Source of the DNA: Aquabacterium commune
Lineage (GTDB): Bacteria > Pseudomonadota > Gammaproteobacteria > Burkholderiales > Burkholderiaceae_C
NCBI RefSeq assembly: GCF_004362855.1
Contig: NZ_SNXW01000006.1
Span: 62,001-126,000 of the forward strand
Direction of reading: 5' to 3'
Length of the DNA: 64,000 nucleotides
The notes under the pieces are model-generated. The model was not told where the DNA came from, searched no databases, and worked only from the letters and a program-made list of their open reading frames with translations. Position numbers and translations under genes: made by a program. This document shows, piece after piece, positions 1 to 64,000 of the stretch; within the stretch, counting starts at the first letter, position 1, and the number at the start of each line of letters is the position of its first letter.

Positions 1-304
1 TGTTCAGGCCGGCGCGGGGTGATTTGATGAGCTGCTCCACGTTGGGGCGGCTGATCAGCGTGCGCGCCAGCATGCGCACCTGTTGGTCCACATCGGGTTG
101 GAAGGCGAGGCCACTCATCAGCGGCTTGAGCACCGTCTGGGTGTCCACGAACACCTTGGCCGAAGCCTCGTAGCGGTCGCGGATGACCAAGGTCACGGCT
201 GCCATGGCCATCACGGCGACAACCCAGGCGGCGGCCATGCCGATCCAGCGTCGCTGCCACATGGCCACGAGCACGCCGGAGACTTGTCGGAGGAGATCGT
301 CCAT
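1..304 (-). CDS. Polysaccharide chain-length determinant (Wzz/XrtA type), 3' part missing
   Basis: Only the first 101 codons are in the window; the gene runs off the left edge. The start ATG (302-304) opens a short cytoplasmic stretch (MDDLLRQVSGVLVAMWQRRW), one membrane segment at about residues 20-40, then the periplasmic sequence RDRYEASAKVFVDTQTVL, which is typical of Wzz-family proteins of exosortase-associated EPS loci. These proteins set polymer length together with a tyrosine kinase and the Wza pore. It lies 62 bp downstream of the Wza-like export gene on the same strand, so the two are probably co-transcribed. Family assignment is good; the XrtA subtype is inferred from sequence flavour and from the PEP-CTERM proteins elsewhere in the window. 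Confidence 0.85.
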   Translation of the reverse strand, partial: MDDLLRQVSGVLVAMWQRRWIGMAAAWVVAVMAMAAVTLVIRDRYEASAKVFVDTQTVLKPLMSGLAFQPDVDQQVRMLARTLISRPNVEQLIKSPRAGLN

Positions 305-366
305 ACAGCTTGATTCAGAGTGGGGGAGTCAGCCCTGGCGCACAGCAGGCACAGGGCCATCGGACA

Positions 367-1005
367 TCAGAACCAGCTCTGCGGGATGATGAGGATGTCA
401 CCGGGCTTCATGTCCACGTTGGCCGAAATGTCGCCGCGACGCAGCAAGTCTTTGATCCGCACGCTGTACTGCTTGCTGTTCTCTGAACCGCGCACCAGCA
501 CGGCATTGTTGCCGTCGGCAAAATCAGTGAGCCCACCGACCTGGATCATCACGTCCAGCAGCGTCATGTTCTGGCGGAACGCCACAGCCTGGGGTTTGGC
601 TGCCTCACCCACGATGCGGACCTGAGCAGAGGTCTCGCCGAGGGCGCGGTTGACCACCACGGTGACCACGGGCTCGCGGATGTATTTGCCCAATGCCGCT
701 TCGATCTGGCGCGAGAGGTCGTCAGGGCGACGGCCCGCTGCTGGCAGATTTTCCACCAGTGGCAAGGAAATCTTGCCATCAGGGCGGACAGTGACGGTGG
801 CCGACAGGTCGGGGTTGCGCCAGACCACCACGGAGAGTTCGTCGAGCGCACCGATCTGGTAGCCCTGGGTTTTGTCATCTGCTGCGACACGCTGCGGCGC
901 GGGCGGCAGATTGAAGGTGCTGCCGCACCCGGTGGCCAGCAAGGTTGCGCACAGGGCCAGCAAAACGCCAGCACGGCCGATGATTTTGCGAGTGGTGAAA
1001 GTCAT
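367..1005 (-). CDS. Wza-like polysaccharide export lipoprotein
   Basis: 212 aa from the ATG at 1003-1005. That start is chosen because the signal peptide follows at once and an AAGAAGA purine tract lies upstream; a longer frame to 1110 adds 35 residues with no signal character. The N-terminus ends in a lipobox LLATGC, so the mature protein is an outer-membrane lipoprotein. A polysaccharide export domain (about residues 45-125; DELSVVVWRNPDL, VRPDGKISLPL) is followed by one SLBB-type segment (VRIVGEAAKPQAV...LLDVMIQVGGL) and a C-terminal PGDILIIPQSWF. Length and architecture fit the short XrtA/EpsE-type export proteins rather than full E. coli Wza. It would form the outer-membrane channel for the polymer made by the glycosyltransferases to its right. 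Confidence 0.9.
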   Translation of the reverse strand: MTFTTRKIIGRAGVLLALCATLLATGCGSTFNLPPAPQRVAADDKTQGYQIGALDELSVVVWRNPDLSATVTVRPDGKISLPLVENLPAAGRRPDDLSRQIEAALGKYIREPVVTVVVNRALGETSAQVRIVGEAAKPQAVAFRQNMTLLDVMIQVGGLTDFADGNNAVLVRGSENSKQYSVRIKDLLRRGDISANVDMKPGDILIIPQSWF

Positions 1006-1289
1006 AGGGTCTTCTTTCGGCAGTTCTGCGGATTTCCGAAGTTCGGTGGCCTTGGCGCAATCGGCTGAGCCGGTGCAGCCATTTCGATGGGAAAACTGGT
1101 CTGACATCATGCGCCAGTTTCATGACGTGATCTGATTCGGGAGAAACAAGCGTGGCGCGTGAACGCCAGGGGGGCGCCTCCCGCCTCCAGCATACCGAAC
1201 TCGCCCCACGCGGTGTTAGAGTCCGAGACAGCTTATCCGGTGCTGCGTGAGGCAGGCTTGTGCGGCCTGCTTCATGAGCGACGGATGTC

Positions 1290-2510
1290 ATGTCTGCGCA
1301 ACAATTTGGAATAGCGATGAACCTGGTGGTAGTGGGGGTGGGGGCTGCGGCTTTGGCGGCTGGAGCGGTGCTTTTGCGCGAAATTCGCCAGAAGCACATC
1401 CAGACGTGGCTGTGGTCCTATCTCAGGCGCGACTGGGCGCACGGCAAGGCGCCTGCTGGGCAAACGCGCCATCTCATGTTCTGTTTTGTCGATCATTTCG
1501 AGCCGCAATACCAGCAGCCCAGCTATGAAATCGAATGCGCCCGCGTGGCGCGTTGGCGCCAGGAATACCCGGCCTTGTGCGAGGGCCTGCGAGACGCTGA
1601 CGGGCGGCAACCCATCCATTCTTTTTTCTACCCGGAAGAGGAATACCGCCCTGAGCACATCAATCCGCTGGTCGAGTTGTGCCGAATGGGCCTTGGTGAA
1701 ATCGAGGTGCACCTGCACCACCATCACGACACGGACGCGGGTTTGCGTGAAAAGCTGCGCCGCTTCACCGGCATCCTGGCGGATCAGCATGACGCGCTGC
1801 CCAGGGACCCCGAGACCGGTCAGCTCCGTTGGGCGTTCATCCATGGCAACTGGGCACTGGACAATGCGCATCCCCGTGGCGACGGGTATTGCTGCGGGGT
1901 CAACAACGAATTGATCATCCTCAGGGAAGAGGGCTGCTACGCCGACTTCACTTTCCCCGCTGCGCCGGACCCTTGTCAGCCGCCCACGATCAATCAGATC
2001 TACTACGCCAAGGACGATCCCGATGCGCCCCGTTCGCACGATCGTGGGCGCCGTGTGAGCGTGGGCGGATCGCCATGGGGCGACCTCATGCTGATCCAGG
2101 GCCCTCTGGGCTTCAACATGGCGTCGCGCAAATTCGGTTTGATCCCTCGCATCGAGAACGCCGATGTCCGCACCAGCTGCCCGCCCTCACCAGACCGCGT
2201 GGATGCCTGGGTGAACATGGGCATCCAGGTCGAAGGACGCCCGGAATGGGTGTTTGTGAAGGTCCACACGCATGGCACCCAGGAGCGTGACACCGACACC
2301 CTGCTGGGGCAGCCGATGCGGGAGGCCTTTGAGTACATGCAGCGCCGCTACAACGATGGGCGCGAGTGGAAACTCCACTACGTGAGCGCGCGCGAGATGT
2401 ACAACATCGTCAAAGCCGCCGAAGCCGGCGAGCAGGGTGATCCAGGAGACTACCGCGACCATGTGATCCCCCGTCCGCGCTACGGCGTCAGCCCCCAGGC
2501 TGCAGTTTGA
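1290..2510 (+). CDS. Membrane-anchored polysaccharide-deacetylase-like protein, family uncertain
   Basis: 406 aa. One hydrophobic N-terminal segment (about residues 10-28) suggests a membrane anchor. The rest is a soluble domain rich in putative metal ligands: CFVDHFEP (about 62-69), HSFFYPEEEY (about 110-119), the histidine cluster EVHLHHHHDT (about 138-147), FIHGNWALDN (about 184-193) and CGVNNELIIL. The Asp-His near the start and the HxHHHH cluster resemble motifs 1 and 2 of NodB-type deacetylases, but the spacing is not classical and I do not recognise a named family. It starts 285 bp from the divergent export gene and ends 12 bp from a convergent glycosyltransferase. A role in trimming or de-acetylating the exopolysaccharide is inference. 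Start could also be the ATG at 1317. Confidence 0.6.
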   Translation: MSAQQFGIAMNLVVVGVGAAALAAGAVLLREIRQKHIQTWLWSYLRRDWAHGKAPAGQTRHLMFCFVDHFEPQYQQPSYEIECARVARWRQEYPALCEGLRDADGRQPIHSFFYPEEEYRPEHINPLVELCRMGLGEIEVHLHHHHDTDAGLREKLRRFTGILADQHDALPRDPETGQLRWAFIHGNWALDNAHPRGDGYCCGVNNELIILREEGCYADFTFPAAPDPCQPPTINQIYYAKDDPDAPRSHDRGRRVSVGGSPWGDLMLIQGPLGFNMASRKFGLIPRIENADVRTSCPPSPDRVDAWVNMGIQVEGRPEWVFVKVHTHGTQERDTDTLLGQPMREAFEYMQRRYNDGREWKLHYVSAREMYNIVKAAEAGEQGDPGDYRDHVIPRPRYGVSPQAAV

Positions 2511-2522
2511 TCTGAGCGGCGT

Positions 2523-3656
2523 TCAGGTCTTTTCCCATTGAAGGTCGAGGCGGCCTGATGCGAATTGCAGACCTGCCTGCATGGCAGTCCAGTTGAGTTC
2601 GACGAAGACGGTGGCGAACGCAATCAACCTGCTTTTGCGCCAGGTCTGCGACCGCATGCCTATCAAGGCGGCGGTGTAGAAGGCCACCTGTGCTGCGGCC
2701 AGGCACTGCACCCAGCCGGTGCTCGACAGCAAGCTGCTGATCAGGGCGCAGACCATCGCGTAGGGCACGGCCAAGCGGAACACCTTGTGCGACAGGAACT
2801 GCAGCCAGATGGGGTTGCCGCGCGGCGAGAACAGCCAGGGGTGGCGGGCAAAGCTCTGAAAGTTGCCGCCCAGTGTGCGCAGTTTGCGTTTGCGCTCACC
2901 TGCCATGTCGTTCTGGAGCTCATCGAAGACCAGCGACCGTCCGTCGAGCAGCACCCGCTGGCCTTGTCGTGCGATCTGCATGGGGATCTCGAAGTCGTCC
3001 AGCAGCGTGCCGGGCGCCAAGGGCACGAAGTAGGGCGTCTTGATCGCGTAAAACGCCCCCGTGGCACCCACCACCGAGCGCCAGCGGCTCTCGGATTTGC
3101 GGATCCACTTTTCGTAGCGCCAGTACAGGCCGATGTTGGCCGCCACCTGGGTGCCTGGATCGACATGGGTCAACTCTCCACTGACCGCGCCCACGCCGGG
3201 CTGCACCAAGGTGGACACCAGCAGGCGCAGCGATTGCCGCTCAGCGGTCTGGCGCATGTCGCAAAACAACACCACTGGGGTCTTGGCCCGCGCCATGGCC
3301 GCGTTCAGCGCGTGTGCCTTGCCGCCCCGCTCGGCGTGTTCGATGACCTGCACGCCCGGGAACTGGCGCAGCAACTCTGCGGTGCGGTCACTGGAGCCAT
3401 CGGAGACGAACAACAGGTGCAGTTTGTCCTGGGGGTAATCCAGGCAGCGCAGGTTGTCGATGCGGCGTTGAACCCTTGCCGCTTCGTTGTGCGCCGAAAT
3501 CACGACCGTGACCTCCGGGCAGGCATCGTCGGGCAAAGGCGGGGCGCATTCGTCCGGTTGGGTGCGGCTCAGTGCCCAGATCCCTGCCGGGTAGGCCGCA
3601 TAGGTATAAGCAATGAATGACGCCGCTGCGAGGAAAATCTGATCGGGTGTGCTCAT
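2523..3656 (-). CDS. Family 2 glycosyltransferase, membrane-bound
   Basis: 377 aa from the ATG at 3656; a GTG start at 3680 is possible. An N-terminal membrane segment is followed by a GT-A fold: VTVVISAHNEAARV, LHLLFVSDGSSDRTAELL (metal/nucleotide-binding region), ERGGKAHALNAAM and VVLFCDMRQ, where CDMR stands in the DxD position. A later LLDDFEIPMQIARQG resembles the ED-type catalytic region of processive GT2 enzymes; the C-terminus has about three membrane helices. This layout matches cellulose-synthase-like or hyaluronan-synthase-like transferases that polymerise or extend a sugar chain at the inner membrane. It is convergent with the deacetylase-like gene. The sugar donor cannot be told from sequence. 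Confidence 0.85.
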   Translation of the reverse strand: MSTPDQIFLAAASFIAYTYAAYPAGIWALSRTQPDECAPPLPDDACPEVTVVISAHNEAARVQRRIDNLRCLDYPQDKLHLLFVSDGSSDRTAELLRQFPGVQVIEHAERGGKAHALNAAMARAKTPVVLFCDMRQTAERQSLRLLVSTLVQPGVGAVSGELTHVDPGTQVAANIGLYWRYEKWIRKSESRWRSVVGATGAFYAIKTPYFVPLAPGTLLDDFEIPMQIARQGQRVLLDGRSLVFDELQNDMAGERKRKLRTLGGNFQSFARHPWLFSPRGNPIWLQFLSHKVFRLAVPYAMVCALISSLLSSTGWVQCLAAAQVAFYTAALIGMRSQTWRKSRLIAFATVFVELNWTAMQAGLQFASGRLDLQWEKT

Positions 3657-3840
3657 ATCGGGGCTTGTTTTACCGGACACATTCGAGCGCTATGGTATGC
3701 CCGCAACGGTTTGCCTGAGGAAGAATAATGCCTTGCTCTGCCAGTTTGCATTCCCTTGCATGGGGTGGTCGGCTTTCAGCCTGTGGCCTGTATGCTTGCG
3801 CGGTTTCCCGCGATGCCCATGAATGATGGTTCGCGATGAT

Positions 3841-3862
3841 GCCGGCCCATGGGGCTGCCGGC
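3841..3862 (+). other. GC-rich hairpin with T-rich 3' flank in the leader of the oxidoreductase gene
   Basis: GCCGGC (3841-3846) pairs with GCCGGC (3857-3862), followed by TGTTGTTTTT. It lies between the divergent starts of the GT2 and oxidoreductase genes, 25 bp before the chosen GTG. It could be a weak terminator or a leader hairpin; no leader peptide rich in one amino acid was seen. Confidence 0.35.
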
Positions 3863-3886
3863 TGTTGTTTTTCACCAGGGGAAAAT

Positions 3887-4957
3887 GTGCTGAAGATTGC
3901 GGTGGTGGGGTGCGGGAAAATCGCTGACGGGCACGTGGAACAAGTGCGAGCCACAGGGCGGGGGGATGTCGTCGCCGTTTGTGACCTGGAGCCCTTGATG
4001 GTCGAGCAACTCGCCGTGCGCATGGGCGTCGCGGGTCGCTACACCGACATCCACAAGATGCTGGCCGAGGTGAAGCCAGATGTGGTGCACATCGCCACGC
4101 CGCCGGACTCGCATGTGTTCCTTGCCACCACGGCCCTGCGCGCGGGTTGCCACGTTTTCGTGGAGAAGCCGTTTGCCCTGACGGAAACCGAGGCCCGCAA
4201 GATCACCGATTGCGCGGCAGAAGTCGGGCGCAGGGTGTGCGTGAACTACCTTTACAACTACGAGCCTCCGGCGCTGGAACTTGAGCGCCTGATGGCCGTT
4301 CGCGCACTGGGCGAAGTCGTTCACCTGGACACCCAGTACGGCTACAACCTGGCCGGTGACTATGGCCTGGCGGTCATGTCGGACCCGGACCATTGGGTGC
4401 ACCGTTTGCCCGGCAAGCTGTTCCACAATGTGCTGGACCATGTCCTCGCCAAAGTGATGATGCACATCGAAGACGATTGCGAGGTGCAGGTGATGTCGTT
4501 CCGGCGCCGTGCCGCCTCAGGAGATCCGGTGCTCGACGCCTTGCACGATGAGTTGCGCTTCATGCTGCGCAGCCAGAACGTGACTGTTTCGGGCACCGTC
4601 AGCGCGCACGGCAAACCCAGTGCCCACACCCTGAAGGTGGTGGGCTCGCGCGACTCGGTGGAGCTCGATTACACGGCCCGCACGCTGGTGCACAGCGCCA
4701 ACTGGGCCCAGCCAGCGTCGGTGGGGCGCTTGTTCCCGGCCTTTGTGCAGGCCCGGCAGTTCTGGCGCAACGGCTGGCGCAACGTGGGCTTGTTTCGGCG
4801 CCACGAATACCACTATTTCCAGTGCATGCGTGTGCTGCTCAACCGCTTCTACGACGCTGTAGAGAACCAAGGCGCGGACCCGATTCCTGCCCAGCACATC
4901 CTGCGGGTGTGCCGTGTGATTGATCTACTGGTGGATGGCATGGAGGCTAGGGCATGA
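3887..4957 (+). CDS. Gfo/Idh/MocA-family NAD(P)-dependent sugar oxidoreductase
   Basis: 356 aa. I chose the GTG at 3887 because AGGGGAAAAT lies just upstream and the protein then begins directly with the Rossmann strand LKIAVVGCGKIADGH (GxGxxA/G dinucleotide site). Further hallmarks are the EKPFALTETEA loop (about residues 93-103), which carries the family's EKP motif, and the DHVLAKVMMHI region that replaces the usual substrate-binding GxHxxD. The family oxidises or reduces sugars such as UDP-GlcNAcA or inositols. It overlaps the next gene by 4 bp (ATGA), so the two are translationally coupled; together they probably make a modified nucleotide sugar for the exopolysaccharide. Confidence 0.88.
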   Translation: MLKIAVVGCGKIADGHVEQVRATGRGDVVAVCDLEPLMVEQLAVRMGVAGRYTDIHKMLAEVKPDVVHIATPPDSHVFLATTALRAGCHVFVEKPFALTETEARKITDCAAEVGRRVCVNYLYNYEPPALELERLMAVRALGEVVHLDTQYGYNLAGDYGLAVMSDPDHWVHRLPGKLFHNVLDHVLAKVMMHIEDDCEVQVMSFRRRAASGDPVLDALHDELRFMLRSQNVTVSGTVSAHGKPSAHTLKVVGSRDSVELDYTARTLVHSANWAQPASVGRLFPAFVQARQFWRNGWRNVGLFRRHEYHYFQCMRVLLNRFYDAVENQGADPIPAQHILRVCRVIDLLVDGMEARA

Positions 4958-5970
4958 CGGTGTTGGTGACGGGTGCAGGCGGCTTCCTCGGGCGCCGGAT
5001 CGTGGACAGCCTGCTGAGGCAGGGCGTGACATCGGTGCGTGTGCATGCGCGCCGTGCCGTGCCGGAAGAGCTGCTGCAAGGATGGCGTCAGGCGTACCCG
5101 GGCGCCGAGGTGAGCGTGGTGCTGGCCAACCTCCTTTCCCGCGGCAAGCTGGCGCATGTGGTCGAAGGCGTCGATTGCATCGTTCACGCTGCCGCAGGCA
5201 TGAAGGGTGCAGCTGCCGACATGTTCGCCAACACGGTGCTGACCACCCGCAACCTGCTGGAAGCGGCCACGGCGGCGCATGTCAGGCGCATCGTGCTGGT
5301 GAGTTCTTTCTCGGTGTTCGATGCGGCCCCCTTGCCCAAGGGCAGTGTGCTGGACGAGCGCACGCCGATCGAAAAAGTGGGTGTGGAGCGCGGGCCTTAC
5401 GGTTATGCGAAAACCCGCCAGGAGCACTTGTTCAACGAGTTCCAGCGCGAGAGCGGCTTCGAGTCGGTCATCCTGCGCCCCGGTGTCATCTACGGCCCGG
5501 GCGGTGGGGCGATGTCTTCGCGCGTCGGCATCAAAGCCATGGGCTTGTTCGTGTCCCTGGGTGGCAGCGCGACCCTGCCCTTGACCTACGTTGACAACTG
5601 CGCGGATGCGGTTGCCACAGCGGCTTTGAAAGCGCCCGCGGGCAGCGTGTTCAGTCTGGTCGATGACGACCTGCCGACCTGCAGCGCTTACCTCCAGGCC
5701 TACCGCAAGCAGGTGGAGCCGCTGCGCTGCATCCCTTTGCCTTATCCGTTGTTCATGCTGGCCTCGCGCATGCTGGTGTGGTACCACAGGCGCTCCAAGG
5801 GTCAGTTGCCGGCCTTGTTCACGCCTTATGTGGTGGCCTCGATGTACAAGCCGCTGCGTTACAGCAACCAGGCGCTGCGTGGCATCGGTTGGGCGCCGCG
5901 CGTTCCCACCTCGGAGGGCTTGAAGCGCGCGTTCGCCCACTTCCGCGAAGAACTGCAGCGCAAGCGATGA
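4954..5970 (+). CDS. NAD-dependent epimerase/dehydratase (extended SDR)
   Basis: 338 aa, start fixed by the ATGA overlap with the upstream oxidoreductase. N-terminal GAGGFLGRRIV is the GxxGxxG cofactor site. VSSFSVFD supplies the catalytic Ser region and YGYAKTRQE the YxxxK dyad (about residues 149-153). RPGVIYGPGGG is the conserved substrate-loop motif. The fold is typical of UDP-sugar epimerases, dehydratases and reductases. Coupling to a Gfo/Idh/MocA enzyme suggests the two act in series on one nucleotide sugar. The exact substrate is not predictable. The C-terminal third (LVWYHRRSKGQLPALFTPYV) is typical of SDRs close to 3-beta-HSD-like proteins found in EPS loci. Confidence 0.88.
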   Translation: MTVLVTGAGGFLGRRIVDSLLRQGVTSVRVHARRAVPEELLQGWRQAYPGAEVSVVLANLLSRGKLAHVVEGVDCIVHAAAGMKGAAADMFANTVLTTRNLLEAATAAHVRRIVLVSSFSVFDAAPLPKGSVLDERTPIEKVGVERGPYGYAKTRQEHLFNEFQRESGFESVILRPGVIYGPGGGAMSSRVGIKAMGLFVSLGGSATLPLTYVDNCADAVATAALKAPAGSVFSLVDDDLPTCSAYLQAYRKQVEPLRCIPLPYPLFMLASRMLVWYHRRSKGQLPALFTPYVVASMYKPLRYSNQALRGIGWAPRVPTSEGLKRAFAHFREELQRKR

Positions 5971-6018
5971 CAGTCGCGCGAGGGGCGCTGCAAGGCCTGG
6001 GGTCCTGCCGGTGAGGCG

Positions 6019-7164
6019 TCAGCGCTTGATCAGGGCGGCGTCGTAAACCCGGCCATAAGCTTGCGCCAAGGCTTCGGAGGAGGCGTGGGCGCGCACCCAT
6101 TGTGCGGCCGCGGCGCCCAAGCGCGCGCGCAGGGCTGAGTCCGCCAGCAGGCGCGACAGCGCGCCTGCGAGGGCGTCGTTGTCATCGGGTGCAACCAGCA
6201 AGCCCGTCTGGTCGTCCACGATGATTTCCGGGTTGCCGCCCACCCGCGTGGCCACCACGGCCAAGCCTGTGGCGCAGGCTTCCAGCAGTGCGATCGACAG
6301 CCCTTCGGTTTGCGAGGGCAGCGCGAACACATCGAAGGCGCCCAGCAGTGCGCTCACATGGCTGCGTTGACCCGCCAGGACGACGTGTTCCTGAAGCCCC
6401 TTGGCCGCCACCTGCTGGCGCAGAGCCTCTGCCTGAACGCCATCGCCCACGATCACCAGGCGCAGGTGAGGGTGCTGTTGCAGCAGCGCCGGCATGACAT
6501 CCACCATGCGGTGGTGGTTCTTGAGTGGGACGAGCCGGCCGACGCAGCCAATGACGAGGGCCGTGTCGTTCAGGCCCAGTTGCTGGCGTGCGGCTGGTCT
6601 GTTGGTGCCATCGCTTGCAAAGCGCGCAACCGGGATGCCATTGAGCACCGTGTGCGCCTTGTCGGCCGGGACCAGGCCCGTTGCAAGGTGGCGTTGGTGC
6701 ACCTGCGCGCCGACCATGGCCACGCACCGCGTGCGGGTCAAAGAGAGCTGAAACAGTGTCTTCAGCCGGCGGTTCTGCAAGCGTGCGCCCATGTCATGCA
6801 GGGTGCAGACCTGTGCCACCCCCAGACCGATGGTGGCCAGCGCCGCATGGTAGTTGGGGACGAAGTTGTGGGCGTGCACCACATCGGCCCGGGCATCGCG
6901 CACGCAGGCGCGCAACAGCGACAGGGTGTGCCAGTCGAGGGAGCGCCGCTTGTGCCCCTCGGTGACGGGGATGCCCGCGTCCAGGAGTTCCTGTTTGAGG
7001 CCTTCGGTGGCCGCGATGCTGAAGACGCGCACGCTGTGTCCCAGTGCTGCTTGTGCCTGGGCCAGATCGACTGTCACGCGCTCCAGGCCTCCGACCTCCA
7101 GGGAGTCCACCACGTGAACGATGCGCAGGGGGCGAGGGGCGGCGTCGGGCGCAGGGGGCGTCAT
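6019..7164 (-). CDS. Family 4 glycosyltransferase
   Basis: 381 aa from the ATG at 7164; a TTG two codons upstream is less likely. N-terminal acceptor domain: IVHVVDSLEVGGLERVTVDL, the GG-LER signature of GT4 enzymes. The C-terminal domain carries VIGCVGRLVPLKNH, LRLVIVGDGVQAEALRQ, and the E-x7-E motif in PSQTEGLSIALLEACATGL, with GGNPEIIVDDQTGLL after it. This is a GT-B, retaining enzyme using a nucleotide sugar at the cytoplasmic face. It is transcribed toward the epimerase gene and shares a roughly 100-bp divergent region with the next glycosyltransferase. Confidence 0.9.
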   Translation of the reverse strand: MTPPAPDAAPRPLRIVHVVDSLEVGGLERVTVDLAQAQAALGHSVRVFSIAATEGLKQELLDAGIPVTEGHKRRSLDWHTLSLLRACVRDARADVVHAHNFVPNYHAALATIGLGVAQVCTLHDMGARLQNRRLKTLFQLSLTRTRCVAMVGAQVHQRHLATGLVPADKAHTVLNGIPVARFASDGTNRPAARQQLGLNDTALVIGCVGRLVPLKNHHRMVDVMPALLQQHPHLRLVIVGDGVQAEALRQQVAAKGLQEHVVLAGQRSHVSALLGAFDVFALPSQTEGLSIALLEACATGLAVVATRVGGNPEIIVDDQTGLLVAPDDNDALAGALSRLLADSALRARLGAAAAQWVRAHASSEALAQAYGRVYDAALIKR

Positions 7165-7273
7165 GGCCAAATGCTACACTGAGTTTCACAGGTGACTTGG
7201 CGTAGGCTTGACGTGAGGCGCCACCCTGCCAAGGGGCTGCGGCCCCCCGATCGTGTCCTCGTCTCATTGCGCA

Positions 7274-8500
7274 ATGGCATCGCACACTCCGATCACAAGC
7301 CGCGTACAGCACATGCTGTACCACCACCGAACACAGGGCAAAGCCGTCGAGGGCGTGCACATCCGGGGCATCACCGACGCCATGCGTGCCGAGGGCGTGA
7401 AGGTGGACATCATCTCGCTGCCCGGCGCCGACCCCTACTCGACGCCCAAGGCCATGTCGCCTACCAGCCAGGCCACCTGGTTGATGAAGCTGGTGTCCCA
7501 GTTTCCCGAACCCTTGTTCGAGTTGGCGGAGTTGGGCTACAACCTGATGGCCGGCTGGCGCCTGATGCAGTTCTTCCGCCGCAACCCGGGCCTCACCTTC
7601 GTCTATGAGCGCTACTCCCTGTTCATGTTCGTGACGGTGCTGCTATGCCGCCTGCGCGGCCTGCCCATCATCCTGGAAGTCAACGACTCTGCGGCCGTGG
7701 AGCGCGTGAGGCCCTTGTTTTTCAAGCGCCTGGCCATGGCCATTGAGCGCTGGGTTTTCCGCAAGGCCGATGGTCTGGTGTTCGTGTCGTCCGTGTTTCG
7801 CGACCGTGCGGTGCAGGTGCACGGCCACATCGCGCCCACCATCATCACGCCGAACGCAGCCAACATCGCCCAGTTCACGTTCACGCAGGCCCAGCGCGAC
7901 GAGGCCCGACAGCACTGGGGTCTGGAAGGCCATGTGGTGTGCGGCTACCTGGGTGCTTTCGTGCCGTGGCATGCCATTGACCAGTTCGTGTACCGCATTG
8001 CCGAGGCGCTCAAGGTCAATCCTCACCTCAAGCTCTTGCTGGTGGGCGACGGGGCCAAGTTCGACGAGGTCAAGCAGTTCGTGCAGGACAAAGGCCTGTC
8101 CAGCCAGATCGTGATGGTGGGGCGCGTGCCCCATGACCGCGTGCCCGGCTTGCTGGCTGCCATGGACATGGCCATCCTGCCCAGTGCGGGCGATTACACC
8201 TCTCCGGTGAAGCTGTTCGAGTTCATGGCTTGCGGCGTGCCGCCGATTGCCCCTGATTTCGCGCCGATCCGCGAAGTGCTCAAACCCGGTGTGACGGGCT
8301 GGATGTTCCCGGCCGGCCAGCTCGACGAAGCGGTGGCACAGGTCATTGCCAGAAGCCAGGACAAGGCTGCGCTGGCCAGTGTGGGTCAGGCGGCACGTGG
8401 CTACATCGCCGAGCATCGCCAGTGGCGTCACAACATCGTGCAGCTGACCGACTTCCTGGTCAGCCTCACCGACAAGGGGCGGGCTGCCACCACCCGCTGA
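7274..8500 (+). CDS. Family 4 glycosyltransferase
   Basis: 408 aa from the ATG at 7274; a GTG at 7253 would add seven residues and neither has a clear ribosome site. GT-B signatures: KAVEGVHIRGITDAM at the N-terminus, VCGYLGAFVPWHAID, LKLLLVGDGAKFDEV, and the donor site LPSAGDYTSPVKLFEFMACG, which is the E-x7-E-like region with KLFEFMACG typical of WbuB/WcaL-like enzymes. It faces a convergent GT4 gene, with only 12 bp between the stops. It probably adds one sugar of the repeat unit. Confidence 0.88.
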   Translation: MASHTPITSRVQHMLYHHRTQGKAVEGVHIRGITDAMRAEGVKVDIISLPGADPYSTPKAMSPTSQATWLMKLVSQFPEPLFELAELGYNLMAGWRLMQFFRRNPGLTFVYERYSLFMFVTVLLCRLRGLPIILEVNDSAAVERVRPLFFKRLAMAIERWVFRKADGLVFVSSVFRDRAVQVHGHIAPTIITPNAANIAQFTFTQAQRDEARQHWGLEGHVVCGYLGAFVPWHAIDQFVYRIAEALKVNPHLKLLLVGDGAKFDEVKQFVQDKGLSSQIVMVGRVPHDRVPGLLAAMDMAILPSAGDYTSPVKLFEFMACGVPPIAPDFAPIREVLKPGVTGWMFPAGQLDEAVAQVIARSQDKAALASVGQAARGYIAEHRQWRHNIVQLTDFLVSLTDKGRAATTR

Positions 8501-8512
8501 CGCGGGCTTCCT

Positions 8513-9694
8513 TCAGCGGCTCACCGGGCGCAGCGCTCCCGCGCACACCTGTTCGCACACCTGCAAGGTCTCGCGGGCCACATCCTGCCAGGTGCGGCTC
8601 ATGCGGGCCGCGATGGCGGCATGGTCCCAGGACGCATCGAGCGCCCGGGCCAGCGCGGTTTGCAGGGCTTGCGGATCTTTGGGCGGGATGAGGATGCCGT
8701 TGGATGCGTCCAGGATTTCACGCGTGCCACCCACGTCCGTGGCCACGACCGGCCGGCCGCAGGCAGCGCCCTCGACCACCACATTCGGGTAGCCCTCCGA
8801 CCAACTCGGCAAGGTCAGCACATCGCTGGCTGAGATCCACTCGGCCACTTGCTCCGGCGGCAGCCCGCCAGGCATGCGCACAGAGTCGCCCAGGCCCTCG
8901 CGTTGGAGCAACGCGGCGAGCTCGTCCTTCATCACGCCGTCGCCCACGAGGTTCAATCGGCAGCGAGGGCGTTCTGCGCGCAGCCGCGTGAAGGCGGTCA
9001 CGAGTTCACGCATGCCCTTGGCCTCGACGAAGCGGCCCACGTAAATGACCGATTGCTCATCGGCCTGCATGCCGAGCTTCTGGCGCATCTGAAGGCGGTC
9101 CCGCGGGTGGAACACCGAGGTGTTGAAGCCGTTGACGATGGTGTGCACCTTCTCTGGCTTGGCGCCAAAGGTGCCGATGGCGGTCTGCCGCATCGCTTCA
9201 CTGACGGTGAGCAGGGCATCGGCGCCAGCGATGGTCTGCCGCGTCATGAAGGCGTTGAAGCCGCTGCGGACGTGGATGTCCGAGCCCAGCGCGCCGACCA
9301 CGCAAGGCACGCCCAGGCGGCGCGCGGTGCGCAGGGCGCCGTAGCCGTCCGGGTACACCCAGTAGGCCAGGACAATGTCGGGCTGGAAGCTGCGCACACG
9401 CGGCAAAAGCGCCGCACTGCTCACGTGGCCGTTGATGGCGCGTGACACCACGGGCAGCACGGGGTAGGTGAAGGTCTCCACGTCCAGGCCGTCGATGGTG
9501 TAGTCCTCGCCCACGGTGCCATCCAGGAAACTGCGCGGCGCCACAAAGGGCAGGCGCGGGTAGCTGGCCTGCTGAAAGAAAACCTTCACAGTGGCCAGCG
9601 AGGACAGTGCTCGGGCTGTTTCGTGGATGTAGCGGCCGCGCGTCATGTCGTGGGACACGGGCAGCATGGGGGTGACGAGGGCGATGCGGGTCAT
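8513..9694 (-). CDS. Family 4 glycosyltransferase
   Basis: 393 aa. N-terminal IALVTPMLPVSHDMTRGRYI, then DIVLAYWVYPDGYGA in the acceptor domain. The C-terminal half has VIYVGRFVEAKGMRELV, CRLNLVGDGVMKDEL, and the donor-binding LPSWSEGYPNVVVEGAACGRPV, carrying the E-x7-E glutamates, then TDVGGTREILDASNGILI. All are hallmarks of GT4 retaining transferases. Its start is about 115 bp from the divergent rraA gene. Convergent with the GT4 gene at 7274-8500. Confidence 0.9.
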   Translation of the reverse strand: MTRIALVTPMLPVSHDMTRGRYIHETARALSSLATVKVFFQQASYPRLPFVAPRSFLDGTVGEDYTIDGLDVETFTYPVLPVVSRAINGHVSSAALLPRVRSFQPDIVLAYWVYPDGYGALRTARRLGVPCVVGALGSDIHVRSGFNAFMTRQTIAGADALLTVSEAMRQTAIGTFGAKPEKVHTIVNGFNTSVFHPRDRLQMRQKLGMQADEQSVIYVGRFVEAKGMRELVTAFTRLRAERPRCRLNLVGDGVMKDELAALLQREGLGDSVRMPGGLPPEQVAEWISASDVLTLPSWSEGYPNVVVEGAACGRPVVATDVGGTREILDASNGILIPPKDPQALQTALARALDASWDHAAIAARMSRTWQDVARETLQVCEQVCAGALRPVSR

Positions 9695-9809
9695 GTGGGC
9701 TTCATCGTGGATGGGGCCCCTTTGGCCTGGGGGCGTCGGCGCCTATTTTGCGCGGGTTAATGCGGCCATAATGCGTCGGCGTGATCGATTTGATGAGCGA
9801 GATACCGAC

Positions 9810-10304
9810 ATGAGCGTGAGTTTTTCGACCTGTGACCTGTGCGATGAGCACAAAGCCTCCACCGATGGCACCTTCCGAGTGCTGCCGCCCGTGTTCAAGG
9901 ACTTCGGCGCACGCACCGTGTTCAGTGGTGTCGTTGTCACGGTGAAGTGTCACGAAGACAACACCTCCGTCAAAGCCATGGTCGATGCGCCAGGCCTGGG
10001 TCGCGTGCTGGTGGTCGATGGCGGTGGCTCACTGCGCAAGGCCTTGCTGGGCGGCAACCTCGGCGCGGCTGCTGCGCGCAATGGTTGGGCGGGCGTCGTG
10101 ATCGACGGTTGCGTGCGCGATGTGGCCGAGCTGAGTGCCTGTGACGTGGGCATCCGCGCACTGGCTGCCATGCCCATGCCCACCGAGAAGCGACAGCAAG
10201 GGCAGACAGATGTGCCGGTGCAGGTCCAAGGTGTGCTCATCCGGCCGGGCGACATGTTGTATGCCGACGCGGATGGCATGGTTGTCATGCCGCAGCAGGC
10301 CTGA
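9810..10304 (+). CDS. rraA: RraA-family protein (RNase E regulator / HMG-aldolase-like)
   Basis: 164 aa; the ATG at 9810 gives the usual family length of about 160. Signature residues are visible: CDLCDEH near the N-terminus, VVDGGGSLRKALLGGNLG (substrate/metal glycine loop), GVVIDGCVRDVAEL with the Arg-Asp pair used by HMG/CHA aldolases, and PGDMLYADADGMVV. In E. coli the homologue binds RNase E; in pseudomonads relatives are class II 4-hydroxy-4-methyl-2-oxoglutarate aldolases. Sequence alone does not separate the two roles. Its place is odd: it sits between glycosyltransferase genes, 7 bp upstream of the next one, so it is probably on the EPS transcript. Confidence 0.9.
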   Translation: MSVSFSTCDLCDEHKASTDGTFRVLPPVFKDFGARTVFSGVVVTVKCHEDNTSVKAMVDAPGLGRVLVVDGGGSLRKALLGGNLGAAAARNGWAGVVIDGCVRDVAELSACDVGIRALAAMPMPTEKRQQGQTDVPVQVQGVLIRPGDMLYADADGMVVMPQQA

Positions 10305-10311
10305 GCGCGGC

Positions 10312-11388
10312 ATGTCTTTGGGTGTCACGCTCCTGGGGCCGGACATTGACCACCGGCGCAGCCTGGAAGTCATGCTCGGCGGCGAGTGTCGAGTGAACTG
10401 GGTTCCCGATTCGAATTCATTCCTTTCAGGACGGCAATCAGGATGGCTTGGCCGCCTCCATCACAAGGCGGAGAGGGTGTTTGGCACCCGCAGTGCCGAT
10501 TACTTGGAATTGGTGAGCCAAGCCTTGCAGGCCAATCAAAGCAGTGTCGTGGTGGCCTATTGGGGCACCGAGCCACTTGCCGACCTGATGGCCTTGCGCC
10601 GGTTGCGTCCTGATCTGAAGCTGTTGCTGATGGTTCTGTGCTTCCCGGTGGCGCTGAACATCGCGGGCATCAGGAGGCAAAACTGGATGATGCGGCGCAC
10701 GGCTGACCTGCTTGACGGTCTGCTGTTCCCCAACGAGGCGATGCGTGATCACTTCATCGACGAAGGGCTCATGCCCCGACAGCGCGCCAACATGGTCCTG
10801 CCGCCTTGCTGGGCTGGTGCGCTGCAGGCCCACGGCTCACAGCCTGCCGGCCTGTCTGAGCCCAACATGATTTTCATTGGGCGGACTGACCTCTCATCTT
10901 CCACCGTTCACAAGGCAGACGACCTGCGGCCGTTGATGCGCGAATGCCTTGACGCTGGTATTTTGTTGCACCATGGTCAATCCCGCGAGACAGAGGATGG
11001 CCATCCATTGCGTCGGCCGTTTGCGCCGGTCTGCCAGTCTCAGCTGATCGAGAACATGGCTTGCCATGACGTCAGCCTGATCGCGTACAACCTCGCGGCG
11101 TGCGATAACGATACTCGGTTCGATTTGACCGTCCCAGACCGTCTGTTGTCCAGTGTTGCTGCGGGCGTGCCCATTGCCGTGCCGCGCTCGGGTTATACCG
11201 GCCTCAAGCAATATTTGGCAGGCCACGAGGCCCTGATTGAGTTTGCTTCGCCCCCTGGATTGATGCGCGTCCTCAGAGATCGCGCGCATGTCGAGGCGTT
11301 GCGAAAGGCGGCATGGGACGCTCGACCCCGATTTGCCGCGGAGCGCCACGGAGCCGCCCTTCGTGATTTTCTAGGCTCACTCACATGA
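10312..11388 (+). CDS. Putative GT-B glycosyltransferase, divergent
   Basis: 358 aa, 7 bp after rraA and overlapping the next gene by ATGA. The N-terminus MSLGVTLLGPDIDHR is followed by a region that could be an acceptor domain (VVAYWGTEPLADLMALRRL, DGLLFPNEAMRDHF). The second half has MIFIGRTDLSS and VPDRLLSSVAAGVPIAVPRSGY, the position and character of a GT-B donor site, but the usual E-x7-E pair is not clear. I infer a sugar transferase from that and from the neighbours. Base composition of this and the next few genes looks lower in G+C and less codon-biased than the flanking housekeeping genes, as is common for serotype-like segments. Confidence 0.6.
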   Translation: MSLGVTLLGPDIDHRRSLEVMLGGECRVNWVPDSNSFLSGRQSGWLGRLHHKAERVFGTRSADYLELVSQALQANQSSVVVAYWGTEPLADLMALRRLRPDLKLLLMVLCFPVALNIAGIRRQNWMMRRTADLLDGLLFPNEAMRDHFIDEGLMPRQRANMVLPPCWAGALQAHGSQPAGLSEPNMIFIGRTDLSSSTVHKADDLRPLMRECLDAGILLHHGQSRETEDGHPLRRPFAPVCQSQLIENMACHDVSLIAYNLAACDNDTRFDLTVPDRLLSSVAAGVPIAVPRSGYTGLKQYLAGHEALIEFASPPGLMRVLRDRAHVEALRKAAWDARPRFAAERHGAALRDFLGSLT

Positions 11389-12338
11389 CCGGGTCGGGCG
11401 TGCCGGCGGTGACCGTGATCATTCCCGCGTACAACGCGGCACCCTACATTGGCGAGACCATCGAGCACGTTCTCGGGCAGACACTGCCTGACATCGAGGT
11501 GATCGTCGTTGACGACGGTTCCTCAGACCAGACAGCTGACGTGGTTGCCCTTTACCCCAGCGTGCGATACATCCGGAAAGTCAACGGGGGGGTGTCAAGT
11601 GCCCGCAACGTTGGAGCCCGGCAGGCACGTGCACGGTGGATATCATTCGTTGACGCAGATGATCTGTGGCACCCTCAGATGTTGGCTTCCATGCTGGAGC
11701 TGATGCTTCAGCACCCGACCGCCGCCATGGGTTTGTCCGGCAGCACGTCATTGCAAGATCGGCGTGATTTGAGTTCCCCAATCCAGCGCATCGATGGTGC
11801 TTTGCCATTCCGATTCCTTTCCGATTTTCGCGAGGTTTTTCGGTTTCCTTACTTGGGTATGTCCAGCGTCATCGTCGAGCGCGACAGGTTTCTCGCGTTG
11901 GGTGGGTTCAATGAAAACTTGCGCAGGGCTGAAGATGTGGACTTGTTTTTGCGGTTGCTCTATAATAGCCCTGGGTATGTTCGGTTGATGTACCCTGCGG
12001 TTCACATCAGAACAGTTGATGGCAGTTTGAGCAGCGACAGCATCGCGGGATACGTCCAACTGCTCGATGTGTATCAGCGGTTTCTCGCTGAGCACGAGTC
12101 TTTCGCCCAAGAGAGTCCTCGCTTGGTGCGGCAAACCTTGAGCGACCTTCACCTCCGGCTTGGTCGAGCCCTGTTTCGTGCCGATCGCCGCAGCGAGGCC
12201 ATGCAGCAGGCCCTTGCCTCCATGCGAAAAGACTTCACTGGCGCTGCCCTAGCCCTCCTCCTTCGCGTGCACGTCCCCCCGTCGTGGTTAGCGGTCGCAC
12301 GTTGGTTGACTACATCGACTGAACGAGATGTCAAGTAA
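11385..12338 (+). CDS. Family 2 glycosyltransferase
   Basis: 317 aa, overlapping the previous gene by 4 bp and the next by 11 bp, so a tightly coupled operon. Classical GT-A layout: VTVIIPAYNAAPYIGETI, DIEVIVVDDGSSDQTADVV, NGGVSSARNVGARQARARW and the DxD motif in ISFVDADDLWHP (about residues 82-93). FNENLRRAEDVDLFLRLL gives the ED catalytic region. No membrane helices, so a single-addition cytoplasmic enzyme. Donor and acceptor unknown. Confidence 0.92.
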   Translation: MTGSGVPAVTVIIPAYNAAPYIGETIEHVLGQTLPDIEVIVVDDGSSDQTADVVALYPSVRYIRKVNGGVSSARNVGARQARARWISFVDADDLWHPQMLASMLELMLQHPTAAMGLSGSTSLQDRRDLSSPIQRIDGALPFRFLSDFREVFRFPYLGMSSVIVERDRFLALGGFNENLRRAEDVDLFLRLLYNSPGYVRLMYPAVHIRTVDGSLSSDSIAGYVQLLDVYQRFLAEHESFAQESPRLVRQTLSDLHLRLGRALFRADRRSEAMQQALASMRKDFTGAALALLLRVHVPPSWLAVARWLTTSTERDVK

Positions 12339-13617
12339 GTCAATCTCCATTGCGCCCGAGCGCGGCAGCTGCCTCATCGTGACAGGGCTCTCGCTGGACA
12401 ACCTCGGCATGTCGCGCCACGGCATCTACCAGCGCTTTCGCATGCTGATGGAGGCTGCTGCTGACACTGGACTGTCGCTTGAGTTGGTGTGCGCGGAGGG
12501 CGAGCTTGTCAAGGCAGCGGCGCCTGGTGCCTGCGCGCAGTTGGAAGCCGGAATCCTCCAGCACTGGGGGCTGACATGCAAGGTGATGTCGATAGCGCGT
12601 CTCGTGGAGGACAGCCGTATCCCTTACTTGATTCAGCAACTGGCTGGCTGTGTTTCCCACACCTGGTCCCCGTTTCACAGGGCGGCCAGGGCGGGTGGTC
12701 AAATGGCGCAGCTCAATGAAGTGATCGCCCCTCGGCACCGCCTGCTGCTTGCCCATCGCCTTGGCAGCATGGCCATCTTGCTGGACTGCACCTCCACTCT
12801 GCCTTGTGTGTTTGACATGGACGATGTCGAGCATGTGGTGCACATGCGCCGCATGGACTTGGGAGGTAACGTCAGGGAGCGGTTGTTAGCTCGGATCGCT
12901 TTGCCGGCGTTGAAGCGGCTGGAGCGTGCTGCAGTCAGACGGGCGGCCCTGACCTTGGTGTGCGCTGGCGATGACGCGAAGCTGATGCAGGGTCTGGCAG
13001 GAGTCTCCGATGCCCGCATCGCTGTGGTGCCCAATGGCGTGACCGTGGTTGAGCCTGGAGCACCCGATTTGTCGGCCCCCCCAGTCCTGCTGATGGTGGG
13101 CATCTACAGTTATGAGCCCAACGCGGAAGGCGCACGATTTTTCATTGAGCAGGCATGGCCAATGATCAGGCGTGCCGTCCCGACGGCCGAGGTGTGGTTC
13201 GTGGGTGCATCGCCCCAGTCCATCGGCGATGCTGAACGCGTCCCTGAAGGCGTGAAGTTGTTGGGCTTCGTTGACGACATCGAGTCAGCCTATGCTGCTG
13301 CCAGTGTTGTCATCTGCCCCATCCTCACTGGAGGCGGGACCCGCATCAAGCTGGTCGAAGCAGCGGTGCGCGAAAAAGCGATTGTTTCCACCACAGTGGG
13401 TGCTGAAGGTTTGGCTTTCATCGACGGTTGTCACGCTTTGCTGCGCGATGACGCGGAGGGCTTCGCACACGCTTGCGTGCAATTGCTCATGATCCCGGAC
13501 CTCAATCGGCAGTTGGGTCAAGCGGTACGGAGATTAGCGGCGGACCGCTACGATCGGAGCATGATCCGGCAGAGCTTGACGCAGCGGCTCAGGGCAGTGA
13601 TGCGGGCTGACGGTTGA
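12328..13617 (+). CDS. Family 4 glycosyltransferase (Stp1-like)
   Basis: 429 aa. Start ATG lies inside the end of the upstream GT2 gene. N-terminal SLDNLGMSRHGIYQRFRMLM and the FDMDDVEHVVHMRR segment recall sugar transferases of EPS loci (the Stp1/TIGR03087 kind), where a D-x-D-x-x-x region precedes the linker. The C-terminal domain shows VPNGV, LLMVGIYSYEPNAEGARFF, EVWFVGASPQSI and CPILTGGGTRIKLVEAA, with a GGGTR-IK-x-E donor site. It is therefore a GT-B enzyme. Part of the coupled run from rraA to the membrane proteins. Confidence 0.88.
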   Translation: MSSKSISIAPERGSCLIVTGLSLDNLGMSRHGIYQRFRMLMEAAADTGLSLELVCAEGELVKAAAPGACAQLEAGILQHWGLTCKVMSIARLVEDSRIPYLIQQLAGCVSHTWSPFHRAARAGGQMAQLNEVIAPRHRLLLAHRLGSMAILLDCTSTLPCVFDMDDVEHVVHMRRMDLGGNVRERLLARIALPALKRLERAAVRRAALTLVCAGDDAKLMQGLAGVSDARIAVVPNGVTVVEPGAPDLSAPPVLLMVGIYSYEPNAEGARFFIEQAWPMIRRAVPTAEVWFVGASPQSIGDAERVPEGVKLLGFVDDIESAYAAASVVICPILTGGGTRIKLVEAAVREKAIVSTTVGAEGLAFIDGCHALLRDDAEGFAHACVQLLMIPDLNRQLGQAVRRLAADRYDRSMIRQSLTQRLRAVMRADG

Positions 13618-13663
13618 TGCTCACGCGAGGGCTGGCAGGAGCACCTGGCCTCAAAGCCTTGTT

Positions 13664-15058
13664 TTGAATGAATTCGCGGCAGATGCCGCGGCGGGGGGGG
13701 TTGTGGGCTTTCGCGCGTACATGCTGTATGTCCTCGTCCTGTTCATCAGACCATTCGAGCAATTTGTGCCCGAACTGATGGAACTGCGGCCAGTGCTGAT
13801 TCTGTGGGTCCTGACCTTTGTGCTCACATTGCGTGATGCTTCCAAAGTGCAGTGGGGTGCTGCGGAGTCACAGCACTATTGGCTGCTTGGAGGGCTGGCG
13901 CTGATTGTCCTGGCCTCGACGTTTTTCAATGGCGGATTTTCATCGTTGGGAGATGGTCTTGGGGAGTACTCGACCCCGGCCATGCTGTTTGCGCTGACGT
14001 GCATGAATGTGACCACCACGGAGCGCTATCGCAAGACGGCGATGCTGTTCTTGTTTTGCATCCTGGTGCTGTGCCTCGAGAGTCTTTACGGATATCACAC
14101 CGGGTGGCAGGCTGACAAGCTGGTCATACCCCAGATGGCCCGCGAAAACGTCATCGTTCCAAAGGACTTACCTGCCGCTCCCGCAGACGACACGTCGGGG
14201 GCGTTGATCTGGCGCATTCGCAGTGTGGGTTTCCTGTCAGACCCCAACGACTTTGCGCAGAGCATCATCGTGGTGTCGCCCTGGCTGCTGATGCTGGGTT
14301 ACTCAAACAGGCGTGCGGTACAACGAATCCTGATGGTTCTTCCCTTGCTGGTTTGCGCTGGCTACACGCTCATGTTGACGCACTCTCGCGGAGGCATCCT
14401 GGGCACGGCTGCTGCGGGCCTGTTTGTGGTCAAGATGTACGTCAGCCCTTCCAATTTTGTCCGTTTGCTTCTCGTTGGTGGGCTCGCTGCCGCTTTGTCA
14501 ATGGGTGGCTTGGGCGGTGACCGTGCGATGTCTTCGAAGGAGCAGTCAGCCAGTGAACGCATTGACGCGTGGAACGACGGCTTGATGATGCTCAAGGGCA
14601 ATCCGTTGCTGGGCGTGGGTTACGGTAATTTCACCGAGCACCATCACCGCACCGCGCACAACTCTTTCGTCTTGTGTTTCGCCGAGACAGGTCTGGCAGG
14701 TTATTCCCTTTGGCTGGGCATGATCATCATCGCTATCAAATCACTCAATCGCGTCATTGCGTGTTCGGAGCCCGGGTCGGTGTCATCGCACTACGCGGGT
14801 TTGTTGCGTGCTTCCATCGTGGGTTTCTTGGTGTGCGCTTGGTTCCTGTCGAGGACGTTTGTACCGACGCTCTACCTGTTGTTGGCCATGGCGGTTTGTC
14901 TTTTGTACACAACCCGCAAAGCCCATCCGTTGACCCCTCATCCCTCCCCAACCCTGGTCAGACTCCATGAGCCGGTGCTGTGGTGGTGGACGACGCTGCA
15001 GGCGGTAGCCGTGACTCTGGTGCTTGTATCGGTCTTCATCCGCACGGCAACCATGTAG
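13664..15058 (+). CDS. O-antigen ligase/polymerase-like membrane protein (Wzy_C type)
   Basis: 464 aa counting from a TTG at 13664; an ATG at 13721 is an alternative start. About ten hydrophobic segments are evident. Between two late ones lies the periplasmic loop with LGVGYGNFTEHHHRTAHNSF, the LGxGxGxF...HNxF signature of the O-antigen ligase superfamily. HSRGGILGTAAAGL is another conserved piece. In EPS loci such proteins act as polymerases or ligases on lipid-linked units at the periplasmic face. It follows the GT4 gene by 46 bp. A decayed copy of the same family lies at about 21.4-22.6 kb. Confidence 0.85.
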   Translation: MNEFAADAAAGGVVGFRAYMLYVLVLFIRPFEQFVPELMELRPVLILWVLTFVLTLRDASKVQWGAAESQHYWLLGGLALIVLASTFFNGGFSSLGDGLGEYSTPAMLFALTCMNVTTTERYRKTAMLFLFCILVLCLESLYGYHTGWQADKLVIPQMARENVIVPKDLPAAPADDTSGALIWRIRSVGFLSDPNDFAQSIIVVSPWLLMLGYSNRRAVQRILMVLPLLVCAGYTLMLTHSRGGILGTAAAGLFVVKMYVSPSNFVRLLLVGGLAAALSMGGLGGDRAMSSKEQSASERIDAWNDGLMMLKGNPLLGVGYGNFTEHHHRTAHNSFVLCFAETGLAGYSLWLGMIIIAIKSLNRVIACSEPGSVSSHYAGLLRASIVGFLVCAWFLSRTFVPTLYLLLAMAVCLLYTTRKAHPLTPHPSPTLVRLHEPVLWWWTTLQAVAVTLVLVSVFIRTATM

Positions 15059-15076
15059 CTTGATGTGAGGGGTAGC

Positions 15077-16213
15077 ATGTTCCGTGGAAAACTCAGTCCC
15101 ATGCCCTCAGTGCATCAGCGGTTTGCCGAATGGGCTTTGGCATGCCTTTTGGCTTTGTTCGTCCTGTGGTCAGGCGCCAAGCGACCAGACCACGACTGGG
15201 ATGTGATCGGCTACGTTGCCGCGGCCCTTCATGCCGATGGTCTTCGCGGCGTTGACTTGCATCGGCACACCTACGACAGCGTGCGGCATGACGTGGGCGA
15301 GCGACAGTTCGCCAGGCTGGTGGACCCCTCTGATCCATACCGAGCGGCGGTGTACGCGTCCCCCGCGGCGCTGGAGCAGAATGTGCATTTTTATGCCATC
15401 CGGGTCCTGCACGTTTCGGCAATGCGTGTGATCAGCAAGCTTGCAGGGTGTTCGCCATCCAGGGCCCTGGCCTGGCTCAATGGCGTTGCCGGAGCCCTTG
15501 CTGTTTTCGCGTGCTTCGGCTTGCTGCGCGCGTTTTCCGTGCCAGTGTGGTTGTTGCCTGTTCTTTTATGGTGGGCAGGCGTGCGGGATGTGGCGAAGCT
15601 CTCGACGCCCGATGTTCTTGCGTGCTGGCTTGCGTTGTCCAGCATGCTCGCACTGGCGCACCAACGATGGCGCCTTGCACTGGTATGCGCATCGTTGCTG
15701 CCCTTGGCGCGCACAGATGCTGTGCTCTGGTCGCTCATGGTTGCCATGGCAGTTGTGTGGATGACATCCATGCGCTGGCAGCCACTGCTGGCTGCCGTCC
15801 TGTCCCTGATGGTGTGCGCAGCGATCAACCACCTGTGCCAGAACCCTGGGCACCTCGTGATCTTCAACTTCACCTTGATTCAGAAGCATCCGTGGCCAGC
15901 ATCGCAACCTGTGGCCACCGACTGGCACGTTTATGCGGCCGCTTATGCGCGAGGCGTGATGCATGCCATCGGGCAGCCAGATTTCTTGCTATGGCCTCTG
16001 GCCGTGCTGTTGTTGTTTGCCGGTCGCTGCATGGGCCGGCTGCACCACGCTGTGGTGCTGGTGAGCTTGTGTTACGTGCTGCTCCACATGCTTCTCTTTC
16101 CCCTCTACCTTCAGCGTTTTTTCGTTGCGCCCATTTTTTTGGTGAGCACTTTGCTTTTTCGCGAAGCATGGTTTTGGTTGAAGCTGGGGACGTCGCGCGT
16201 CCCGACTCAGTGA
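15077..16213 (+). CDS. Polytopic membrane protein, GT-C-glycosyltransferase-like
   Basis: 378 aa from the ATG at 15077, which has GAGGGGT just upstream; a GTG at 15065 is possible. After the first helix comes KRPDHDWDVIGYVAAALH, the position where GT-C enzymes (ArnT, mannosyltransferases) carry catalytic acidic residues in the first external loop. About eight further hydrophobic segments follow. I do not recognise a named family; a lipid-linked sugar transferase is inferred from topology, the DHDWD loop and context. It begins 18 bp after the ligase-like gene. Confidence 0.6.
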   Translation: MFRGKLSPMPSVHQRFAEWALACLLALFVLWSGAKRPDHDWDVIGYVAAALHADGLRGVDLHRHTYDSVRHDVGERQFARLVDPSDPYRAAVYASPAALEQNVHFYAIRVLHVSAMRVISKLAGCSPSRALAWLNGVAGALAVFACFGLLRAFSVPVWLLPVLLWWAGVRDVAKLSTPDVLACWLALSSMLALAHQRWRLALVCASLLPLARTDAVLWSLMVAMAVVWMTSMRWQPLLAAVLSLMVCAAINHLCQNPGHLVIFNFTLIQKHPWPASQPVATDWHVYAAAYARGVMHAIGQPDFLLWPLAVLLLFAGRCMGRLHHAVVLVSLCYVLLHMLLFPLYLQRFFVAPIFLVSTLLFREAWFWLKLGTSRVPTQ

Positions 16214-16303
16214 GATGGGCCTTGGGCTCGGACACAAAGAGCATGTCTAAAATTTGAGGCAAAGCAGCGGCTTGGATGGTCGTTGCGGGGTTAACAGGCA
16301 CTT

Positions 16304-17419
16304 ATGAAGCAACAGACCATCGTCCAGTTGATGGATTTCGTTCCCAACAGTTGGCGCAGCATGGAGCAGTTGTTGGTGGGTTTGGGCACCCGCATGCAGG
16401 ACGAGGGCTGGCGCACCGTGCATGTGTTCACCGGTGAGCCCGGAGAGCGCATGCGACAAGCGCTGCAGCACATGAACAGCCCGTACCTGGTGGTCAACTA
16501 CCCCATCGGTCGTGACGATGCACTCCGGCTTGCAGAGCAGTTGCGCCCCTACGAGCCTGCGCTCATCCAGACGCATTTCCTGTCGATCTTCAACCCTGTC
16601 TTGCGCACATTGAAGCGGCGCAGCGGGGCCAGGCGCCTGGTTGTGACAGACCATTCAAGTGGCTTGGTGTCACGCAAGTCCCTGCCCATGGAGGTTCTTG
16701 CCAAGTTGCGTGGCAGATGGGCCTCAAGCTACGTGGATCAGGTGATTGGCGTTTCTGACTTTGTGTGCAGACGCGATGTTCTGGGGGTCCACATGCCTGC
16801 TGCGCAGGTGATGTGCATTCACAACGGCGTTGACGTGCACCATTTCGTGCCTCCTCTCTTGCCCCGTGCTGGCAATCCACCCACCATTGGATTCATCGGG
16901 CACTTGATCCCTCAAAAAGGCATTGGCGTGTTGCTGAAGTCCGCGGTCGCTCTGCGCGACCAGGGACACGACTTCCGGCTTCTCATTGCCGGCGAGGGAC
17001 CTGATGCCGATGCGTATGTTCGAGAGGTTCAGAAGCGGCACCTGCAGGACCGTGTGAGTTTCCTTGGGCAAATCAGTGACACCGTGGGGTTCTACCAGCA
17101 GGTGGACATTCTTGTGGTGCCCTCCGAGTGGGAGGAAGCCTTTGGTTTTGTCGTGGCCGAGGGTGCTGCGTGCGGCGCTTGTGTGATCACCTCGGACGCT
17201 GGGGGCATGCCAGAGATCGTGGGGCGTGCCGGGGAGGGCGGCCTTGTGGTTCCGCGAGGTCGTGCGGATTTGCTGACAGCCTTGCTGGTCGAGTTGATGG
17301 GGGATCCGGAGCGCCGCATGCGCATGGGCCAGTCAGCGCGAAGCCGCATGCAAGCGCAATTCTCGATGTCCTTGACAGTGGACCGTTACGCGCAACAGAT
17401 CCTGAAACTGCTCGCCTGA
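16304..17419 (+). CDS. Family 4 glycosyltransferase
   Basis: 371 aa. N-terminal IVQLMDFVPNSWRSMEQLLVG; then NGVDVHHFVP, the usual inter-domain GT4 motif; TIGFIGHLIPQKGIGVLL; FRLLIAGEGPDADAYV; and VPSEWEEAFGFVVAEGAACG with both glutamates of E-x7-E. Strong GT-B, retaining glycosyltransferase. A 90-bp gap separates it from the GT-C-like gene. It converges with the flippase gene, 25 bp apart at the stops. Confidence 0.92.
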   Translation: MKQQTIVQLMDFVPNSWRSMEQLLVGLGTRMQDEGWRTVHVFTGEPGERMRQALQHMNSPYLVVNYPIGRDDALRLAEQLRPYEPALIQTHFLSIFNPVLRTLKRRSGARRLVVTDHSSGLVSRKSLPMEVLAKLRGRWASSYVDQVIGVSDFVCRRDVLGVHMPAAQVMCIHNGVDVHHFVPPLLPRAGNPPTIGFIGHLIPQKGIGVLLKSAVALRDQGHDFRLLIAGEGPDADAYVREVQKRHLQDRVSFLGQISDTVGFYQQVDILVVPSEWEEAFGFVVAEGAACGACVITSDAGGMPEIVGRAGEGGLVVPRGRADLLTALLVELMGDPERRMRMGQSARSRMQAQFSMSLTVDRYAQQILKLLA

Positions 17420-17444
17420 GCCACACACTTGAGTCGCCTGCTGA

Positions 17445-18986
17445 TCAGAGCATCTCTCGTCGCTTGATCAGCCAAGGCAGGACCTTGGGAAACAGATTCG
17501 GTTTCCTTTGCATGAGCAAAATCAGCAAAGACAAGTCCTTGGGGCTCCAGGTGTTGAGCATGACCGTCAAGCACCAAAACACCAGCACATAAACAACGCC
17601 ACCCAGCCAATGCATCCAGTTGGCATCTGAAACCTGCAACAACAGCCATGCAAGGCCGCCAGAAAAACACGCGGCCAACAGCAGTGACAGCATGGGTCGC
17701 CACGGCAGCCGGAATCCGATCATGCGGTAGCAGTACATGGAGTAGCCGCCGATGATGATGACCGCGTTCACGCCGCTGGCGGCCACGGCACCCACCAGAC
17801 CGTAAGGCGGGATCAAGATCAAGGAGGCCGTGGTGCTCACCACCATGACGGCGACCGCGCGGCCGGTTCGGATCCGCTGGTTGTCGATCACCAAAAGCAG
17901 AGATGACACAGGGTTGTCCAGCAGCGCCAAGCTGCTCAGCAGCACCATCCATTGCAAAGCAGGCACCATGGCTTCATAGCGAACCCCGTAAATGCCAATC
18001 ACGGCAGGCCGCGCCCACATGATGCCGGCGCCCGCCAGCGTCAGACCCAGGAACAGGAAGTACCGGTTTGCGTCGGAGAGTATGGGCTTCACGTGGTCAA
18101 AACCACCCTGTCCGCGTGCGTGCGCCATGGTTGGCATGAGGAGGGTAGAGAGGCTGGACGACAACATCTCAATCGCACCACGGGCGAGGTTGGAGGCCAG
18201 TGTGTAGTACCCGACCTCGGCTGCGCCAATGAGTCGGCTCAAGAGGTAGACGTCCACTGTTCGACCACCCAACGACACGATGAGCACCTGCAGCGATGTC
18301 CACCACATGTTCGTCATCAAAGGGCGGCGGGCCTCTTCTGTCAGTTTCTCCCGAGTGATCACGATGCCGGCTTTGCGCCGAAGCCACCACACAACACCCA
18401 CATGCGAGGCACAGACGATGACATACCAGTACAGGTTGTGCTTCAAGCTGGCGTCAGCCCAGGTGAGGACCAAAACGCCTGCTGTGTACAAGATGCTGGT
18501 GGCCATGTTGCCCCAAGCCTCGACCCAAAATTTCCAGTGTCCTTTGGCCGCTGAAGTGTGAAATTGATAGACGGATTTCGGCAGGAAACATGCCAACGTG
18601 ACGGCGAGGAATGTCCGGGTGTCCCCCTCCCATCCAGCAGCTTCAAAGAGCGGGAACAGGGCAAGGAACAAAGCGCACACCACGGCCAAGCTCAACCACT
18701 GAGCGCGTTGCAACCATCCATAGAGCGAGCTGGCATCAGATGTCCGGCCGGCCCCCAACGCTTCAGAGATGAAGCGAGAGGCGGTCAGGGGAATGCCGTG
18801 GTTCCCGAATGTCACGAGCAGGCCCACCATCCACAGCACATAGGCATAGCGCCCGTACTCGTCCGGACCCAACTGGCGAGCCAACAGCGCACTCACGATC
18901 AGGCCCAGTGCCACTGTCACGTAGGTTGACAGTGTCATGACGGCTGCGGCTTTGAGGGCGCCAAGACGCGTTATCGATACGCTCAT
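17445..18986 (-). CDS. Wzx-type polysaccharide flippase (MATE/MOP superfamily)
   Basis: 513 aa with about 12-14 hydrophobic segments. N-terminal ALKAAAVMTLSTYVTVALGL and LGPDEYGRYAYVLWMVGLLV (the LGxxxYGxY motif) mark polysaccharide-biosynthesis flippases. Later RLIGAAEVGYYTLASNLA corresponds to the second half-repeat. It would flip the undecaprenyl-linked repeat unit across the inner membrane, between the cytoplasmic glycosyltransferases and the ligase-like protein. It is on the opposite strand from those genes and downstream of a terminator that closes the beta-helix gene. No strong ribosome site was seen at the ATG. Confidence 0.88.
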   Translation of the reverse strand: MSVSITRLGALKAAAVMTLSTYVTVALGLIVSALLARQLGPDEYGRYAYVLWMVGLLVTFGNHGIPLTASRFISEALGAGRTSDASSLYGWLQRAQWLSLAVVCALFLALFPLFEAAGWEGDTRTFLAVTLACFLPKSVYQFHTSAAKGHWKFWVEAWGNMATSILYTAGVLVLTWADASLKHNLYWYVIVCASHVGVVWWLRRKAGIVITREKLTEEARRPLMTNMWWTSLQVLIVSLGGRTVDVYLLSRLIGAAEVGYYTLASNLARGAIEMLSSSLSTLLMPTMAHARGQGGFDHVKPILSDANRYFLFLGLTLAGAGIMWARPAVIGIYGVRYEAMVPALQWMVLLSSLALLDNPVSSLLLVIDNQRIRTGRAVAVMVVSTTASLILIPPYGLVGAVAASGVNAVIIIGGYSMYCYRMIGFRLPWRPMLSLLLAACFSGGLAWLLLQVSDANWMHWLGGVVYVLVFWCLTVMLNTWSPKDLSLLILLMQRKPNLFPKVLPWLIKRREML

Positions 18987-19033
18987 CGGTGGGAAGCTTT
19001 GCAGAAGGGGCGGACCGCGCTGGGAAACAAAAA

Positions 19034-19051
19034 GCAGGCCCGAAGGCCTGC
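19034..19051 (-). terminator. Intrinsic terminator after the beta-helix lipoprotein gene
   Basis: On the minus strand GCAGGCC-TTCG-GGCCTGC is followed by TTTTTG. The 7-bp stem with a UUCG tetraloop lies 32 bp beyond the stop of the beta-helix gene and 48 bp before the flippase start, so it separates the two genes. Confidence 0.85.
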
Positions 19052-19082
19052 ATTGTGGATGGAGAGAAGCCGAGACTGGATG

Positions 19083-21053
19083 TCAGGGTTGCTCGATGGC
19101 GCCGAGGTCAAAGGCCGAACCCTTCAGAATGCGATTCTTGACGCCCCTCGGGTATGTGTACTCCCCAATCAACGTCAGGTTGTCGGCCGCTGCACCGTTG
19201 GGGGTGAAGCTGGGACCAGTGATGCCTGCGTCGAGTGCGGGTGATCCGGTCAGGGGTGCCATGGTGGTGGCGTCGAGCTTGGGCGGATTCTTCCGTGTGT
19301 CGCCGATGAACAGGGTGGCCGCAGAAGTGTCCACCATGGGGATGTTCGTGGCTGTCCAACCGGTGCCGTTGCTGACCTGCGTGTTGGAGTATGAGTCGGG
19401 CAGATTCCGGTTTTCAGGCACGTAGTTCGCTCCCCGGAGAACCACGCGACCTACGCGAGAGCTGGCAAGGAAGGCCCAACCTGTGGTGCCATCGTCGGCC
19501 CAGAAGATGTTGCCACCGGCTTCAACTCTGGCGTTGATGTCCGGGTACTGGTCATCGTTGCCGCCCACTTGGAACACCGAGGACTGGTAGTAGCAATTGC
19601 CACCGGGCAGGCAAGAAGAGCGGTGAACATACGTGTTGCCGTAGAAGAACAACACGCCTTTGCGCGTCTTGGCGCTGTTCTTGTCGTGTCCGAAATGGAT
19701 GGGGCGGCCAGAAAGGCGGTCGTTGGTGTTGCTCAGTGGCAGGTTGATGTCGTTGAGGATGATGTTGCCGTAAACCCAGGCGTAGTCGTAGAGTGGGTCG
19801 TCGCGCACAGAGGTCACGTACTCTTCTTCGGTCTCCACCAAGTCGAGGGCACGGGCGCTGGCCTGGATGTAGTTGTAGCGGACCACCGTGGCACTGCCTC
19901 GGTCCTTGTATGTGGATCCACCATAGGCCTGCCCCAGGAAGTTGCCTTCAACCAGGGAACGACGCCCTTGCAGGTAGAGGTTGTGCTCAGTGCTTTGTAC
20001 GGGGTTGCCGTTGAGGTGGATTTTGCTGCGACGCACAATCACGTTCGACGTGTAGTCGTTGACGCTCGTGCCACGGCTGTTCGTGAAGATGCCGTTGTCG
20101 TTCGCTGTGATTTCGCAGTTCTCGACGGTCAGGTGCCGCACACGCACAGCGTAGATGGCCGAGGCGCCGCCCTGGTAGGCCTTCGCGACGTTGTTGCCAT
20201 TCGTGAAAGTGGCATTGTGGTTGGCGTTCATCATCTTCAGGTTCTGGATGGTGATGAACTGCGGGAGGTAATCGTAGCGAGGCGTCTGTCCCGTGGGCAT
20301 GACCTCATTGCCCTGCCAGTAGATCAGGAAAATGCCCAGTCCCTGGATGCCATCGGACCAGGTGCCGTCGGACAGTTGACCGTAGCTGCCAAAATGAGCG
20401 GCCTTGGCATCATCCGCCATGGTGGCTCCCGCTGCATCCAGAACAGGAAGGTTGCAGTTGGCATCCGTCACGCCGTTGATGTAGACGGGTTTGGCCGCGG
20501 TGCCCTGTGCACGCAGGCCGATCACCGTTCTGTAGGGCGTGCTGCGGTAGTGGATGTTGACCACGTCGCCAGCCTGCAAGGAAAGCCACGGAACTTGATT
20601 GAGTTCGGTGTAGGTTTTCCCGGGGCCGACATCGTAAGTTTTGTTCGAGCCAATCAACCTACCCGAGCAAGCGCTGGAACTCAAAGTCCGGAAGGCCGGG
20701 GGCCAAACGCTTCCGTCGTCCATCGGTGGTGCAGCGCTGTCGCTGGTGGTGCTCGTGCTGGTGGTGCTCGTGCTCGTTGGGGGTGTCGACGTGGTTGTCG
20801 TGGTCGTGGTCGTTGTGGTTGTCGTCGGGGGGGTTGACGTGCTGGTCGTCGTCTTGCGACGCAGACGCTCCGCTTCGGCCGCGGCATCTCCCGAGTCGCC
20901 GCTGCCGCCGCCGCCGCCGCAAGCGGTCAGAACGAGGGAGCTCAAGAGGGACAGGGCAGCGATTTGCGCGTGGCGGCGAGCATCGCGACGGCGCATGGCG
21001 CTGCCTGGAGCTCGGGCGGCGTCAGTCGGAACGGTGAATCGGGGATCGGTCAT
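19083..21053 (-). CDS. Secreted lipoprotein with Thr-rich linker and right-handed parallel beta-helix
   Basis: 656 aa from the ATG at 21053, chosen because AAAGGATAG lies 7 nt upstream. After a long basic n-region comes a signal with lipobox SSLVLTACGG and a Gly/Ser stretch, then a low-complexity linker of about 45 residues, almost all Thr, Ser and Pro. The remaining 500 residues show beta-helix features: repeated V-x-N asparagine ladders such as ITIQNLKMMNANHN, LTVENCEITANDNGIF, VIVRRSKIHLNGN, SLVEGNFLGQAY and VVRYNYIQASARAL. Such folds occur in polysaccharide lyases, C5-epimerases and hydrolases that act on EPS. The location supports a polymer-modifying or surface role; no catalytic triad can be assigned. 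Confidence 0.8.
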   Translation of the reverse strand: MTDPRFTVPTDAARAPGSAMRRRDARRHAQIAALSLLSSLVLTACGGGGGSGDSGDAAAEAERLRRKTTTSTSTPPTTTTTTTTTTTTSTPPTSTSTTSTSTTSDSAAPPMDDGSVWPPAFRTLSSSACSGRLIGSNKTYDVGPGKTYTELNQVPWLSLQAGDVVNIHYRSTPYRTVIGLRAQGTAAKPVYINGVTDANCNLPVLDAAGATMADDAKAAHFGSYGQLSDGTWSDGIQGLGIFLIYWQGNEVMPTGQTPRYDYLPQFITIQNLKMMNANHNATFTNGNNVAKAYQGGASAIYAVRVRHLTVENCEITANDNGIFTNSRGTSVNDYTSNVIVRRSKIHLNGNPVQSTEHNLYLQGRRSLVEGNFLGQAYGGSTYKDRGSATVVRYNYIQASARALDLVETEEEYVTSVRDDPLYDYAWVYGNIILNDINLPLSNTNDRLSGRPIHFGHDKNSAKTRKGVLFFYGNTYVHRSSCLPGGNCYYQSSVFQVGGNDDQYPDINARVEAGGNIFWADDGTTGWAFLASSRVGRVVLRGANYVPENRNLPDSYSNTQVSNGTGWTATNIPMVDTSAATLFIGDTRKNPPKLDATTMAPLTGSPALDAGITGPSFTPNGAAADNLTLIGEYTYPRGVKNRILKGSAFDLGAIEQP

Positions 21054-21217
21054 TGCGCTATCCTTTGAGCGGTGCTGTGACATGCCCCAAGCGGAACACG
21101 TCGTCTTGGCGTGGATTCTCCGCTGGGTTGATGGCAGTTTCGGGGAGCGGGCCTGCGGGGCAGTAACAAATCGTGTTGTTCCTGCTGTGCATGGGTTTTG
21201 GTGGCGCTCTGTCGCGG

Positions 21218-21255
21218 ATCGGTTGATTCGTTCATCAGGTCACGAATCAGTCGAT
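21218..21255. repeat. Imperfect 14-bp inverted repeat upstream of the beta-helix gene
   Basis: ATCGGTTGATTCGT (21218-21231) and ACGAATCAGTCGAT (21242-21255) are complementary at 12 of 14 positions around a 10-nt loop, followed by TTT on the plus strand. It lies in the otherwise gene-free 21,054-21,394 stretch. It may be an operator, a weak terminator or a relic of mobile DNA. Nothing else recognisable was seen in that stretch. Confidence 0.5.
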
Positions 21256-21394
21256 TTTGCGCCGGTCACCTGTGATGGGTTTCACGGAGTGGCGCACAAG
21301 GGGAAGCCGTTGCAACTGGGGTTGCGGTGGTGAGACTTTGGATTTTGTTACAGTTGAACCACGGTTCTTTGCGGAGGCAGGGGCGAGAAGTGCC

Positions 21395-22598
21395 GGGTTT
21401 CGCTGGCAGCTGGCCTCGGTGTTCTCGGCGTTTGTCCGATCCATTGGGTTATTGGCGTCCGATCTCGCGGCTTATCGCCCGATCCTCGTGCTTTGGGTCG
21501 TGATTGTTTCGGAGTGGGTGTGGGGTGCGAGGGCCCTGAGATGGGGGGCCAACCGTCGCCTGCATTTCGGCAGTCTCGCGAGCCTGTCGCAGGCGGTGCG
21601 CATGTCGGTCCGAGCAAGTTCCCGACTGGGGAATGTGGTGGTGGCTTTGGGTGTCATCGGCACCGCGTCCTGTTGTGGGCGCTCACGTGCGTGAATGTCG
21701 ATGAATCTCTCATTGCCAATTGGCGTCGGAAAATATGACCCGATCCAGGTGGCGCCCAGCCATTTCGACGGAGGATATGTCTGGCATTTTGGTTTGGCGT
21801 TTGAGCGGTGTGGGTTTCTCAATGGCACAGCGATTTTGCCAAACCACCATCGTGGTGGTGCCATGGATATTCTTGCGGTTTTCTGCCTCAGCGCCTTGGT
21901 TCGTGCGACCGTCCCTGCCTCTCGAGCCGAAGGTCAGGGAGGGGCGGCATCCATCGCTCGAACGCGTGCTTGGCACGGCTCCGATTGGCCCGAGACCATG
22001 GATGCACTGACCGAACAGGTCGAGCGCATCAAGGCCAGCATCCGAGCCGAGGTGGAGCACCCGTTCCGTGTCATCAAGCGCCGGTTCAGTCATGTGAACG
22101 TGCGCTACCGCGGCCTGGCCAAGAACACGGCGCAGTTGCACACGCTGTTTGCGCTGGCCAATCTGTGCATGGTGCGCAAGCGTTTGACGGGGGGGGCTGG
22201 CATGAGTGCGCCCGGCGAATGGGAAATGGGCGCGAAATGCGCCCAAAACGCCTGACGCAAGAGCGTTCAGCCGCCATTCAGGTCATGTCAGCACACCCAG
22301 CCATGGTCAGCGCTCATTCGTGCAGACTTCCCTTGGCGAGAGCGCATGTGTGTCGCTGTCCGCGGGTGTGGTCGCGATCTTCATGCTGGGTTTGGTGGTC
22401 CGTGCTGAGTTGGGCCCCTTTGGTAAGAAGTGCTCGGCGAGCAGGCGCATCAAAACCTGGAGCGACGGGAGTCGATGCTCAAGGACCGCCCGTTGTTGTG
22501 GCGGGTTACTTTCTGTCCTGGTTTGGAGAATGCCATCCGCGAAGGCCGTGGTGTTCACCTTGATGCTCGTCTCCATGTTCATCCGGTTCTCGCGTTGA
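21395..22598 (+). pseudogene. Decayed O-antigen ligase/polymerase-like gene, split by IS remnant
   Basis: Pieces in different frames match the intact membrane protein at 13.7-15.1 kb in the same order. YRPILVLWVVIV (intact: LRPVLILWVLTF); [10 protein letters not shown] (intact: MLFALTCMNV) in a second frame; [13 protein letters not shown] (intact: SGALIWRIRSVGF) and [11 protein letters not shown] (intact: SIIVVSPWLLM) in a third. After an IS5-like insert come SASRRIKTWSDG (intact: SASERIDAWNDG), SMLKDRPLLW (intact: MMLKGNPLLG) in another frame, and the C-terminus FTLMLVSMFIR (intact: VTLVLVSVFIR). Several frameshifts, an internal loss around the third helix and the missing HNSF loop mean it cannot encode a working protein. 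Identity is too low for a recent tandem copy. Confidence 0.8.
21998..22255 (+). mobile_element. IS5-family transposase C-terminal remnant
   Basis: The frame reads [20 protein letters not shown], then [15 protein letters not shown] and [16 protein letters not shown], the well-known C-terminal block of IS5-family DDE transposases with the catalytic Glu in the VEHPFR region. The N-terminal two thirds of the transposase is absent, so the element is dead. It interrupts the ligase-like relic. ATTCGTGCAGACTTCCCTT at 22316-22334 is a plausible right terminal repeat. A similar but same-orientation motif at 21900-21916 is not a proper left end. Nothing else was recognised up to 22,713. Confidence 0.85.
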
Positions 22599-22713
22599 GC
22601 GGCTCTGCATGAACCGCCAGGACACGTGCTTGGCAAGAGGTTGATGGGGCCTGAGGGCCCGGCGTTGCGCGACCGGACAGGCGGCTGGGCTGGCGGCTCG
22701 CGCGGCGGATGCG

Positions 22714-23424
22714 TCAGGCCAAGACGTCAAGGAGTCGGTCCAATCCACCCTCGCTGATGGCCACCATGGCCTGCTCGCGCACCTTGGGTTTGGCATGGAA
22801 CGCCACACTCAGGCCGGCCGCCCCCATCATGGGGAGGTCGTTGGCGCCATCGCCCACGGCGATGCTGTGGCGCGGGTCACAGCCCAGGCGCATGCACAGG
22901 GCCAGCAGGTGCTGCTTCTTGGCTTCGCCATCGACGATGTCGCCCAGGACCCGGCCAGTGAGCAAGCCACCCTCGATTTCCAGCGTGTTGGCGTGGGCCT
23001 CGTGCATGCCCAGGCGCTCGCGGACGCGATCGGCAAAGAAGGTGAAGCCGCCAGACACCAGCAGGGTGCGCAGGCCTGCCGATCGCGCTGCCGCCATCAG
23101 TTCGGTTGCGCCGGGGTTGAGCTGCAGGCGCGTGTCATAAACGTCCTGCAGGGCTTCGGCGGGCACGCCTTGCAGCAGGGCGACACGGCGTCGCAGGCTG
23201 TCCTTGAAATCCGTGATTTCACCGCGCATGGCCGCTTCGGTGATGGCCGCCACTTCGGCTTTCTTGCCCACCGCGTCGGCGATCTCGTCGATGCACTCGA
23301 TGTTGATGAGGGTGGAGTCCATGTCGAAGGCGATGGCCCTGAACGAGGACAGTTGCAGGGGCGGCTCGAAACCTCGGATCAGGAGGCCTGGGGCAAATGC
23401 ACGGGGGGATGCGTTGTCGGACAT
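22714..23424 (-). CDS. serB: Phosphoserine phosphatase
   Basis: 236 aa from the ATG at 23424; a start 11 codons upstream is also open but that segment is Pro/His-rich and unlike SerB. HAD-superfamily motifs are complete: AFDMDSTLI (nucleophile and acid Asp), LLVSGGFTFFADRV (motif 2 Ser), KPK... region Lys, and AVGDGANDLPMM (motif 3 Asp pair). It hydrolyses O-phosphoserine in the last step of serine synthesis, in the cytoplasm. It lacks the N-terminal ACT domain of some SerB proteins. It is a single gene downstream of a PEP-CTERM gene from which it is separated by a strong terminator. Confidence 0.95.
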   Translation of the reverse strand: MSDNASPRAFAPGLLIRGFEPPLQLSSFRAIAFDMDSTLINIECIDEIADAVGKKAEVAAITEAAMRGEITDFKDSLRRRVALLQGVPAEALQDVYDTRLQLNPGATELMAAARSAGLRTLLVSGGFTFFADRVRERLGMHEAHANTLEIEGGLLTGRVLGDIVDGEAKKQHLLALCMRLGCDPRHSIAVGDGANDLPMMGAAGLSVAFHAKPKVREQAMVAISEGGLDRLLDVLA

Positions 23425-23464
23425 GGCGGGTTGGGGGGGCTTGTGACGCGACCCCATGAAAAAA

Positions 23465-23497
23465 GCTGGACGACCGGATTATCTCTGGTCGTCCAGC
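23465..23497 (-). terminator. Strong intrinsic terminator after the PEP-CTERM gene
   Basis: GCTGGACGACC and GGTCGTCCAGC form a perfect 11-bp stem around an 11-nt loop. On the minus strand the stem is followed by TTTTTT (23464-23459). It lies about 60 bp past the stop of the PEP-CTERM gene and isolates serB. Confidence 0.9.
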
Positions 23498-23555
23498 CTC
23501 ATGCAGGGCTTTCGGGGTGTGGCAGCCAGATGGCTGCGCTCCGTTCAGGGTGCCA

Positions 23556-24224
23556 TCAGCCCTGGCGGCGGCGGCGCAGTGCGAGGGTCATCAGTCCCAA
23601 GCCCAGTGCGCCCATGCCGATGGGGTTGAGTTCAGGCACGGCGGTGGCGGGGGACGCGTTGAATGCCACTTCGCCAATGCCGCAAGCGGTCAGGATGTTG
23701 CTGGCTGGTTGAGTTTGCGGGCAGCCGCTCATCTCCAGCTTCACGTAGCGCAGCGCGACGGACTGCCAGTTGTAGATGTCGGCCTTGTAATTGGCTTCGT
23801 AGGTGTTGTCTGTGGGGCTGAGGTTGCTCAGCAAGCTGAACCAGTTGGTGCCGTCGGTCGAGCCCAGCAAGTTGAGTTTGCCGGCGCCGGTGCCGTCCTC
23901 GTTCCAAAAGGCCATGCCCTGGACGTTTTGAACTTTGCCGAGGTCATAGGAGACGACCGAAGCGGTGGTGCCTTGGTTTGAGAACCACTCTTGCCCGTCG
24001 TACTCGAAGCTGTGCAGCGCGCTGAGGGCGTAGCTGTCAAAGTCGGTCACACCGCTGACGTAGTCGTTGAACAGGCCGAACAGGTTGTAGGTGTCGGCGA
24101 TGTCGCCAATGCCGGGGCCGCCGGACACGACAGTGGCGTCCACGGCGCTGACGATGGTGCCGGCTTGTGCAACGGACAGCACGGCCATCGACAGGGCTGC
24201 AGCAATGGAATTTTTCGTGAACAT
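23556..24224 (-). CDS. PEP-CTERM-like sorted protein with F5/8-type C-like region
   Basis: 222 aa with an AAGGGAAG ribosome site. Signal peptide about residues 1-21 (AAALSMAVLSVAQA). The middle has a discoidin-like feel: SVVSYDLGKVQNVQGMAFW, LLGSTDGTNWFSLL, VALRYVKLEMSG, so a carbohydrate-binding F5/8 type C fold is likely. The C-terminus is a tripartite exosortase signal: a short motif VPELNP, a hydrophobic helix (MGALGLGLMTLAL) and a basic RRRRQG tail. The canonical motif is VPEP; here PEP is replaced by PEL. It should be exported, cleaved by an exosortase and possibly joined to the EPS. No exosortase gene is in the window. Confidence 0.85.
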   Translation of the reverse strand: MFTKNSIAAALSMAVLSVAQAGTIVSAVDATVVSGGPGIGDIADTYNLFGLFNDYVSGVTDFDSYALSALHSFEYDGQEWFSNQGTTASVVSYDLGKVQNVQGMAFWNEDGTGAGKLNLLGSTDGTNWFSLLSNLSPTDNTYEANYKADIYNWQSVALRYVKLEMSGCPQTQPASNILTACGIGEVAFNASPATAVPELNPIGMGALGLGLMTLALRRRRQG

Positions 24225-24508
24225 GTTCTTCCCTTGGATGGCAGAGGAATCAACGGCCGGGCTTCAGCGAGGAAGCCCATGGAATGCGTGTGAGGTTAAA
24301 TGGCGTGACAAACGCACGCAATCCCTTGTTTCCAGTGTATCGCGGCTTGTCGGTGGCACTGTGGTGGCGCTGTCGGCAGAAGGCCCGTGATCGGCGGTCA
24401 TGGGGCGAGGGTTCGCCTTTGTGTCTGGGCATCGGGCCGTGCGGTTGGGGGTGCCTCATCTTTGTGGCCTAATACTGGGTTTGATCATTCCATCCACTGG
24501 AGCCAGCC

Positions 24509-24676
24509 ATGGGCAACAAAATCATCACCGAAGCCGACCGTCAAGCCACCCCCCGTCCCGTTGCGCCCGCTGGCGTGACCCTGGTGCGCGGCAATGGCCA
24601 AAAGCGCAGCCTGGAGCGTGGTTCGCACACCCGCAGCAAGAAGAACCCCGGCAAGCGTTGCCACAAGGGTGGCTGA
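24509..24676 (+). CDS. Small basic protein, unknown function
   Basis: 55 codons, ATG with TGGAG 8 nt upstream. The sequence begins MGNKIITEADRQ, contains PRPVAPAGVTLVRGNGQKR, and ends in a basic stretch SKKNPGKRCHKGG. It has no signal peptide, membrane segment or cysteine pair. Codon use is like its neighbours. I do not recognise a family. It precedes the flavoprotein gene by 95 bp on the same strand. The regular third-position G/C bias supports real coding, and nucleic-acid binding is a guess from its charge. Confidence 0.55.
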   Translation: MGNKIITEADRQATPRPVAPAGVTLVRGNGQKRSLERGSHTRSKKNPGKRCHKGG

Positions 24677-24771
24677 TGGCTGGCTGAGCTGGCCAGGCCC
24701 TCCTTGGGCCGGCTGGCCTTGCGATGCGGCTGAGCCCTGAGCTGGTTGCGTCGCAGAATCACAGCGTCGAT

Positions 24772-26484
24772 ATGTTGAGAATCACCGAGTTGCGGTTGCC
24801 CTTGGACCATGCCGAGGGCGCTGTGCGCGCGGCGATCGTGTCCCGTCTGGGGCTGCAAGACACCGACCTGCATGCGTTCACCGTTTTCAAGCGCAGCCAT
24901 GACGCGCGCAAGAAAACGGCCATCGTCCTGATCTACACCGTTGACTGCGAACTGGCCGCCGAGGCCCTGCAAGTCGATGTGCTGCAACGTTTCGCAGCCG
25001 ACCCCCATGTGCGCCCAACGCCCGACACGGGTTACCACTTCGTGGGGCATGCGCCTGTCGATTTCCATGCAGAAGGGCGCTTGCGTCCTCTGGTGGTGGG
25101 CTTCGGTCCTTGCGGCATTTTCGCGGCGCTGATTCTGGCCCAGATGGGCCTGCGTCCCATCGTGCTGGAGCGGGGCAAGGAAGTGCGCCAGCGAACGAAA
25201 GACACCTGGGGCCTGTGGCGCCAGGGCGTGCTCAACCCCGAGTCGAATGTCCAGTTCGGTGAAGGCGGTGCGGGCACGTTCTCGGACGGCAAGCTCTGGA
25301 GCCAGATCTCCGACCCGCGCCACCTGACGCGCAAGGTGCTGACCGAGTTCGTCAAGGCCGGTGCGCCGGAGGAAATCCTCTATGTGGCCAAGCCCCACAT
25401 CGGCACCTTCCGCCTGGTCGGCATGGTCGAGAAGATGCGCGCGGACATCGAGGCGCTGGGCGGTGAGATCCGCTTCGAGCAACACGTCAGCGATGTGCGC
25501 ATCGAGGGCCCGGAGGGCGCACGCCACATCCGCGGTGTGACCCTGGCGTCGGGCGAGCAGATCCGCGCCGACCATGTGGTGCTGGCGCTGGGCCACAGCG
25601 CCCGCGACACCTTCACCATGCTGCACGAGCGCGGTGTGTTCATGGAGGCCAAGCCGTTCTCGATCGGCTACCGCATCGAGCACCCGCAGGGCGTGATCGA
25701 CCGTGCGCGTTTCGGCCCGCATGCCGGCAACCCCATCCTGGGTGCCGCCGACTACAAGCTGGTGCACCACGCCAGCAACGGCCGCGCTGTGTACAGCTTT
25801 TGCATGTGCCCGGGCGGCACGGTGGTGGCCGCGACCTCGGAGCCCAACCGGGTCGTCACCAACGGAATGAGCCAGTATTCGCGCAACGAGCGCAACGCCA
25901 ACGCGGGCATCGTCGTGGGCATCACGCCGCAAGACTATCGCCAGGATGGCAAGGCGGATGGCCCTGTGAGTCCGCTGGACGGCATGGCATTCCAGCGTTT
26001 GTGGGAGTCCCGCGCTTACGAGTTGGGCGAGGGCGGCTACATGGCGCCAGGCGCGCTGGTGGGCGATTTCATCAAGCGTCAGCGCAGCAGTGCGCTGGGC
26101 AGTGTCGAGCCGTCTTACAAGCCGGGCGTGCACCTCACCGACCTGGCCCAGAAGGGCCGAGGCAGCCTGCCTGATTACTGCCTGGACGCCATCCGCGAGG
26201 CCTTGCCCGCGTTCGAGCGCCAGATCAAGGGCTTCTCCATGCCGGATGCGGTGTTGACGGGGGTGGAGACGCGCACGTCGTCACCGTTGCGCATCACCCG
26301 CGGCCGAGACTTTCAGAGCCTCAACGTCCAGGGCCTGTACCCGGCCGGTGAGGGGGCGGGCTACGCCGGTGGGATCATGTCGGCAGGGGTGGATGGCATC
26401 GAGGTGGCCGAGGCGCTGGGCGCGGCCGTTCTGGGTGTACCGCCTGTGGATGCGCGCAAGGCGTCGAAAGCCTCTCAGCTCTGA
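24772..26484 (+). CDS. FAD-dependent oxidoreductase (COG2509-like)
   Basis: 570 aa from the ATG at 24772, where the protein begins MLRITELRLPLDHAEGAV, the conserved N-terminal domain of this family. The FAD-binding Rossmann fold begins at about residue 103: LVVGFGPCGIFAALILAQMG. Then NVQFGEGGAGTFSDGKLWS, a signature of this uncharacterised dehydrogenase group, and near the end GLYPAGEGAGYAGGIMSAGVDG, the second FAD-contacting segment. Members are called NAD(P)/FAD-dependent oxidoreductases without proven substrate. Well-conserved, cytoplasmic, single gene. Confidence 0.9.
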   Translation: MLRITELRLPLDHAEGAVRAAIVSRLGLQDTDLHAFTVFKRSHDARKKTAIVLIYTVDCELAAEALQVDVLQRFAADPHVRPTPDTGYHFVGHAPVDFHAEGRLRPLVVGFGPCGIFAALILAQMGLRPIVLERGKEVRQRTKDTWGLWRQGVLNPESNVQFGEGGAGTFSDGKLWSQISDPRHLTRKVLTEFVKAGAPEEILYVAKPHIGTFRLVGMVEKMRADIEALGGEIRFEQHVSDVRIEGPEGARHIRGVTLASGEQIRADHVVLALGHSARDTFTMLHERGVFMEAKPFSIGYRIEHPQGVIDRARFGPHAGNPILGAADYKLVHHASNGRAVYSFCMCPGGTVVAATSEPNRVVTNGMSQYSRNERNANAGIVVGITPQDYRQDGKADGPVSPLDGMAFQRLWESRAYELGEGGYMAPGALVGDFIKRQRSSALGSVEPSYKPGVHLTDLAQKGRGSLPDYCLDAIREALPAFERQIKGFSMPDAVLTGVETRTSSPLRITRGRDFQSLNVQGLYPAGEGAGYAGGIMSAGVDGIEVAEALGAAVLGVPPVDARKASKASQL

Positions 26485-26504
26485 CGACGGCGTGGCACTT
26501 GGAC

Positions 26505-26982
26505 ATGGCCACGAACCCGTCATCAGCCCGGCGCGCGTTTGCTGACCATGTGGTCGATCTCCTGCGCGGGATGGGGGCGGTGCGCGCCAAGCCCATGTTC
26601 GGCGGGCACGGCCTGTACCTGGATGGCGTGATGTTCGCGCTGCTGGCCGATGGCCGTTGCTTCATCAAGGTGGATGCAGAGACGCTGCCTGTGTTCGAGG
26701 CCGAGCGGTGTCTGCCTTTTGTGTTCGAGGCGAAGGGGCGGCGGGTGGCTTTGATGTACCACGAGGCGCCCCTCGAAGCCTTGGACCAGCCGGATGTGGC
26801 GGTGCGTTGGGCCCGTTTGGGTGTGGGTGCAGCGCACCCAGGCGCAGTGCCCGTCGGCCTCGCTGAACCTGTTGTGGGCGCTGGAGGGGGCGCTCAGTGG
26901 CCGGTCTTGGCGGCAGGTGGCCGAGCAGGACAGGCTCAGTTTGCTGATGGCGCTCGAAGACGCGCAAAGCCATCGGCGCTGA
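26505..26982 (+). pseudogene. TfoX-like gene with internal deletion and frameshift
   Basis: The frame from 26505 encodes a TfoX N-terminal domain: AFADHVVDLLRGMGAVRAKP, MFGGHGLYLDGVMFALLADG, then EALDQPDVAVRWARLG. Around 26,820-26,850 the coding continuity moves to the +1 frame, which reads RTQAQCPSASLNLLWALEGA, then GRSWRQVAEQDRLSLLMALE, the end of a TfoX C-terminal domain, with a stop at 26982. The original frame runs on to 27035 and would overlap mfd with low-quality sequence. About 40 residues expected between the domains are missing. So either a deletion with frameshift has broken the gene, or a new chimeric product exists. TfoX proteins regulate competence in gamma-proteobacteria; the role here is unknown. 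Confidence 0.7.
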
Positions 26983-27003
26983 GCCCTCTGGTGCTGCGCG
27001 ACG

Positions 27004-30000
27004 TCACGCGTTCAGCGGCTGCCCCAGGGCCTTGAGCAGGTCGCGCACGTACTGGGCGCGGTCTTTCGGGTCGGACAGGGCTTTTTCGATGCGCAGCTTG
27101 TCGTTGCCCGCCAGCTTGATGTGCTTGTTCTTTTGCACCAGCTCGATGATGCGCATGGGGTCGATCGGCGGGTTGGGGCGGAAGGTGACGTTGATGATGC
27201 CGGGCGCCGCGTCGATCTTCATGACGCCATAAGGCTTGGCCAGCACGCGCAGCTTGTGGGTGTCGAACAGGGCCTGAGCTTGGGGCGGCAGCTTGCCGAA
27301 GCGGTCCACCAGTTCTTCGAGCATCGTTTCGATCTTGTCGAGCGAGTCGGTGGTGGCCAGGCGCTTGTACAGGCTCAGGCGCACGTGCACATCGCCACAG
27401 TAGGCGTCGGGCAGCAGGGCGGGGGCGTGCAGGTTGATGTCGGTGTTGGCGCCGAACATGCCCAGCGGCGAGAGCAGGTCGGGCTCCTTGCCTGCCTTGA
27501 GTGAACGCACGGCTTCGGCCAGCATCTCGTTGTAGAGCTGGAAGCCCACTTCCATCATGTTGCCGCTCTGGTTGTCGCCCAGCACCTCGCCAGCTCCGCG
27601 GATTTCCAGGTCGTGCATGGCCAGGTAGAAGCCCGAGCCCAGCTCTTCCATGTTCTGGATGGCGTCCAGGCGTTGGGCGGCTTGCTTGGTCAGTCCCTCC
27701 ACATCCGGCACGAGCAGGTAGGCGTAGGCCTGGTGGTGCGAGCGGCCCACGCGGCCGCGCAGCTGGTGCAGCTGCGCCAGGCCGAACTTGTCGGCGCGGC
27801 TGATGACGATGGTGTTGGCACTCGGCACGTCGATGCCGGTTTCGATGATGGTCGAGCACAGCAGCACGTTGTGGCGCTGGGCCACGAAGTCGCGCATGAC
27901 GCGCTCCAGCTCGCGCTCGGGCATCTGTCCGTGGGCCACGGCGATGCGGGCCTCGGGCAGCAGCTCCTGGAGCTTGTCGCGCCGGTTCTCGATGGTCTCG
28001 ACCTCGTTGTGCAGGAAGTAGATCTGGCCGCCGCGCTTGAGCTCGCGCAGCACGGCCTCGCGGATGATGCTGCTGTTTTCGGAGCGCACGAAGGTCTTGA
28101 TGGCCAGGCGGCGCTGCGGCGCGGTGGCGATGACCGACAGGTCGCGCAGGCCTTCCATGGCCATGCCCAGGGTGCGGGGGATGGGCGTGGCGGTGAGGGT
28201 GAGCACGTCGATGTCGGCGCGCATGGCCTTGATGGCCTCTTTGTGGCGCACGCCAAAGCGGTGCTCTTCGTCGATGATGAGCAGGCCTAAGCGCTTGAAC
28301 TTGACCGACTCGCTGAGCAGCTTGTGCGTGCCCACGACGATGTCGATGGTGCCGTCTTCCAGGCCCTGCATGGCGCCCTTGATTTCCTTGGCGGAGCGGA
28401 AGCGCGACATCTCGGCCACTTTGACGGGCCATTGCGCAAAGCGGTCGGAGATGTTGTTGTAGTGCTGTTCGGCCAGCAAGGTGGTGGGCGCCAGCAGGGC
28501 GACCTGCTTGCCGCTGGTCACGGCCACGAACATGGCGCGCAGGGCCACTTCGGTCTTGCCGAAGCCCACGTCGCCGCAGACCAGGCGGTCCATCGGGCGC
28601 GGGCTGATCATGTCCTGGATGACAGCGTGGATGGCGGCGCGCTGGTCGGGCGTTTCTTCGAAGCCGAAGCTGGTGGCGAAGGCCTCGTAGTCTTGCGCGC
28701 TGAAGCGGAAGGCGTGACCTTCGCGCGCAGCACGGCGGGCGTAGAGGTTGAGCAGCTCGGCGGCGGTGTCGCGCACCTGCTCGGCGGCCTTGCGCTTGGC
28801 TTTGTCCCACTGTGGCGAGCCCAGGCGGTGCAGCGGGGCTTCGTCGGCGCTCACCCCCGTGTAGCGGCTGATGAGGTGCAACTGCGACACGGGCACGTAC
28901 AGCGTGGCCTTGTCGGCGTACTCCAGGTGCAGGAACTCGGAAGGCCCATCGCCCAAATCGAGGTTGATGAGGCCCTGGTAGCGGCCGATGCCGTGGTTGC
29001 TGTGCACCACCGGGTCGCCGACGTTCAGCTCGGACAAGTCCTTGATGAGCGAGTCCACGTCGGTGGTCTGCTCGTTTTTCTTGCGGCGGCGCCGTGTGGT
29101 TGGGCTGGCGTCGAACAGCTCGGTCTCGGTGACGATGTGCAGGCTGTGCGAGGCACCCGCGGCGTCCGTGGACTGCCAGACGAAGCCTGCCGCCAGGGGT
29201 GCGGCCGTGATCGCGTGGCGGTGGCCGCTGTCCACGAAGGCCTGCAGCGAGTCCACGCTGGGCAGGTCGATTTTGTGGTCGCGCAGCAGCTCCATCAGGC
29301 TCTCGCGGCGGCCGGCGCTTTCGGCGACCACCAGCACGCGGGCCTCGGTGCTGGCCATGTGCTGTTCCAGCTTGCGCAGCGGGTCCTGGCCACCGCGCTC
29401 CACGCTCAGGTTGGGCAGGGGGCGGGCCCATGCCGTGGGCTCTGTGGGCTCGGTGCTGCGCACCACCAGCACCGCATGGGCATTGGCCAGGGCGAAGAAG
29501 TCTTCCGGCTTGAGGAAGAGGTCTTCGGGCGGGAGCAGCGGCCGTTCGGGGTCGTGCTGCAGGAAGCGGTGGCGCTCGCGGGTTTCGGTCCAGAAGCGGC
29601 GCAGGGCCTCGTCGATGTCGCCGTGCAGCACGACGGCGGCGCCCCCTTGGGCAGGGTCACCGAGGTGCTGGAAGAAGGTCGAGGTCTCGTCGAAGAACAG
29701 CGGCAGGTAGTACTCGATGCCCGCCGTGGCCACGCCCGTGCCGATGTCTTTGTAGATGCGGGATTTGGTCGGGTCACCTTCAATGCGTTCGCGCCAGCGG
29801 TTGCGGAACGCGCCGCGCGCGGCCTCGTCCATCGGGAACTCGCGGCCGGGCAGCAGACGCACTTCGGGCACGGGGTAGAGGCTGCGCTGGCTGTCGGGGT
29901 CGAAGGTGCGGATGGAGTCCACCTCGTCACCGAACAGATCGACCCGGTAGGGCACCAGCGAGCCCATGGGGTAGAGGTCGATGAGGCCGCCGCGCACGGC

Positions 30001-30597
30001 GTATTCGCCCGGCGACACCACCTGGCTGACGTGGTTGTAGCCCGCCAGCGTGAGCTGCGACTTCAGTGCCGCTTCGTTGAGCTTTTGCTTTTGCTTGAAG
30101 TGGAAGGTGTAGGCCGCCAGGAAAGACGGCGGCGCCAGCCGGGTCAGCGCCGTGGTGGCGGGCAGCAGCACCAGGTCCACGCCCTTGTCGGCCTCGCCCG
30201 CCACGCCGTTTTGCATGCGCCACAGCGTGGCCAGTCGCTCGGAAATCAGGTCCTGGTGCGGCGAGAAGGTGTCGTAGGGCAGCGTCTCCCAGTCCGGGAA
30301 GATGGCGCAGCGCAGCTCGGGCGCGAAGAAGGCGATCTCATCGAGCAGGCGCTGGGCATCGGCCGGGTCGGCGGTGAGCAGCGCGGTCAGTTGTCCCTGG
30401 GCCTTGCGCGCCTGTGCGAAGCGGGCCAGCAGCAAGGCATCGCCCGAGCCGGTGGGGCGGGGCACGGCGTGGCGTTTGCCGGCGGCGATCGAGGGCAGGG
30501 GCAGGGCAGGCAGCATGGCGCGTGTCGGATCGGTGGGGCGGAGGAGCGGGCTGGCGGTCGTGGCTTGGCGGTCGGCAATGGCAAAGCGCCCGGTCAC
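27004..30597 (-). CDS. mfd: Transcription-repair coupling factor
   Basis: 1197 aa counted from a GTG at 30597; an ATG at 30516 would give 1170 and is closer to the usual length. Domains in order: UvrB-homology module (about 60-350; FPDWETLPYDTFSPHQDLIS, VSPGEYAVRGGLIDLYP); the RNA-polymerase-interacting CarD-like domain (about 520-600; VGDPVVHSNHGIGRYQG); SF2 translocase with Walker A VCGDVGFGKTEVAL, DEEH box LLIIDEEHRFGV, TATPIPRTL and the QLRGRVGRS motif VI; then the C-terminal TRCF domain. It removes RNA polymerase stalled at lesions and recruits UvrA. Ends 22 bp from the broken tfoX-like gene. Confidence 0.97.
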   Translation of the reverse strand: MTGRFAIADRQATTASPLLRPTDPTRAMLPALPLPSIAAGKRHAVPRPTGSGDALLLARFAQARKAQGQLTALLTADPADAQRLLDEIAFFAPELRCAIFPDWETLPYDTFSPHQDLISERLATLWRMQNGVAGEADKGVDLVLLPATTALTRLAPPSFLAAYTFHFKQKQKLNEAALKSQLTLAGYNHVSQVVSPGEYAVRGGLIDLYPMGSLVPYRVDLFGDEVDSIRTFDPDSQRSLYPVPEVRLLPGREFPMDEAARGAFRNRWRERIEGDPTKSRIYKDIGTGVATAGIEYYLPLFFDETSTFFQHLGDPAQGGAAVVLHGDIDEALRRFWTETRERHRFLQHDPERPLLPPEDLFLKPEDFFALANAHAVLVVRSTEPTEPTAWARPLPNLSVERGGQDPLRKLEQHMASTEARVLVVAESAGRRESLMELLRDHKIDLPSVDSLQAFVDSGHRHAITAAPLAAGFVWQSTDAAGASHSLHIVTETELFDASPTTRRRRKKNEQTTDVDSLIKDLSELNVGDPVVHSNHGIGRYQGLINLDLGDGPSEFLHLEYADKATLYVPVSQLHLISRYTGVSADEAPLHRLGSPQWDKAKRKAAEQVRDTAAELLNLYARRAAREGHAFRFSAQDYEAFATSFGFEETPDQRAAIHAVIQDMISPRPMDRLVCGDVGFGKTEVALRAMFVAVTSGKQVALLAPTTLLAEQHYNNISDRFAQWPVKVAEMSRFRSAKEIKGAMQGLEDGTIDIVVGTHKLLSESVKFKRLGLLIIDEEHRFGVRHKEAIKAMRADIDVLTLTATPIPRTLGMAMEGLRDLSVIATAPQRRLAIKTFVRSENSSIIREAVLRELKRGGQIYFLHNEVETIENRRDKLQELLPEARIAVAHGQMPERELERVMRDFVAQRHNVLLCSTIIETGIDVPSANTIVISRADKFGLAQLHQLRGRVGRSHHQAYAYLLVPDVEGLTKQAAQRLDAIQNMEELGSGFYLAMHDLEIRGAGEVLGDNQSGNMMEVGFQLYNEMLAEAVRSLKAGKEPDLLSPLGMFGANTDINLHAPALLPDAYCGDVHVRLSLYKRLATTDSLDKIETMLEELVDRFGKLPPQAQALFDTHKLRVLAKPYGVMKIDAAPGIINVTFRPNPPIDPMRIIELVQKNKHIKLAGNDKLRIEKALSDPKDRAQYVRDLLKALGQPLNA

Positions 30598-30690
30598 GAC
30601 GGTGGCCGGGCGTCTCAGGTCTGCGGCCCAGGTGGTGGCGCGCAGGTGTCATCGCTGAGCCAGGCATTTTAGGTGGGGGACAATCCCGCC

Positions 30691-31455
30691 ATGTCCGATG
30701 CCATGCCATTCACCTTGACGTCACCCGATTTCTTGCCCCGTTGCTACGCCCTCGTGCCGTGTGCCGGCGTGGGCGAGCGCGCCGGCGTGGGCGGTCCCAA
30801 GCAGTACCACCCGGTGGCGGGGCAGGCCGTCGTGGCCCACACCCTGGCCGCCTTGCAAGCCGTGCCCCGGCTGGTGGCCACGCTGGTGGTGCTCTCGCCA
30901 GCAGATGATCAATTCGAGCGCCACGCGCCCGCCTTCACGGGCGAGCGCGCCTGGGTCGCCCGCGTGGGCGGTGCCACCCGCGCCGAGAGCGTGGTCAACG
31001 GCCTCGCCGAGTTGCTGGCCCGCGGCGCCCAGCCGCACGACTGGGTGCTGGTGCACGATGCCGCACGTTGCCTGCTGCGGCCCGAGTGGGTGGCGAGGTT
31101 GATCGCCGACTGCGAGGCCGACGAGGTCGGTGGCCTGCTGGCCTTGCCCCTGGCCGACACGCTCAAGGCCGCCGTGCGAGGTGCGGACGGCGAGGCCCGC
31201 GCGCAGGCCACGGTGGACCGCACGGCCAAGTGGGCCGCTCAGACCCCACAGATGTTCCGCCTCGGGCTGCTGCGTCCCGCCCTGGCATCGGCTTTGTCTG
31301 ATCCGGTGAGCGCTGCGGCCATCACCGACGAGGCCAGTGCCATCGAGGCCTTGGGCCACATGCCGCGCCTCGTGCCAGGCGACTGGGAGAACATCAAGGT
31401 GACTTGGCCGGGCGACTTTGCTTTGGCCGAACGCCTGCTGCGGACACGGGCTTGA
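30691..31455 (+). CDS. ispD: 2-C-methyl-D-erythritol 4-phosphate cytidylyltransferase
   Basis: 254 aa from the ATG at 30691. Motifs: ALVPCAGVGERAG (nucleotide-binding loop, though GVG-ER-A-G-VGGPKQY keeps the essential Arg and Lys), WVLVHDAARCLLRPEW, ALPLADTLKAA and TPQMFRLGLL. It makes CDP-methylerythritol in the non-mevalonate isoprenoid pathway. Its usual partner ispF is 2.76 kb downstream instead of adjacent. The last 62 bp overlap the 3' end of the convergent Zeta-type kinase gene, a sign of later insertion next to it. Divergent from mfd. Confidence 0.95.
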   Translation: MSDAMPFTLTSPDFLPRCYALVPCAGVGERAGVGGPKQYHPVAGQAVVAHTLAALQAVPRLVATLVVLSPADDQFERHAPAFTGERAWVARVGGATRAESVVNGLAELLARGAQPHDWVLVHDAARCLLRPEWVARLIADCEADEVGGLLALPLADTLKAAVRGADGEARAQATVDRTAKWAAQTPQMFRLGLLRPALASALSDPVSAAAITDEASAIEALGHMPRLVPGDWENIKVTWPGDFALAERLLRTRA

Positions 31456-32203
31456 GGGCTGCTGGCTTGTCGCGGGCAGCCCCGTCCGCTTTCAAGCTCG
31501 CCTTCATTGCCCCCTTCAATGCCCCTTTCAGTGCCGCCATCACCACCGGTTTGACCCATGCCGGCGTCTGCGCCATGGCCGTGGCATCTGCCGGGGCGAG
31601 CACCTGTCCGGCCTGCCAATGCAGCACCAGGCGCGGTTGGGGGGGCATGCCCAGGTGCGGATCGGCCTCGTCGGTGTTGTCGTACACGCGCAGCTCTGTC
31701 AGGTGCGGCAGCAACTGGATGAGTTGCAAGCGGCTCTGATCGAAGCGCCGGCGGATGTCGGCTTCAGGGATGTCGTGCCCGCCCTTGCGCACCCGCGCCT
31801 TGACGCGGGCCAGGTGGTGCTCCGGGCTGGCCAGGCCCACGTACCAGATGCGCAACTCGTAGCCCGCTTCTGCGGCCTGCTTCAGCAGCCGGGCAAAGCT
31901 CTGGCCGCCCAGGGTGGTCTCGAAGTTGTGGTTCAGGCGCTGGGCGATGGCGTGTTGCAGCAGGCGCTTGCCCTCGTGCCAGGCGGCGCTGTTGGCCTGC
32001 GTGACGCTGAGGTGCGGCTGCGCCTGACGGATGCGTGCGGCAGCCTCGTCCGGATTGAAGTATTGGGCACCGCAGGCGCGGATCATCGCGCCACCGATGC
32101 TGCTTTTGCCAGCACCGTTGGTGCCTGCGAGCACGAACAGGCGGGGGGCGTGGGCAGTCTGGTCCACGGGCAGTCTCTCTGTTGTGTTTGGGGTGTGGCG
32201 CAC
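31394..32203 (-). CDS. Zeta-toxin-like P-loop kinase (COG4185 type)
   Basis: 269 aa from a GTG. Walker A: LFVLAGTNGAGKSSIGG. The following FNPDEAAARIR supplies the catalytic Asp region of Zeta/PezT kinases. FETTLGGQSFARLLKQA and YVGLASPEHHLARVKARV complete the core, with RRFDQSRLQL as the lid arginine segment. Zeta toxins phosphorylate UDP-N-acetylglucosamine and block cell-wall synthesis; whether this chromosomal relative does is unproven. A 45-residue Lys/Ala-rich tail (LKGALKGAMKASLKAD) is extra. It lies 16 bp downstream of a Phd-like antitoxin gene, so the two form a likely toxin-antitoxin unit. Its end overlaps ispD by 62 bp. Confidence 0.8.
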   Translation of the reverse strand: MRHTPNTTERLPVDQTAHAPRLFVLAGTNGAGKSSIGGAMIRACGAQYFNPDEAAARIRQAQPHLSVTQANSAAWHEGKRLLQHAIAQRLNHNFETTLGGQSFARLLKQAAEAGYELRIWYVGLASPEHHLARVKARVRKGGHDIPEADIRRRFDQSRLQLIQLLPHLTELRVYDNTDEADPHLGMPPQPRLVLHWQAGQVLAPADATAMAQTPAWVKPVVMAALKGALKGAMKASLKADGAARDKPAALKPVSAAGVRPKQSRPAKSP

Positions 32204-32219
32204 GCAGGTGCGCGTGAAC

Positions 32220-32570
32220 TCAGCGCGGCGCTTGTGCCGCTGCCAGCGCGGCCTGGCCCAAGGCCTCGGGGCTGGCGTTGAACGCGGCCATCATGCCCTG
32301 GCGGGAGGCAGGAGTCTGCATCTGCTGAAGCAGGGCGTCGAACTCGTGGCTCAGGCTGCCCAGGGCCTGGTCGCGGGCGTCGAGCAGGGCCTGGTAAGCG
32401 TCCAGCGACAGCACCACGGCGGTGGTTCGGTCGCGTTTGGTGATGGCCACCATGCCCTGGCTGGACGCGGCGTCCAGCACGCGCCCGAAGCTGTTTTTGG
32501 CCTCCGTGGCCGAGAACTCGGGAACGTCCACGTTGTCACCCAGGGGGTTGCGCAGGTGGAGGGCTGTCAT
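32220..32570 (-). CDS. Phd/YefM-type antitoxin
   Basis: 116 aa from the ATG at 32570; a GTG at 32630 would add 20 residues encoded by a tandem repeat (MAKMSKMAN). The core is FSATEAKNSFGRVLDAASSQ then MVAITKRDRTTAVVLSLDAY, which is the DNA-binding N-terminal fold of Phd/YefM antitoxins. The C-terminal half (FDALLQQMQTPASRQGMMAA) would be the toxin-binding, flexible part. In this family antitoxins repress their own operon. Placed directly before the Zeta-like kinase gene on the same strand. Confidence 0.85.
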   Translation of the reverse strand: MTALHLRNPLGDNVDVPEFSATEAKNSFGRVLDAASSQGMVAITKRDRTTAVVLSLDAYQALLDARDQALGSLSHEFDALLQQMQTPASRQGMMAAFNASPEALGQAALAAAQAPR

Positions 32571-32600
32571 GGTGTCGGCCTGGGAGTGGGTGTTGTTGGC

Positions 32601-32627
32601 CATTTTAGACATTTTGGCCATTTTGTC
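32601..32627 (-). promoter_or_regulatory. Three tandem 9-bp repeats upstream of the antitoxin
   Basis: On the plus strand CATTTTAGA-CATTTTGGC-CATTTTGTC, three near-identical 9-mers at 32601-32627, just upstream of the antitoxin start. They could be the operator bound by the Phd-like protein for autoregulation. The same bases would code for a Met/Lys repeat if translation began at the upstream GTG. Confidence 0.45.
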
Positions 32628-32656
32628 CACGGTGTCTGGGCCTGCCCCATGAAAAA

Positions 32657-32676
32657 AGCCCGGTCGGTGCCGGGCT
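32657..32676 (-). terminator. Intrinsic terminator after amtB
   Basis: Minus strand AGCCCGG-CACCGA-CCGGGCT followed by TTTTTC. The stop of amtB is 9 bp upstream of the hairpin. Confidence 0.88.
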
Positions 32677-32684
32677 TGGGAGAG

Positions 32685-33887
32685 TCACCAGGAAACTTCT
32701 TGCTCCGGCGATGCCTTGATGCGGTGGATGGACAGGTCTGCGCCCTCGAACTCTTCCTCGTGGCTCAGGCGCAGCCCCATGAACTTGTTCAACACACCAT
32801 AGACCAGGCCGCCACTCAGCAGGGCGAAGCCCACCACGATCAGCGTGCCCAGCACCTGGGTGCCCAGACTCACGCCGCCCACCCCGCCCAAGGAGGTCTG
32901 GCCAAAAATGCCCGCCGCGATGCCGCCCCAGGCGCCACACAGGCCGTGCAGCGGCCACACGCCCAGCACATCGTCGATCTTCAGCTTGTTCTGCACCAGG
33001 GTGAACATGACCACGAACAAGGCACCAGCGACCGCGCCCACCACCAGGGCGCCTGCGGGGTGCATGATGTCCGAACCCGCGCACACGGCCACCAGGCCGG
33101 CCAGCGGGCCGTTGTAAGCGAAGCCAGGGTCGTTCTTGCCCATCAGCACGGCCACCAGGGTGCCGCCCACCAGGGCCATCAGCGAGTTCACCGCCACCAG
33201 GCCTGACATCTTGTCGAGGGTCTGGGCGCTCATCACGTTGAAGCCAAACCAGCCGACGACCAGGATCCACGAGCCCAGGGCCAGGAAAGGGATGCTCGAG
33301 GGCGGGTGGGCCGACACGGCGCCGTCCTTGCGGTAGCGGTTGCGCCGCGCACCCAGGATGAGCACCGCCGGCAGCGCGACCCAGCCACCGAAGGCATGCA
33401 CCACCACCGAGCCGGCAAAGTCATGCAGTTGGGCGCCCGTCACGGCCTGCAGCCAGTCTTGGAAGCCACCCCTGTTGTTCCAGACTGCACCTTCGCACAG
33501 CGGGTAGAACACCCCGACGATGATGGCCGTGGCCACCAGTTGCGGACCGAACTTGGCGCGCTCGGCGATGCCGCCCGAGATGATGGCCGGGATGGCCGCC
33601 GCGAACGTCAGCAGGAAGAAGAACTTGACCAGCGCGTAGCCATTGTTCTGGGCCAGGGTGCCGGCGCCAGCGAAGAAGTCCACGCCATAGGCGATCGTGT
33701 AGCCCACGAAAAAATATGCGATGGTCGAAACACAGAAATCCACCAGGATTTTGACCAAGGCATTGACCTGGTTCTTGCCGCGCACCGTCCCCAGTTCCAG
33801 GAACGCGAAACCAGCGTGCATGGCCAGCACCATCATGGCGCCCAGCAGGATGAACAGCGCGTCGGCGCCTTGTTTGAGTTGTTCCAT
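32685..33887 (-). CDS. amtB: Ammonium transporter
   Basis: 400 aa. The open frame extends upstream to 34316 but homology starts at the ATG at 33887 (MEQLKQGADALFILLGAMMV), and the upstream part is non-coding in character. Eleven hydrophobic segments. Pore histidines are in SVVVHAFGGW and WPLHGLCGAWGG. The first helix reads HAGFAFLELGTVRGKNQVNA, more like the AMT1/cyanobacterial branch than E. coli AmtB, and no cleavable signal peptide is visible. It conducts ammonium at the inner membrane, usually under nitrogen control with GlnK, but no glnK is next to it. It stands between ispD and ispF on the opposite strand. Confidence 0.95.
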   Translation of the reverse strand: MEQLKQGADALFILLGAMMVLAMHAGFAFLELGTVRGKNQVNALVKILVDFCVSTIAYFFVGYTIAYGVDFFAGAGTLAQNNGYALVKFFFLLTFAAAIPAIISGGIAERAKFGPQLVATAIIVGVFYPLCEGAVWNNRGGFQDWLQAVTGAQLHDFAGSVVVHAFGGWVALPAVLILGARRNRYRKDGAVSAHPPSSIPFLALGSWILVVGWFGFNVMSAQTLDKMSGLVAVNSLMALVGGTLVAVLMGKNDPGFAYNGPLAGLVAVCAGSDIMHPAGALVVGAVAGALFVVMFTLVQNKLKIDDVLGVWPLHGLCGAWGGIAAGIFGQTSLGGVGGVSLGTQVLGTLIVVGFALLSGGLVYGVLNKFMGLRLSHEEEFEGADLSIHRIKASPEQEVSW

Positions 33888-34212
33888 GTGCGATCGTCCA
33901 GAAAATCCAAGAACGCGGATGCACCGACATGAGGCGAGTGGCATCCTGAAGCGGGTTTTGCACCAACTTATGCAATTCTCATGCCTGTGTTTGGGGCGTT
34001 CTGGGGCTGCCGTGTCCGGGCATGGGTTGCTCGCACCACGGGCATGCGCCGCATGGACGTTGAAAGATCTGTGTTGGTGCGTTTTACGCAACATGCGCCA
34101 ATTTGCACCATGATTGTGCATGATGGGGCGCTCTGGTCGCCAGCGCATGCCCGCATCGCCAGGTGCCTGGCAGCCGTCTGACGCCGCCCTGGCTTGCGCG
34201 ACAATGCACGCC

Positions 34213-34242
34213 ATGAACGCACCCACCATGAACGCACCCACC
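34213..34242 (+). repeat. 15-bp tandem duplication at the ispF start
   Basis: ATGAACGCACCCACC occurs twice in a row (34213-34227 and 34228-34242), followed directly by the ATG at 34243. It adds MNAPT twice to the N-terminus and offers alternative start codons. Confidence 0.9.
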
Positions 34243-34719
34243 ATGCGCATCGGGGAAGGCTGGGACACCCACGCCCTGGTGCAAGGCCGTCCGCTGATCC
34301 TGGGCGGCGTCACCATCCCCCACAGCCATGGCTTGCTCGGTCACTCCGACGCCGACGCTTTGCTCCATGCCATCACCGATGCCTTGCTGGGCGCAGCCGC
34401 CCTGGGCGACATCGGCAAGCTCTTCCCCGACACCGATCCGGCCTTTCGGGGCGCCGATTCCGTGCTGCTGTTGCAAGAGGCTGCGCGGCGTGTGGCCGCT
34501 GAAGGCTGGGCCATCGGCAACATCGACACCACCATCGTGGCCCAGGCGCCCAAGATGGCGCCGCACATCCCGGCCATGCGCGAACGCATCGCCCAGGCCC
34601 TGGGGCTGTCGGTCGATGCGGTCAATGTGAAGGCCAAGACGGCCGAGAAGATGGGGCCGGTGGGCGAGGGCAGGGCCATCGAGGCCCGTGCCGTCTGCCT
34701 GCTCTTCAAGGCGGGTTGA
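34213..34719 (+). CDS. ispF: 2-C-methyl-D-erythritol 2,4-cyclodiphosphate synthase
   Basis: 168 aa from the ATG at 34213, or 158 aa from the ATG at 34243, which is the normal length. The metal site D-x-H is in [12 protein letters not shown] and the third ligand in [27 protein letters not shown] and [19 protein letters not shown] are family signatures. It cyclises CDP-ME-2-phosphate in isoprenoid synthesis. The start codon region is a perfect tandem duplication of 15 bp, giving several in-frame ATGs. Normally joined to ispD; here separated by the toxin-antitoxin and amtB genes. Confidence 0.95.
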
Positions 34720-36048
34720 TCAGGGCGCCCGCTTGAGCTTGATGTGCGCCACCAGCCCGCCACCGGGCGCGTTGGCCAGTTCGAAGTCACCGCTCATGCG
34801 CTGCAGGGCCTTGTCCACGATGGCCAGGCCCAGGCCTGCGCCCGTGGCTGCCGTGCGCGCCGCGTCGCCGCGGAAAAAGGGCGTGGTCAGCTGTGGCAGC
34901 TTCTCTGGCGCCACGCCCGGGCCATGGTCGCGCACGCTCAGGATCACCCACGAGCCTGCCCGCGTGTAGCTCACGTCCACGTTGGTGATGCCCGTGTAGG
35001 TGTTGCGGCCATAGCGGCGCGCGTTCTCGAACAGGTTGGTCAGCACGCGGCCCAGTTCGGTCTCGTCGGCCATGACCCGCGTGTCGATGGGCAGCTTGGC
35101 CGTGATGCGGATGCGCTTGGTGTCGCGGAACTGGCTGATGGCTTTGTCCACCACGCTCGACACATGCACAGGCACCAGCTCCACCTCACCGGGCCGGGCG
35201 TAGTCCATGAACTTGTCGATGATGGCGTCGAGCTGGTCGATGTCGGCCGCGATGTTGCGCTTGGCCTCCTCGTCCACCACGCTCATTTCGGCCTCCAGGC
35301 GCAGCCGTGCCAGCGGGGTGCGCAGGTCGTGGCTGATGCCGGCCAGCATCACGGCGCGGTCCTCATCGACCTTGGCCAGCTCGCGGGCCATCCGGTTGAA
35401 GCCCTGGTTCACTTCGCGGATCTCTCGGGTGATCATGGACTCGTCCAGCACCGAGTCGAACTCGCCCTCGCGGATGCGGCTGGCCGCGAACGACAGCTCC
35501 TTGAGCGGCTGGTTGATGAGCCGCGCGATGACGGCCGAGCCCAGCAGCGTGGCGATCAGCGCGATGCCCACCCACACGAACCAGGTGCGCCCCGTGAGCG
35601 GCCCCACCCGGTTGGGATCGGCCTGCAGCCAGTAGTTGTCACGCTCGATCTGGAAGCCCACCCACAGCCCGGGCGTGCCATTGACGGCACTGGCCACGAT
35701 GGTGGCGGGCCCCAGGCGCGAGCGCAGCTCCTGGCTGATCGTGCGCGTCAGGCCGCTGACCTCGAAAGGCTCGAAGCGGTCCGACGGTTCACGCGGTTTG
35801 AGGCGGATGGATTCCTGGTCCGACAGCGTCTTGATCAGCGTGACGCGGTTGATGGCATCGGCGTAGCGCAGCCCCGCCCGCGACAGGTTCACCAGGCTGG
35901 CGATCTGCTGGGCGGATTGCACCGCGCGCGGCTCGAACTCCAGCGCGCGGAAGGTCTGCAGCCAGGCAAAGATGCCTGCCGCCAGCAGCAGCGCCAGGAG
36001 GATGAAGGTTCGCCAGAAGAGACTGAGTGCGAAACGCTTGCGGGGCAT
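34720..36048 (-). CDS. Sensor histidine kinase, EnvZ/RisS-like
   Basis: 442 aa. Two membrane helices (about 10-30 and 160-182) flank a periplasmic domain of about 130 residues. HAMP linker follows (RLINQPLKELSFAASRIREG). Dimerisation/phosphoacceptor: ISHDLRTPLARLRLEAEMS with the H-box histidine. ATPase: LTNLFENARRYG (N box), VRDHGPGVAPEKL (G1) and GAGLGLAIVDKAL (G2). Paired with the OmpR-type regulator 3 bp upstream of it on the same strand. In Burkholderiales this pair corresponds to EnvZ-OmpR/RisS-RisA, sensing osmotic or envelope conditions; the signal here is not known. Confidence 0.92.
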   Translation of the reverse strand: MPRKRFALSLFWRTFILLALLLAAGIFAWLQTFRALEFEPRAVQSAQQIASLVNLSRAGLRYADAINRVTLIKTLSDQESIRLKPREPSDRFEPFEVSGLTRTISQELRSRLGPATIVASAVNGTPGLWVGFQIERDNYWLQADPNRVGPLTGRTWFVWVGIALIATLLGSAVIARLINQPLKELSFAASRIREGEFDSVLDESMITREIREVNQGFNRMARELAKVDEDRAVMLAGISHDLRTPLARLRLEAEMSVVDEEAKRNIAADIDQLDAIIDKFMDYARPGEVELVPVHVSSVVDKAISQFRDTKRIRITAKLPIDTRVMADETELGRVLTNLFENARRYGRNTYTGITNVDVSYTRAGSWVILSVRDHGPGVAPEKLPQLTTPFFRGDAARTAATGAGLGLAIVDKALQRMSGDFELANAPGGGLVAHIKLKRAP

Positions 36049-36051
36049 CGA

Positions 36052-36789
36052 TCAGGCCCCACCGTCCGGCACGAACACATAGCCCACGCCCCAGACGGTC
36101 TGGATGTAGCGCGGCTGGGCCGGGTCGGGCTCGATCATCTTGCGCAGGCGCGAGATCTGCACGTCCAGGCTGCGGTCGAAGGGCTCGAACTCGCGGCCAC
36201 GCGCCAGTTGGGCCAGCTTGTCACGGCTGAGCGGCTGGCGTGGGTGGCGCACCAGGGCCTTGAGCATGGAGAACTCGCCGGTGGTCAGCGCGATCGGCTC
36301 GCCTTCTTTGCTCAAGCGGCGCAGGGCGAGGTCGAACTCGAAGGGGCCGAAAGTGACGGTCTGAGCTTCCTTGGCCGGTGCACCAGGCGCTTCCTGGGCC
36401 GGACGGCGACGCAGCACGGCGTGGATGCGGGCCAGCAACTCGCGCGGGTTGAAGGGTTTGGGCAGGTAGTCGTCCGCACCCACTTCCAGGCCGACGATGC
36501 GGTCCACGTCCTCGACCTTGGCCGTCAGCATGATGATGGGCGTGCTGTCGTTGGCGGCGCGCAGGCGGCGGCAGATGGACAGGCCGTCCTCGCCGGGCAG
36601 CATCAGGTCCAGCACGATCAGGTCCACGGTTTCGCGCGTCAGCAGGCGGTTCAGCGCCTTGGCATCTTCGGCCAGCAGCACCTCGAAACCCTCCTGGCTG
36701 AGGTAGCGGCGCAGCAGGTCGCGGATGCGGGCGTCGTCATCGACCACCAGGACTCGGTCCGGGCGCTGGTTGGCGTTGGTGGGGGTCAT
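36052..36789 (-). CDS. ompR: OmpR-family response regulator
   Basis: 245 aa from the ATG at 36789, preceded by GAGGA. Receiver domain: VLVVDDDARIRDLLRRYL (acidic pocket), LIVLDLMLPGEDGL (phospho-Asp), LTAKVEDVDRI (Thr/Ser switch) and DYLPKPFNPREL (Lys). C-terminal winged helix: EFSMLKALVRHPRQPLSRDK, then RSLDVQISRLRKMIE and TVWGVGYVFVPDG. First gene of a two-gene operon with the sensor kinase. OmpR is used as a family name; target genes cannot be inferred. Confidence 0.93.
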   Translation of the reverse strand: MTPTNANQRPDRVLVVDDDARIRDLLRRYLSQEGFEVLLAEDAKALNRLLTRETVDLIVLDLMLPGEDGLSICRRLRAANDSTPIIMLTAKVEDVDRIVGLEVGADDYLPKPFNPRELLARIHAVLRRRPAQEAPGAPAKEAQTVTFGPFEFDLALRRLSKEGEPIALTTGEFSMLKALVRHPRQPLSRDKLAQLARGREFEPFDRSLDVQISRLRKMIEPDPAQPRYIQTVWGVGYVFVPDGGA

Positions 36790-36987
36790 GCAGGGGTCCT
36801 CGGCATTTGTAACAAGCGCGGATTGTGCGCAGGTTGCGAGTGGCAAAACGAGGGTTCTGACCGCTTGTTACAAATCTTGCCGCCATCGCGTGTCCGCGTC
36901 AAGCACTTGCAAAGAAGGTTCAAGCCGTCGGCGAAAAGGGCGCTGCGTGCGTTAAAACGGGGTCTTCACTCCCGAAAGAGCCTGCCC

Positions 36988-37722
36988 ATGCCCCGTTTTG
37001 TCACGTCTGCTGCCCGCCGCGTTCTGCCTGCCCTGGCCTTGAGTTTGCCGCTGGTGGCCGCCCATGCAGGTGAGCCAGATCGTCGCAACGTCGTGCAGTT
37101 TTCGGCCACGGCGACGGAAGAATTGACGCAAGACCAGCTCACCGTCACGCTGGAGGCCGTCAAGGAGGGCAGCCAGGCCGCCGACGTGCAGGCCGAACTC
37201 AAGCGCCTGCTGGACGCCGCTTTGACCGAGGCCCGCAAGCAGGCCCAGGCCACCACGCCCGAAGCGCTCAGCGTGCGCACTGGCAGCTTCAACCTCTACC
37301 CGCGCTACAACAACACCGGCAAAGCCAATGGCTGGCAGGGCTCGGCCCAACTGGTGCTGTCTGGCAACGATGCGGGCAAGGTGTCGCAGGCAGCCGGCAA
37401 GCTCAACCAGCTCAATGTGGTCAATGTCAGCTATGGCCTGTCGCGCAGCGTGCGCGAGCAGCACGAGAGCCAACTCACCACCGAGGCGATCGGCCGCTTC
37501 AAGCTGCGTGCGGCCCAGATCGCGCGCGACTTCGGCATGAAGGGCTACACCCTCGGCGCGATGTCGGTATCGTCCACCGAGCCAGGCTTCGAGCCCCGTC
37601 CGGTCATGATGGCCATGCGCGCCAAGGCCGAAGCCATGTCGGCCGACGCACCGCTGCCGGTGGCGCCGGGCAAGGGCGTGCTGTCGGTGACGGTGTCGGG
37701 TGAGGTCGTGCTGACGCCCTGA
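36988..37722 (+). CDS. Periplasmic SIMPL-domain protein (DUF541)
   Basis: 244 aa, ATG with GAAAGAG upstream. Signal peptide about residues 1-27 (LPALALSLPLVAAHA). The rest is one SIMPL domain: VVQFSATATEELTQDQLTVT, the typical opening beta-strand, then FNLYPRYNNTGKANGWQGSA and LTTEAIGRFKLRAAQIARDF. C-terminus ends VLSVTVSGEVVLTP. Members are periplasmic, of unproven function, related to mammalian SIMPL and to E. coli YggE, which lowers oxidative stress. It diverges from ompR with about 200 bp between, and converges with bpt at 4 bp. Confidence 0.9.
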   Translation: MPRFVTSAARRVLPALALSLPLVAAHAGEPDRRNVVQFSATATEELTQDQLTVTLEAVKEGSQAADVQAELKRLLDAALTEARKQAQATTPEALSVRTGSFNLYPRYNNTGKANGWQGSAQLVLSGNDAGKVSQAAGKLNQLNVVNVSYGLSRSVREQHESQLTTEAIGRFKLRAAQIARDFGMKGYTLGAMSVSSTEPGFEPRPVMMAMRAKAEAMSADAPLPVAPGKGVLSVTVSGEVVLTP

Positions 37723-37726
37723 GCGC

Positions 37727-38464
37727 TCAGCCCTCTCGCCACTGCCCACCGATGTAGCACTGGTGCGGCGAGAACTTGGTCTTGTAGGCCATCTTCGGGC
37801 TCTCGCCGATCCAGTAGCCCAGGTAAAGATAGGGCAGGCCCAGCTCCCGGGCCTGTCGCACCTGCCACTGCACGTTGTAGGTGCCGTAGCTGGTGTGGGG
37901 CTCGGGTTCGTAGAAGGTATAGACCGCAGACAGCCCGTCGTTGAGCACGTCCAGCACCGACACCATCTTCAAGACGCCCTGGGCTTCGCCCTCCTTGGCG
38001 GGCTCACGGAACTCTACCAGGCGCGAATTCACGCGGCTGTGCAGCAGGAACTGCGTGTACTGGTCCACCGAGTCGTGGTCCATGCCGCCGCCCCGGTGGC
38101 GGCCAGCCTGGTAGCGCAGGTAGAGCTGGTAGTGCTCCTGGCTGAAGCACAGGCGCAGCACCTGGGCTTCGAGGTGCTCGTGGGCCTTCCAGGCGCGTGC
38201 CTGGCTGCGCGTCGGCTCGAATCGGTCCACCGGCAGGCGCAGGGGCACGCAGGCGCGGCAGCCATCGCAATGCGGTCGGTAGGTGAACATGCCGCTGCGG
38301 CGAAAGCCATTGGCCACCAGGCCGGAATACACATCGGCATTGATGACGTGGCTGGGTGTCGCGACCTGCGAGCGTGCTGTGCGGCCATCCAGGTAGCTGC
38401 ACGGGTAGGGGGCTGTAGCATAAAACTGCAACGACGCCAGGGGCAGGTCTTTGGGATGGGTCAC
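37727..38464 (-). CDS. bpt: Aspartate/glutamate leucyltransferase (N-degron pathway)
   Basis: 245 aa. The N-terminal half has the ATE-N Cys-rich site: [13 protein letters not shown] and [15 protein letters not shown], three conserved cysteines. C-terminal half: [36 protein letters not shown] and [17 protein letters not shown]. This matches bacterial Bpt, which moves Leu from Leu-tRNA to N-terminal Asp or Glu and marks proteins for ClpS-ClpAP. Its start overlaps the aat stop by 4 bp, so the two N-degron transferases are coupled. Confidence 0.95.
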
Positions 38465-39216
38465 GGTCCGGGGTGTTGGTGTTCCGTTCCGGTCAGTTCA
38501 GACCAGATCGATTCATCATAGGCCCAATTGTCGGGGGGCGGCAGCGCTGTCACCCGATTGAGGTGGTCTTCGAAGCGCGCGCGTGGCCAGGGCCTGGCGC
38601 CCAGGGAGGCCAGGTGCGCCGTTTCCTGTTGGCAGTCGATGACCTCGATGCCGTGGCGACGGCAAAACGCCACCAGTCCGGCGAGCGCGATCTTGGAGGC
38701 GTCCGTGCGGTGCGAGAACATGGACTCGCCGTAGAACATCCGCCCGATGCTGACACCGTACAGCCCACCCACCAGGGTGCCATCGATCCAGGTCTCGAAA
38801 GAGTGCACGCGTCCCATGCGGTGCCATTGCGCATAGACCGCGCGCATCTCGGGCAGGATCCAGGTGCCTGCCTGGCCATCTCGGGGCGTGGAGGCGCAGG
38901 CCTGCGAGACAGCCTCGAAGGCGCTGTCGATGCGCAGTTCACAGCCAGGGGTGATCAGGAAGCGCTGCAGGGTCTTGCGCAGCGAGCGCGACAGCTTGAA
39001 CTCGGCGACAGGCAGGACCATGCGCGGGTCGGTGCTCCACCACAGCACAGGTTGGCCTTCGCTGAACCACGGGAAGATGCCGCGCTGGTAGGCGGCCTGC
39101 AGGCGCTCCGTGCTGAGATCGTCCCCGGCAGCCAGCAAGCCGGGTGCATCGGAGTCCGGCCCCAGTGCCTGTGCGGTGTCGGGGAAGGGGGTGTCCGGGT
39201 GCAGCCAGGGGATCAT
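38461..39216 (-). CDS. aat: Leucyl/phenylalanyl-tRNA-protein transferase
   Basis: 251 aa from the ATG at 39216 ([18 protein letters not shown]); a start 12 codons upstream is open but that part is hydrophobic and not conserved. Signatures: [75 protein letters not shown] and [17 protein letters not shown]. It attaches Leu/Phe to N-terminal Lys or Arg. Operon with bpt, so both arms of the bacterial N-end rule are made together. Confidence 0.96.
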
Positions 39217-39240
39217 GGGCGGAAGCAGACAAAGAAAAAA

Positions 39241-39262
39241 GCCCGATGGCAAGCCATCGGGC
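39241..39262 (-). terminator. Intrinsic terminator between phasin and aat
   Basis: GCCCGATGGC-AA-GCCATCGGGC, a 10-bp stem; on the minus strand it is followed by TTTTTTCTTT. It closes the phasin transcript upstream of aat. A further inverted pair, CTGAAAGGT (39262-39270) and ACCTTTCAG (39306-39314), lies between it and the phasin stop. Confidence 0.88.
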
Positions 39263-39435
39263 TGAAAGGTACCTTAGAAAAGGTTCATGGGGTACCGAGG
39301 AGACAACCTTTCAGGGAGTACCGCTTGTCCAGAGCGGCATCCTCAGAGATCGGGCTGGCGGTTGAAAGTTCAAGCCGATCAGGCCAGGTGCTGCGCAAAG
39401 TTGTGTCAAGCGCGCCCCGATCTCTCAAACAGGTC

Positions 39436-39993
39436 TCAGGCAGCCTTGCGCTTGGCAGCGGCGGTGGCGGTCTGGGTGGCCTTCACGGCGGTGTTGGTCA
39501 TGGCCTGGAAGTTGGCTTCGGCGACGTCGGCGGCTTGCTTGGCAGCCTTGTGCACGGAGTCGAAAGCGTTGTTGGCGGCAGCGACAGCCGACTTCACCAG
39601 GACCACGGCGTTTTCGGTGCCAGCGGGTGCGTTCTTCACGGCGTTGTCCACGACAGCGGCGAACTTCTTCTGGGCGTCGGAGACTTGCGACTCGGCCAGC
39701 TTGCTCACTTCAGCGCCGGTGCTGGAAGCGATGTCGTACAGGTGACGACCGTAGGCAGCAGCCTTCTCGGCGGAGGGTTGCAGCAGGGCGGTCTGCAGGG
39801 CCAGCAGTTCTTGGGCGTCCTTGACGGCCAGCACAGCCTTGGCGTGCTCGGAAGCTTCTTCCAGGGTGGTCTTGGCCACTTGCAGGTTCAGCTCCAGCAC
39901 TTTTTCGACGCCTTCGAAGGCCTTTTGGCCCAGGTCGAACAGGGAAGCGATTTGGGCCTTCTGGGTGGCCAGGATTTGTTCAGCAGTCAGCAT
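39436..39993 (-). CDS. phaP: Phasin (PHA granule-associated protein)
   Basis: 185 aa from the ATG at 39993 with CGGAG upstream; the long frame beyond it is antisense to ppa and is not coding. The sequence MLTAEQILATQKAQIASLFD and LGQKAFEGVEKVLELNLQVA, then TTLEEASEHAKAVLAVKDAQ, is typical of Burkholderiales phasins; it is almost all alpha-helical and Ala-rich, ending AAKRKAA. Phasins coat polyhydroxyalkanoate granules. PHA synthase genes are not in the window. Possible PhaR boxes lie upstream. Confidence 0.95.
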   Translation of the reverse strand: MLTAEQILATQKAQIASLFDLGQKAFEGVEKVLELNLQVAKTTLEEASEHAKAVLAVKDAQELLALQTALLQPSAEKAAAYGRHLYDIASSTGAEVSKLAESQVSDAQKKFAAVVDNAVKNAPAGTENAVVLVKSAVAAANNAFDSVHKAAKQAADVAEANFQAMTNTAVKATQTATAAAKRKAA

Positions 39994-40051
39994 GTCAATC
40001 TCCGTTTGGATGGTGGGATGATTGCAACTGCAGCGACTTCGTTGTCTTTGC

Positions 40052-40121
40052 TGCGATGCAACATGATGCTCAGTATAGGCAGGCGCGCGGCAAATGCAAG
40101 TGCTTTTTGTGCGCTGCAGCA
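40052..40121 (-). promoter_or_regulatory. Possible PhaR-binding boxes upstream of the phasin
   Basis: TGCGATGCAACA (40052-40063) and TGCGCTGCAGCA (40110-40121) each match 10 of 12 bases of the PhaR-type box TGCACTGCAACA as I recall it from Cupriavidus. They lie 60-130 bp upstream of phaP. PhaR represses phasin genes until granules form. Confidence 0.4.
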
Positions 40122-40257
40122 ACCACGCTGTAAAAAATGTCGCAAATTTGACAGGGGCGCGTGAACATGGGGTAGGGCGCCGGTCTGGTGAGGGCGGGTG
40201 CCGGCATCGCCTACACTGGTGGCTGTCTCGCATTCCAACCCTTGACGAGCCTTCACC

Positions 40258-40791
40258 ATGAGCCTGCTCAATGTCCCCGCTGGCGCCAAAGCGCCTGATG
40301 CCTTCAACGTCATCATCGAAATCCCGGCCAACGCCGATCCGATCAAGTACGAAATCGACCACGAAACCGGTGCCGTCTTCGTCGATCGCTTCATGGGCAC
40401 GGCGATGCACTACCCCTGCAACTACGGTTACGTGCCGCAGACCGTCGCTGCCGACGGCGACCCGGTCGATGTGCTGGTCGTCACGCCCTTCCCCCTGCTG
40501 CCTGGCGTGGTCATCCCTTGCCGTCCGCTGGGCATCCTGAAGATGGAAGACGAGGCCGGCGGTGACTCCAAGCTGGTGGCCGTGCCGACCGAGAAGATCT
40601 GCGCCATGTACAAGGACATCCAGAAACTGGAAGACCTGCCGGCGCTGCTGATCTCGCAGATCAAGCACTTCTTCGAGCACTACAAGGACCTGGAGCCTGG
40701 CAAGTGGGTGAAGGTCACCGGCTGGGAAGGCATCGATGCCGCCAAGGCCGAAGTGGTCGAAGGCCTGGAAGCTTTCAAGAAGCAACACTGA
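40258..40791 (+). CDS. ppa: Inorganic pyrophosphatase, family I
   Basis: 177 aa, usual size. Active-site acidic residues are in [20 protein letters not shown] (the D-x-D-P-x-D signature) with upstream [31 protein letters not shown] completes the C-terminus. It hydrolyses pyrophosphate in the cytoplasm. No strong ribosome site, but start and length agree with the family. Divergent from phasin; followed by a terminator. Confidence 0.97.
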
Positions 40792-40860
40792 TGGCCGGGC
40801 GGTTGGGCACCGCCTGACGGTGGTGCCGGCCCTCATCCCTCGACATCGACATTGACGATG

Positions 40861-40892
40861 AGCCGCTGCCTCCGCAAGGAGGGGCGGCTTTT
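40861..40892 (+). terminator. Intrinsic terminator after ppa
   Basis: AGCCGC-TG-CCTCC-GCAA-GGAGG-G-GCGGCT followed by TTT. It lies between the convergent ppa and aminotransferase genes. Confidence 0.8.
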
Positions 40893-40906
40893 CACATGCG
40901 GCAAGC

Positions 40907-42214
40907 TCAAGTCAAGGTGAGGATCGCTGCGCGCAAGGTGGCTGCGATCTGGTCGATGTGCGAAGCCCCGACGATGAGTGGCGGCGAGATGGCGATGTTG
41001 TCGCCCGTGGCGCGCACCAGCAGGCCCGCGTCCCAGCAGGACTGGAACACCTCGAAGGCGCGTCGGCCCGGTGCGCCAGGGCGCGGTTCGAACTCGATGG
41101 CGCCCACCAGCCCAGTGTTGCGGATGTCGATGACGTGCGGCAAGCCGCGCAAGCTGTGCAGGGCGTCTTCCAGGACGGATTGCAGCTGCGCACCGCGGGT
41201 CAGCAGGCCTTCGTCGTCGAAGGTGTCCAGCGTGGCCAGGGCGGCGGCACAGGCCAGCGGGTGGCCGGAGTAGGTGTAGCCGTGCGGCAGTTCGATGGCC
41301 GTGGGTGGCCCTTGCATGAAGGCGTCGTGGATGCCTTGCTGGACGAACACCGCGCCCATCGGCACGCAGCCGTTGGTCAGGCCCTTGGCGGTGGTGAGGA
41401 TGTCCGGCGTGACGCCGTAGTGCTGCGCCGCAAACGGTGCGCCCAGCCGGCCAAAGCCGGTGATGACCTCGTCAAAGATCAAGAGGATGCCGTGCCGGGT
41501 GCAGATCTCGCGCAGCCGCTCCAGGTAGCCTTTCGGTGGCATGAGCGCGCCCGTGGAGCCCGCCATCGGTTCGACGATGACGGCCGCGATGGTCGTGGCA
41601 TCGTGCAGGGCGACCAGACGTTCCAGATCGTCGGCCAGTTCTGCGCCATGTGCGGGCTGACCGCGGGTGAAGGCGTTGCGCGTCAGGTCGTGCGTGTGGC
41701 GCAGGTGGTCGATGCCGCTGAGGCTGCTGCCGAAGGCTTTGCGGTTGCCGCCGATGCCCCCGACCGCGGTGCCGCCAAAGTTGACGCCGTGGTAGCCACG
41801 CTCGCGCCCGACCAGCCGGGTGCGGTGCGACTCGCCGCGCACGCGGTGGTAAGACAGTGCGATCTTCAAGGCGGTCTCGACCGACTCGGAGCCCGAGTTG
41901 GTGAAGAACACGCGGTTGAGTCCGGCGGGCGCGTACCGCTGCAGGCGGTGGGCCAGCTCGAACGCGAGGGGGTGACCCATCTGGAAGGGCGGGGCGAAGT
42001 CCATCTCTGCGGCCTGGCGCGCGATGGCCGCCACGATGCGCGGGCGGGCGTGGCCGGCGTTCACGCACCACAGGCCGGCGGTGCCGTCGAGGATCTGGCG
42101 CCCGTCGGGGGTCCAGTAGTGCATGCCTTCGGCCCTGGACACCAGCCGGGGGGCTTGCTTGAAGTCGCGGTTGGCCGTGAACGGCATCCAGAGGGCGTCG
42201 AGGTTCAGATCCAT
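40907..42214 (-). CDS. Class-III aminotransferase (omega-amino acid:pyruvate type)
   Basis: 435 aa. PLP-enzyme features: FFTNSGSESVETALKIAL (phosphate-binding), RGYHGVNFGGTAVGGI, LLIFDEVITGFGRLG (Asp contacting the PLP ring) and DILTTAKGLTNGCVPMGAV with the Schiff-base Lys in TTAKGLTNG. The opening LDALWMPFTANRDFKQAPRL is typical of beta-alanine/omega-amino-acid:pyruvate transaminases of Burkholderiales and Pseudomonas. The substrate is a guess at family level. It is divergent from isocitrate lyase, and a 20-bp palindrome lies about 60 bp upstream of its start. Confidence 0.9.
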   Translation of the reverse strand: MDLNLDALWMPFTANRDFKQAPRLVSRAEGMHYWTPDGRQILDGTAGLWCVNAGHARPRIVAAIARQAAEMDFAPPFQMGHPLAFELAHRLQRYAPAGLNRVFFTNSGSESVETALKIALSYHRVRGESHRTRLVGRERGYHGVNFGGTAVGGIGGNRKAFGSSLSGIDHLRHTHDLTRNAFTRGQPAHGAELADDLERLVALHDATTIAAVIVEPMAGSTGALMPPKGYLERLREICTRHGILLIFDEVITGFGRLGAPFAAQHYGVTPDILTTAKGLTNGCVPMGAVFVQQGIHDAFMQGPPTAIELPHGYTYSGHPLACAAALATLDTFDDEGLLTRGAQLQSVLEDALHSLRGLPHVIDIRNTGLVGAIEFEPRPGAPGRRAFEVFQSCWDAGLLVRATGDNIAISPPLIVGASHIDQIAATLRAAILTLT

Positions 42215-42275
42215 GCGGACTCCTGCGCAGCAGCGGCATCTGTCCCAGGTGAGGCCGCGAAGTCACATCATGACA

Positions 42276-42295
42276 TTTCGCACGACCGTGCGAAA
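42276..42295. promoter_or_regulatory. Perfect 20-bp palindrome, probable operator
   Basis: TTTCGCACG-AC-CGTGCGAAA, fully complementary arms, in the 211-bp divergent region between the aminotransferase and aceA. A further partial half-site AAAGTGCG follows. Position suggests a repressor or activator site for one or both genes. Confidence 0.6.
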
Positions 42296-42334
42296 AAGTG
42301 CGTTTGGCTGTTGTTGCGCCCCCTCAAACGAGTG

Positions 42335-42385
42335 GTCTTATATAAGACATAAGTGTTTACCGGTGCTGGGAATTGCTGCTAAAGT
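42335..42385 (+). promoter_or_regulatory. aceA promoter with TCTTATATAAGA palindrome
   Basis: GTCTTATATAAGAC (42335-42348) is a perfect 14-bp palindrome, directly followed by a good sigma-70-type promoter: TTTACC at 42356-42361, an 18-bp spacer and TAAAGT at 42380-42385, about 40 bp before the aceA ATG. Location just upstream of the -35 box suits an activator or a repressor of glyoxylate/TCA genes; I recall similar ATATAAG palindromes near TCA genes in this order but cannot confirm. Confidence 0.65.
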
Positions 42386-42425
42386 GCGGGTTTTCTAGCA
42401 CCGCCTCTCAACCCCGGAGATCTTC

Positions 42426-43742
42426 ATGACGCAACTCACCCGCGAACAGCAAATCGCTGCCCTGGAAAAGGATTGGGCCGAAAACCCCCGTTGGAAGCTC
42501 GTCAAGCGCGGCTACTCCGCTGCTGACGTCGTGCGTCTGCGCGGCAGCCTGCAGCCTGAGTACACGCTGGCCAAGAACGGCGCTGAAAAGCTGTGGGCCA
42601 AGGTCAACGGCGGTGCCAAGAAGGGCTACGTGAACGCTTTCGGCGCCATCACCGCCGGTCAAGCCATGCAGCAAGCCAAGGCTGGCCTGGAAGCCGTGTA
42701 CCTGTCGGGCTGGCAAGTTGCCGCCGACGGCAACACCTCGGAAACCATGTACCCCGACCAGTCGCTGTATGCGTACGACTCGGTGCCCACGATGGTTCGC
42801 CGCATCAACAACACCTTCAAGCGCGCTGACGAAATTCAGTGGGGCCGTGGCATCAACCCCGGTGACGAAGGCTTCGTGGACTACTTCCTGCCCATCGTTG
42901 CTGACGCTGAAGCCGGTTTCGGCGGCGTCCTGAACGCGTTCGAGCTGATGAAGAACATGATCGCTTCGGGCGCCGCTGGCGTTCACTTCGAAGACCAGCT
43001 CGCCGCTGTCAAGAAGTGCGGTCACATGGGTGGCAAGGTGCTGGTTCCGACGCAAGAAGCCATCGAGAAGCTGATCGCTGCCCGTTTCGCTGCCGACGTG
43101 ATGGGCGTGTCCACCATCGTTCTGGCACGTACCGACGCCGAAGCTGCCAACCTGATCACCTCCGATCACGATGCCAACGACAAGCCTTTCCTGACCGGTG
43201 AGCGCACCCAAGAAGGCTTCTACCGCGTCAAGAACGGCCTGGAGCAATCCATCAGCCGTGGCGTGGCCTACGCTCCTTACGCCGACCTGGTGTGGTGCGA
43301 AACCGGCGTGCCTGACATTGGCTTCGCCCGCGAATTCGCCCAAGCTGTGCACGCCAAGTGCCCCGGCAAGCTGCTGTCGTACAACTGCTCGCCTTCCTTC
43401 AACTGGAAGAAGAACCTCAACGACTCGCAGATCGCCAAGTTCCAGGAAGACCTGTCGGACCTGGGCTACAAGTACCAGTTCATCACGCTGGCCGGCATCC
43501 ACATCAACTGGTTCAACACCTTCCAGTTCGCCCACGCTTACGCCCGCGGCGAAGGCATGAAGCACTACACCGAAATGGTGCAAGAGCCCGAATTCGCAGC
43601 CCGCGAAAAGGGTTACACCTTCGTGTCGCACCAACAGGAAGTCGGCGCTGGCTACTTCGACGACGTGACCACCGTGATCCAGGGCGGTTCGTCCTCCGTG
43701 AAGGCCCTGACCGGCTCGACCGAAGAAGAACAGTTCCACTGA
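42426..43742 (+). CDS. aceA: Isocitrate lyase
   Basis: 438 aa, GGAG ribosome site. The active-site signature K-K-C-G-H is in [20 protein letters not shown]. Other parts: [40 protein letters not shown] and [12 protein letters not shown]. It cleaves isocitrate to succinate and glyoxylate for growth on acetate or fatty acids and during PHA turnover. Malate synthase is not in the window. Codon use is strongly biased, as in a highly expressed gene. Ends in a strong terminator. Confidence 0.98.
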
Positions 43743-43790
43743 TCTGGGCGGGCCGAAAGGCCCGTTGCCTGATCGGTTTGAATGCGAAAG

Positions 43791-43816
43791 CGGCACCCTC
43801 GGGTGCCGTTTTTTTT
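43791..43816 (+). terminator. Intrinsic terminator after aceA
   Basis: CGGCACCC-TC-GGGTGCCG followed by eight T residues, about 50 bp past the aceA stop. A smaller GGGCC-GAAA-GGCCC hairpin precedes it. Confidence 0.9.
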
Positions 43817-43860
43817 GACATCCAGAAGGCCGTTTTCGAAACAGGCCCGTGTGGCTTTCG

Positions 43861-45471
43861 TCAGTTCTGGCCGCTCAGGCTGAACAGCAGGAGCCAGGTC
43901 ACGCAGCGGTGTGTTTTGCTGAATTCCCCCCATGGCTGCATGCCCACTTTGCCGGGTGCGAGGTTCATGATGGGGCTGGTCAACTCGTTGAACTTCACCC
44001 ACTTGGGCAACCCGCTTTGGTTCGGGTCGCCGTGTTTCGCGAAGGCAGACCAGTAGGCCACCATCTGGTCCGCCAGCCGCTTCTGTTCTGCGCTGGGTGC
44101 GCCGTTGATCTGGGTGGCGAACACCGGCTGGCCGAACAGGTATTGCAACTCTGCCGTGTGGTACGCCCCCAGCTTGAAGAACGGGTCGGTCGGTGCTGGC
44201 GCTTGCGTGTCCGCGAACTCGTACGTATAGACCGGCGTGTGGCGCGACAGGCGGCGCGCATCTGACAAAGCAGGGCAGGCAAAGCCCGAGTCGGTCATCA
44301 GCGCGGACATCGCCAGGTCGATGTTGGGGTAGCCGGATGCGGGGTACAGCAAGCGAGCCGTGCTGCCCGCGAAGGCGCTGCCCGTCAGTACGTCAGAGGC
44401 CGATTTGTGGTCGATCGGGGTCATGGCCCTGCCCAGCTTCTGGTGGAAGGTGTACGACACAAAGAAGCGACCTTCGTCGGCTGTCGTGCCCAGCAGCACC
44501 GGCACCTTGTGGAAGGCCCCGTCGCGGATCATGTCGGTGAGGTTGCGCGGGATGGTCGCGCCATCGATCACGGCGCTCCAGGGGTTGGCGGTCTGCAGGA
44601 TGTCGAGTCCGTCGCCTGCGGCAGTGATCAACTCCTGTGTGCTGCGACTGCGCAGGCAGCTCATTTGAGTCGCGCCACTGGGGCAGTTCAGTTTTTCCGC
44701 GAAGGCGTTGCCCTGGTGGTAAGCCTGGTCAAGCGTGCGGGTTCGCAGCAGCACGCAGGGGCCGCTTTGCAGGATCGCCCGGTGGAACAGGCCGCCCGAT
44801 GCTGGGGACGCCAGGTGCCCGCAGATGCTGGCCGACCCGGACGAGTTGCCCGCCAGAGTGACGTTGCGGGCGTCGCCCCCGAAGGCCGCGATGTTGTCTT
44901 TAACCCAGCGCAAGGCCTGCTGTTGATCTTGCAGGCCCTGGTTGGGGGTGCTGCCCTCCTGCCGCATCTCGGGCGTGCTCAGGAAGCCCAGTGCGCCCAG
45001 GCGGTAGTTGATCGTCACCACCACCACGTTGGCCTGGCGCGCGAGGGCCTTGCCGTCGTAGTCGCCTCCGGAGCCCATGGTCAGTGAACCCGGGTGGACC
45101 CAGATCAGGACGGGGCGAGGTGTACTTTGCGGCGCTTCGGGCGCGTAAACATTGAGTGTCAGGCAGTCCTCGTCGGTGGTCCTTTGAGAGTAAGCCCCCG
45201 GCAACTGTGGGCAGGCGTGCCCCAAGGTGGTTGCGCCTCGCACGCCCTGCCAGGCGATCGGAGGTTGGGGCGGTCGCCAGCGCAACTCGCCCACTGGCGG
45301 TGCGGCAAATGGCAGGCCCAGGAACTGGTTGACGCCGTTTTCCGTGTTGCCTTGAACGGTGCCGTCCCGGGTGGTGACGATGGGGCTGGCTTGCGTCACG
45401 GAGCTCGCCAGGGCGAGCAAAACGGCCAGCGTGGCGTGCATCAGCTGGTGGTGCATCGGGGTGGTGGACAT
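43861..45471 (-). CDS. Secreted type-B carboxylesterase
   Basis: 536 aa from the ATG at 45471, preceded by GAGGAGA; a longer open frame to 46002 is antisense to the ATPase gene. Signal peptide about residues 1-28 (TLAVLLALASSVTQA). Alpha/beta-hydrolase features: FLGLPFAAPPVGELRW, DCLTLNVYAP, the nucleophile elbow VTLAGNSSGSASICG (G-N-S-S-G instead of the common G-E-S-A-G), the acid in TADEGRFF and the base His in GAYHTAELQYLFG. It probably hydrolyses esters in the periplasm or outside. Substrate unknown. About 70 bp after the STAND ATPase stop, same strand. Confidence 0.9.
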   Translation of the reverse strand: MSTTPMHHQLMHATLAVLLALASSVTQASPIVTTRDGTVQGNTENGVNQFLGLPFAAPPVGELRWRPPQPPIAWQGVRGATTLGHACPQLPGAYSQRTTDEDCLTLNVYAPEAPQSTPRPVLIWVHPGSLTMGSGGDYDGKALARQANVVVVTINYRLGALGFLSTPEMRQEGSTPNQGLQDQQQALRWVKDNIAAFGGDARNVTLAGNSSGSASICGHLASPASGGLFHRAILQSGPCVLLRTRTLDQAYHQGNAFAEKLNCPSGATQMSCLRSRSTQELITAAGDGLDILQTANPWSAVIDGATIPRNLTDMIRDGAFHKVPVLLGTTADEGRFFVSYTFHQKLGRAMTPIDHKSASDVLTGSAFAGSTARLLYPASGYPNIDLAMSALMTDSGFACPALSDARRLSRHTPVYTYEFADTQAPAPTDPFFKLGAYHTAELQYLFGQPVFATQINGAPSAEQKRLADQMVAYWSAFAKHGDPNQSGLPKWVKFNELTSPIMNLAPGKVGMQPWGEFSKTHRCVTWLLLFSLSGQN

Positions 45472-45542
45472 GTGGATCTCCTCTGTGCTGTGTTCACCGA
45501 GGATCTCCGATCGGGCTGTCGAATCACCAGTCCAAAAGCCGT

Positions 45543-47636
45543 TCAACCGTCTGCCGCGCCAGGCCCCCTGGTTTCTTGGTGCCACAAGGCTTGAGACAGG
45601 CGATCGGTGGCCATGCGGAGTTGGTAGCGGTAGGTCCCGAAGGGCAGTCCTAGCCGCTCGGCAGCGAGTTCTTGCGAGCCTGCGGGGCGCCAGTAGGTCA
45701 GCTCGATGGTTTTGAGGAACTTGGCGTGGCGCGGGTGATTCGCCAGATGGTCGCCTGCGGCAGTGATCAGTCTGCGCAAGGTGGTGACGACCTCCTCGGC
45801 TGGCAGCCTGGCCGCTTGAACCAGACCGCTCTGTAGCAACGGGTTGCGACCCAGCTCGACTGGGTCTCGCCACCGCTTCAGCGCTTCTTGGACGGCCTCT
45901 TTGAAGCGCTGCTCGCTCAGCACCTGCACCGTCAGGCCGGTCTCGGTGGTGGGCCTGGATTGACCCACCGGCATCTGGCTGGCACCCAGCATGTTGAGCC
46001 ACAAGTTCATGGGCACCGCCCGCCAGTCGTGTGCGAAGGTGCCGTGGTGTTGACCGTCCATGTCGATGCCCTTGGGCTCGATCAGGTGGAAGTCGATGTG
46101 ACTCATCATCGGCGCCCAGTGGTCAGGGTCCTTGTTGCACAGGGCGAACAAAGCCAGCGCGGGCTCGGTCATCCACATCAGGAAGGTGCGGGTCTGCAGT
46201 GCGTTGATGTAGATCCCGTCGTTGGCCACGCCGTTGCGGGTCACGGCCATTCGGGAGCACAGCACCCGTTCGCCCGTGCGAAGCGCGGGTTGCCGTGTGA
46301 CCCAGTCGAGCAATTGGGTCAGCATCGGGTCGCCGCAAACGTCTTGCGCAGACATGGCGTTGAGCTCCAGCAGCAGCATCGCGGTCATGGTGCGTCCGCT
46401 GGGGTCGCGCACAACCCACCAGCTTGCAGCGGGGTGATCGTGCCAGCGTCGCATCAGCGCTTCGTGCTCGCTTCCCAACTCCTGCAGGACCAGCTCGGCA
46501 ATCACCGGCATGTCTTGGGGGTGCGCCCGATCGCAATGCACCGAGCCCAGCGCAGGGAAGTCGATGAAGGCTTGCATGACGGGGTGGCCGCGGTTCAGGT
46601 AAACGATGTCCAGCGCCGCCCTTTGACGCAGAGCCGGGCCGCCGCTGTGCACATGTTGCACATGGTGCTTGAGCAATCGCTCACTGATTTGCAACAGCTT
46701 CTGTGGGTTGCGCCAGCGCATCTCTGCAGTGATTGCATCGCGCACGAGGTCGTGCGGAAAGAGCCCGTCGGGCGCTGTCTCCATGAAACTGAGTGAGGTG
46801 AGCCACTCGAACAAGTCGGCCGCAAGAACGGGGTCCACCACGTCGGCCAGCAGGCCCTCGGTGGTGACGCGGGCCAGTGCAGACAGCTCCAGGGCCTCAC
46901 GGTGCAGCGCGGAGGGGGTCTGGGAGGCGAAGCAGTCTGTCAGCTTGCGGATGAGGTCGGTGTCCAGCGCATCAGGCACCTCGCCCTTGACCTTGACCAG
47001 ATCGGCCAGGAGCATCATGGCCAGGGGGTGCCCATGGCTGAGTTTGATGATGGCTTGCCTTTGAGCCGGGGGCAGTTCTCTGGCGATGAGGGCCTGCTCG
47101 CACGCGGGCACAGGCAGGTTGCGAAGGCCGATCACGTGGCTGCCGTGTCGCCAGATGGGGTCGGTGAGCCAGAGGTCGTTGGGGGCATCGCGTCCGGCCA
47201 GGATGGCCAAGCTTTGCTGCGGCAACTCTGCGAGCACCCGATCCCGCAGCCACAGACTCAGGTGGTGGAGGTGCTCGAAGGTGTCGATGACGAGCAGACG
47301 CCTGGGTTGGCGTCGCCAGCCTTGCAAGATGAGCTCAAGCTGCGCCTGCTCGGCGCCCAGCCCCAGGTGCGAAGCCAGCCCTTGCAACACGCCATAGATC
47401 GAGGGCTCGATGCTGCGACCATCGAGCCGCAACACCGACAACCCCGCTTGATGCGCCATCTCTTGCATCTGCTCCACCAGGGCGGTTTTGCCGATGCCCC
47501 CCGGCCCATGCACCAGGAAAACGCTCGCCTGGGGCACCTCATCTGCCAGGCTTCGCTGAAAACGCTGCAGTTCGCCTTCGCGGCCGAAAAAGCAGGCCTG
47601 GCTGCGTTGGCGAAGGCGATCAACGATGCGAACCAT
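45543..47636 (-). CDS. STAND-type ATPase, possible regulator
   Basis: 697 aa from the ATG at 47636; the longer open frame is antisense to thrS. N-terminal NTPase: FFGREGELQRFQRSL, Walker A VFLVHGPGGIGKTALVEQM (about 40-58), Walker B-like RRLLVIDTFEHLHHL and the sensor LAILAGRDAPNDLW, all as in AAA/STAND signalling ATPases. The middle (about 330-600) contains no repeat I can name; EALMRRWHDHPAASWWVV resembles a small sensory fold. The C-terminus AAERLGLPFGTYRYQLRMAT looks like a helix-turn-helix, so a transcription regulator is plausible. Targets might be the esterase downstream. No characterised relative is recognised. Confidence 0.65.
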   Translation of the reverse strand: MVRIVDRLRQRSQACFFGREGELQRFQRSLADEVPQASVFLVHGPGGIGKTALVEQMQEMAHQAGLSVLRLDGRSIEPSIYGVLQGLASHLGLGAEQAQLELILQGWRRQPRRLLVIDTFEHLHHLSLWLRDRVLAELPQQSLAILAGRDAPNDLWLTDPIWRHGSHVIGLRNLPVPACEQALIARELPPAQRQAIIKLSHGHPLAMMLLADLVKVKGEVPDALDTDLIRKLTDCFASQTPSALHREALELSALARVTTEGLLADVVDPVLAADLFEWLTSLSFMETAPDGLFPHDLVRDAITAEMRWRNPQKLLQISERLLKHHVQHVHSGGPALRQRAALDIVYLNRGHPVMQAFIDFPALGSVHCDRAHPQDMPVIAELVLQELGSEHEALMRRWHDHPAASWWVVRDPSGRTMTAMLLLELNAMSAQDVCGDPMLTQLLDWVTRQPALRTGERVLCSRMAVTRNGVANDGIYINALQTRTFLMWMTEPALALFALCNKDPDHWAPMMSHIDFHLIEPKGIDMDGQHHGTFAHDWRAVPMNLWLNMLGASQMPVGQSRPTTETGLTVQVLSEQRFKEAVQEALKRWRDPVELGRNPLLQSGLVQAARLPAEEVVTTLRRLITAAGDHLANHPRHAKFLKTIELTYWRPAGSQELAAERLGLPFGTYRYQLRMATDRLSQALWHQETRGPGAADG

Positions 47637-47822
47637 GTCGGGGCGGTGAAAAATGAGGATCGAAGTTACCAGGCTCGCGGTCGTTGTCTCGACCCCGCAA
47701 CCCGGTGTCGCTGAGCACCGACCGCAGGCTGTGGGCTGCGGGATAGAATAGTAGAGAAGTGCAAATTGGCTCAAAGTGATTCCACTCAGGCAAGGTAAGA
47801 ACTGAGAAAGGCACGCACGGTT

Positions 47823-47870
47823 ATGACACCGCGAACTCCGACCACCACCCGCACCTCGACCGAGGTGTAG
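47823..47870 (+). CDS. Threonine-rich leader peptide of thrS (candidate)
   Basis: A 15-codon ORF reads MTPRTPTTTRTSTEV and stops at TAG (47868-47870). Seven of 15 codons are Thr, including three in a row. It starts 183 bp before the thrS ATG with AAAGG about 12 nt upstream. It is followed by an antiterminator strand and a terminator in the order expected for ribosome-mediated attenuation: shortage of Thr-tRNA would stall ribosomes at these codons and let thrS be transcribed. The Thr content cannot be chance easily, but translation is not shown. Confidence 0.7.
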   Translation: MTPRTPTTTRTSTEV

Positions 47871-47939
47871 CCGGCCGCACGCTGCTTCGCATTCCTGACC
47901 TTGACTCACCAGAAAGCGCGGCGCCCCCCGCGCTTTTTT
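47852..47939 (+). promoter_or_regulatory. thrS attenuator: leader hairpin, antiterminator strand, terminator
   Basis: CACCTC (47852-47857) pairs with GAGGTG (47862-47867) inside the leader ORF. GGCCGC-AC-GCT (47873-47883) can pair with AGCGCGG-CG-CC at 47915-47925, which would use up the 5' arm of the terminator. The terminator is AAAGCGCGG (47913-47921), loop CGCCCC, CCGCGCTTT (47928-47936) and six T. A ribosome at the leader stop would cover 47873-47883 and favour termination; one stalled on the Thr codons would leave it free. Confidence 0.7.
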
Positions 47940-48005
47940 GTTGTCTGCACAGCTGGCGTCCCCTTGCAGATGGCTTTCACAGACCCGAACACACAGGCAG
48001 AAAAC

Positions 48006-49925
48006 ATGATCTCCATCCAGTTGCCCGACGGCTCCAAACGTGAATTCCCTGGCCCCGTGACGGTGGCCGAAGTCGCCGCCTCCATCGGCACGGGCCTGGC
48101 CAAGGCCGCACTCGCTGGCCGTGTGGGGCAGGGCGATGCCGCTCGCCTGGTCGATACCGCTTACCGCATCGAGGCCGATGCGCAACTCGCCATCGTCACG
48201 GAGAAGGACGCCGACGGCCTGGATGTCATCCGCCACTCCACCGCCCACTTGCTGGCCTACGCGGTCAAGGAGCTCTTCCCCGAGGCGCAGGTCACCATCG
48301 GCCCGACCATCGAAGACGGCTTCTATTACGACTTCGCCTACAAACGCCCCTTCACCCCCGAAGACCTGGCTGCCATCGAAAAGAAGATGACCGAGCTGGC
48401 CAAGAAGGACGAGAAGGTCGAGCGCCGCGTGCTGCCGCGCGACGAGGCCGTGGCCTACTTCAAGGGCCTGGGCGAGCACTACAAGGCCGAGATCATCGAA
48501 AGCATCCCGGCCGATCAGGACGTGTCGCTCTACAGCGAAGGCGCTTTCACCGACCTGTGCCGCGGCCCGCACGTGCCCAGCACCGGCAAGCTCAAGCACT
48601 TCAAGCTGATGAAAGTGGCCGGTGCCTACTGGCGTGGCGACCACCGCAACGAGCAGCTGCAGCGCGTCTATGGCACCGCCTGGACCACCAAAGACGACCT
48701 GGCCGCCTACCTGACCCGCCTGGAAGAAGCCGAGAAGCGCGACCACCGCAAGCTGGGTCGCGAGCTCGATTTGTTCCACATCGACGACCACGCACCGGGC
48801 GTCGTCTTCTGGCACCCCAAGGGCTGGGCCGTGTGGCAGGCCGTGGAGCAGTACATGCGCCAGGTTTATCGAGACAACGGCTACCAGGAAGTCAAGGGCC
48901 CGCAGATCATCGACAAGACGCTGTGGGAAAAAACCGGCCACTGGGACAAGTACCGCGAGAACATGTTCACCACCGAGTCGGAGAAGCGCGACTACGCGCT
49001 CAAGCCGATGAACTGCCCCGGCCACATCCTGATCTTCAACCAGGGCCTCAAGAGCTACCGCGACCTGCCGCTGCGCTTCGGTGAGTTCGGCCAGTGCCAC
49101 CGCAACGAGCCCTCAGGTGGCCTGCACGGCATCATGCGCGTGCGCGGTTTCACGCAGGACGACGGCCACGTCTTCTGCACCGAAGACCAGATCCTGCAGG
49201 AGTGCGTGGACTTCACCGCGCTGTTGCAAAAGGTCTATGCCGACTTCGGCTTCACCGACATCATCTACAAGGTGGCCACGCGCCCCGAAAAGCGCATCGG
49301 TGCCGACGAGGTCTGGGACAAGGCCGAGCAGGCCCTGATGGAGAGCCTGCGCGCCACGGGCAGCGAGTTCACCATCGCGGTGGGAGACGGCGCCTTCTAC
49401 GGCCCCAAGATCGAGTACACGCTGAAAGACGCCCTGGGTCGCCATTGGCAGTGCGGCACGATCCAGGTGGACTTCTCCATGCCCGAGCGCCTGGGCGCCG
49501 AGTACGTGACCGAGACCAGCGGCCGCAAACACCCTGTGATGCTGCACCGCGCCATCCTGGGCAGCCTGGAGCGTTTCATCGGCATCCTGATCGAGCAGCA
49601 CGCGGGCGCCTTGCCCGTCTGGTTGGCGCCAACGCAGGTCGTGGTGATGAACATCACCGACGGACAGGCCGATTGCGCCTCTGAAATTGCGAAATCTCTG
49701 CAGAAGCAAGGCTTGAAGGTGCAGTTGGATTTGCGCAACGAAAAGATCACGTATAAAATCCGCGAGCATTCGTTGCAGAAGGTGCCCTACTTCCTCGTTG
49801 TCGGAGACAAGGAGAAGTTGGATGGCACCGTCGCCGTGCGCGCCCGGGGCAACCAGAACCTCGGCGTGATGTCGCTCGATGACTTCTCCCAGAAGATCTC
49901 TCAAGACATCGCCAGCAAGGCCTGA
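48006..49925 (+). CDS. thrS: Threonyl-tRNA synthetase
   Basis: 639 aa from the ATG at 48006; an open frame upstream overlaps the terminator and is not coding. TGS domain about 1-62 ([20 protein letters not shown]). Editing domain with [11 protein letters not shown] (H-x-x-x-H zinc/editing motif) and [13 protein letters not shown]. Catalytic class II core: [10 protein letters not shown] (zinc Cys), [20 protein letters not shown] (motif 2), and [18 protein letters not shown] (motif 3), then the anticodon-binding domain. It charges tRNA-Thr and is the usual first gene of the infC-rpmI-rplT block. Likely regulated by attenuation through a Thr-rich leader. Confidence 0.98.
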
Positions 49926-50046
49926 GGCGGGAGCGTGTCTGTCCTGGTGGTTCGGGGCAGGTGCGTTTCAGTCCCTGGCAAAGCCGGGTGCGTGACCATC
50001 GATCATTGGCTGAAGGGGCATGGCTCCGGGCCTGAAGGAATTCGAC

Positions 50047-50595
50047 ATCGCTAACTTCTTTGACCGCCGCACGCGCAACGATGAGCGCAAGCATCGGCTG
50101 AACCGTGAAATCACTGCCCTGGAAGTCCGCCTGAACGGCCCGGAGAACGAGCCCATCGGCATCGTCAGCATCCAAGAGGCCTTGCGCCTCGCGGGTGAGG
50201 CGGACGTGGACCTGGTGGAAATCTCTGCCACGGCCGAGCCGCCTGTCTGCCGCCTGATGGACTACGGCAAGTTCAAGTACCAGGAGCAGAAGAAGGCCCA
50301 CGACGCCAAGCTCAAGCAGAAGGTCATCGAGGTCAAGGAAGTCAAATTCCGACCCGGCACCGACGAGGCCGACTACCAGATCAAGCTGCGCAACCTGCGC
50401 CGCTTCCTGGAAGACGGCGACAAGGGCAAGGTCACGCTGCGCTTCCGCGGCCGCGAGATCACCCACCAGGAACTCGGCATGCGCCTGCTGGAGCGTGTGC
50501 GCGACGACCTGACCGATTGCTCGCTGGTCGAGAACATGCCGAAACTCGAAGGGCGCCAGATGATCATGGTGCTGGGCCCCAAGAAGAAGAAATAA
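50047..50595 (+). CDS. infC: Translation initiation factor IF-3 (probable ATC start)
   Basis: 182 aa beginning at an ATC codon (50047-50049), 6 nt after AAGGA. The only ATG in frame (50020) has no ribosome site and would add nine residues that IF-3 lacks. Sequence [81 protein letters not shown] is IF-3 throughout. A rare start codon at infC is a known device: IF-3 discriminates against it, giving autoregulation. Downstream of thrS by 121 bp. Confidence 0.93.
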
Positions 50596-50684
50596 TCGGC
50601 TACAATCTTGGGCTTTGGTGGATTCGACTGGCATTTCGCTGCTCGGATGCATCAACGACAAGGTTGCAAGGTCGAAAGATCTGG

Positions 50685-50726
50685 GCCGAACAACCCGGGC
50701 CAAACAACCTGAGCCCAACAACCTGA
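50685..50726 (+). repeat. Three tandem 14-bp repeats between infC and rpmI
   Basis: Units GCCGAACAACCCGG, GCCAAACAACCTGA and GCCCAACAACCTGA lie head to tail, in the 235-bp infC-rpmI gap. In E. coli the leader of rpmI is where L20 binds to control rpmI-rplT. Nothing else recognisable is in the gap apart from a TACAAT at about 50,602, possibly a -10 box. Confidence 0.75.
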
Positions 50727-50830
50727 GCCTGGTCTGGTCACCGGGTTTGGGTCACCAAGTGCCTGCAGGCCATCAAGACACGGACATGGACGCCGTGGCG
50801 CCTGACAGGAACAAGTCAAAAGGAGCAGTC

Positions 50831-51034
50831 ATGCCCAAAATGAAGACCAAAAGCAGCGCGAAGAAGCGTTTTCGCGTCCGTCCCGGTGGCACCGTCAAGC
50901 GCGGCCAAGCCTTCAAGCGCCACATCCTGACCAAGAAGACCACGAAGAACAAGCGCCAGCTCCGCGGCGCCGTCAACGTGCACGAGACCAACATGGGCCA
51001 CATCGCCCAGATGCTGCCTTTCGCCGGTCTGTAA
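50831..51034 (+). CDS. rpmI: 50S ribosomal protein L35
   Basis: 67 aa with AGGAG before the [23 protein letters not shown], then [20 protein letters not shown] is the highly basic L35 sequence, complete to MLPFAGL. Part of infC-rpmI-rplT. Confidence 0.98.
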
Positions 51035-51093
51035 GACCCGCAAACGCAGCTGTCGTCTCGATCGTCCTCTAGTCAACGCAGAAGGAGCCATCC

Positions 51094-51453
51094 ATGCCCC
51101 GCGTCAAACGTGGCGTTACCGCCCGTGCCCGTCACAAGAAAATCCTCGCCCTGGCCAAGGGCTTCCGCGGTCGCCGCAAGAACGTCTTCCGCATCGCCAA
51201 ACAGGCGGTGATGAAGGCAGGCCAATACGCCTACCGTGACCGCCGCAACAAGAAGCGCGTGTTCCGCCGCCTCTGGATTGCCCGCATCAACGCCGGCAGC
51301 CGCGCCCTGGGCCTGACCTACAGCAAGTTCATTGCTGGCATCAAGAAGGCCTCGATCGACATCGACCGCAAGGTTCTGGCCGACATGGCTGTGAACGACC
51401 CGGCCGCTTTCGCCAGCATCGTGGAAAAGGCCAAGGCTCATCTGGCGGCCTGA
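51094..51453 (+). CDS. rplT: 50S ribosomal protein L20
   Basis: 119 aa, AAGGAG ribosome site. [60 protein letters not shown] is standard L20; it binds 23S rRNA early in assembly and represses its own operon in many bacteria. The gene is 59 bp after rpmI and is followed by an attenuator-like terminator before pheS. Confidence 0.98.
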
Positions 51454-51537
51454 CCGACAGCTTGATTCCAAAGCACAATCTCCTCAGCCTGATGGCAAGC
51501 CGGTTTTCTTGTGAAAGCTGGTGCCACATCTGAACCA

Positions 51538-51566
51538 AAGGCCAACCCCGTGTTGGCCTTTTTTTT
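51538..51566 (+). terminator. Intrinsic terminator/attenuator between rplT and pheS
   Basis: AAGGCCAAC-CCCGT-GTTGGCCTT, a perfect 9-bp stem, then T to 51566. Only 12 bp separate it from the pheS ATG, so either pheS has no leader promoter of its own or expression depends on read-through. Confidence 0.9.
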
Positions 51567-51578
51567 CGAATGCATCCG

Positions 51579-52628
51579 ATGAACGACTCGTCCAGCGACC
51601 TCCAGGCCCTGGTGCAATCCGCCCAGGCGGCCTTCGATGTGGCCACCACCCCGGCCGACCTTGAAAACGCCAAGGCCCGATTCCTGGGCAAGTCGGGTAG
51701 CGTGACCGAGCTGCTCAAGGGCATGGGCGCCCTCAGCCCCGAAGACAAGAAGACCCGCGGTGCGGCCATCAACCAGGCCAAGCAGCAGGTCGAGGCGCTG
51801 CTGAATGCGCGGCGCCAGGCGCTGGCCGATGCCGAGTTGGCGCAGCAGCTGCGTGCCGAGTCGCTGGACGTGAGCCTGCCAGGCCGTCGCCGAGGCGAGG
51901 GCGGTCTGCACCCGGTGTCGCTGAGCATCGAGCGCATCGAGGGCATTTTCGGCTCCATGGGCTTTGACGTCGCCGATGGCCCCGAGATCGAGGCCGATTG
52001 GTTCAATTTCACCGCCTTGAACACGCCGGAAGATCACCCCGCGCGTTCCATGCACGACACCTTCTACGTCGAAGGCGGTCACTTGTTGCGCACGCACACC
52101 AGCCCGATGCAGGTGCGCTATGCCGTGCAGCACGTCAAGGCGCATGCCGAGGCCATCGCGCGCGGTGAGCGCATGCCCGAGATCCGCGTCATCGCGCCGG
52201 GCCGCACCTACCGCGTGGACAGCGACGCCACCCACTCGCCCATGTTCCACCAGTGCGAAGGCCTGTGGATCGGCGAGAGCGTCAGCTTCACCGACCTGAA
52301 GGCCGTGCTGGGCGATTTCTTCAGCACCTTCTTCGAGACGAACGAGCTGGACATCCGCTTCCGCCCGTCCTTCTTCCCCTTCACCGAGCCCTCGGCCGAG
52401 GTGGACATCGCGTTTTCGTCCGGGCCGCTCAAGGGCCGCTGGCTGGAGGTCGGTGGTGCCGGTCAGGTGCACCCGAACGTCGTGCGCAACTTCGGGCTCG
52501 ACCCGGAGCAGTACATTGGTTTCGCCTTTGGCCTGGGTCCGGACCGCCTGACCATGCTGCGCTATGGTGTCAACGACCTGCGCCTGTTCTACGAGGGCGA
52601 CTTGCGCTTTTTGCAGCAGTTCCAGTGA
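51579..52628 (+). CDS. pheS: Phenylalanyl-tRNA synthetase alpha subunit
   Basis: 349 aa from the ATG at 51579; an ATG at 51570 adds three residues. N-terminal coiled-coil ([20 protein letters not shown]), then the class II core: [43 protein letters not shown]-like [13 protein letters not shown] (motif 2 start), [18 protein letters not shown] and [18 protein letters not shown] (motif 3). It forms an alpha2-beta2 enzyme with PheT, whose gene is normally adjacent but here lies one gene further on. Confidence 0.98.
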
Positions 52629-52647
52629 GGGCAGGGGGCTCGGGCCT

Positions 52648-52667
52648 GGGGCCTTCGCCCCCTTTTT
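52648..52667 (+). terminator. Likely intrinsic terminator after pheS
   Basis: GGGGC-CTTC-GCCCC followed by C and TTTTT, about 20 bp past the pheS stop. It would separate pheS from the following dehydrogenase gene. Confidence 0.65.
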
Positions 52668-52736
52668 GCCTCAGGTTTTCCGCACGATGTTTTTGGCGTT
52701 GCTTGACGCCCAACCCGTTTGATGAAGGATGTCCGA

Positions 52737-53807
52737 ATGAGCTCGCTGTCTTCTGCCTCGACTTCCCCCTCGACGTCGGTTCGTGCCTGGGCCGCCCAGG
52801 AAGCGGCCAAGCCGCTGGCGCGCTTTGACTACGATCCGGGCCCGCTTGGCTCGGAAGAGGTGGAGATCCGCGTCGAGCACTGCGGGCTGTGCCACTCTGA
52901 CCTGTCCCTCATCGACAACGAGTGGGGCTTCTCGGCCTATCCCATCGTCGGTGGCCACGAGGTCATTGGCACGGTGGTGGCGTTGGGCGAGGGCACCAAG
53001 GGCCTGAAGCTGGGGCAGCGCGTGGGCCTGGGCTGGATGTCGGCCAGCTGCATGAGCTGCAAGAGCTGCCTGGGCGGCGAGCCCCAGCTGTGCCGCGCCG
53101 GTGTGCCGACCATCGTGGGCCACCACGGCGGTTTTGCCGACCGCGTGCGCGCTCACTGGCTGTGGACCTGCCCGCTGCCCGAGGGCCTGAACCCGGCCAA
53201 GGCCGGCCCGCTGCTGTGCGGCGGCATCACGGTGTTCTCGCCTTTCCTGAACTTCGACATCAAGCCGGTGCACCGCGTGGGCGTGGTCGGCATCGGGGGG
53301 TTGGGGCACCTGGCGCTGAAATTCGCACGGGCCTGGGGCTGCGAGGTCACGGCCTTCACATCGAGCGAATCCAAGCGCGACGAGGCCCTGGCCCTGGGCG
53401 CGCACCGCGTGGTCTCCAGCACCGACCCGAAGTCGATGAAGTCGATCGCGGGGCAGCTCGACATGGTGCTCGTCACCGTCAACGTCATGCTGAACTGGAA
53501 AGCCCTGATGGGCACGCTGGCGCCCAATGGCCGCCTGCACCTGGTGGGCATCCTGCCGCAGCCCATGGAGGTCGAGGCTTTCCCGCTGATCGGCGGCCAG
53601 CGCAGCGTCTCGGGCTCGCCCACAGGTTCGCGCCAGGACATCGACACCATGCTGGCCTTCGCCGCACGCCACGGCATCGAGCCGCAGACCGAACACTACC
53701 CCATGAGCCGCATCAACGAGGCCCTGGACCACCTGCGCGCCGGCAAGGCCCGCTACCGCGTGGTGCTGGACGCCGACAGCGCCGATGGCGTTGGCCCAGC
53801 GGCTTGA
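52737..53807 (+). CDS. Zinc-dependent alcohol dehydrogenase, NAD(P)-linked (CAD/YahK-like)
   Basis: 356 aa from the ATG at 52737, which has AAGGATG upstream. MDR superfamily: catalytic zinc site VEHCGLCHSDLSLID and GGHEVIGTVVALGEG; structural zinc cysteines in SASCMSCKSCLGGEPQLCRA; cofactor loop VGVVGIGGLGHLALKFA; the AGPLLCGGITVFSPF segment is typical of cinnamyl-alcohol-dehydrogenase-like aldehyde reductases such as E. coli YahK. Prefers NADPH in that group. Its place between pheS and pheT is unusual. It ends 27 bp before pheT. Confidence 0.9.
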   Translation: MSSLSSASTSPSTSVRAWAAQEAAKPLARFDYDPGPLGSEEVEIRVEHCGLCHSDLSLIDNEWGFSAYPIVGGHEVIGTVVALGEGTKGLKLGQRVGLGWMSASCMSCKSCLGGEPQLCRAGVPTIVGHHGGFADRVRAHWLWTCPLPEGLNPAKAGPLLCGGITVFSPFLNFDIKPVHRVGVVGIGGLGHLALKFARAWGCEVTAFTSSESKRDEALALGAHRVVSSTDPKSMKSIAGQLDMVLVTVNVMLNWKALMGTLAPNGRLHLVGILPQPMEVEAFPLIGGQRSVSGSPTGSRQDIDTMLAFAARHGIEPQTEHYPMSRINEALDHLRAGKARYRVVLDADSADGVGPAA

Positions 53808-53834
53808 TGAACTGAAAATCCGAGGATCCCTTCC

Positions 53835-56264
53835 ATGCAATTCCCCGAGTCCTGGCTGCGCAGCTTTTGCAACCCTGACCTGAACACGCAGCAACTCGCC
53901 GACCTGTTGACCATGGCCGGTCTGGAAGTCGAAGAGCTGCAGCCCGTGGCACCGCCGTTCACGGGTGTGGTGGTGGCTCAGGTGCTGGAAGTCGCCAAGC
54001 ACCCCGATGCCGACCGCCTGAACGTGTGCAAGGTCGATGTCGGCACGGGCGAGGTGCTGCAGATCGTGTGTGGCGCGCCGAATGTGCGTCCGGGCATCAA
54101 GGTGCCTTGCGCCACCGTGGGGGCCGAACTGCCACCGGGGACCGATGGCAAGCCCTTTCTCATCAAGAAAGGCAAGCTGCGCGGCGTGGAAAGCCACGGC
54201 ATGCTGTGCTCCGCCAAAGAGCTTGGTGTGGCAGAAGAATCCAACGGCCTGCACATCCTGGCCGACGACGCCTCGGTGGGGCAGGACATCCGCGAGCACC
54301 TGAAGCTCGACGACACCCTGTTCACGCTCAAGCTCACGCCCAACCTGGCGCATTGCCTGAGCGTGGCGGGCATCGCGCGGGAGGTGTCTGCCTTGACGGG
54401 TGCGCCGTTGACGCTGCCAGCCACTGCGCCGGTCCAGCCGGCCAGCGACGCGCGCCTGAAGGTGAATGTGCAGGCGTCCGAGTTGTGTGGCCGTTTCGGT
54501 GGTCGTGTCATCCAGGGCGTGAACCCGCAAGCCAAGACGCCCGCATGGATGGTCGAGCGCCTGGCTCGTTGCGGCCAGCGTTCCGTCTCGGCGCTGGTGG
54601 ACATCTCCAACTACGTGATGTTCGAACTGGGCCAACCCTCGCACGTCTTCGACCTGGACAAGATCCACGGCGAACTGACGGTGCGCTGGGGACAGGCGGG
54701 CGAGACGCTCAAGCTGCTCAACGGCAACACCGTCACGCTGGACGCGCAGGTGGGTGTGATCGCCGACGCGAACCAGGTCGAGTCCCTCGCGGGCATCATG
54801 GGCGGCGACGCGACCTCGGTGGGCGACGACACGAAAAACGTGTACCTGGAAGCCGCGTTCTGGTGGCCCAAGGCGATTGCCGGCCGCGCCCGCCGCTACA
54901 ACTTCTCCACCGACGCCTCCCACCGCTACGAGCGCGGCGTGGACCCGGCGCCCACGGCCCAGTGCATCGAGTACATCACCCAGCTCATCTTGGACATCTG
55001 TGGTGGCCAGGCCGGACCGTTGGATGACCAGACCGTCAACCTGCCCAGCCGCCAGCCCGTGACGCTGCGCCTGTCGCGCGCCCAGCGTGTCATTGGCATG
55101 CCGGTCAGCCTGGCCGAGGTGCAGACGGTGTTCCAGCGCCTGGACCTGCCCTTCAGCACCCAGGCCCAGGGTGAGGACACCCACCTGATCGTCACCCCGC
55201 CGAGCTGGCGCTTTGACCTGCAGATCGAGGAAGACCTCATCGAAGAGGTGGTGCGCGTGATCGGCTTCGACAAGCTGCCGCGCCGCGCACCCAAGGCCCC
55301 CGTGCAGGCGCAGGTGCGCCCGGAAGCCCGCCGCGGTCTGTACGCCGTGCGCCGCGCCGTGGCCGCGCGTGGCTACCAGGAAGCCATCACCTTCAGCTTC
55401 GTCGAGGCCCGTTGGGAGGCTGACTTCGCCGGCAACACCCAGCCCATCCAGCTGCTCAACCCGATCACCAGCCAGTTGTCGGTGATGCGCTCGACGCTGG
55501 TCGGCAGCCTGGTCGAGGTGCTCAAGACCAACCTGGCGCGCAAGGCCGAACGCGTGCGCCTGTTCGAGGTGGGCCGCGTGTTCCGGCGCGATGCGTCGGT
55601 GGCCGATGGCCCGCAGAGCGTGGCAGGCTTTGATCAGCCCGTGCGCGTGGCGGGCCTCGCCTATGGCCCGGCCGATGTGCTGCAGTGGGGCCAGGCCTCG
55701 CGCAACGTCGATTTCTTCGATGTGAAAGGCGACGTCGAGTCCTTGCTGGCACCGCGCCAGGCCGCTTTCGTGGCCGCCGAGCACCCCGCCTTCCACCCAG
55801 GCCGCTGTGCCCAGGTGCAGGTGGAGGGCCGCATCGTGGGTTTCGTGGGCGAGCTGCACCCGAAGTGGCGTCAGGCCTACGATCTGCCCCAGGCCCCCGT
55901 GCTGTTCGAGCTGGACGCCACCGCGCTGACCGAGCGCGAGGTGCCCCGTCTCACGAGCGTGCCGCGCATGCAGTCTGTGTTCCGCGACCTGGCCCTGGTG
56001 GTCAACGACCGCACGCCGCATGACGCCTTGATCGGCGCCATCCTGGCGGCGCCAAGCGACGGCCTGGTGCGGGGTGCCCGACTGTTCGACATCTACAAGC
56101 CCAAGTCGCCCGTGACCGGCATCAACGAAGACGAACGCAGTTTGGCTGTGCGCATCGAATTGCGCGATGATGAGCAGACCTTGACCGACGAGCGCATCGA
56201 CGCAGCGGTGCAAGCGGTGTTGCAGACGCTGAACGACAAGGTCGGTGCGCGCGTGCGCGCCTGA
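53835..56264 (+). CDS. pheT: Phenylalanyl-tRNA synthetase beta subunit
   Basis: 809 aa. N-terminal [20 protein letters not shown]; tRNA-binding OB domain about 40-150 ([20 protein letters not shown]); B3/B4 editing region ([20 protein letters not shown], the usual SDIDNYVM segment); B5 domain; catalytic-like core [20 protein letters not shown]; and C-terminal anticodon-binding FDX-ACB ([19 protein letters not shown]). Complete. Transcribed with the upstream dehydrogenase gene (27-bp gap) and ihfA downstream (24-bp gap). Confidence 0.98.
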
Positions 56265-56288
56265 GGCCGAGACGGGGAGACAAGCCGA

Positions 56289-56648
56289 ATGAACGACAAG
56301 ATCAGCGACCTGGTGGTGCTGTTGCCGACCATCGAGACGCCGACGCTGACCAAGGCCGACCTGTCCGAGCTGCTGTTCGAGCGCCTGGGCTTGAACAAGC
56401 GCGAGTCCAAGGACATGGTCGAAGCCTTTTTCGAGCTGGTCCACGGCAGCCTGGTGGATGGCACGGACGTGAAGCTCTCCGGCTTCGGCAACTTCCAGAT
56501 CCGCCGCAAGGCACCGCGGCCGGGCCGCAACCCGCGCACGGGCGAGGCCATCCCCATCAAGGCGCGCAATGTGGTGACCTTCCACGCCAGCGCCAAACTC
56601 AAAGGCATGGTGCAAGGCGACATCCCTGCGGGTGAAGACTTGGAGTAA
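56289..56648 (+). CDS. ihfA: Integration host factor alpha subunit
   Basis: 119 aa. After a 19-residue extension comes [20 protein letters not shown], then [20 protein letters not shown] and [20 protein letters not shown], the HU/IHF beta-arm with the DNA-intercalating Pro region. It bends DNA as a heterodimer with IhfB. Order pheT-ihfA-merR is standard for proteobacteria. Confidence 0.97.
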
Positions 56649-56801
56649 AGTCTGAAGCTTCGGCCAAAGGCAATTGATTTACCTCGGTTTTTCGGTCAGA
56701 GGTTTTGTTGACATTGCGCCAACATGCCGCCGAAGCAACCTGCCGAAAGCGCCCCCGCACGCCTCCGCAAACAGCACCGAGCACACAGCATCCCAGGGAC
56801 C

Positions 56802-57329
56802 ATGGACCGCCTCAGCCCCGACTTGCCTCCGATTCCGGACAAGCGCTACTTCACCATCGGTGAGGTCAGCGAGCTGTGCCTGGTCAAGCCCTACGTGCTG
56901 CGCTACTGGGAGCAGGAATTCGTCCAGTTGCGCCCCATGAAGCGCCGTGGCAATCGCCGCTACTACCAGCACCACGAGGTGCTGCTGGTGCGCCGCATCC
57001 GCGAACTGCTGTACGAAAAAGGCTTCACCATCAGCGGGGCACGCAATCGCCTGACCGAGATGGGGCCGCTGCCGCGGGGTGACGCAGCGCTGTCAGGCGA
57101 GCCCTTGCCGGACGACATCGATGTGTCGGTGCCGCCAGCCTTGCTGGTGGCTGCTGCACCTGCAGGTGGCGCCATGGCCTCGCGCGCCCTGCAGGCCTCG
57201 TCACCCGCGATGGCCGAAGCCGCCTGGCTGGTGCCAGAGCTGGACGCTGGCGCTTTCCAGCAGCTGCCACCCGAGGCCATTGGCCCTCTGCGCGAAGCAC
57301 TGTTGTCGATCCGCGACCTCTTGGCTTGA
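56802..57329 (+). CDS. MerR-family regulator adjacent to ihfA
   Basis: 175 aa from the ATG at 56802; an ATG at 56724 is possible. Helix-turn-helix at about 15-85: [60 protein letters not shown]. The C-terminal part is Pro/Ala-rich with no metal-binding cysteines. Homologues with unknown ligand follow ihfA in most beta-proteobacteria. Confidence 0.9.
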
Positions 57330-57386
57330 TGAAGGTGACATGGTCCTTTCGGAGCGCTGGAAAAGTGTGTTATAGTCTAAGTCTTG

Positions 57387-57464
<78 letters not shown>

Positions 57465-57474
57465 AGAACGACAC

Positions 57475-57502
57475 AAGCCCAGCAGAGCAATCTGCTGGGC
57501 TT
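57475..57502 (+). terminator. Intrinsic terminator after tRNA-Pro
   Basis: AAGCCCAGCAGA-GCAA-TCTGCTGGGCTT, a perfect 12-bp stem, then TCTGTCTTTT. Ends the tRNA transcript 10 bp after the CCA end. Confidence 0.88.
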
Positions 57503-57558
57503 TCTGTCTTTTGGCTTGGCAATGGCTCCTGCAATCTCCTTCCATCGCCCTGCGTCTT

Positions 57559-57574
57559 GTGTGATTTGTCACAC
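57559..57574. promoter_or_regulatory. Palindrome upstream of the PEP-CTERM gene
   Basis: GTGTGA-TTTG-TCACAC, a perfect 6-bp inverted repeat, 62 bp before the ATG. It resembles a CRP/FNR-type half-site pair but with a 4-bp rather than 6-bp centre, so another regulator is more likely. Confidence 0.4.
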
Positions 57575-57636
57575 AACCAGCCCGTGCCCCAGCTAGAGTC
57601 AGCGCATCGAAAGTCAACTGACACGGAGCGATCACG

Positions 57637-58548
57637 ATGTTGAAACAATTACAGGGTTATTCGACCCACTGGGCCGCAGGCGTTGCGCTTTCGGCATTGA
57701 TCGGTCTGACGGCTGCGCCCGCGAGCGCCCAGACCTTGTCCCTGGCCGGCGTGCGCGACAGCAGCCTGCCTCAAAACCTGTACGACACCGGCACCATCTT
57801 CACGCCCGGATACTACGATCAGGTCCAGTTCCTGAACGGCACGGGCGTGGCTGCGGCCAGCACCATCAACGGTTCGGCCCGCGCGCAGTCCGATTACGGC
57901 GTCAACCGTGTGGAGGCGGCTTCCTTTGCGCCCGTGGACGACGAGCTCCTGCGCCAGACCTCCATCGGCGGCCCGTTCGCCGATGCCTTCTCCGTCTGGG
58001 CCGACCGTTTCGTGGTGCAAGGCGGCACGGGCGTGGGCACGTTGTCGGTGAGCGCCATTGTCTCGGGCCAGTTCGGTGCGCAGCCTGGCGGTTTCGGCTT
58101 TTACGACCTGATGGTGGTGGACTCAGGCGATGCGGCAGCCGACGCCCGTGCCGTGGCGGCCATCCTGCGCGACGAGTCTGGTCCAGACACCTTGCTGGCC
58201 ACGTCCGTGCTCTCCCTGGCCCAAGAGGTTCCTGCGCCTGGCTTCACCACCGATGTGGAAGCCTTGACGCCGGGAGCAGCCTTCGGTCGCGTGCTGGCAG
58301 GTCAGGTCACGTTCACGTACGGCCGACCGTTCTACCTGGTCAGCGTGTTGGGCGCCTCGGCCAATGACTTTGGCTCGCTCAGCGCCTTCAACTCGGCCCA
58401 TTTCGGCATCACGGCGCCCACGGGTGCGGCCATCGTGTCCGATGCCGGCGTGAACTACGCCGCGGCTGTGCCTGAGCCGTCCACTGCTCTCATGGCGCTG
58501 GTGGCTTGCCTGGGCCTGGCTGGGTGGCGGTCGCGCAGGTCCGCATGA
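57637..58548 (+). CDS. PEP-CTERM sorted surface protein
   Basis: 303 aa. Signal peptide about 1-31 ([13 protein letters not shown]). The mature part has no domain I recognise; it is Ala/Gly/Ser/Val-rich, with a low Lys content and no Cys. The C-terminus is a canonical exosortase signal: [20 protein letters not shown] then WRSRRSA, motif VPEP, hydrophobic helix and basic end. It would be cleaved by exosortase A and secreted or tied to the EPS made by the left-hand locus. Single gene between tRNA-Pro and a bidirectional terminator. Confidence 0.93.
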
Positions 58549-58586
58549 GCGGTGCCGCCGCCTGAAGGCCGGCCTTGCCTGAACTG

Positions 58587-58621
58587 AAAGCGCCTCAGCG
58601 AACTCAGCGAGGCGCTTTTTT
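58587..58621. terminator. Terminator between convergent PEP-CTERM and MerR genes
   Basis: AAAGCGCCTC (58587-58596) pairs with GAGGCGCTTT (58609-58618), followed by more T on the plus strand; A residues on the other side are fewer, so it mainly serves the PEP-CTERM gene. Confidence 0.85.
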
Positions 58622-59458
58622 CATGGCCTTCTGAACCGAGCGGTCGAACTCCTGCTGTAGGATGACCGGGAACGCCGCGCTCACCGAGCCAATGGCCAGC
58701 GGGCGCAGGCGCTCGAACAGGGACTTCATCGTTTCCGCCAGGCGCACATCGGGGGCTTTGCCCGACGGACGCTGGTCTTGCGCCGACGACGCCAGGTTTT
58801 TGAGCAGCGCGAGGAACAGCTGCTCCACATAGACCTTGGCGATCGCCCGGCTGTGGTCGATGAGCTTGTCTTGCAGGTCCAGCACCGTGTCCAGCGGCAC
58901 ATCGAGTTCGGCCAGCTGGATGCCGATGCGCTCCAGCGCCGGGCTGAGCATTTCGACTTCGTCGGGGCCGATGGGGCGGTACAAGCCGTTCTGGCTGAGG
59001 CGTGCTTTTTGTTCGGGCGTGGCGGGCGTGGCCCAGTGCGACGCCATCTCGGAGATGGCCTTGCGCTGCGGTTTTTCCACCGTGAAGAAGGTGGTGGAGA
59101 ACAGCCCGCTGATCAGCGCGTACTCCGACCAGGCGCCGTCGGGCGTGTCGAGCAGCATGGCGCGGATGGCCTCCAGGCGGAACCCTTGCTGGCGCAGGTC
59201 GCGGATGAGTTCGAGCTTGCCTTGGTGTTCGGCGTCGTAGAAGGCCACGCGGCCTTGCAGGCGCGGCGGCGGCATCAGGCCGGCCGTCTGGTAGGCGCGG
59301 ATGTTGCGCACGCTCACGCCGGTGCGCGCGGCGAGTGCGTCCACCGTCATGTCGGGCGCACCCACAGCGCTGGCCACGTGCGACTCGGCGGGTGCGGGCT
59401 TAGCAGTTGCGGTGCGGGCCTTCGAGCGCCGGTGCGGCGGGGTGATGGAGCCGGGCAT
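58604..59458 (-). CDS. MerR-family transcriptional regulator
   Basis: 284 aa. After about 35 residues of Ala/Pro-rich lead comes the HTH: MTVDALAARTGVSVRNIRAY and QTAGLMPPPRLQGRVAFYDA, then DLRQQGFRLEAIRAMLLDTP. The long C-terminal domain (about 110-284), with VEKPQRKAISEMASHW and LDLQDKLIDHSRAIAKVYVE, has no B12-binding DxHxxG, so it is not CarH-like; ligand unknown. The stop lies within the terminator hairpin shared with the PEP-CTERM gene. Upstream of it is ubiE, same strand, 44 bp away. Confidence 0.88.
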   Translation of the reverse strand: MPGSITPPHRRSKARTATAKPAPAESHVASAVGAPDMTVDALAARTGVSVRNIRAYQTAGLMPPPRLQGRVAFYDAEHQGKLELIRDLRQQGFRLEAIRAMLLDTPDGAWSEYALISGLFSTTFFTVEKPQRKAISEMASHWATPATPEQKARLSQNGLYRPIGPDEVEMLSPALERIGIQLAELDVPLDTVLDLQDKLIDHSRAIAKVYVEQLFLALLKNLASSAQDQRPSGKAPDVRLAETMKSLFERLRPLAIGSVSAAFPVILQQEFDRSVQKAMKKAPR

Positions 59459-59501
59459 GGATCAGCCTCGGGTGCCGTGGCTCAGAGGGGCTCCGTGCGC
59501 A

Positions 59502-60233
59502 TCAGCACTTGATGCCCATGTGCAGGGCGACGACGCCGCCCGTCATGTTGTGGACATCGACGTGGCCAAAGCCCGCGGTTTTCATCATGGCCTTGAGCGT
59601 GGCCTGGTCGGGGTGCATGCGGATGGATTCGGCCAGGTACTGGTAACTGTCGGCATCGCCTGCGACCATCTGGCCCAGTTTGGGCAGCACCTTGAAGGAG
59701 TACCAGTCATAGACTTTTTCCAGGGGCTTGGCCACCTTGGAGAACTCCAGCACCAGCAAGCGGCCACCCGGCTTGAGCACGCGGCACATCTCGGCCAGGG
59801 CGGCTTCTTTGTGCGTCATGTTGCGCAGGCCAAAGGCCACGGTGACGATGTCGAAGGTCTCGGCCGGGAAGGGCAGCTTTTCGGCGTCGCACAAGGTGGT
59901 CGGCAGGGCCAGGCCCTTGTTGAGCAGGCGGTCGCGGCCTGTGCCCAGCATGGCTTCGTTGATGTCGGTGTGCACCACCATGCCCGAAGGGCCCACGCGC
60001 GCTGCGAAGGCCTCGGAAAGGTCTCCCGTGCCGCCGGCAATGTCGAGCACCTTGTGGCCTTCGCGCACGCCACTGGCCGCGATGGTGTAGGCCTTCCACA
60101 GCCGGTGCAGGCCCATCGACATCAGGTCGTTCATGACGTCGTACTTGTTGGCGACGGAGTCGAACACACCGCGAACGCGCTGTGCTTTTTGGGACTCGTC
60201 AACCTGCTGGAAACCGAAGTGCGTGCTGCTCAT
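59502..60233 (-). CDS. ubiE: Demethylmenaquinone/ubiquinone C-methyltransferase
   Basis: 243 aa. Class I SAM motifs: [20 protein letters not shown] (motif I) and [20 protein letters not shown], plus the UbiE signature [40 protein letters not shown] precedes [14 protein letters not shown]. It methylates the benzoquinol ring in ubiquinone synthesis. The downstream UbiJ/UbiB genes, often adjacent in this order, are not seen. Confidence 0.97.
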
Positions 60234-60242
60234 GGTGTGATC

Positions 60243-61559
60243 TTAAACGGTGGCGGGCTGGGCTGCAGCCGGAGCGCTCTGGAGCGCGCGGGCACAGGCC
60301 ATGGCGCTGGCCCAGGCCCACTGGAAGTTGTAGCCGCCGAGCCAGCCGGTGATGTCCACCACCTCGCCGATGAAATGCAGGCCCGGCACGAGCTTGCTCT
60401 CCATGCTTTGCTGGTGGAGTTCGCGGGTGTCCACGCCACCGGCCGTGACTTCGGCCTTGGCGTAGCCCTCGGTGCCGCTGGGCACGAGCTGCCAGGCGTT
60501 GGCTGCCTGGCCCAGGGCGTCGAGGTCTCTGTCTTTGAGTTCGGCCAGTGCGGCCTGCGGCTGCAGGGCAGGGTGCTGTCGGGCCACCTCGGCAAGCCAG
60601 GCCTGCGCAAGGCGCTGGGGCGCGGCCTCGCCCAGGGCCAGACCCCAGGCGGTGGACAGCTGCTTGCGCGACCCGCTCTTGGCTTCCTTCAGGGCTGCCG
60701 CCAAATCCTGCTGCGGGTTCAGGTTGATGGTGAGCGCCTGGCCGGGCTGCCAATGGCTGGAGATCTGCAAAACCGCCGGGCCGCTGAGGCCGCGGTGGGT
60801 GAAAAGCAGGTCTTCGGTGAAGTGCGCCATCTGCGGGCCCTTGCCCTTGCCCTTGCCGCCCTTGCCGGCCACAGGCACGCACGAGGGGGTCTCGATGACG
60901 ACCTCCAGCGAGACCCCGGCCAGCGGCACGAAGGGCGCCCAGTGGGCCGCGTCGAAGGTCAGCGGGACGAGGGCAGGGCGCAGGGGCACGATGCGGTGGC
61001 CGAAGCTGGCCGCCCAGCGCTGGCCGGCATCGGTGGCACCGATTTTCGGGATGGACGGCCCGCCCGTGGCGATCACGACCTGGTGGGCCTGCACCACGCC
61101 CTGGTCGGTGTCGAGCTCAAAGCGCACGGTGGCGTCCTCGCGGCGGCGGATGGCCTTCACGCCACAGGGCTGCCAGCGTTGCACGCCGCCGGCTTCGCAC
61201 TCGCGCAGCAGCATCTGGACGATGTCGTCGGCGCGGTGGTCACAGAACAGCTGGCCGCGGTGCTTTTCGTGCCAGGCGATGTGGTGGCGCTCGACCAGCG
61301 CGATGAAATCCTGCGGGCTGTAGCCGGACAGGGCCGAGCGGCAGAAGGCCGGGTTCTCGCCCAGGAAGTTGCCCACGCCGACATCGCGGTTGGTGAAGTT
61401 GCAGCGCCCACCGCCCGAGATGCGGATTTTCTCTGCCACCTTCGCGGCGTGGTCGAGCACCAGCACGCTGAGGCCGCGCTGGCCGGCCACCCCTGCGCAA
61501 AACAGGCCGGCGGCACCGGCGCCAACGACGACGACATCGAAACAGGACGTGGGAGACAT
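60243..61559 (-). CDS. HI0933/YhiN-like flavoprotein
   Basis: 438 aa from the ATG at 61559 (MSPTSCFDVVVVGAGAAG). FAD loop VVVGAGAAGLFCAGVAG; family signature EKIRISGGGRCNFTNRDV; HEKHRGQLFCDHRADDIVQM; VVIATGGPSIPKIGATDAGQ; and C-terminal GLHFIGEVVDITGWLGGYNF with the second FAD contact QWAWASAMACA. A long Gly/Lys stretch GKGGKGKGKG lies in the middle. Function of this conserved flavoprotein family is not established. Stop is 9 bp before the ubiE start on the same strand, so they may be co-transcribed. Confidence 0.9.
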   Translation of the reverse strand: MSPTSCFDVVVVGAGAAGLFCAGVAGQRGLSVLVLDHAAKVAEKIRISGGGRCNFTNRDVGVGNFLGENPAFCRSALSGYSPQDFIALVERHHIAWHEKHRGQLFCDHRADDIVQMLLRECEAGGVQRWQPCGVKAIRRREDATVRFELDTDQGVVQAHQVVIATGGPSIPKIGATDAGQRWAASFGHRIVPLRPALVPLTFDAAHWAPFVPLAGVSLEVVIETPSCVPVAGKGGKGKGKGPQMAHFTEDLLFTHRGLSGPAVLQISSHWQPGQALTINLNPQQDLAAALKEAKSGSRKQLSTAWGLALGEAAPQRLAQAWLAEVARQHPALQPQAALAELKDRDLDALGQAANAWQLVPSGTEGYAKAEVTAGGVDTRELHQQSMESKLVPGLHFIGEVVDITGWLGGYNFQWAWASAMACARALQSAPAAAQPATV

Positions 61560-61637
61560 GGGGAACGGGCGCTCAGGCGTGGGCAATCTGCCATTGTCGC
61601 TGCTCTGCGGCAGCGGGGGCACCGTGGCAGGGCCTCT

Positions 61638-62882
61638 TCAGCGCGGCCCCAGGCCGAGTGGCTGGCTGGCCGAGAACAACGCCTCACCGGCTTGACCGTC
61701 GGCGTGCACCAGCTGGTTGTGGCCCTGGCGACGCGCTTCCTGCAAGGCCTCGTCGGCGCGGTGGATGGCCGTGTCCAGCGATTCACCGCTTTGCAGCTGT
61801 ACCACGCCGAGGCTCAGGCTGAGCGGGGGGCGCCCGTGTTGTTGGCAGACCTGATCGACGCGGCGCACCATGCGCTCGGCCACGTGCAGCGCGTCGGTGA
61901 CGCTGGTGTCTGGCAAGAGGGCCACGAAGGCTTCGCCGCCGAGGCGGCCCACCAGGTCACGGCTGCGCAGCAGGGAGCGGGCGGTGGAGGCCAGCAGGCG
62001 CAGGGCTTCGTCCCCGGCGGCGTGGCCGTGGTCGATGGTCAGCAGGCGGAAGCGGTCGATGTCGAAGCGCATCAACGTGGCGCTGCCGGGTGCGCCCAAG
62101 GCCAGGGCTTGCGTGGCCAGTTCCTGAAAGTGGCGGCGGTGCGGCACGTGTGTGAGCAGGTCGAAGTTGGCCATCTGGCGCAACTGCCGGTGGGATTCGC
62201 GCAGGTCCAGCTCGGTGCGCTCGTAGGTCATCAGCAGGCACATGTACACCGAGAACATCACCCCGGCGACCAGGGCAACGAGCACCACGGGCTGCTGGAT
62301 CTGGCTGGGATCCACCACCGGTGCGCCCCAACTGCCCATGGCCGAGAACAGCCGTGGCACCTGCACGCTGGCGGCCGCCACCAGGAAAATCAGGATGGCC
62401 TTGAGGTAGGGGCTGTGGCGGCCGTCCTTGTCGTGGCGCACAGCTTGCACCTGCCAGGCGGCATAGAGGTAAAACAGCACGTTGACGAAGCTGAACGAGG
62501 CCACGCGCGCACCCAGGTCTTGCGGGCTGGCGTGCCACACGGCCACGTAGGCGCTGCCACCGGCGAGCGCGAGCGCCCAGTCCACCCACGCCGGTGAGCG
62601 GAAGCTGCTGCGGATGTAGAACTGCCGCATGCCGGTCAGCATGGTCAGGGGCCATTGCAAGGTCAGCAGGGCGGAGATGGGCAGCAGCCAGGCGTGGTGG
62701 TGTTGCAGCACCAAGCACAGCGCTCCGGCCGTGTTGGCCCACTGGGCGGCCGTCCACCAGCCGAAGCCCAGGTAGGTGCGCTGCGTGGCGCCCACCAGGC
62801 TCATGGTGGCTGCGGCCGTGAACAGCACCACGCACACGACCAGCGTGAGGGTGGGCAGGTGCAGGGTCGGCAGGAAGGGCAT
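61638..62882 (-). CDS. Membrane GGDEF-domain protein with altered GGEAF motif
   Basis: 414 aa from the ATG at 62882. About six hydrophobic segments in the first 220 residues form a membrane sensor module. The GGDEF domain covers about 245-410: LMRFDIDRFRLLTIDHGHAA (metal-binding Asp), SRDLVGRLGGEAFVALLPDT (active-site loop) and HRADEALQEARRQGHNQLV. The loop is GGEAF rather than GG(D/E)EF, replacing the second acidic residue, so diguanylate cyclase activity is doubtful; it might bind GTP or c-di-GMP instead. There is no RxxD inhibitory site visible just upstream. Confidence 0.85.
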   Translation of the reverse strand: MPFLPTLHLPTLTLVVCVVLFTAAATMSLVGATQRTYLGFGWWTAAQWANTAGALCLVLQHHHAWLLPISALLTLQWPLTMLTGMRQFYIRSSFRSPAWVDWALALAGGSAYVAVWHASPQDLGARVASFSFVNVLFYLYAAWQVQAVRHDKDGRHSPYLKAILIFLVAAASVQVPRLFSAMGSWGAPVVDPSQIQQPVVLVALVAGVMFSVYMCLLMTYERTELDLRESHRQLRQMANFDLLTHVPHRRHFQELATQALALGAPGSATLMRFDIDRFRLLTIDHGHAAGDEALRLLASTARSLLRSRDLVGRLGGEAFVALLPDTSVTDALHVAERMVRRVDQVCQQHGRPPLSLSLGVVQLQSGESLDTAIHRADEALQEARRQGHNQLVHADGQAGEALFSASQPLGLGPR

Positions 62883-62999
62883 GGGCGGTGTCGGGCGGTC
62901 GGCTGTGTTTCGGACACAATCTGTGGGCACAGTATCGCTGAGCGCGGGCGGCAAAAGCACGCTTGGCCAGGACGGCACCCTCACAACAGGAGATCAAAG

Positions 63000-63815
63000 A
63001 TGAGCATGGACGTGGTGGACTACGACATCCGCGGGGCGGAGATGCAGTTTGTCGAGGTGGAACTCGACCCGGGCGAGGCGGCCATCGGCGAGGCTGGCAG
63101 CATGATGTTCATGGACACGGGCATCGAGATGGACACCGTTTTCGGCGATGGCGCCAAGCAGCAAGGCGGTCTGTTCGGCAAGCTGCTGGGCGCAGGCAAG
63201 CGCCTGATCACCGGCGAAAGCCTCTTCACCACCATCTACACGAACCAGGGCACGGGCAAGCGCCGCGTGGCCTTCGCCGCGCCTTACCCGGGCAAGATCC
63301 TGCCGATGAACCTGGCGGAGCTGGGCGGCACGCTGATGTGCCAGAAGGACGCTTTCCTGTGCGCAGCGCGGGGGGTGTCGCTCGGCATCGCGTTCCAGAA
63401 GCGCCTGGGCGCAGGCTTTTTCGGCGGCGAAGGCTTCATCATGCAGAAGCTCGAAGGCGATGGCCTGGCCTTCGTGCACGCGGGCGGCACGGTGGTGCGC
63501 CGTGAGCTGAAAGCGGGCGAGTCGCTGTTGATCGACACCGGTTGCGTGGTGGCCTTCACCTCTGGCGTCGATTTCGACATCCAGTACGTGGGCAAGGTCA
63601 AGACGGCGCTGTTCGGCGGCGAAGGCATCTTCCTGGCCAAGGTCACGGGCCCGGGCCAGGTCTGGCTGCAGAGCCTGCCGTTCTCGCGCCTGGCCTCGCG
63701 CATCTTTGCGGCAGCCCCGCAAAGCGGTGGCGGTGGCCGCGAGGAGAGCTCCCTGCTGGGCGGCTTGGCGGGTGGCAGCTTGCTGGGTTCGGTGCTGGGC
63801 GGCAACGACGACTGA
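63000..63815 (+). CDS. AIM24/TIGR00266-family protein
   Basis: 271 aa, ATG at 63000 with AGGAG. YDIRGAEMQFVEVELDPGEA opens the family, followed by GEAGSMMFMDTGIEMDTVFG, SLFTTIYTNQGTGKRRVAFA and LIDTGCVVAFTSGVDFDIQY, a cupin-like beta-helix fold. The tail is Gly/Ser-rich (SLLGGLAGGSLLGSVLGGND). Related to mitochondrial AIM24; the bacterial role is unknown, no signal peptide. Confidence 0.92.
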   Translation: MSMDVVDYDIRGAEMQFVEVELDPGEAAIGEAGSMMFMDTGIEMDTVFGDGAKQQGGLFGKLLGAGKRLITGESLFTTIYTNQGTGKRRVAFAAPYPGKILPMNLAELGGTLMCQKDAFLCAARGVSLGIAFQKRLGAGFFGGEGFIMQKLEGDGLAFVHAGGTVVRRELKAGESLLIDTGCVVAFTSGVDFDIQYVGKVKTALFGGEGIFLAKVTGPGQVWLQSLPFSRLASRIFAAAPQSGGGGREESSLLGGLAGGSLLGSVLGGNDD

Positions 63816-63871
63816 TGGCGTTCGTGCGGGGCCTTACACTGGAAGGCTTGACCGCCTGAACGGACCCCCGG

Positions 63872-64000
63872 ATGAGTTTGGACCTGATTTCCCCCCTGGC
63901 CGCGCGTGCCGCCAGTGCTGTTGCGGCCATTGCGGCCGTTGTTGCCGCGGTGACTCTGAGCGGCCTGGCGGCATCGCCCGCCCGCGCTCAGCCTGCCAAG
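63872..64000 (+). CDS. N-terminus of a secreted protein, truncated by the window
   Basis: 43 codons to the edge: MSLDLISPLAARAASAVAAI, hydrophobic core AAVVAAVTLSGLAAS, then PARAQPAK, a good Sec signal peptide with an ARA cleavage site. Nothing of the mature domain is visible, so no family can be given. Confidence 0.6.
   Translation, partial: MSLDLISPLAARAASAVAAIAAVVAAVTLSGLAASPARAQPAK

Follow-up and report, generated by a model that had tools for sequence, protein, structure and literature searches.

A candidate threonine-codon leader-peptide attenuator of thrS in Aquabacterium and other Betaproteobacteria

In E. coli, threonyl-tRNA synthetase (ThrRS) binds its own mRNA and represses translation of thrS by anticodon mimicry, and in Bacillus thrS is under T-box control. 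Leaders with Thr codons are known from E. coli, where one controls thrABC, and the pheST genes of the same organism provide a case of leader-peptide attenuation of a synthetase gene, with Phe codons in the leader. For thrS itself, the leader thrL of Streptomyces lividans TK24, with 18 residues and two Thr, is listed as an attenuator; its transcript is given without a 5' leader and the authors call termination unclear (PMC8079986). The same table includes leaders of alaS, leuS, and trpS, one of them with a single Trp (PMC8079986). In Rhodobacterales, cysS is preceded by the uORFC-8-2 motif, a predicted leader-peptide attenuator with 145 examples (PMC8632094). Our literature search, with most subscription journals outside its scope and priority accordingly unproved, found no leader-peptide attenuator of thrS for Betaproteobacteria. 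A first-pass annotation of the DNA analyzed here had remarked that a leader-peptide attenuator for thrS in betaproteobacteria is not a textbook case; this holds for Betaproteobacteria as searched, but thrL is listed for S. lividans.

The window is a stretch of 64,000 nucleotides from Aquabacterium commune (contig NZ_SNXW01000006.1), and its relevant features are collected in Table 1. The Thr-rich ORF that the first-pass annotation had reported upstream of thrS is confirmed in the sequence, with Thr at 7 of 15 codons (codons 2, 5, 7, 8, 9, 11, and 13), and the hairpin that it had placed inside the ORF is predicted as well. Its perfect terminator with six T is almost that: the stem has 11 pairs closing a 6-nt loop (47911-47938), with T at 47934-47939, but one of the pairs is G.U. 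The locus thus combines an ORF whose clustered codons match the downstream gene with a terminator between ORF and gene, as in known attenuators. The ORFs 3' of thrS encode IF3, L35, L20, and PheS, and a scan with the sigma-70 consensus found no promoter-like site. The 117-nt leader stretch (47823-47939) folds better than 197 of 200 shuffles; the fold of a longer stretch is not outstanding (z = -1.35; 19 of 200 shuffles as good). The decisive evidence that the arrangement exceeds chance is comparative.

Table 1. Features of the thrS leader region and its neighbors in the window
Feature	Position	Strand	Basis
Upstream ORF, AAA/STAND-type NTPase matches, divergent	45543..47636	-	Domain matches; start chosen by us
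GAGAAAGG, likely Shine-Dalgarno sequence of the leader ORF	47804..47811	+	Sequence; GAAAGG kept in relatives
CGGT-TATGAC-ACCG, possible hairpin with start codon in loop	47818..47831	+	Predicted leader fold
Leader peptide ORF MTPRTPTTTRTSTEV (ATG 47823-47825, TAG 47868-47870)	47823..47870	+	Sequence; frame and Thr codons conserved in relatives
CGA-ACT, conserved Arg-Thr anchor, codons 4-5	47832..47837	+	Strict anchor in 121/223 loci
Hairpin at end of leader ORF	47851..47868	+	Predicted fold
Strand 2, antiterminator-capable, starting 3 nt past the stop codon	47873..47887	+	Predicted duplex with terminator 5' arm
Intrinsic terminator (strands 3 and 4) with six T	47911..47939	+	Sequence and relatives
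thrS, threonyl-tRNA synthetase, presumed controlled gene	48006..49925	+	P0001; Pfam TGS, tRNA_SAD, tRNA-synt_2b, HGTP_anticodon

To follow the leader in relatives we used 223 betaproteobacterial thrS upstream regions: 35 from the genus, 79 named, and 109 from a sample of the order covering 40 families. The genus set represents 35 of 42 genomes, the remainder being without a thrS match or a usable start. The named set is 79 of the best 80 of 583 confirmed matches, one locus without a thrS start (L059) having been dropped, and the order set consists of 109 loci chosen by us from 150 listed, 216 genomes having had a match. Two paralogues (L002 and L003) were excluded. Leaders were called by a strict anchor, namely a start codon, 1 to 5 codons, and then CGA followed by ACT or ACG in frame, within an ORF of 5 to 26 codons. 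This anchor, picked after the data had been seen and with false calls bounded at about 4% by dinucleotide shuffles, calls a leader in 121 of the 223 regions, compared with 3 to 8 in each of ten dinucleotide-shuffled sets. By set, the calls amount to 33/35 in the genus, 46/79 among the named loci, and 42/109 in the order sample, where 19 of the 40 families are represented; a terminator stands behind 119 of the 121 called leaders.

The remaining 102 regions are without a strict leader. A looser anchor is found in 160 of the 223 regions versus 59 to 73 in shuffles, and M-x-P-[PL]-T variants, all of which the strict rule misses, are visible by eye in three families (f22; f3, in L134 and L139; and f9, in L126). 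Of 399 genomes of the order, 51 carry a single exact copy of the 17-mer GTTATGACACCGCGAAC, and none carries the reversed control; in the 22 of those 51 genomes for which the place of thrS was listed, it lies 100 to 196 nt upstream of the gene. Among 276 genomes drawn across the class, one, a member of the order, has a related pattern that ends in NAC and that does not match the window. The strict leader was absent from all 29 thrS loci examined from the class outside the order, these being the best-scoring of 57 genomes.

Some loci appear to have lost the leader. Two of the 35 genus loci keep the terminator without a Thr leader: L021 encodes MTPQKHLARGLVDCPLSCVLCL, with its single Thr at codon 2, and in L223 a stop follows after three codons. 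The first-pass annotation had named, as refuting its reading, a leader not conserved in relatives or Thr codons replaced freely beside a kept terminator; these two loci answer in part to that description. In L040, ATA stands in place of the start codon and Ile in place of Thr5, and four loci from Limnohabitans and similar MAGs (L041, L043, L048, and L049) have a terminator 37 to 41 nt upstream of thrS with no leader ORF called. All seven look like leader losses, but they too answer in part to the refuting condition of the first-pass annotation.

The Thr codons are enriched in one reading frame only. In the genus, Thr accounts for 138 of 329 in-frame codons after the anchor (42%), versus 2 of 296 in each of the other two frames; outside the genus the corresponding values are 148/718 (21%) versus 14/631 and 31/631. 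Overall, the Thr share in nonleader frames is 0.7 to 4.9%, and Thr makes up 4.1% of codons in 79 thrS genes. Furthermore, 32 of 33 genus leaders keep the MTPRT start and the EV end in one frame while ranging in length from 13 to 16 codons. Because the Thr enrichment is frame specific, and because MTPRT and EV share a frame despite the changes in length, selection acts on the Thr codons as codons. Thr codons are few in 25 of 87 nongenus leaders (5 with one and 20 with two).

We next consider strand 2, whose pairing was scored as the duplex energy between the stretch from stop codon to terminator and the terminator 5' arm plus loop; two loci were excluded (L042 and L112, the latter probably a false leader call). 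In the window, strand 2 and the terminator 5' arm form a predicted duplex of -16.2 kcal/mol, similar to the -15.6 kcal/mol of the terminator stem. The first-pass annotation's claim that a strand at 47873-47883 can pair with this arm therefore stands as to energy, but 17 of 60 shuffles do as well, so that the antiterminator of the window is no better than shuffled sequence. All but two of the 33 genus leaders have a strand 2:3 pairing better than 57 or more of 60 shuffles (31 of 33), the exceptions being L226 and the window itself. Of the 86 other leaders, 27 pass this test and 59 fail it. The antiterminator is thus evident in the relatives as a group, and the window copy alone does not pass.

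A leader's own terminator pairs better with its strand 2 than foreign terminators do, by -1.89 kcal/mol after double centring over 82 distinct leaders (one of them from the genus), a value reached in 0 of 20,000 permutations, and by -2.04 kcal/mol over 41 lineages that we picked, one leader each (0 of 50,000 permutations); the own pair has no advantage in 10 of the 41. Compensatory changes are visible in the pairs themselves: UCGAGG:CCUCGA in Burkholderia-like leaders, UCAAGG:CCUUG in Ralstonia, and UCGAGG:CCUUG in Cupriavidus. Massilia-like leaders have GCUAGUCG:CGGCUAGU, in which UAG is the leader stop codon in L070, L071, and L124. The strand takes the form CGGCUGGU in L071 and L124, and the related leaders L080 and L144 have GCUAGACGCG (GCUAGaCGCG) with the terminator changed to CGCGCCUGGU. 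In 101 of 119 leaders, strand 2 starts no later than position +6 relative to the stop codon, versus 57 expected under a uniform placement, suggesting that a ribosome at the stop codon would cover strand 2 at least partly.

A classic pairing of the ORF (strand 1) with strand 2 is weakly supported by these sequences. The same cross-pairing test gave no signal across lineages for the ORF and strand 2 (7,316 of 20,000 permutations as good), leaving strand 1:2 pairing unsupported as a general rule. GTTCG, the complement of the CGAAC anchor, occurs in strand 2 of 10 of 41 lineages (mean in shuffles, 3.5), above all 200 shuffles; it is the sole one of five motifs tried to do so, and plain TTCG occurs in 16 lineages versus a mean of 12.9. 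Strand 1:2 pairing is at most a weak lead.

Ribosome states were modeled crudely: a 30-nt footprint was masked, the RNA was folded as far as the terminator loop, and the measure was the mean share of the 5' terminator arm engaged by strand 2. For the Thr state, the ribosome was placed on the earliest Thr codon at or after codon 4. A mask that covers strand 2 necessarily reduces its pairing. With a mask reaching +12, the share outside the genus is 0.20 with the ribosome at the stop codon, 0.29 with no ribosome, and 0.54 with the ribosome at Thr; in the genus it is 0.49, 0.75, and 0.81, respectively. The Thr state exceeds the stop state in 73/86 nongenus and 27/33 genus leaders with this mask, in 69 to 75 of 86 and 29 to 30 of 33 with masks of +15 to +21, and in 66/86 but only 3/33 with a mask of +9, so that the stop-versus-Thr contrast in the model depends on footprint length. 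In the window itself, a mask of +12 gives 0.78 at the stop codon versus 0.69 at Thr5, and the states separate only with masks of at least +18 (0.37 at stop versus 0.53 at Thr with +18; 0.17 versus 0.82 with +21); by this model the window copy is a poor example of the switch. The first-pass annotation had proposed that a ribosome at the stop codon masks the antiterminator strand and that stalling at Thr frees it. The model reproduces this in most leaders with a mask of +12, but not in the genus at +9 or in the window below +18. Once transcription has completed the terminator, this structure prevails on average whatever the state modeled (mean share, 0.72 to 0.93; 0.95 in the window), and the decision would therefore have to be kinetic.

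The start of the leader is conserved beyond its peptide. Of 90 M-x-P-R-T leaders, irrespective of codon usage, 87 have ACA as codon 2, 90 have CCG as codon 3, 89 have CGA as codon 4, and 82 have GGTT before the ATG. In the 79 thrS genes, by contrast, ACA and CGA are rare, at 5.6% of Thr and 4.1% of Arg codons, respectively. Conservation of MTPRT as a peptide only was rejected, since the synonymous sites are frozen. Of 89 strict M-x-P-R-T leaders, 79 have GAAAGG in the 26 nt that precede the start codon. At 47818-47831 of the window, a small hairpin is predicted to hold the start codon in its loop, and its nucleotides are nearly invariant in Burkholderiales-type leaders. All four pairs of the corresponding YGGU-UAUGNN-ACCG hairpin are possible in 74 of 121 leaders, but no compensatory change was seen in its inner three pairs in those 74, and we therefore treat it as a lead rather than a result.

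This frozen start bears on an alternative in which control works mainly by way of leader translation, or of a trans-acting factor (ThrRS, an sRNA, or another protein) bound to the nearly invariant GGTTATGACACCGCGAAC core, and the Thr codons play a lesser part. The synonymous constraint, the possible placement of the start codon in a hairpin loop, and the leaders with one or two Thr codons would all suit it. Nevertheless, GGTTATGACACCG is lost in outer families where Arg-Thr is kept, the Thr enrichment past the core is frame specific, and the anticodon-like hairpin of other class members is absent apart from one chance-like match in 223 regions; we regard this alternative as unlikely. Autorepression by ThrRS through an anticodon-mimic operator, as in E. 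coli, is very improbable here, although a pattern for an anticodon-loop-like hairpin, which we built from the same 29 class loci and which resembles the E. coli ThrRS operator, matches 14 of those 29 (among L230-L254), with GTA in the loop and 13 matches no more than about 60 nt from the thrS start, mostly 30 to 60 nt upstream, and five more of these loci resemble it by eye. Neither the window region nor 222 of the 223 betaproteobacterial regions contain that pattern, the sole match being L110, which also has the leader. A looser version matches 18/29 class and 7/223 betaproteobacterial loci, but its matches include tRNA arms and antiterminators, and none of the seven looks like an operator by eye. 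A T-box for tRNA-Thr (RF00230), the device of Bacillus thrS, has a negligible probability: Rfam gave no match at an E value of ≤1 in the 45- to 53-kb part of the window and no T-box at ≤0.1 in 12 relatives. No Rfam family covers the leader in the window or these relatives, and the Thr_leader model (RF00506) likewise had no covariance match in either at the same respective thresholds. The non-tRNA Rfam matches in the 12 relatives are four to RF02194 and one to RF02621, all opposite to the thrS strand and below gathering scores; those to HPnc0260 (RF02194) lie in L210, L203, L208, and L214, over or beside the tRNA-Val region.

A different objection is that the terminator merely ends an upstream unit, which in many outer families is a tRNA-Val gene, that thrS has its own promoter, and that the ORF is incidental. 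In 40 of 50 loci that we chose for scanning, tRNA-Val(GAC) does lie upstream of thrS, with one more called as tRNA-Ile; in some lineages (e.g., L187) tRNA, terminator, and thrS follow each other with no leader between, and the Limnohabitans-type loci keep a terminator without a leader. The tRNA-Val(GAC) gene precedes the leader or thrS in, for example, L070, L086, L203, L208, and L214. Yet the only tRNA gene in the window is tRNA-Pro at 57388, the upstream ORF with domain matches is divergent, and neither the Thr frame bias nor the strand 2-terminator coevolution is expected of a plain terminator, making this explanation improbable. Given these tRNA genes, the terminator of a tRNA gene may be where the attenuator arose. 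Because the leader of L208 starts about 20 nt past the tRNA end, transcription from the tRNA promoter may extend into thrS there.

Our preferred reading, to which we assign a probability of about 0.8, is that a ribosome-mediated transcription attenuator controls thrS. The frame-specific Thr codons and the strand 2-terminator coevolution support this reading, which was also that of the first-pass annotation, and they emerge from the alignment across relatives that it had named as a check. With ample charged Thr-tRNA, the ribosome would translate the leader up to the stop codon and cover strand 2 just behind it, so that the terminator would form and transcription would end before thrS. With charged Thr-tRNA scarce, the ribosome would wait at the upstream Thr codons, strand 2, left uncovered, could pair with the terminator at its 5' arm and loop, and RNA polymerase would read into thrS and perhaps into the genes behind it. 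The analysis shows the parts of this device, that they are conserved, and that strand 2 coevolves with the terminator; leader translation, stalling at Thr codons, read-through, downstream cotranscription, and the physiological signal are what we infer from them. On the comparative evidence, the leader is real and conserved and is probably a leader-peptide attenuator. Data from B. cenocepacia, where 82 short 5' untranslated regions from processing or attenuation are reported and two tRNA-synthetase genes are named by locus tag only, may hold an experimental trace of it (PMC5688073).

The operator pattern and the leader are nearly exclusive of each other, which suggests a change of control logic. 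It is possible, but doubtful, that Betaproteobacteria swapped a ThrRS operator common in the rest of the class for an attenuator grown in a tRNA-Val terminator, and that the Burkholderiales leader added the frozen start-codon hairpin (GGTTATGACACCG) as a second control, of initiation. If attenuation holds, many betaproteobacterial families would control ThrRS by ribosome stalling rather than by ThrRS binding its own mRNA. Sister lineages would then clearly differ in the regulatory logic of a single essential gene, which must have switched between them. Considered alongside the leader of Streptomyces thrS, this would also point to more than one origin of such leaders. A response to ThrRS inhibitors and to threonine starvation is predicted and can be tested.

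Like the trp, his, and thr attenuators of E. coli, the locus has a codon-rich leader ORF, mutually exclusive antiterminator and terminator structures, and a downstream gene for the same amino acid. It differs from them in that an aminoacyl-tRNA synthetase rather than biosynthesis would be controlled, in that the strand 1:2 protector is not clearly supported, and in that the antiterminator strand starts at the stop codon or overlaps it. Thr_leader (RF00506) is a Thr-codon leader too, but it controls thrABC and has no match here, and the E. coli thrS operator acts on the same gene but by translational repression, its pattern being absent here. E. coli pheST is a precedent for a synthetase gene, with other codons, another gene, and another clade. 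S. lividans thrL is likewise a short Thr-codon leader peptide before thrS, although it is actinobacterial and its peptide is unrelated to MTPRT by eye (PMC8079986). Both uORFC-8-2 and the present leader are predicted leader-peptide attenuators of a synthetase gene, the former with Cys codons at positions 14 and 15 in Alphaproteobacteria, the latter with Thr codons in Betaproteobacteria (PMC8632094). Judged by these comparisons, the putative thrS switch is a further case of a known attenuator class, for which our search showed no earlier thrS example in Betaproteobacteria.
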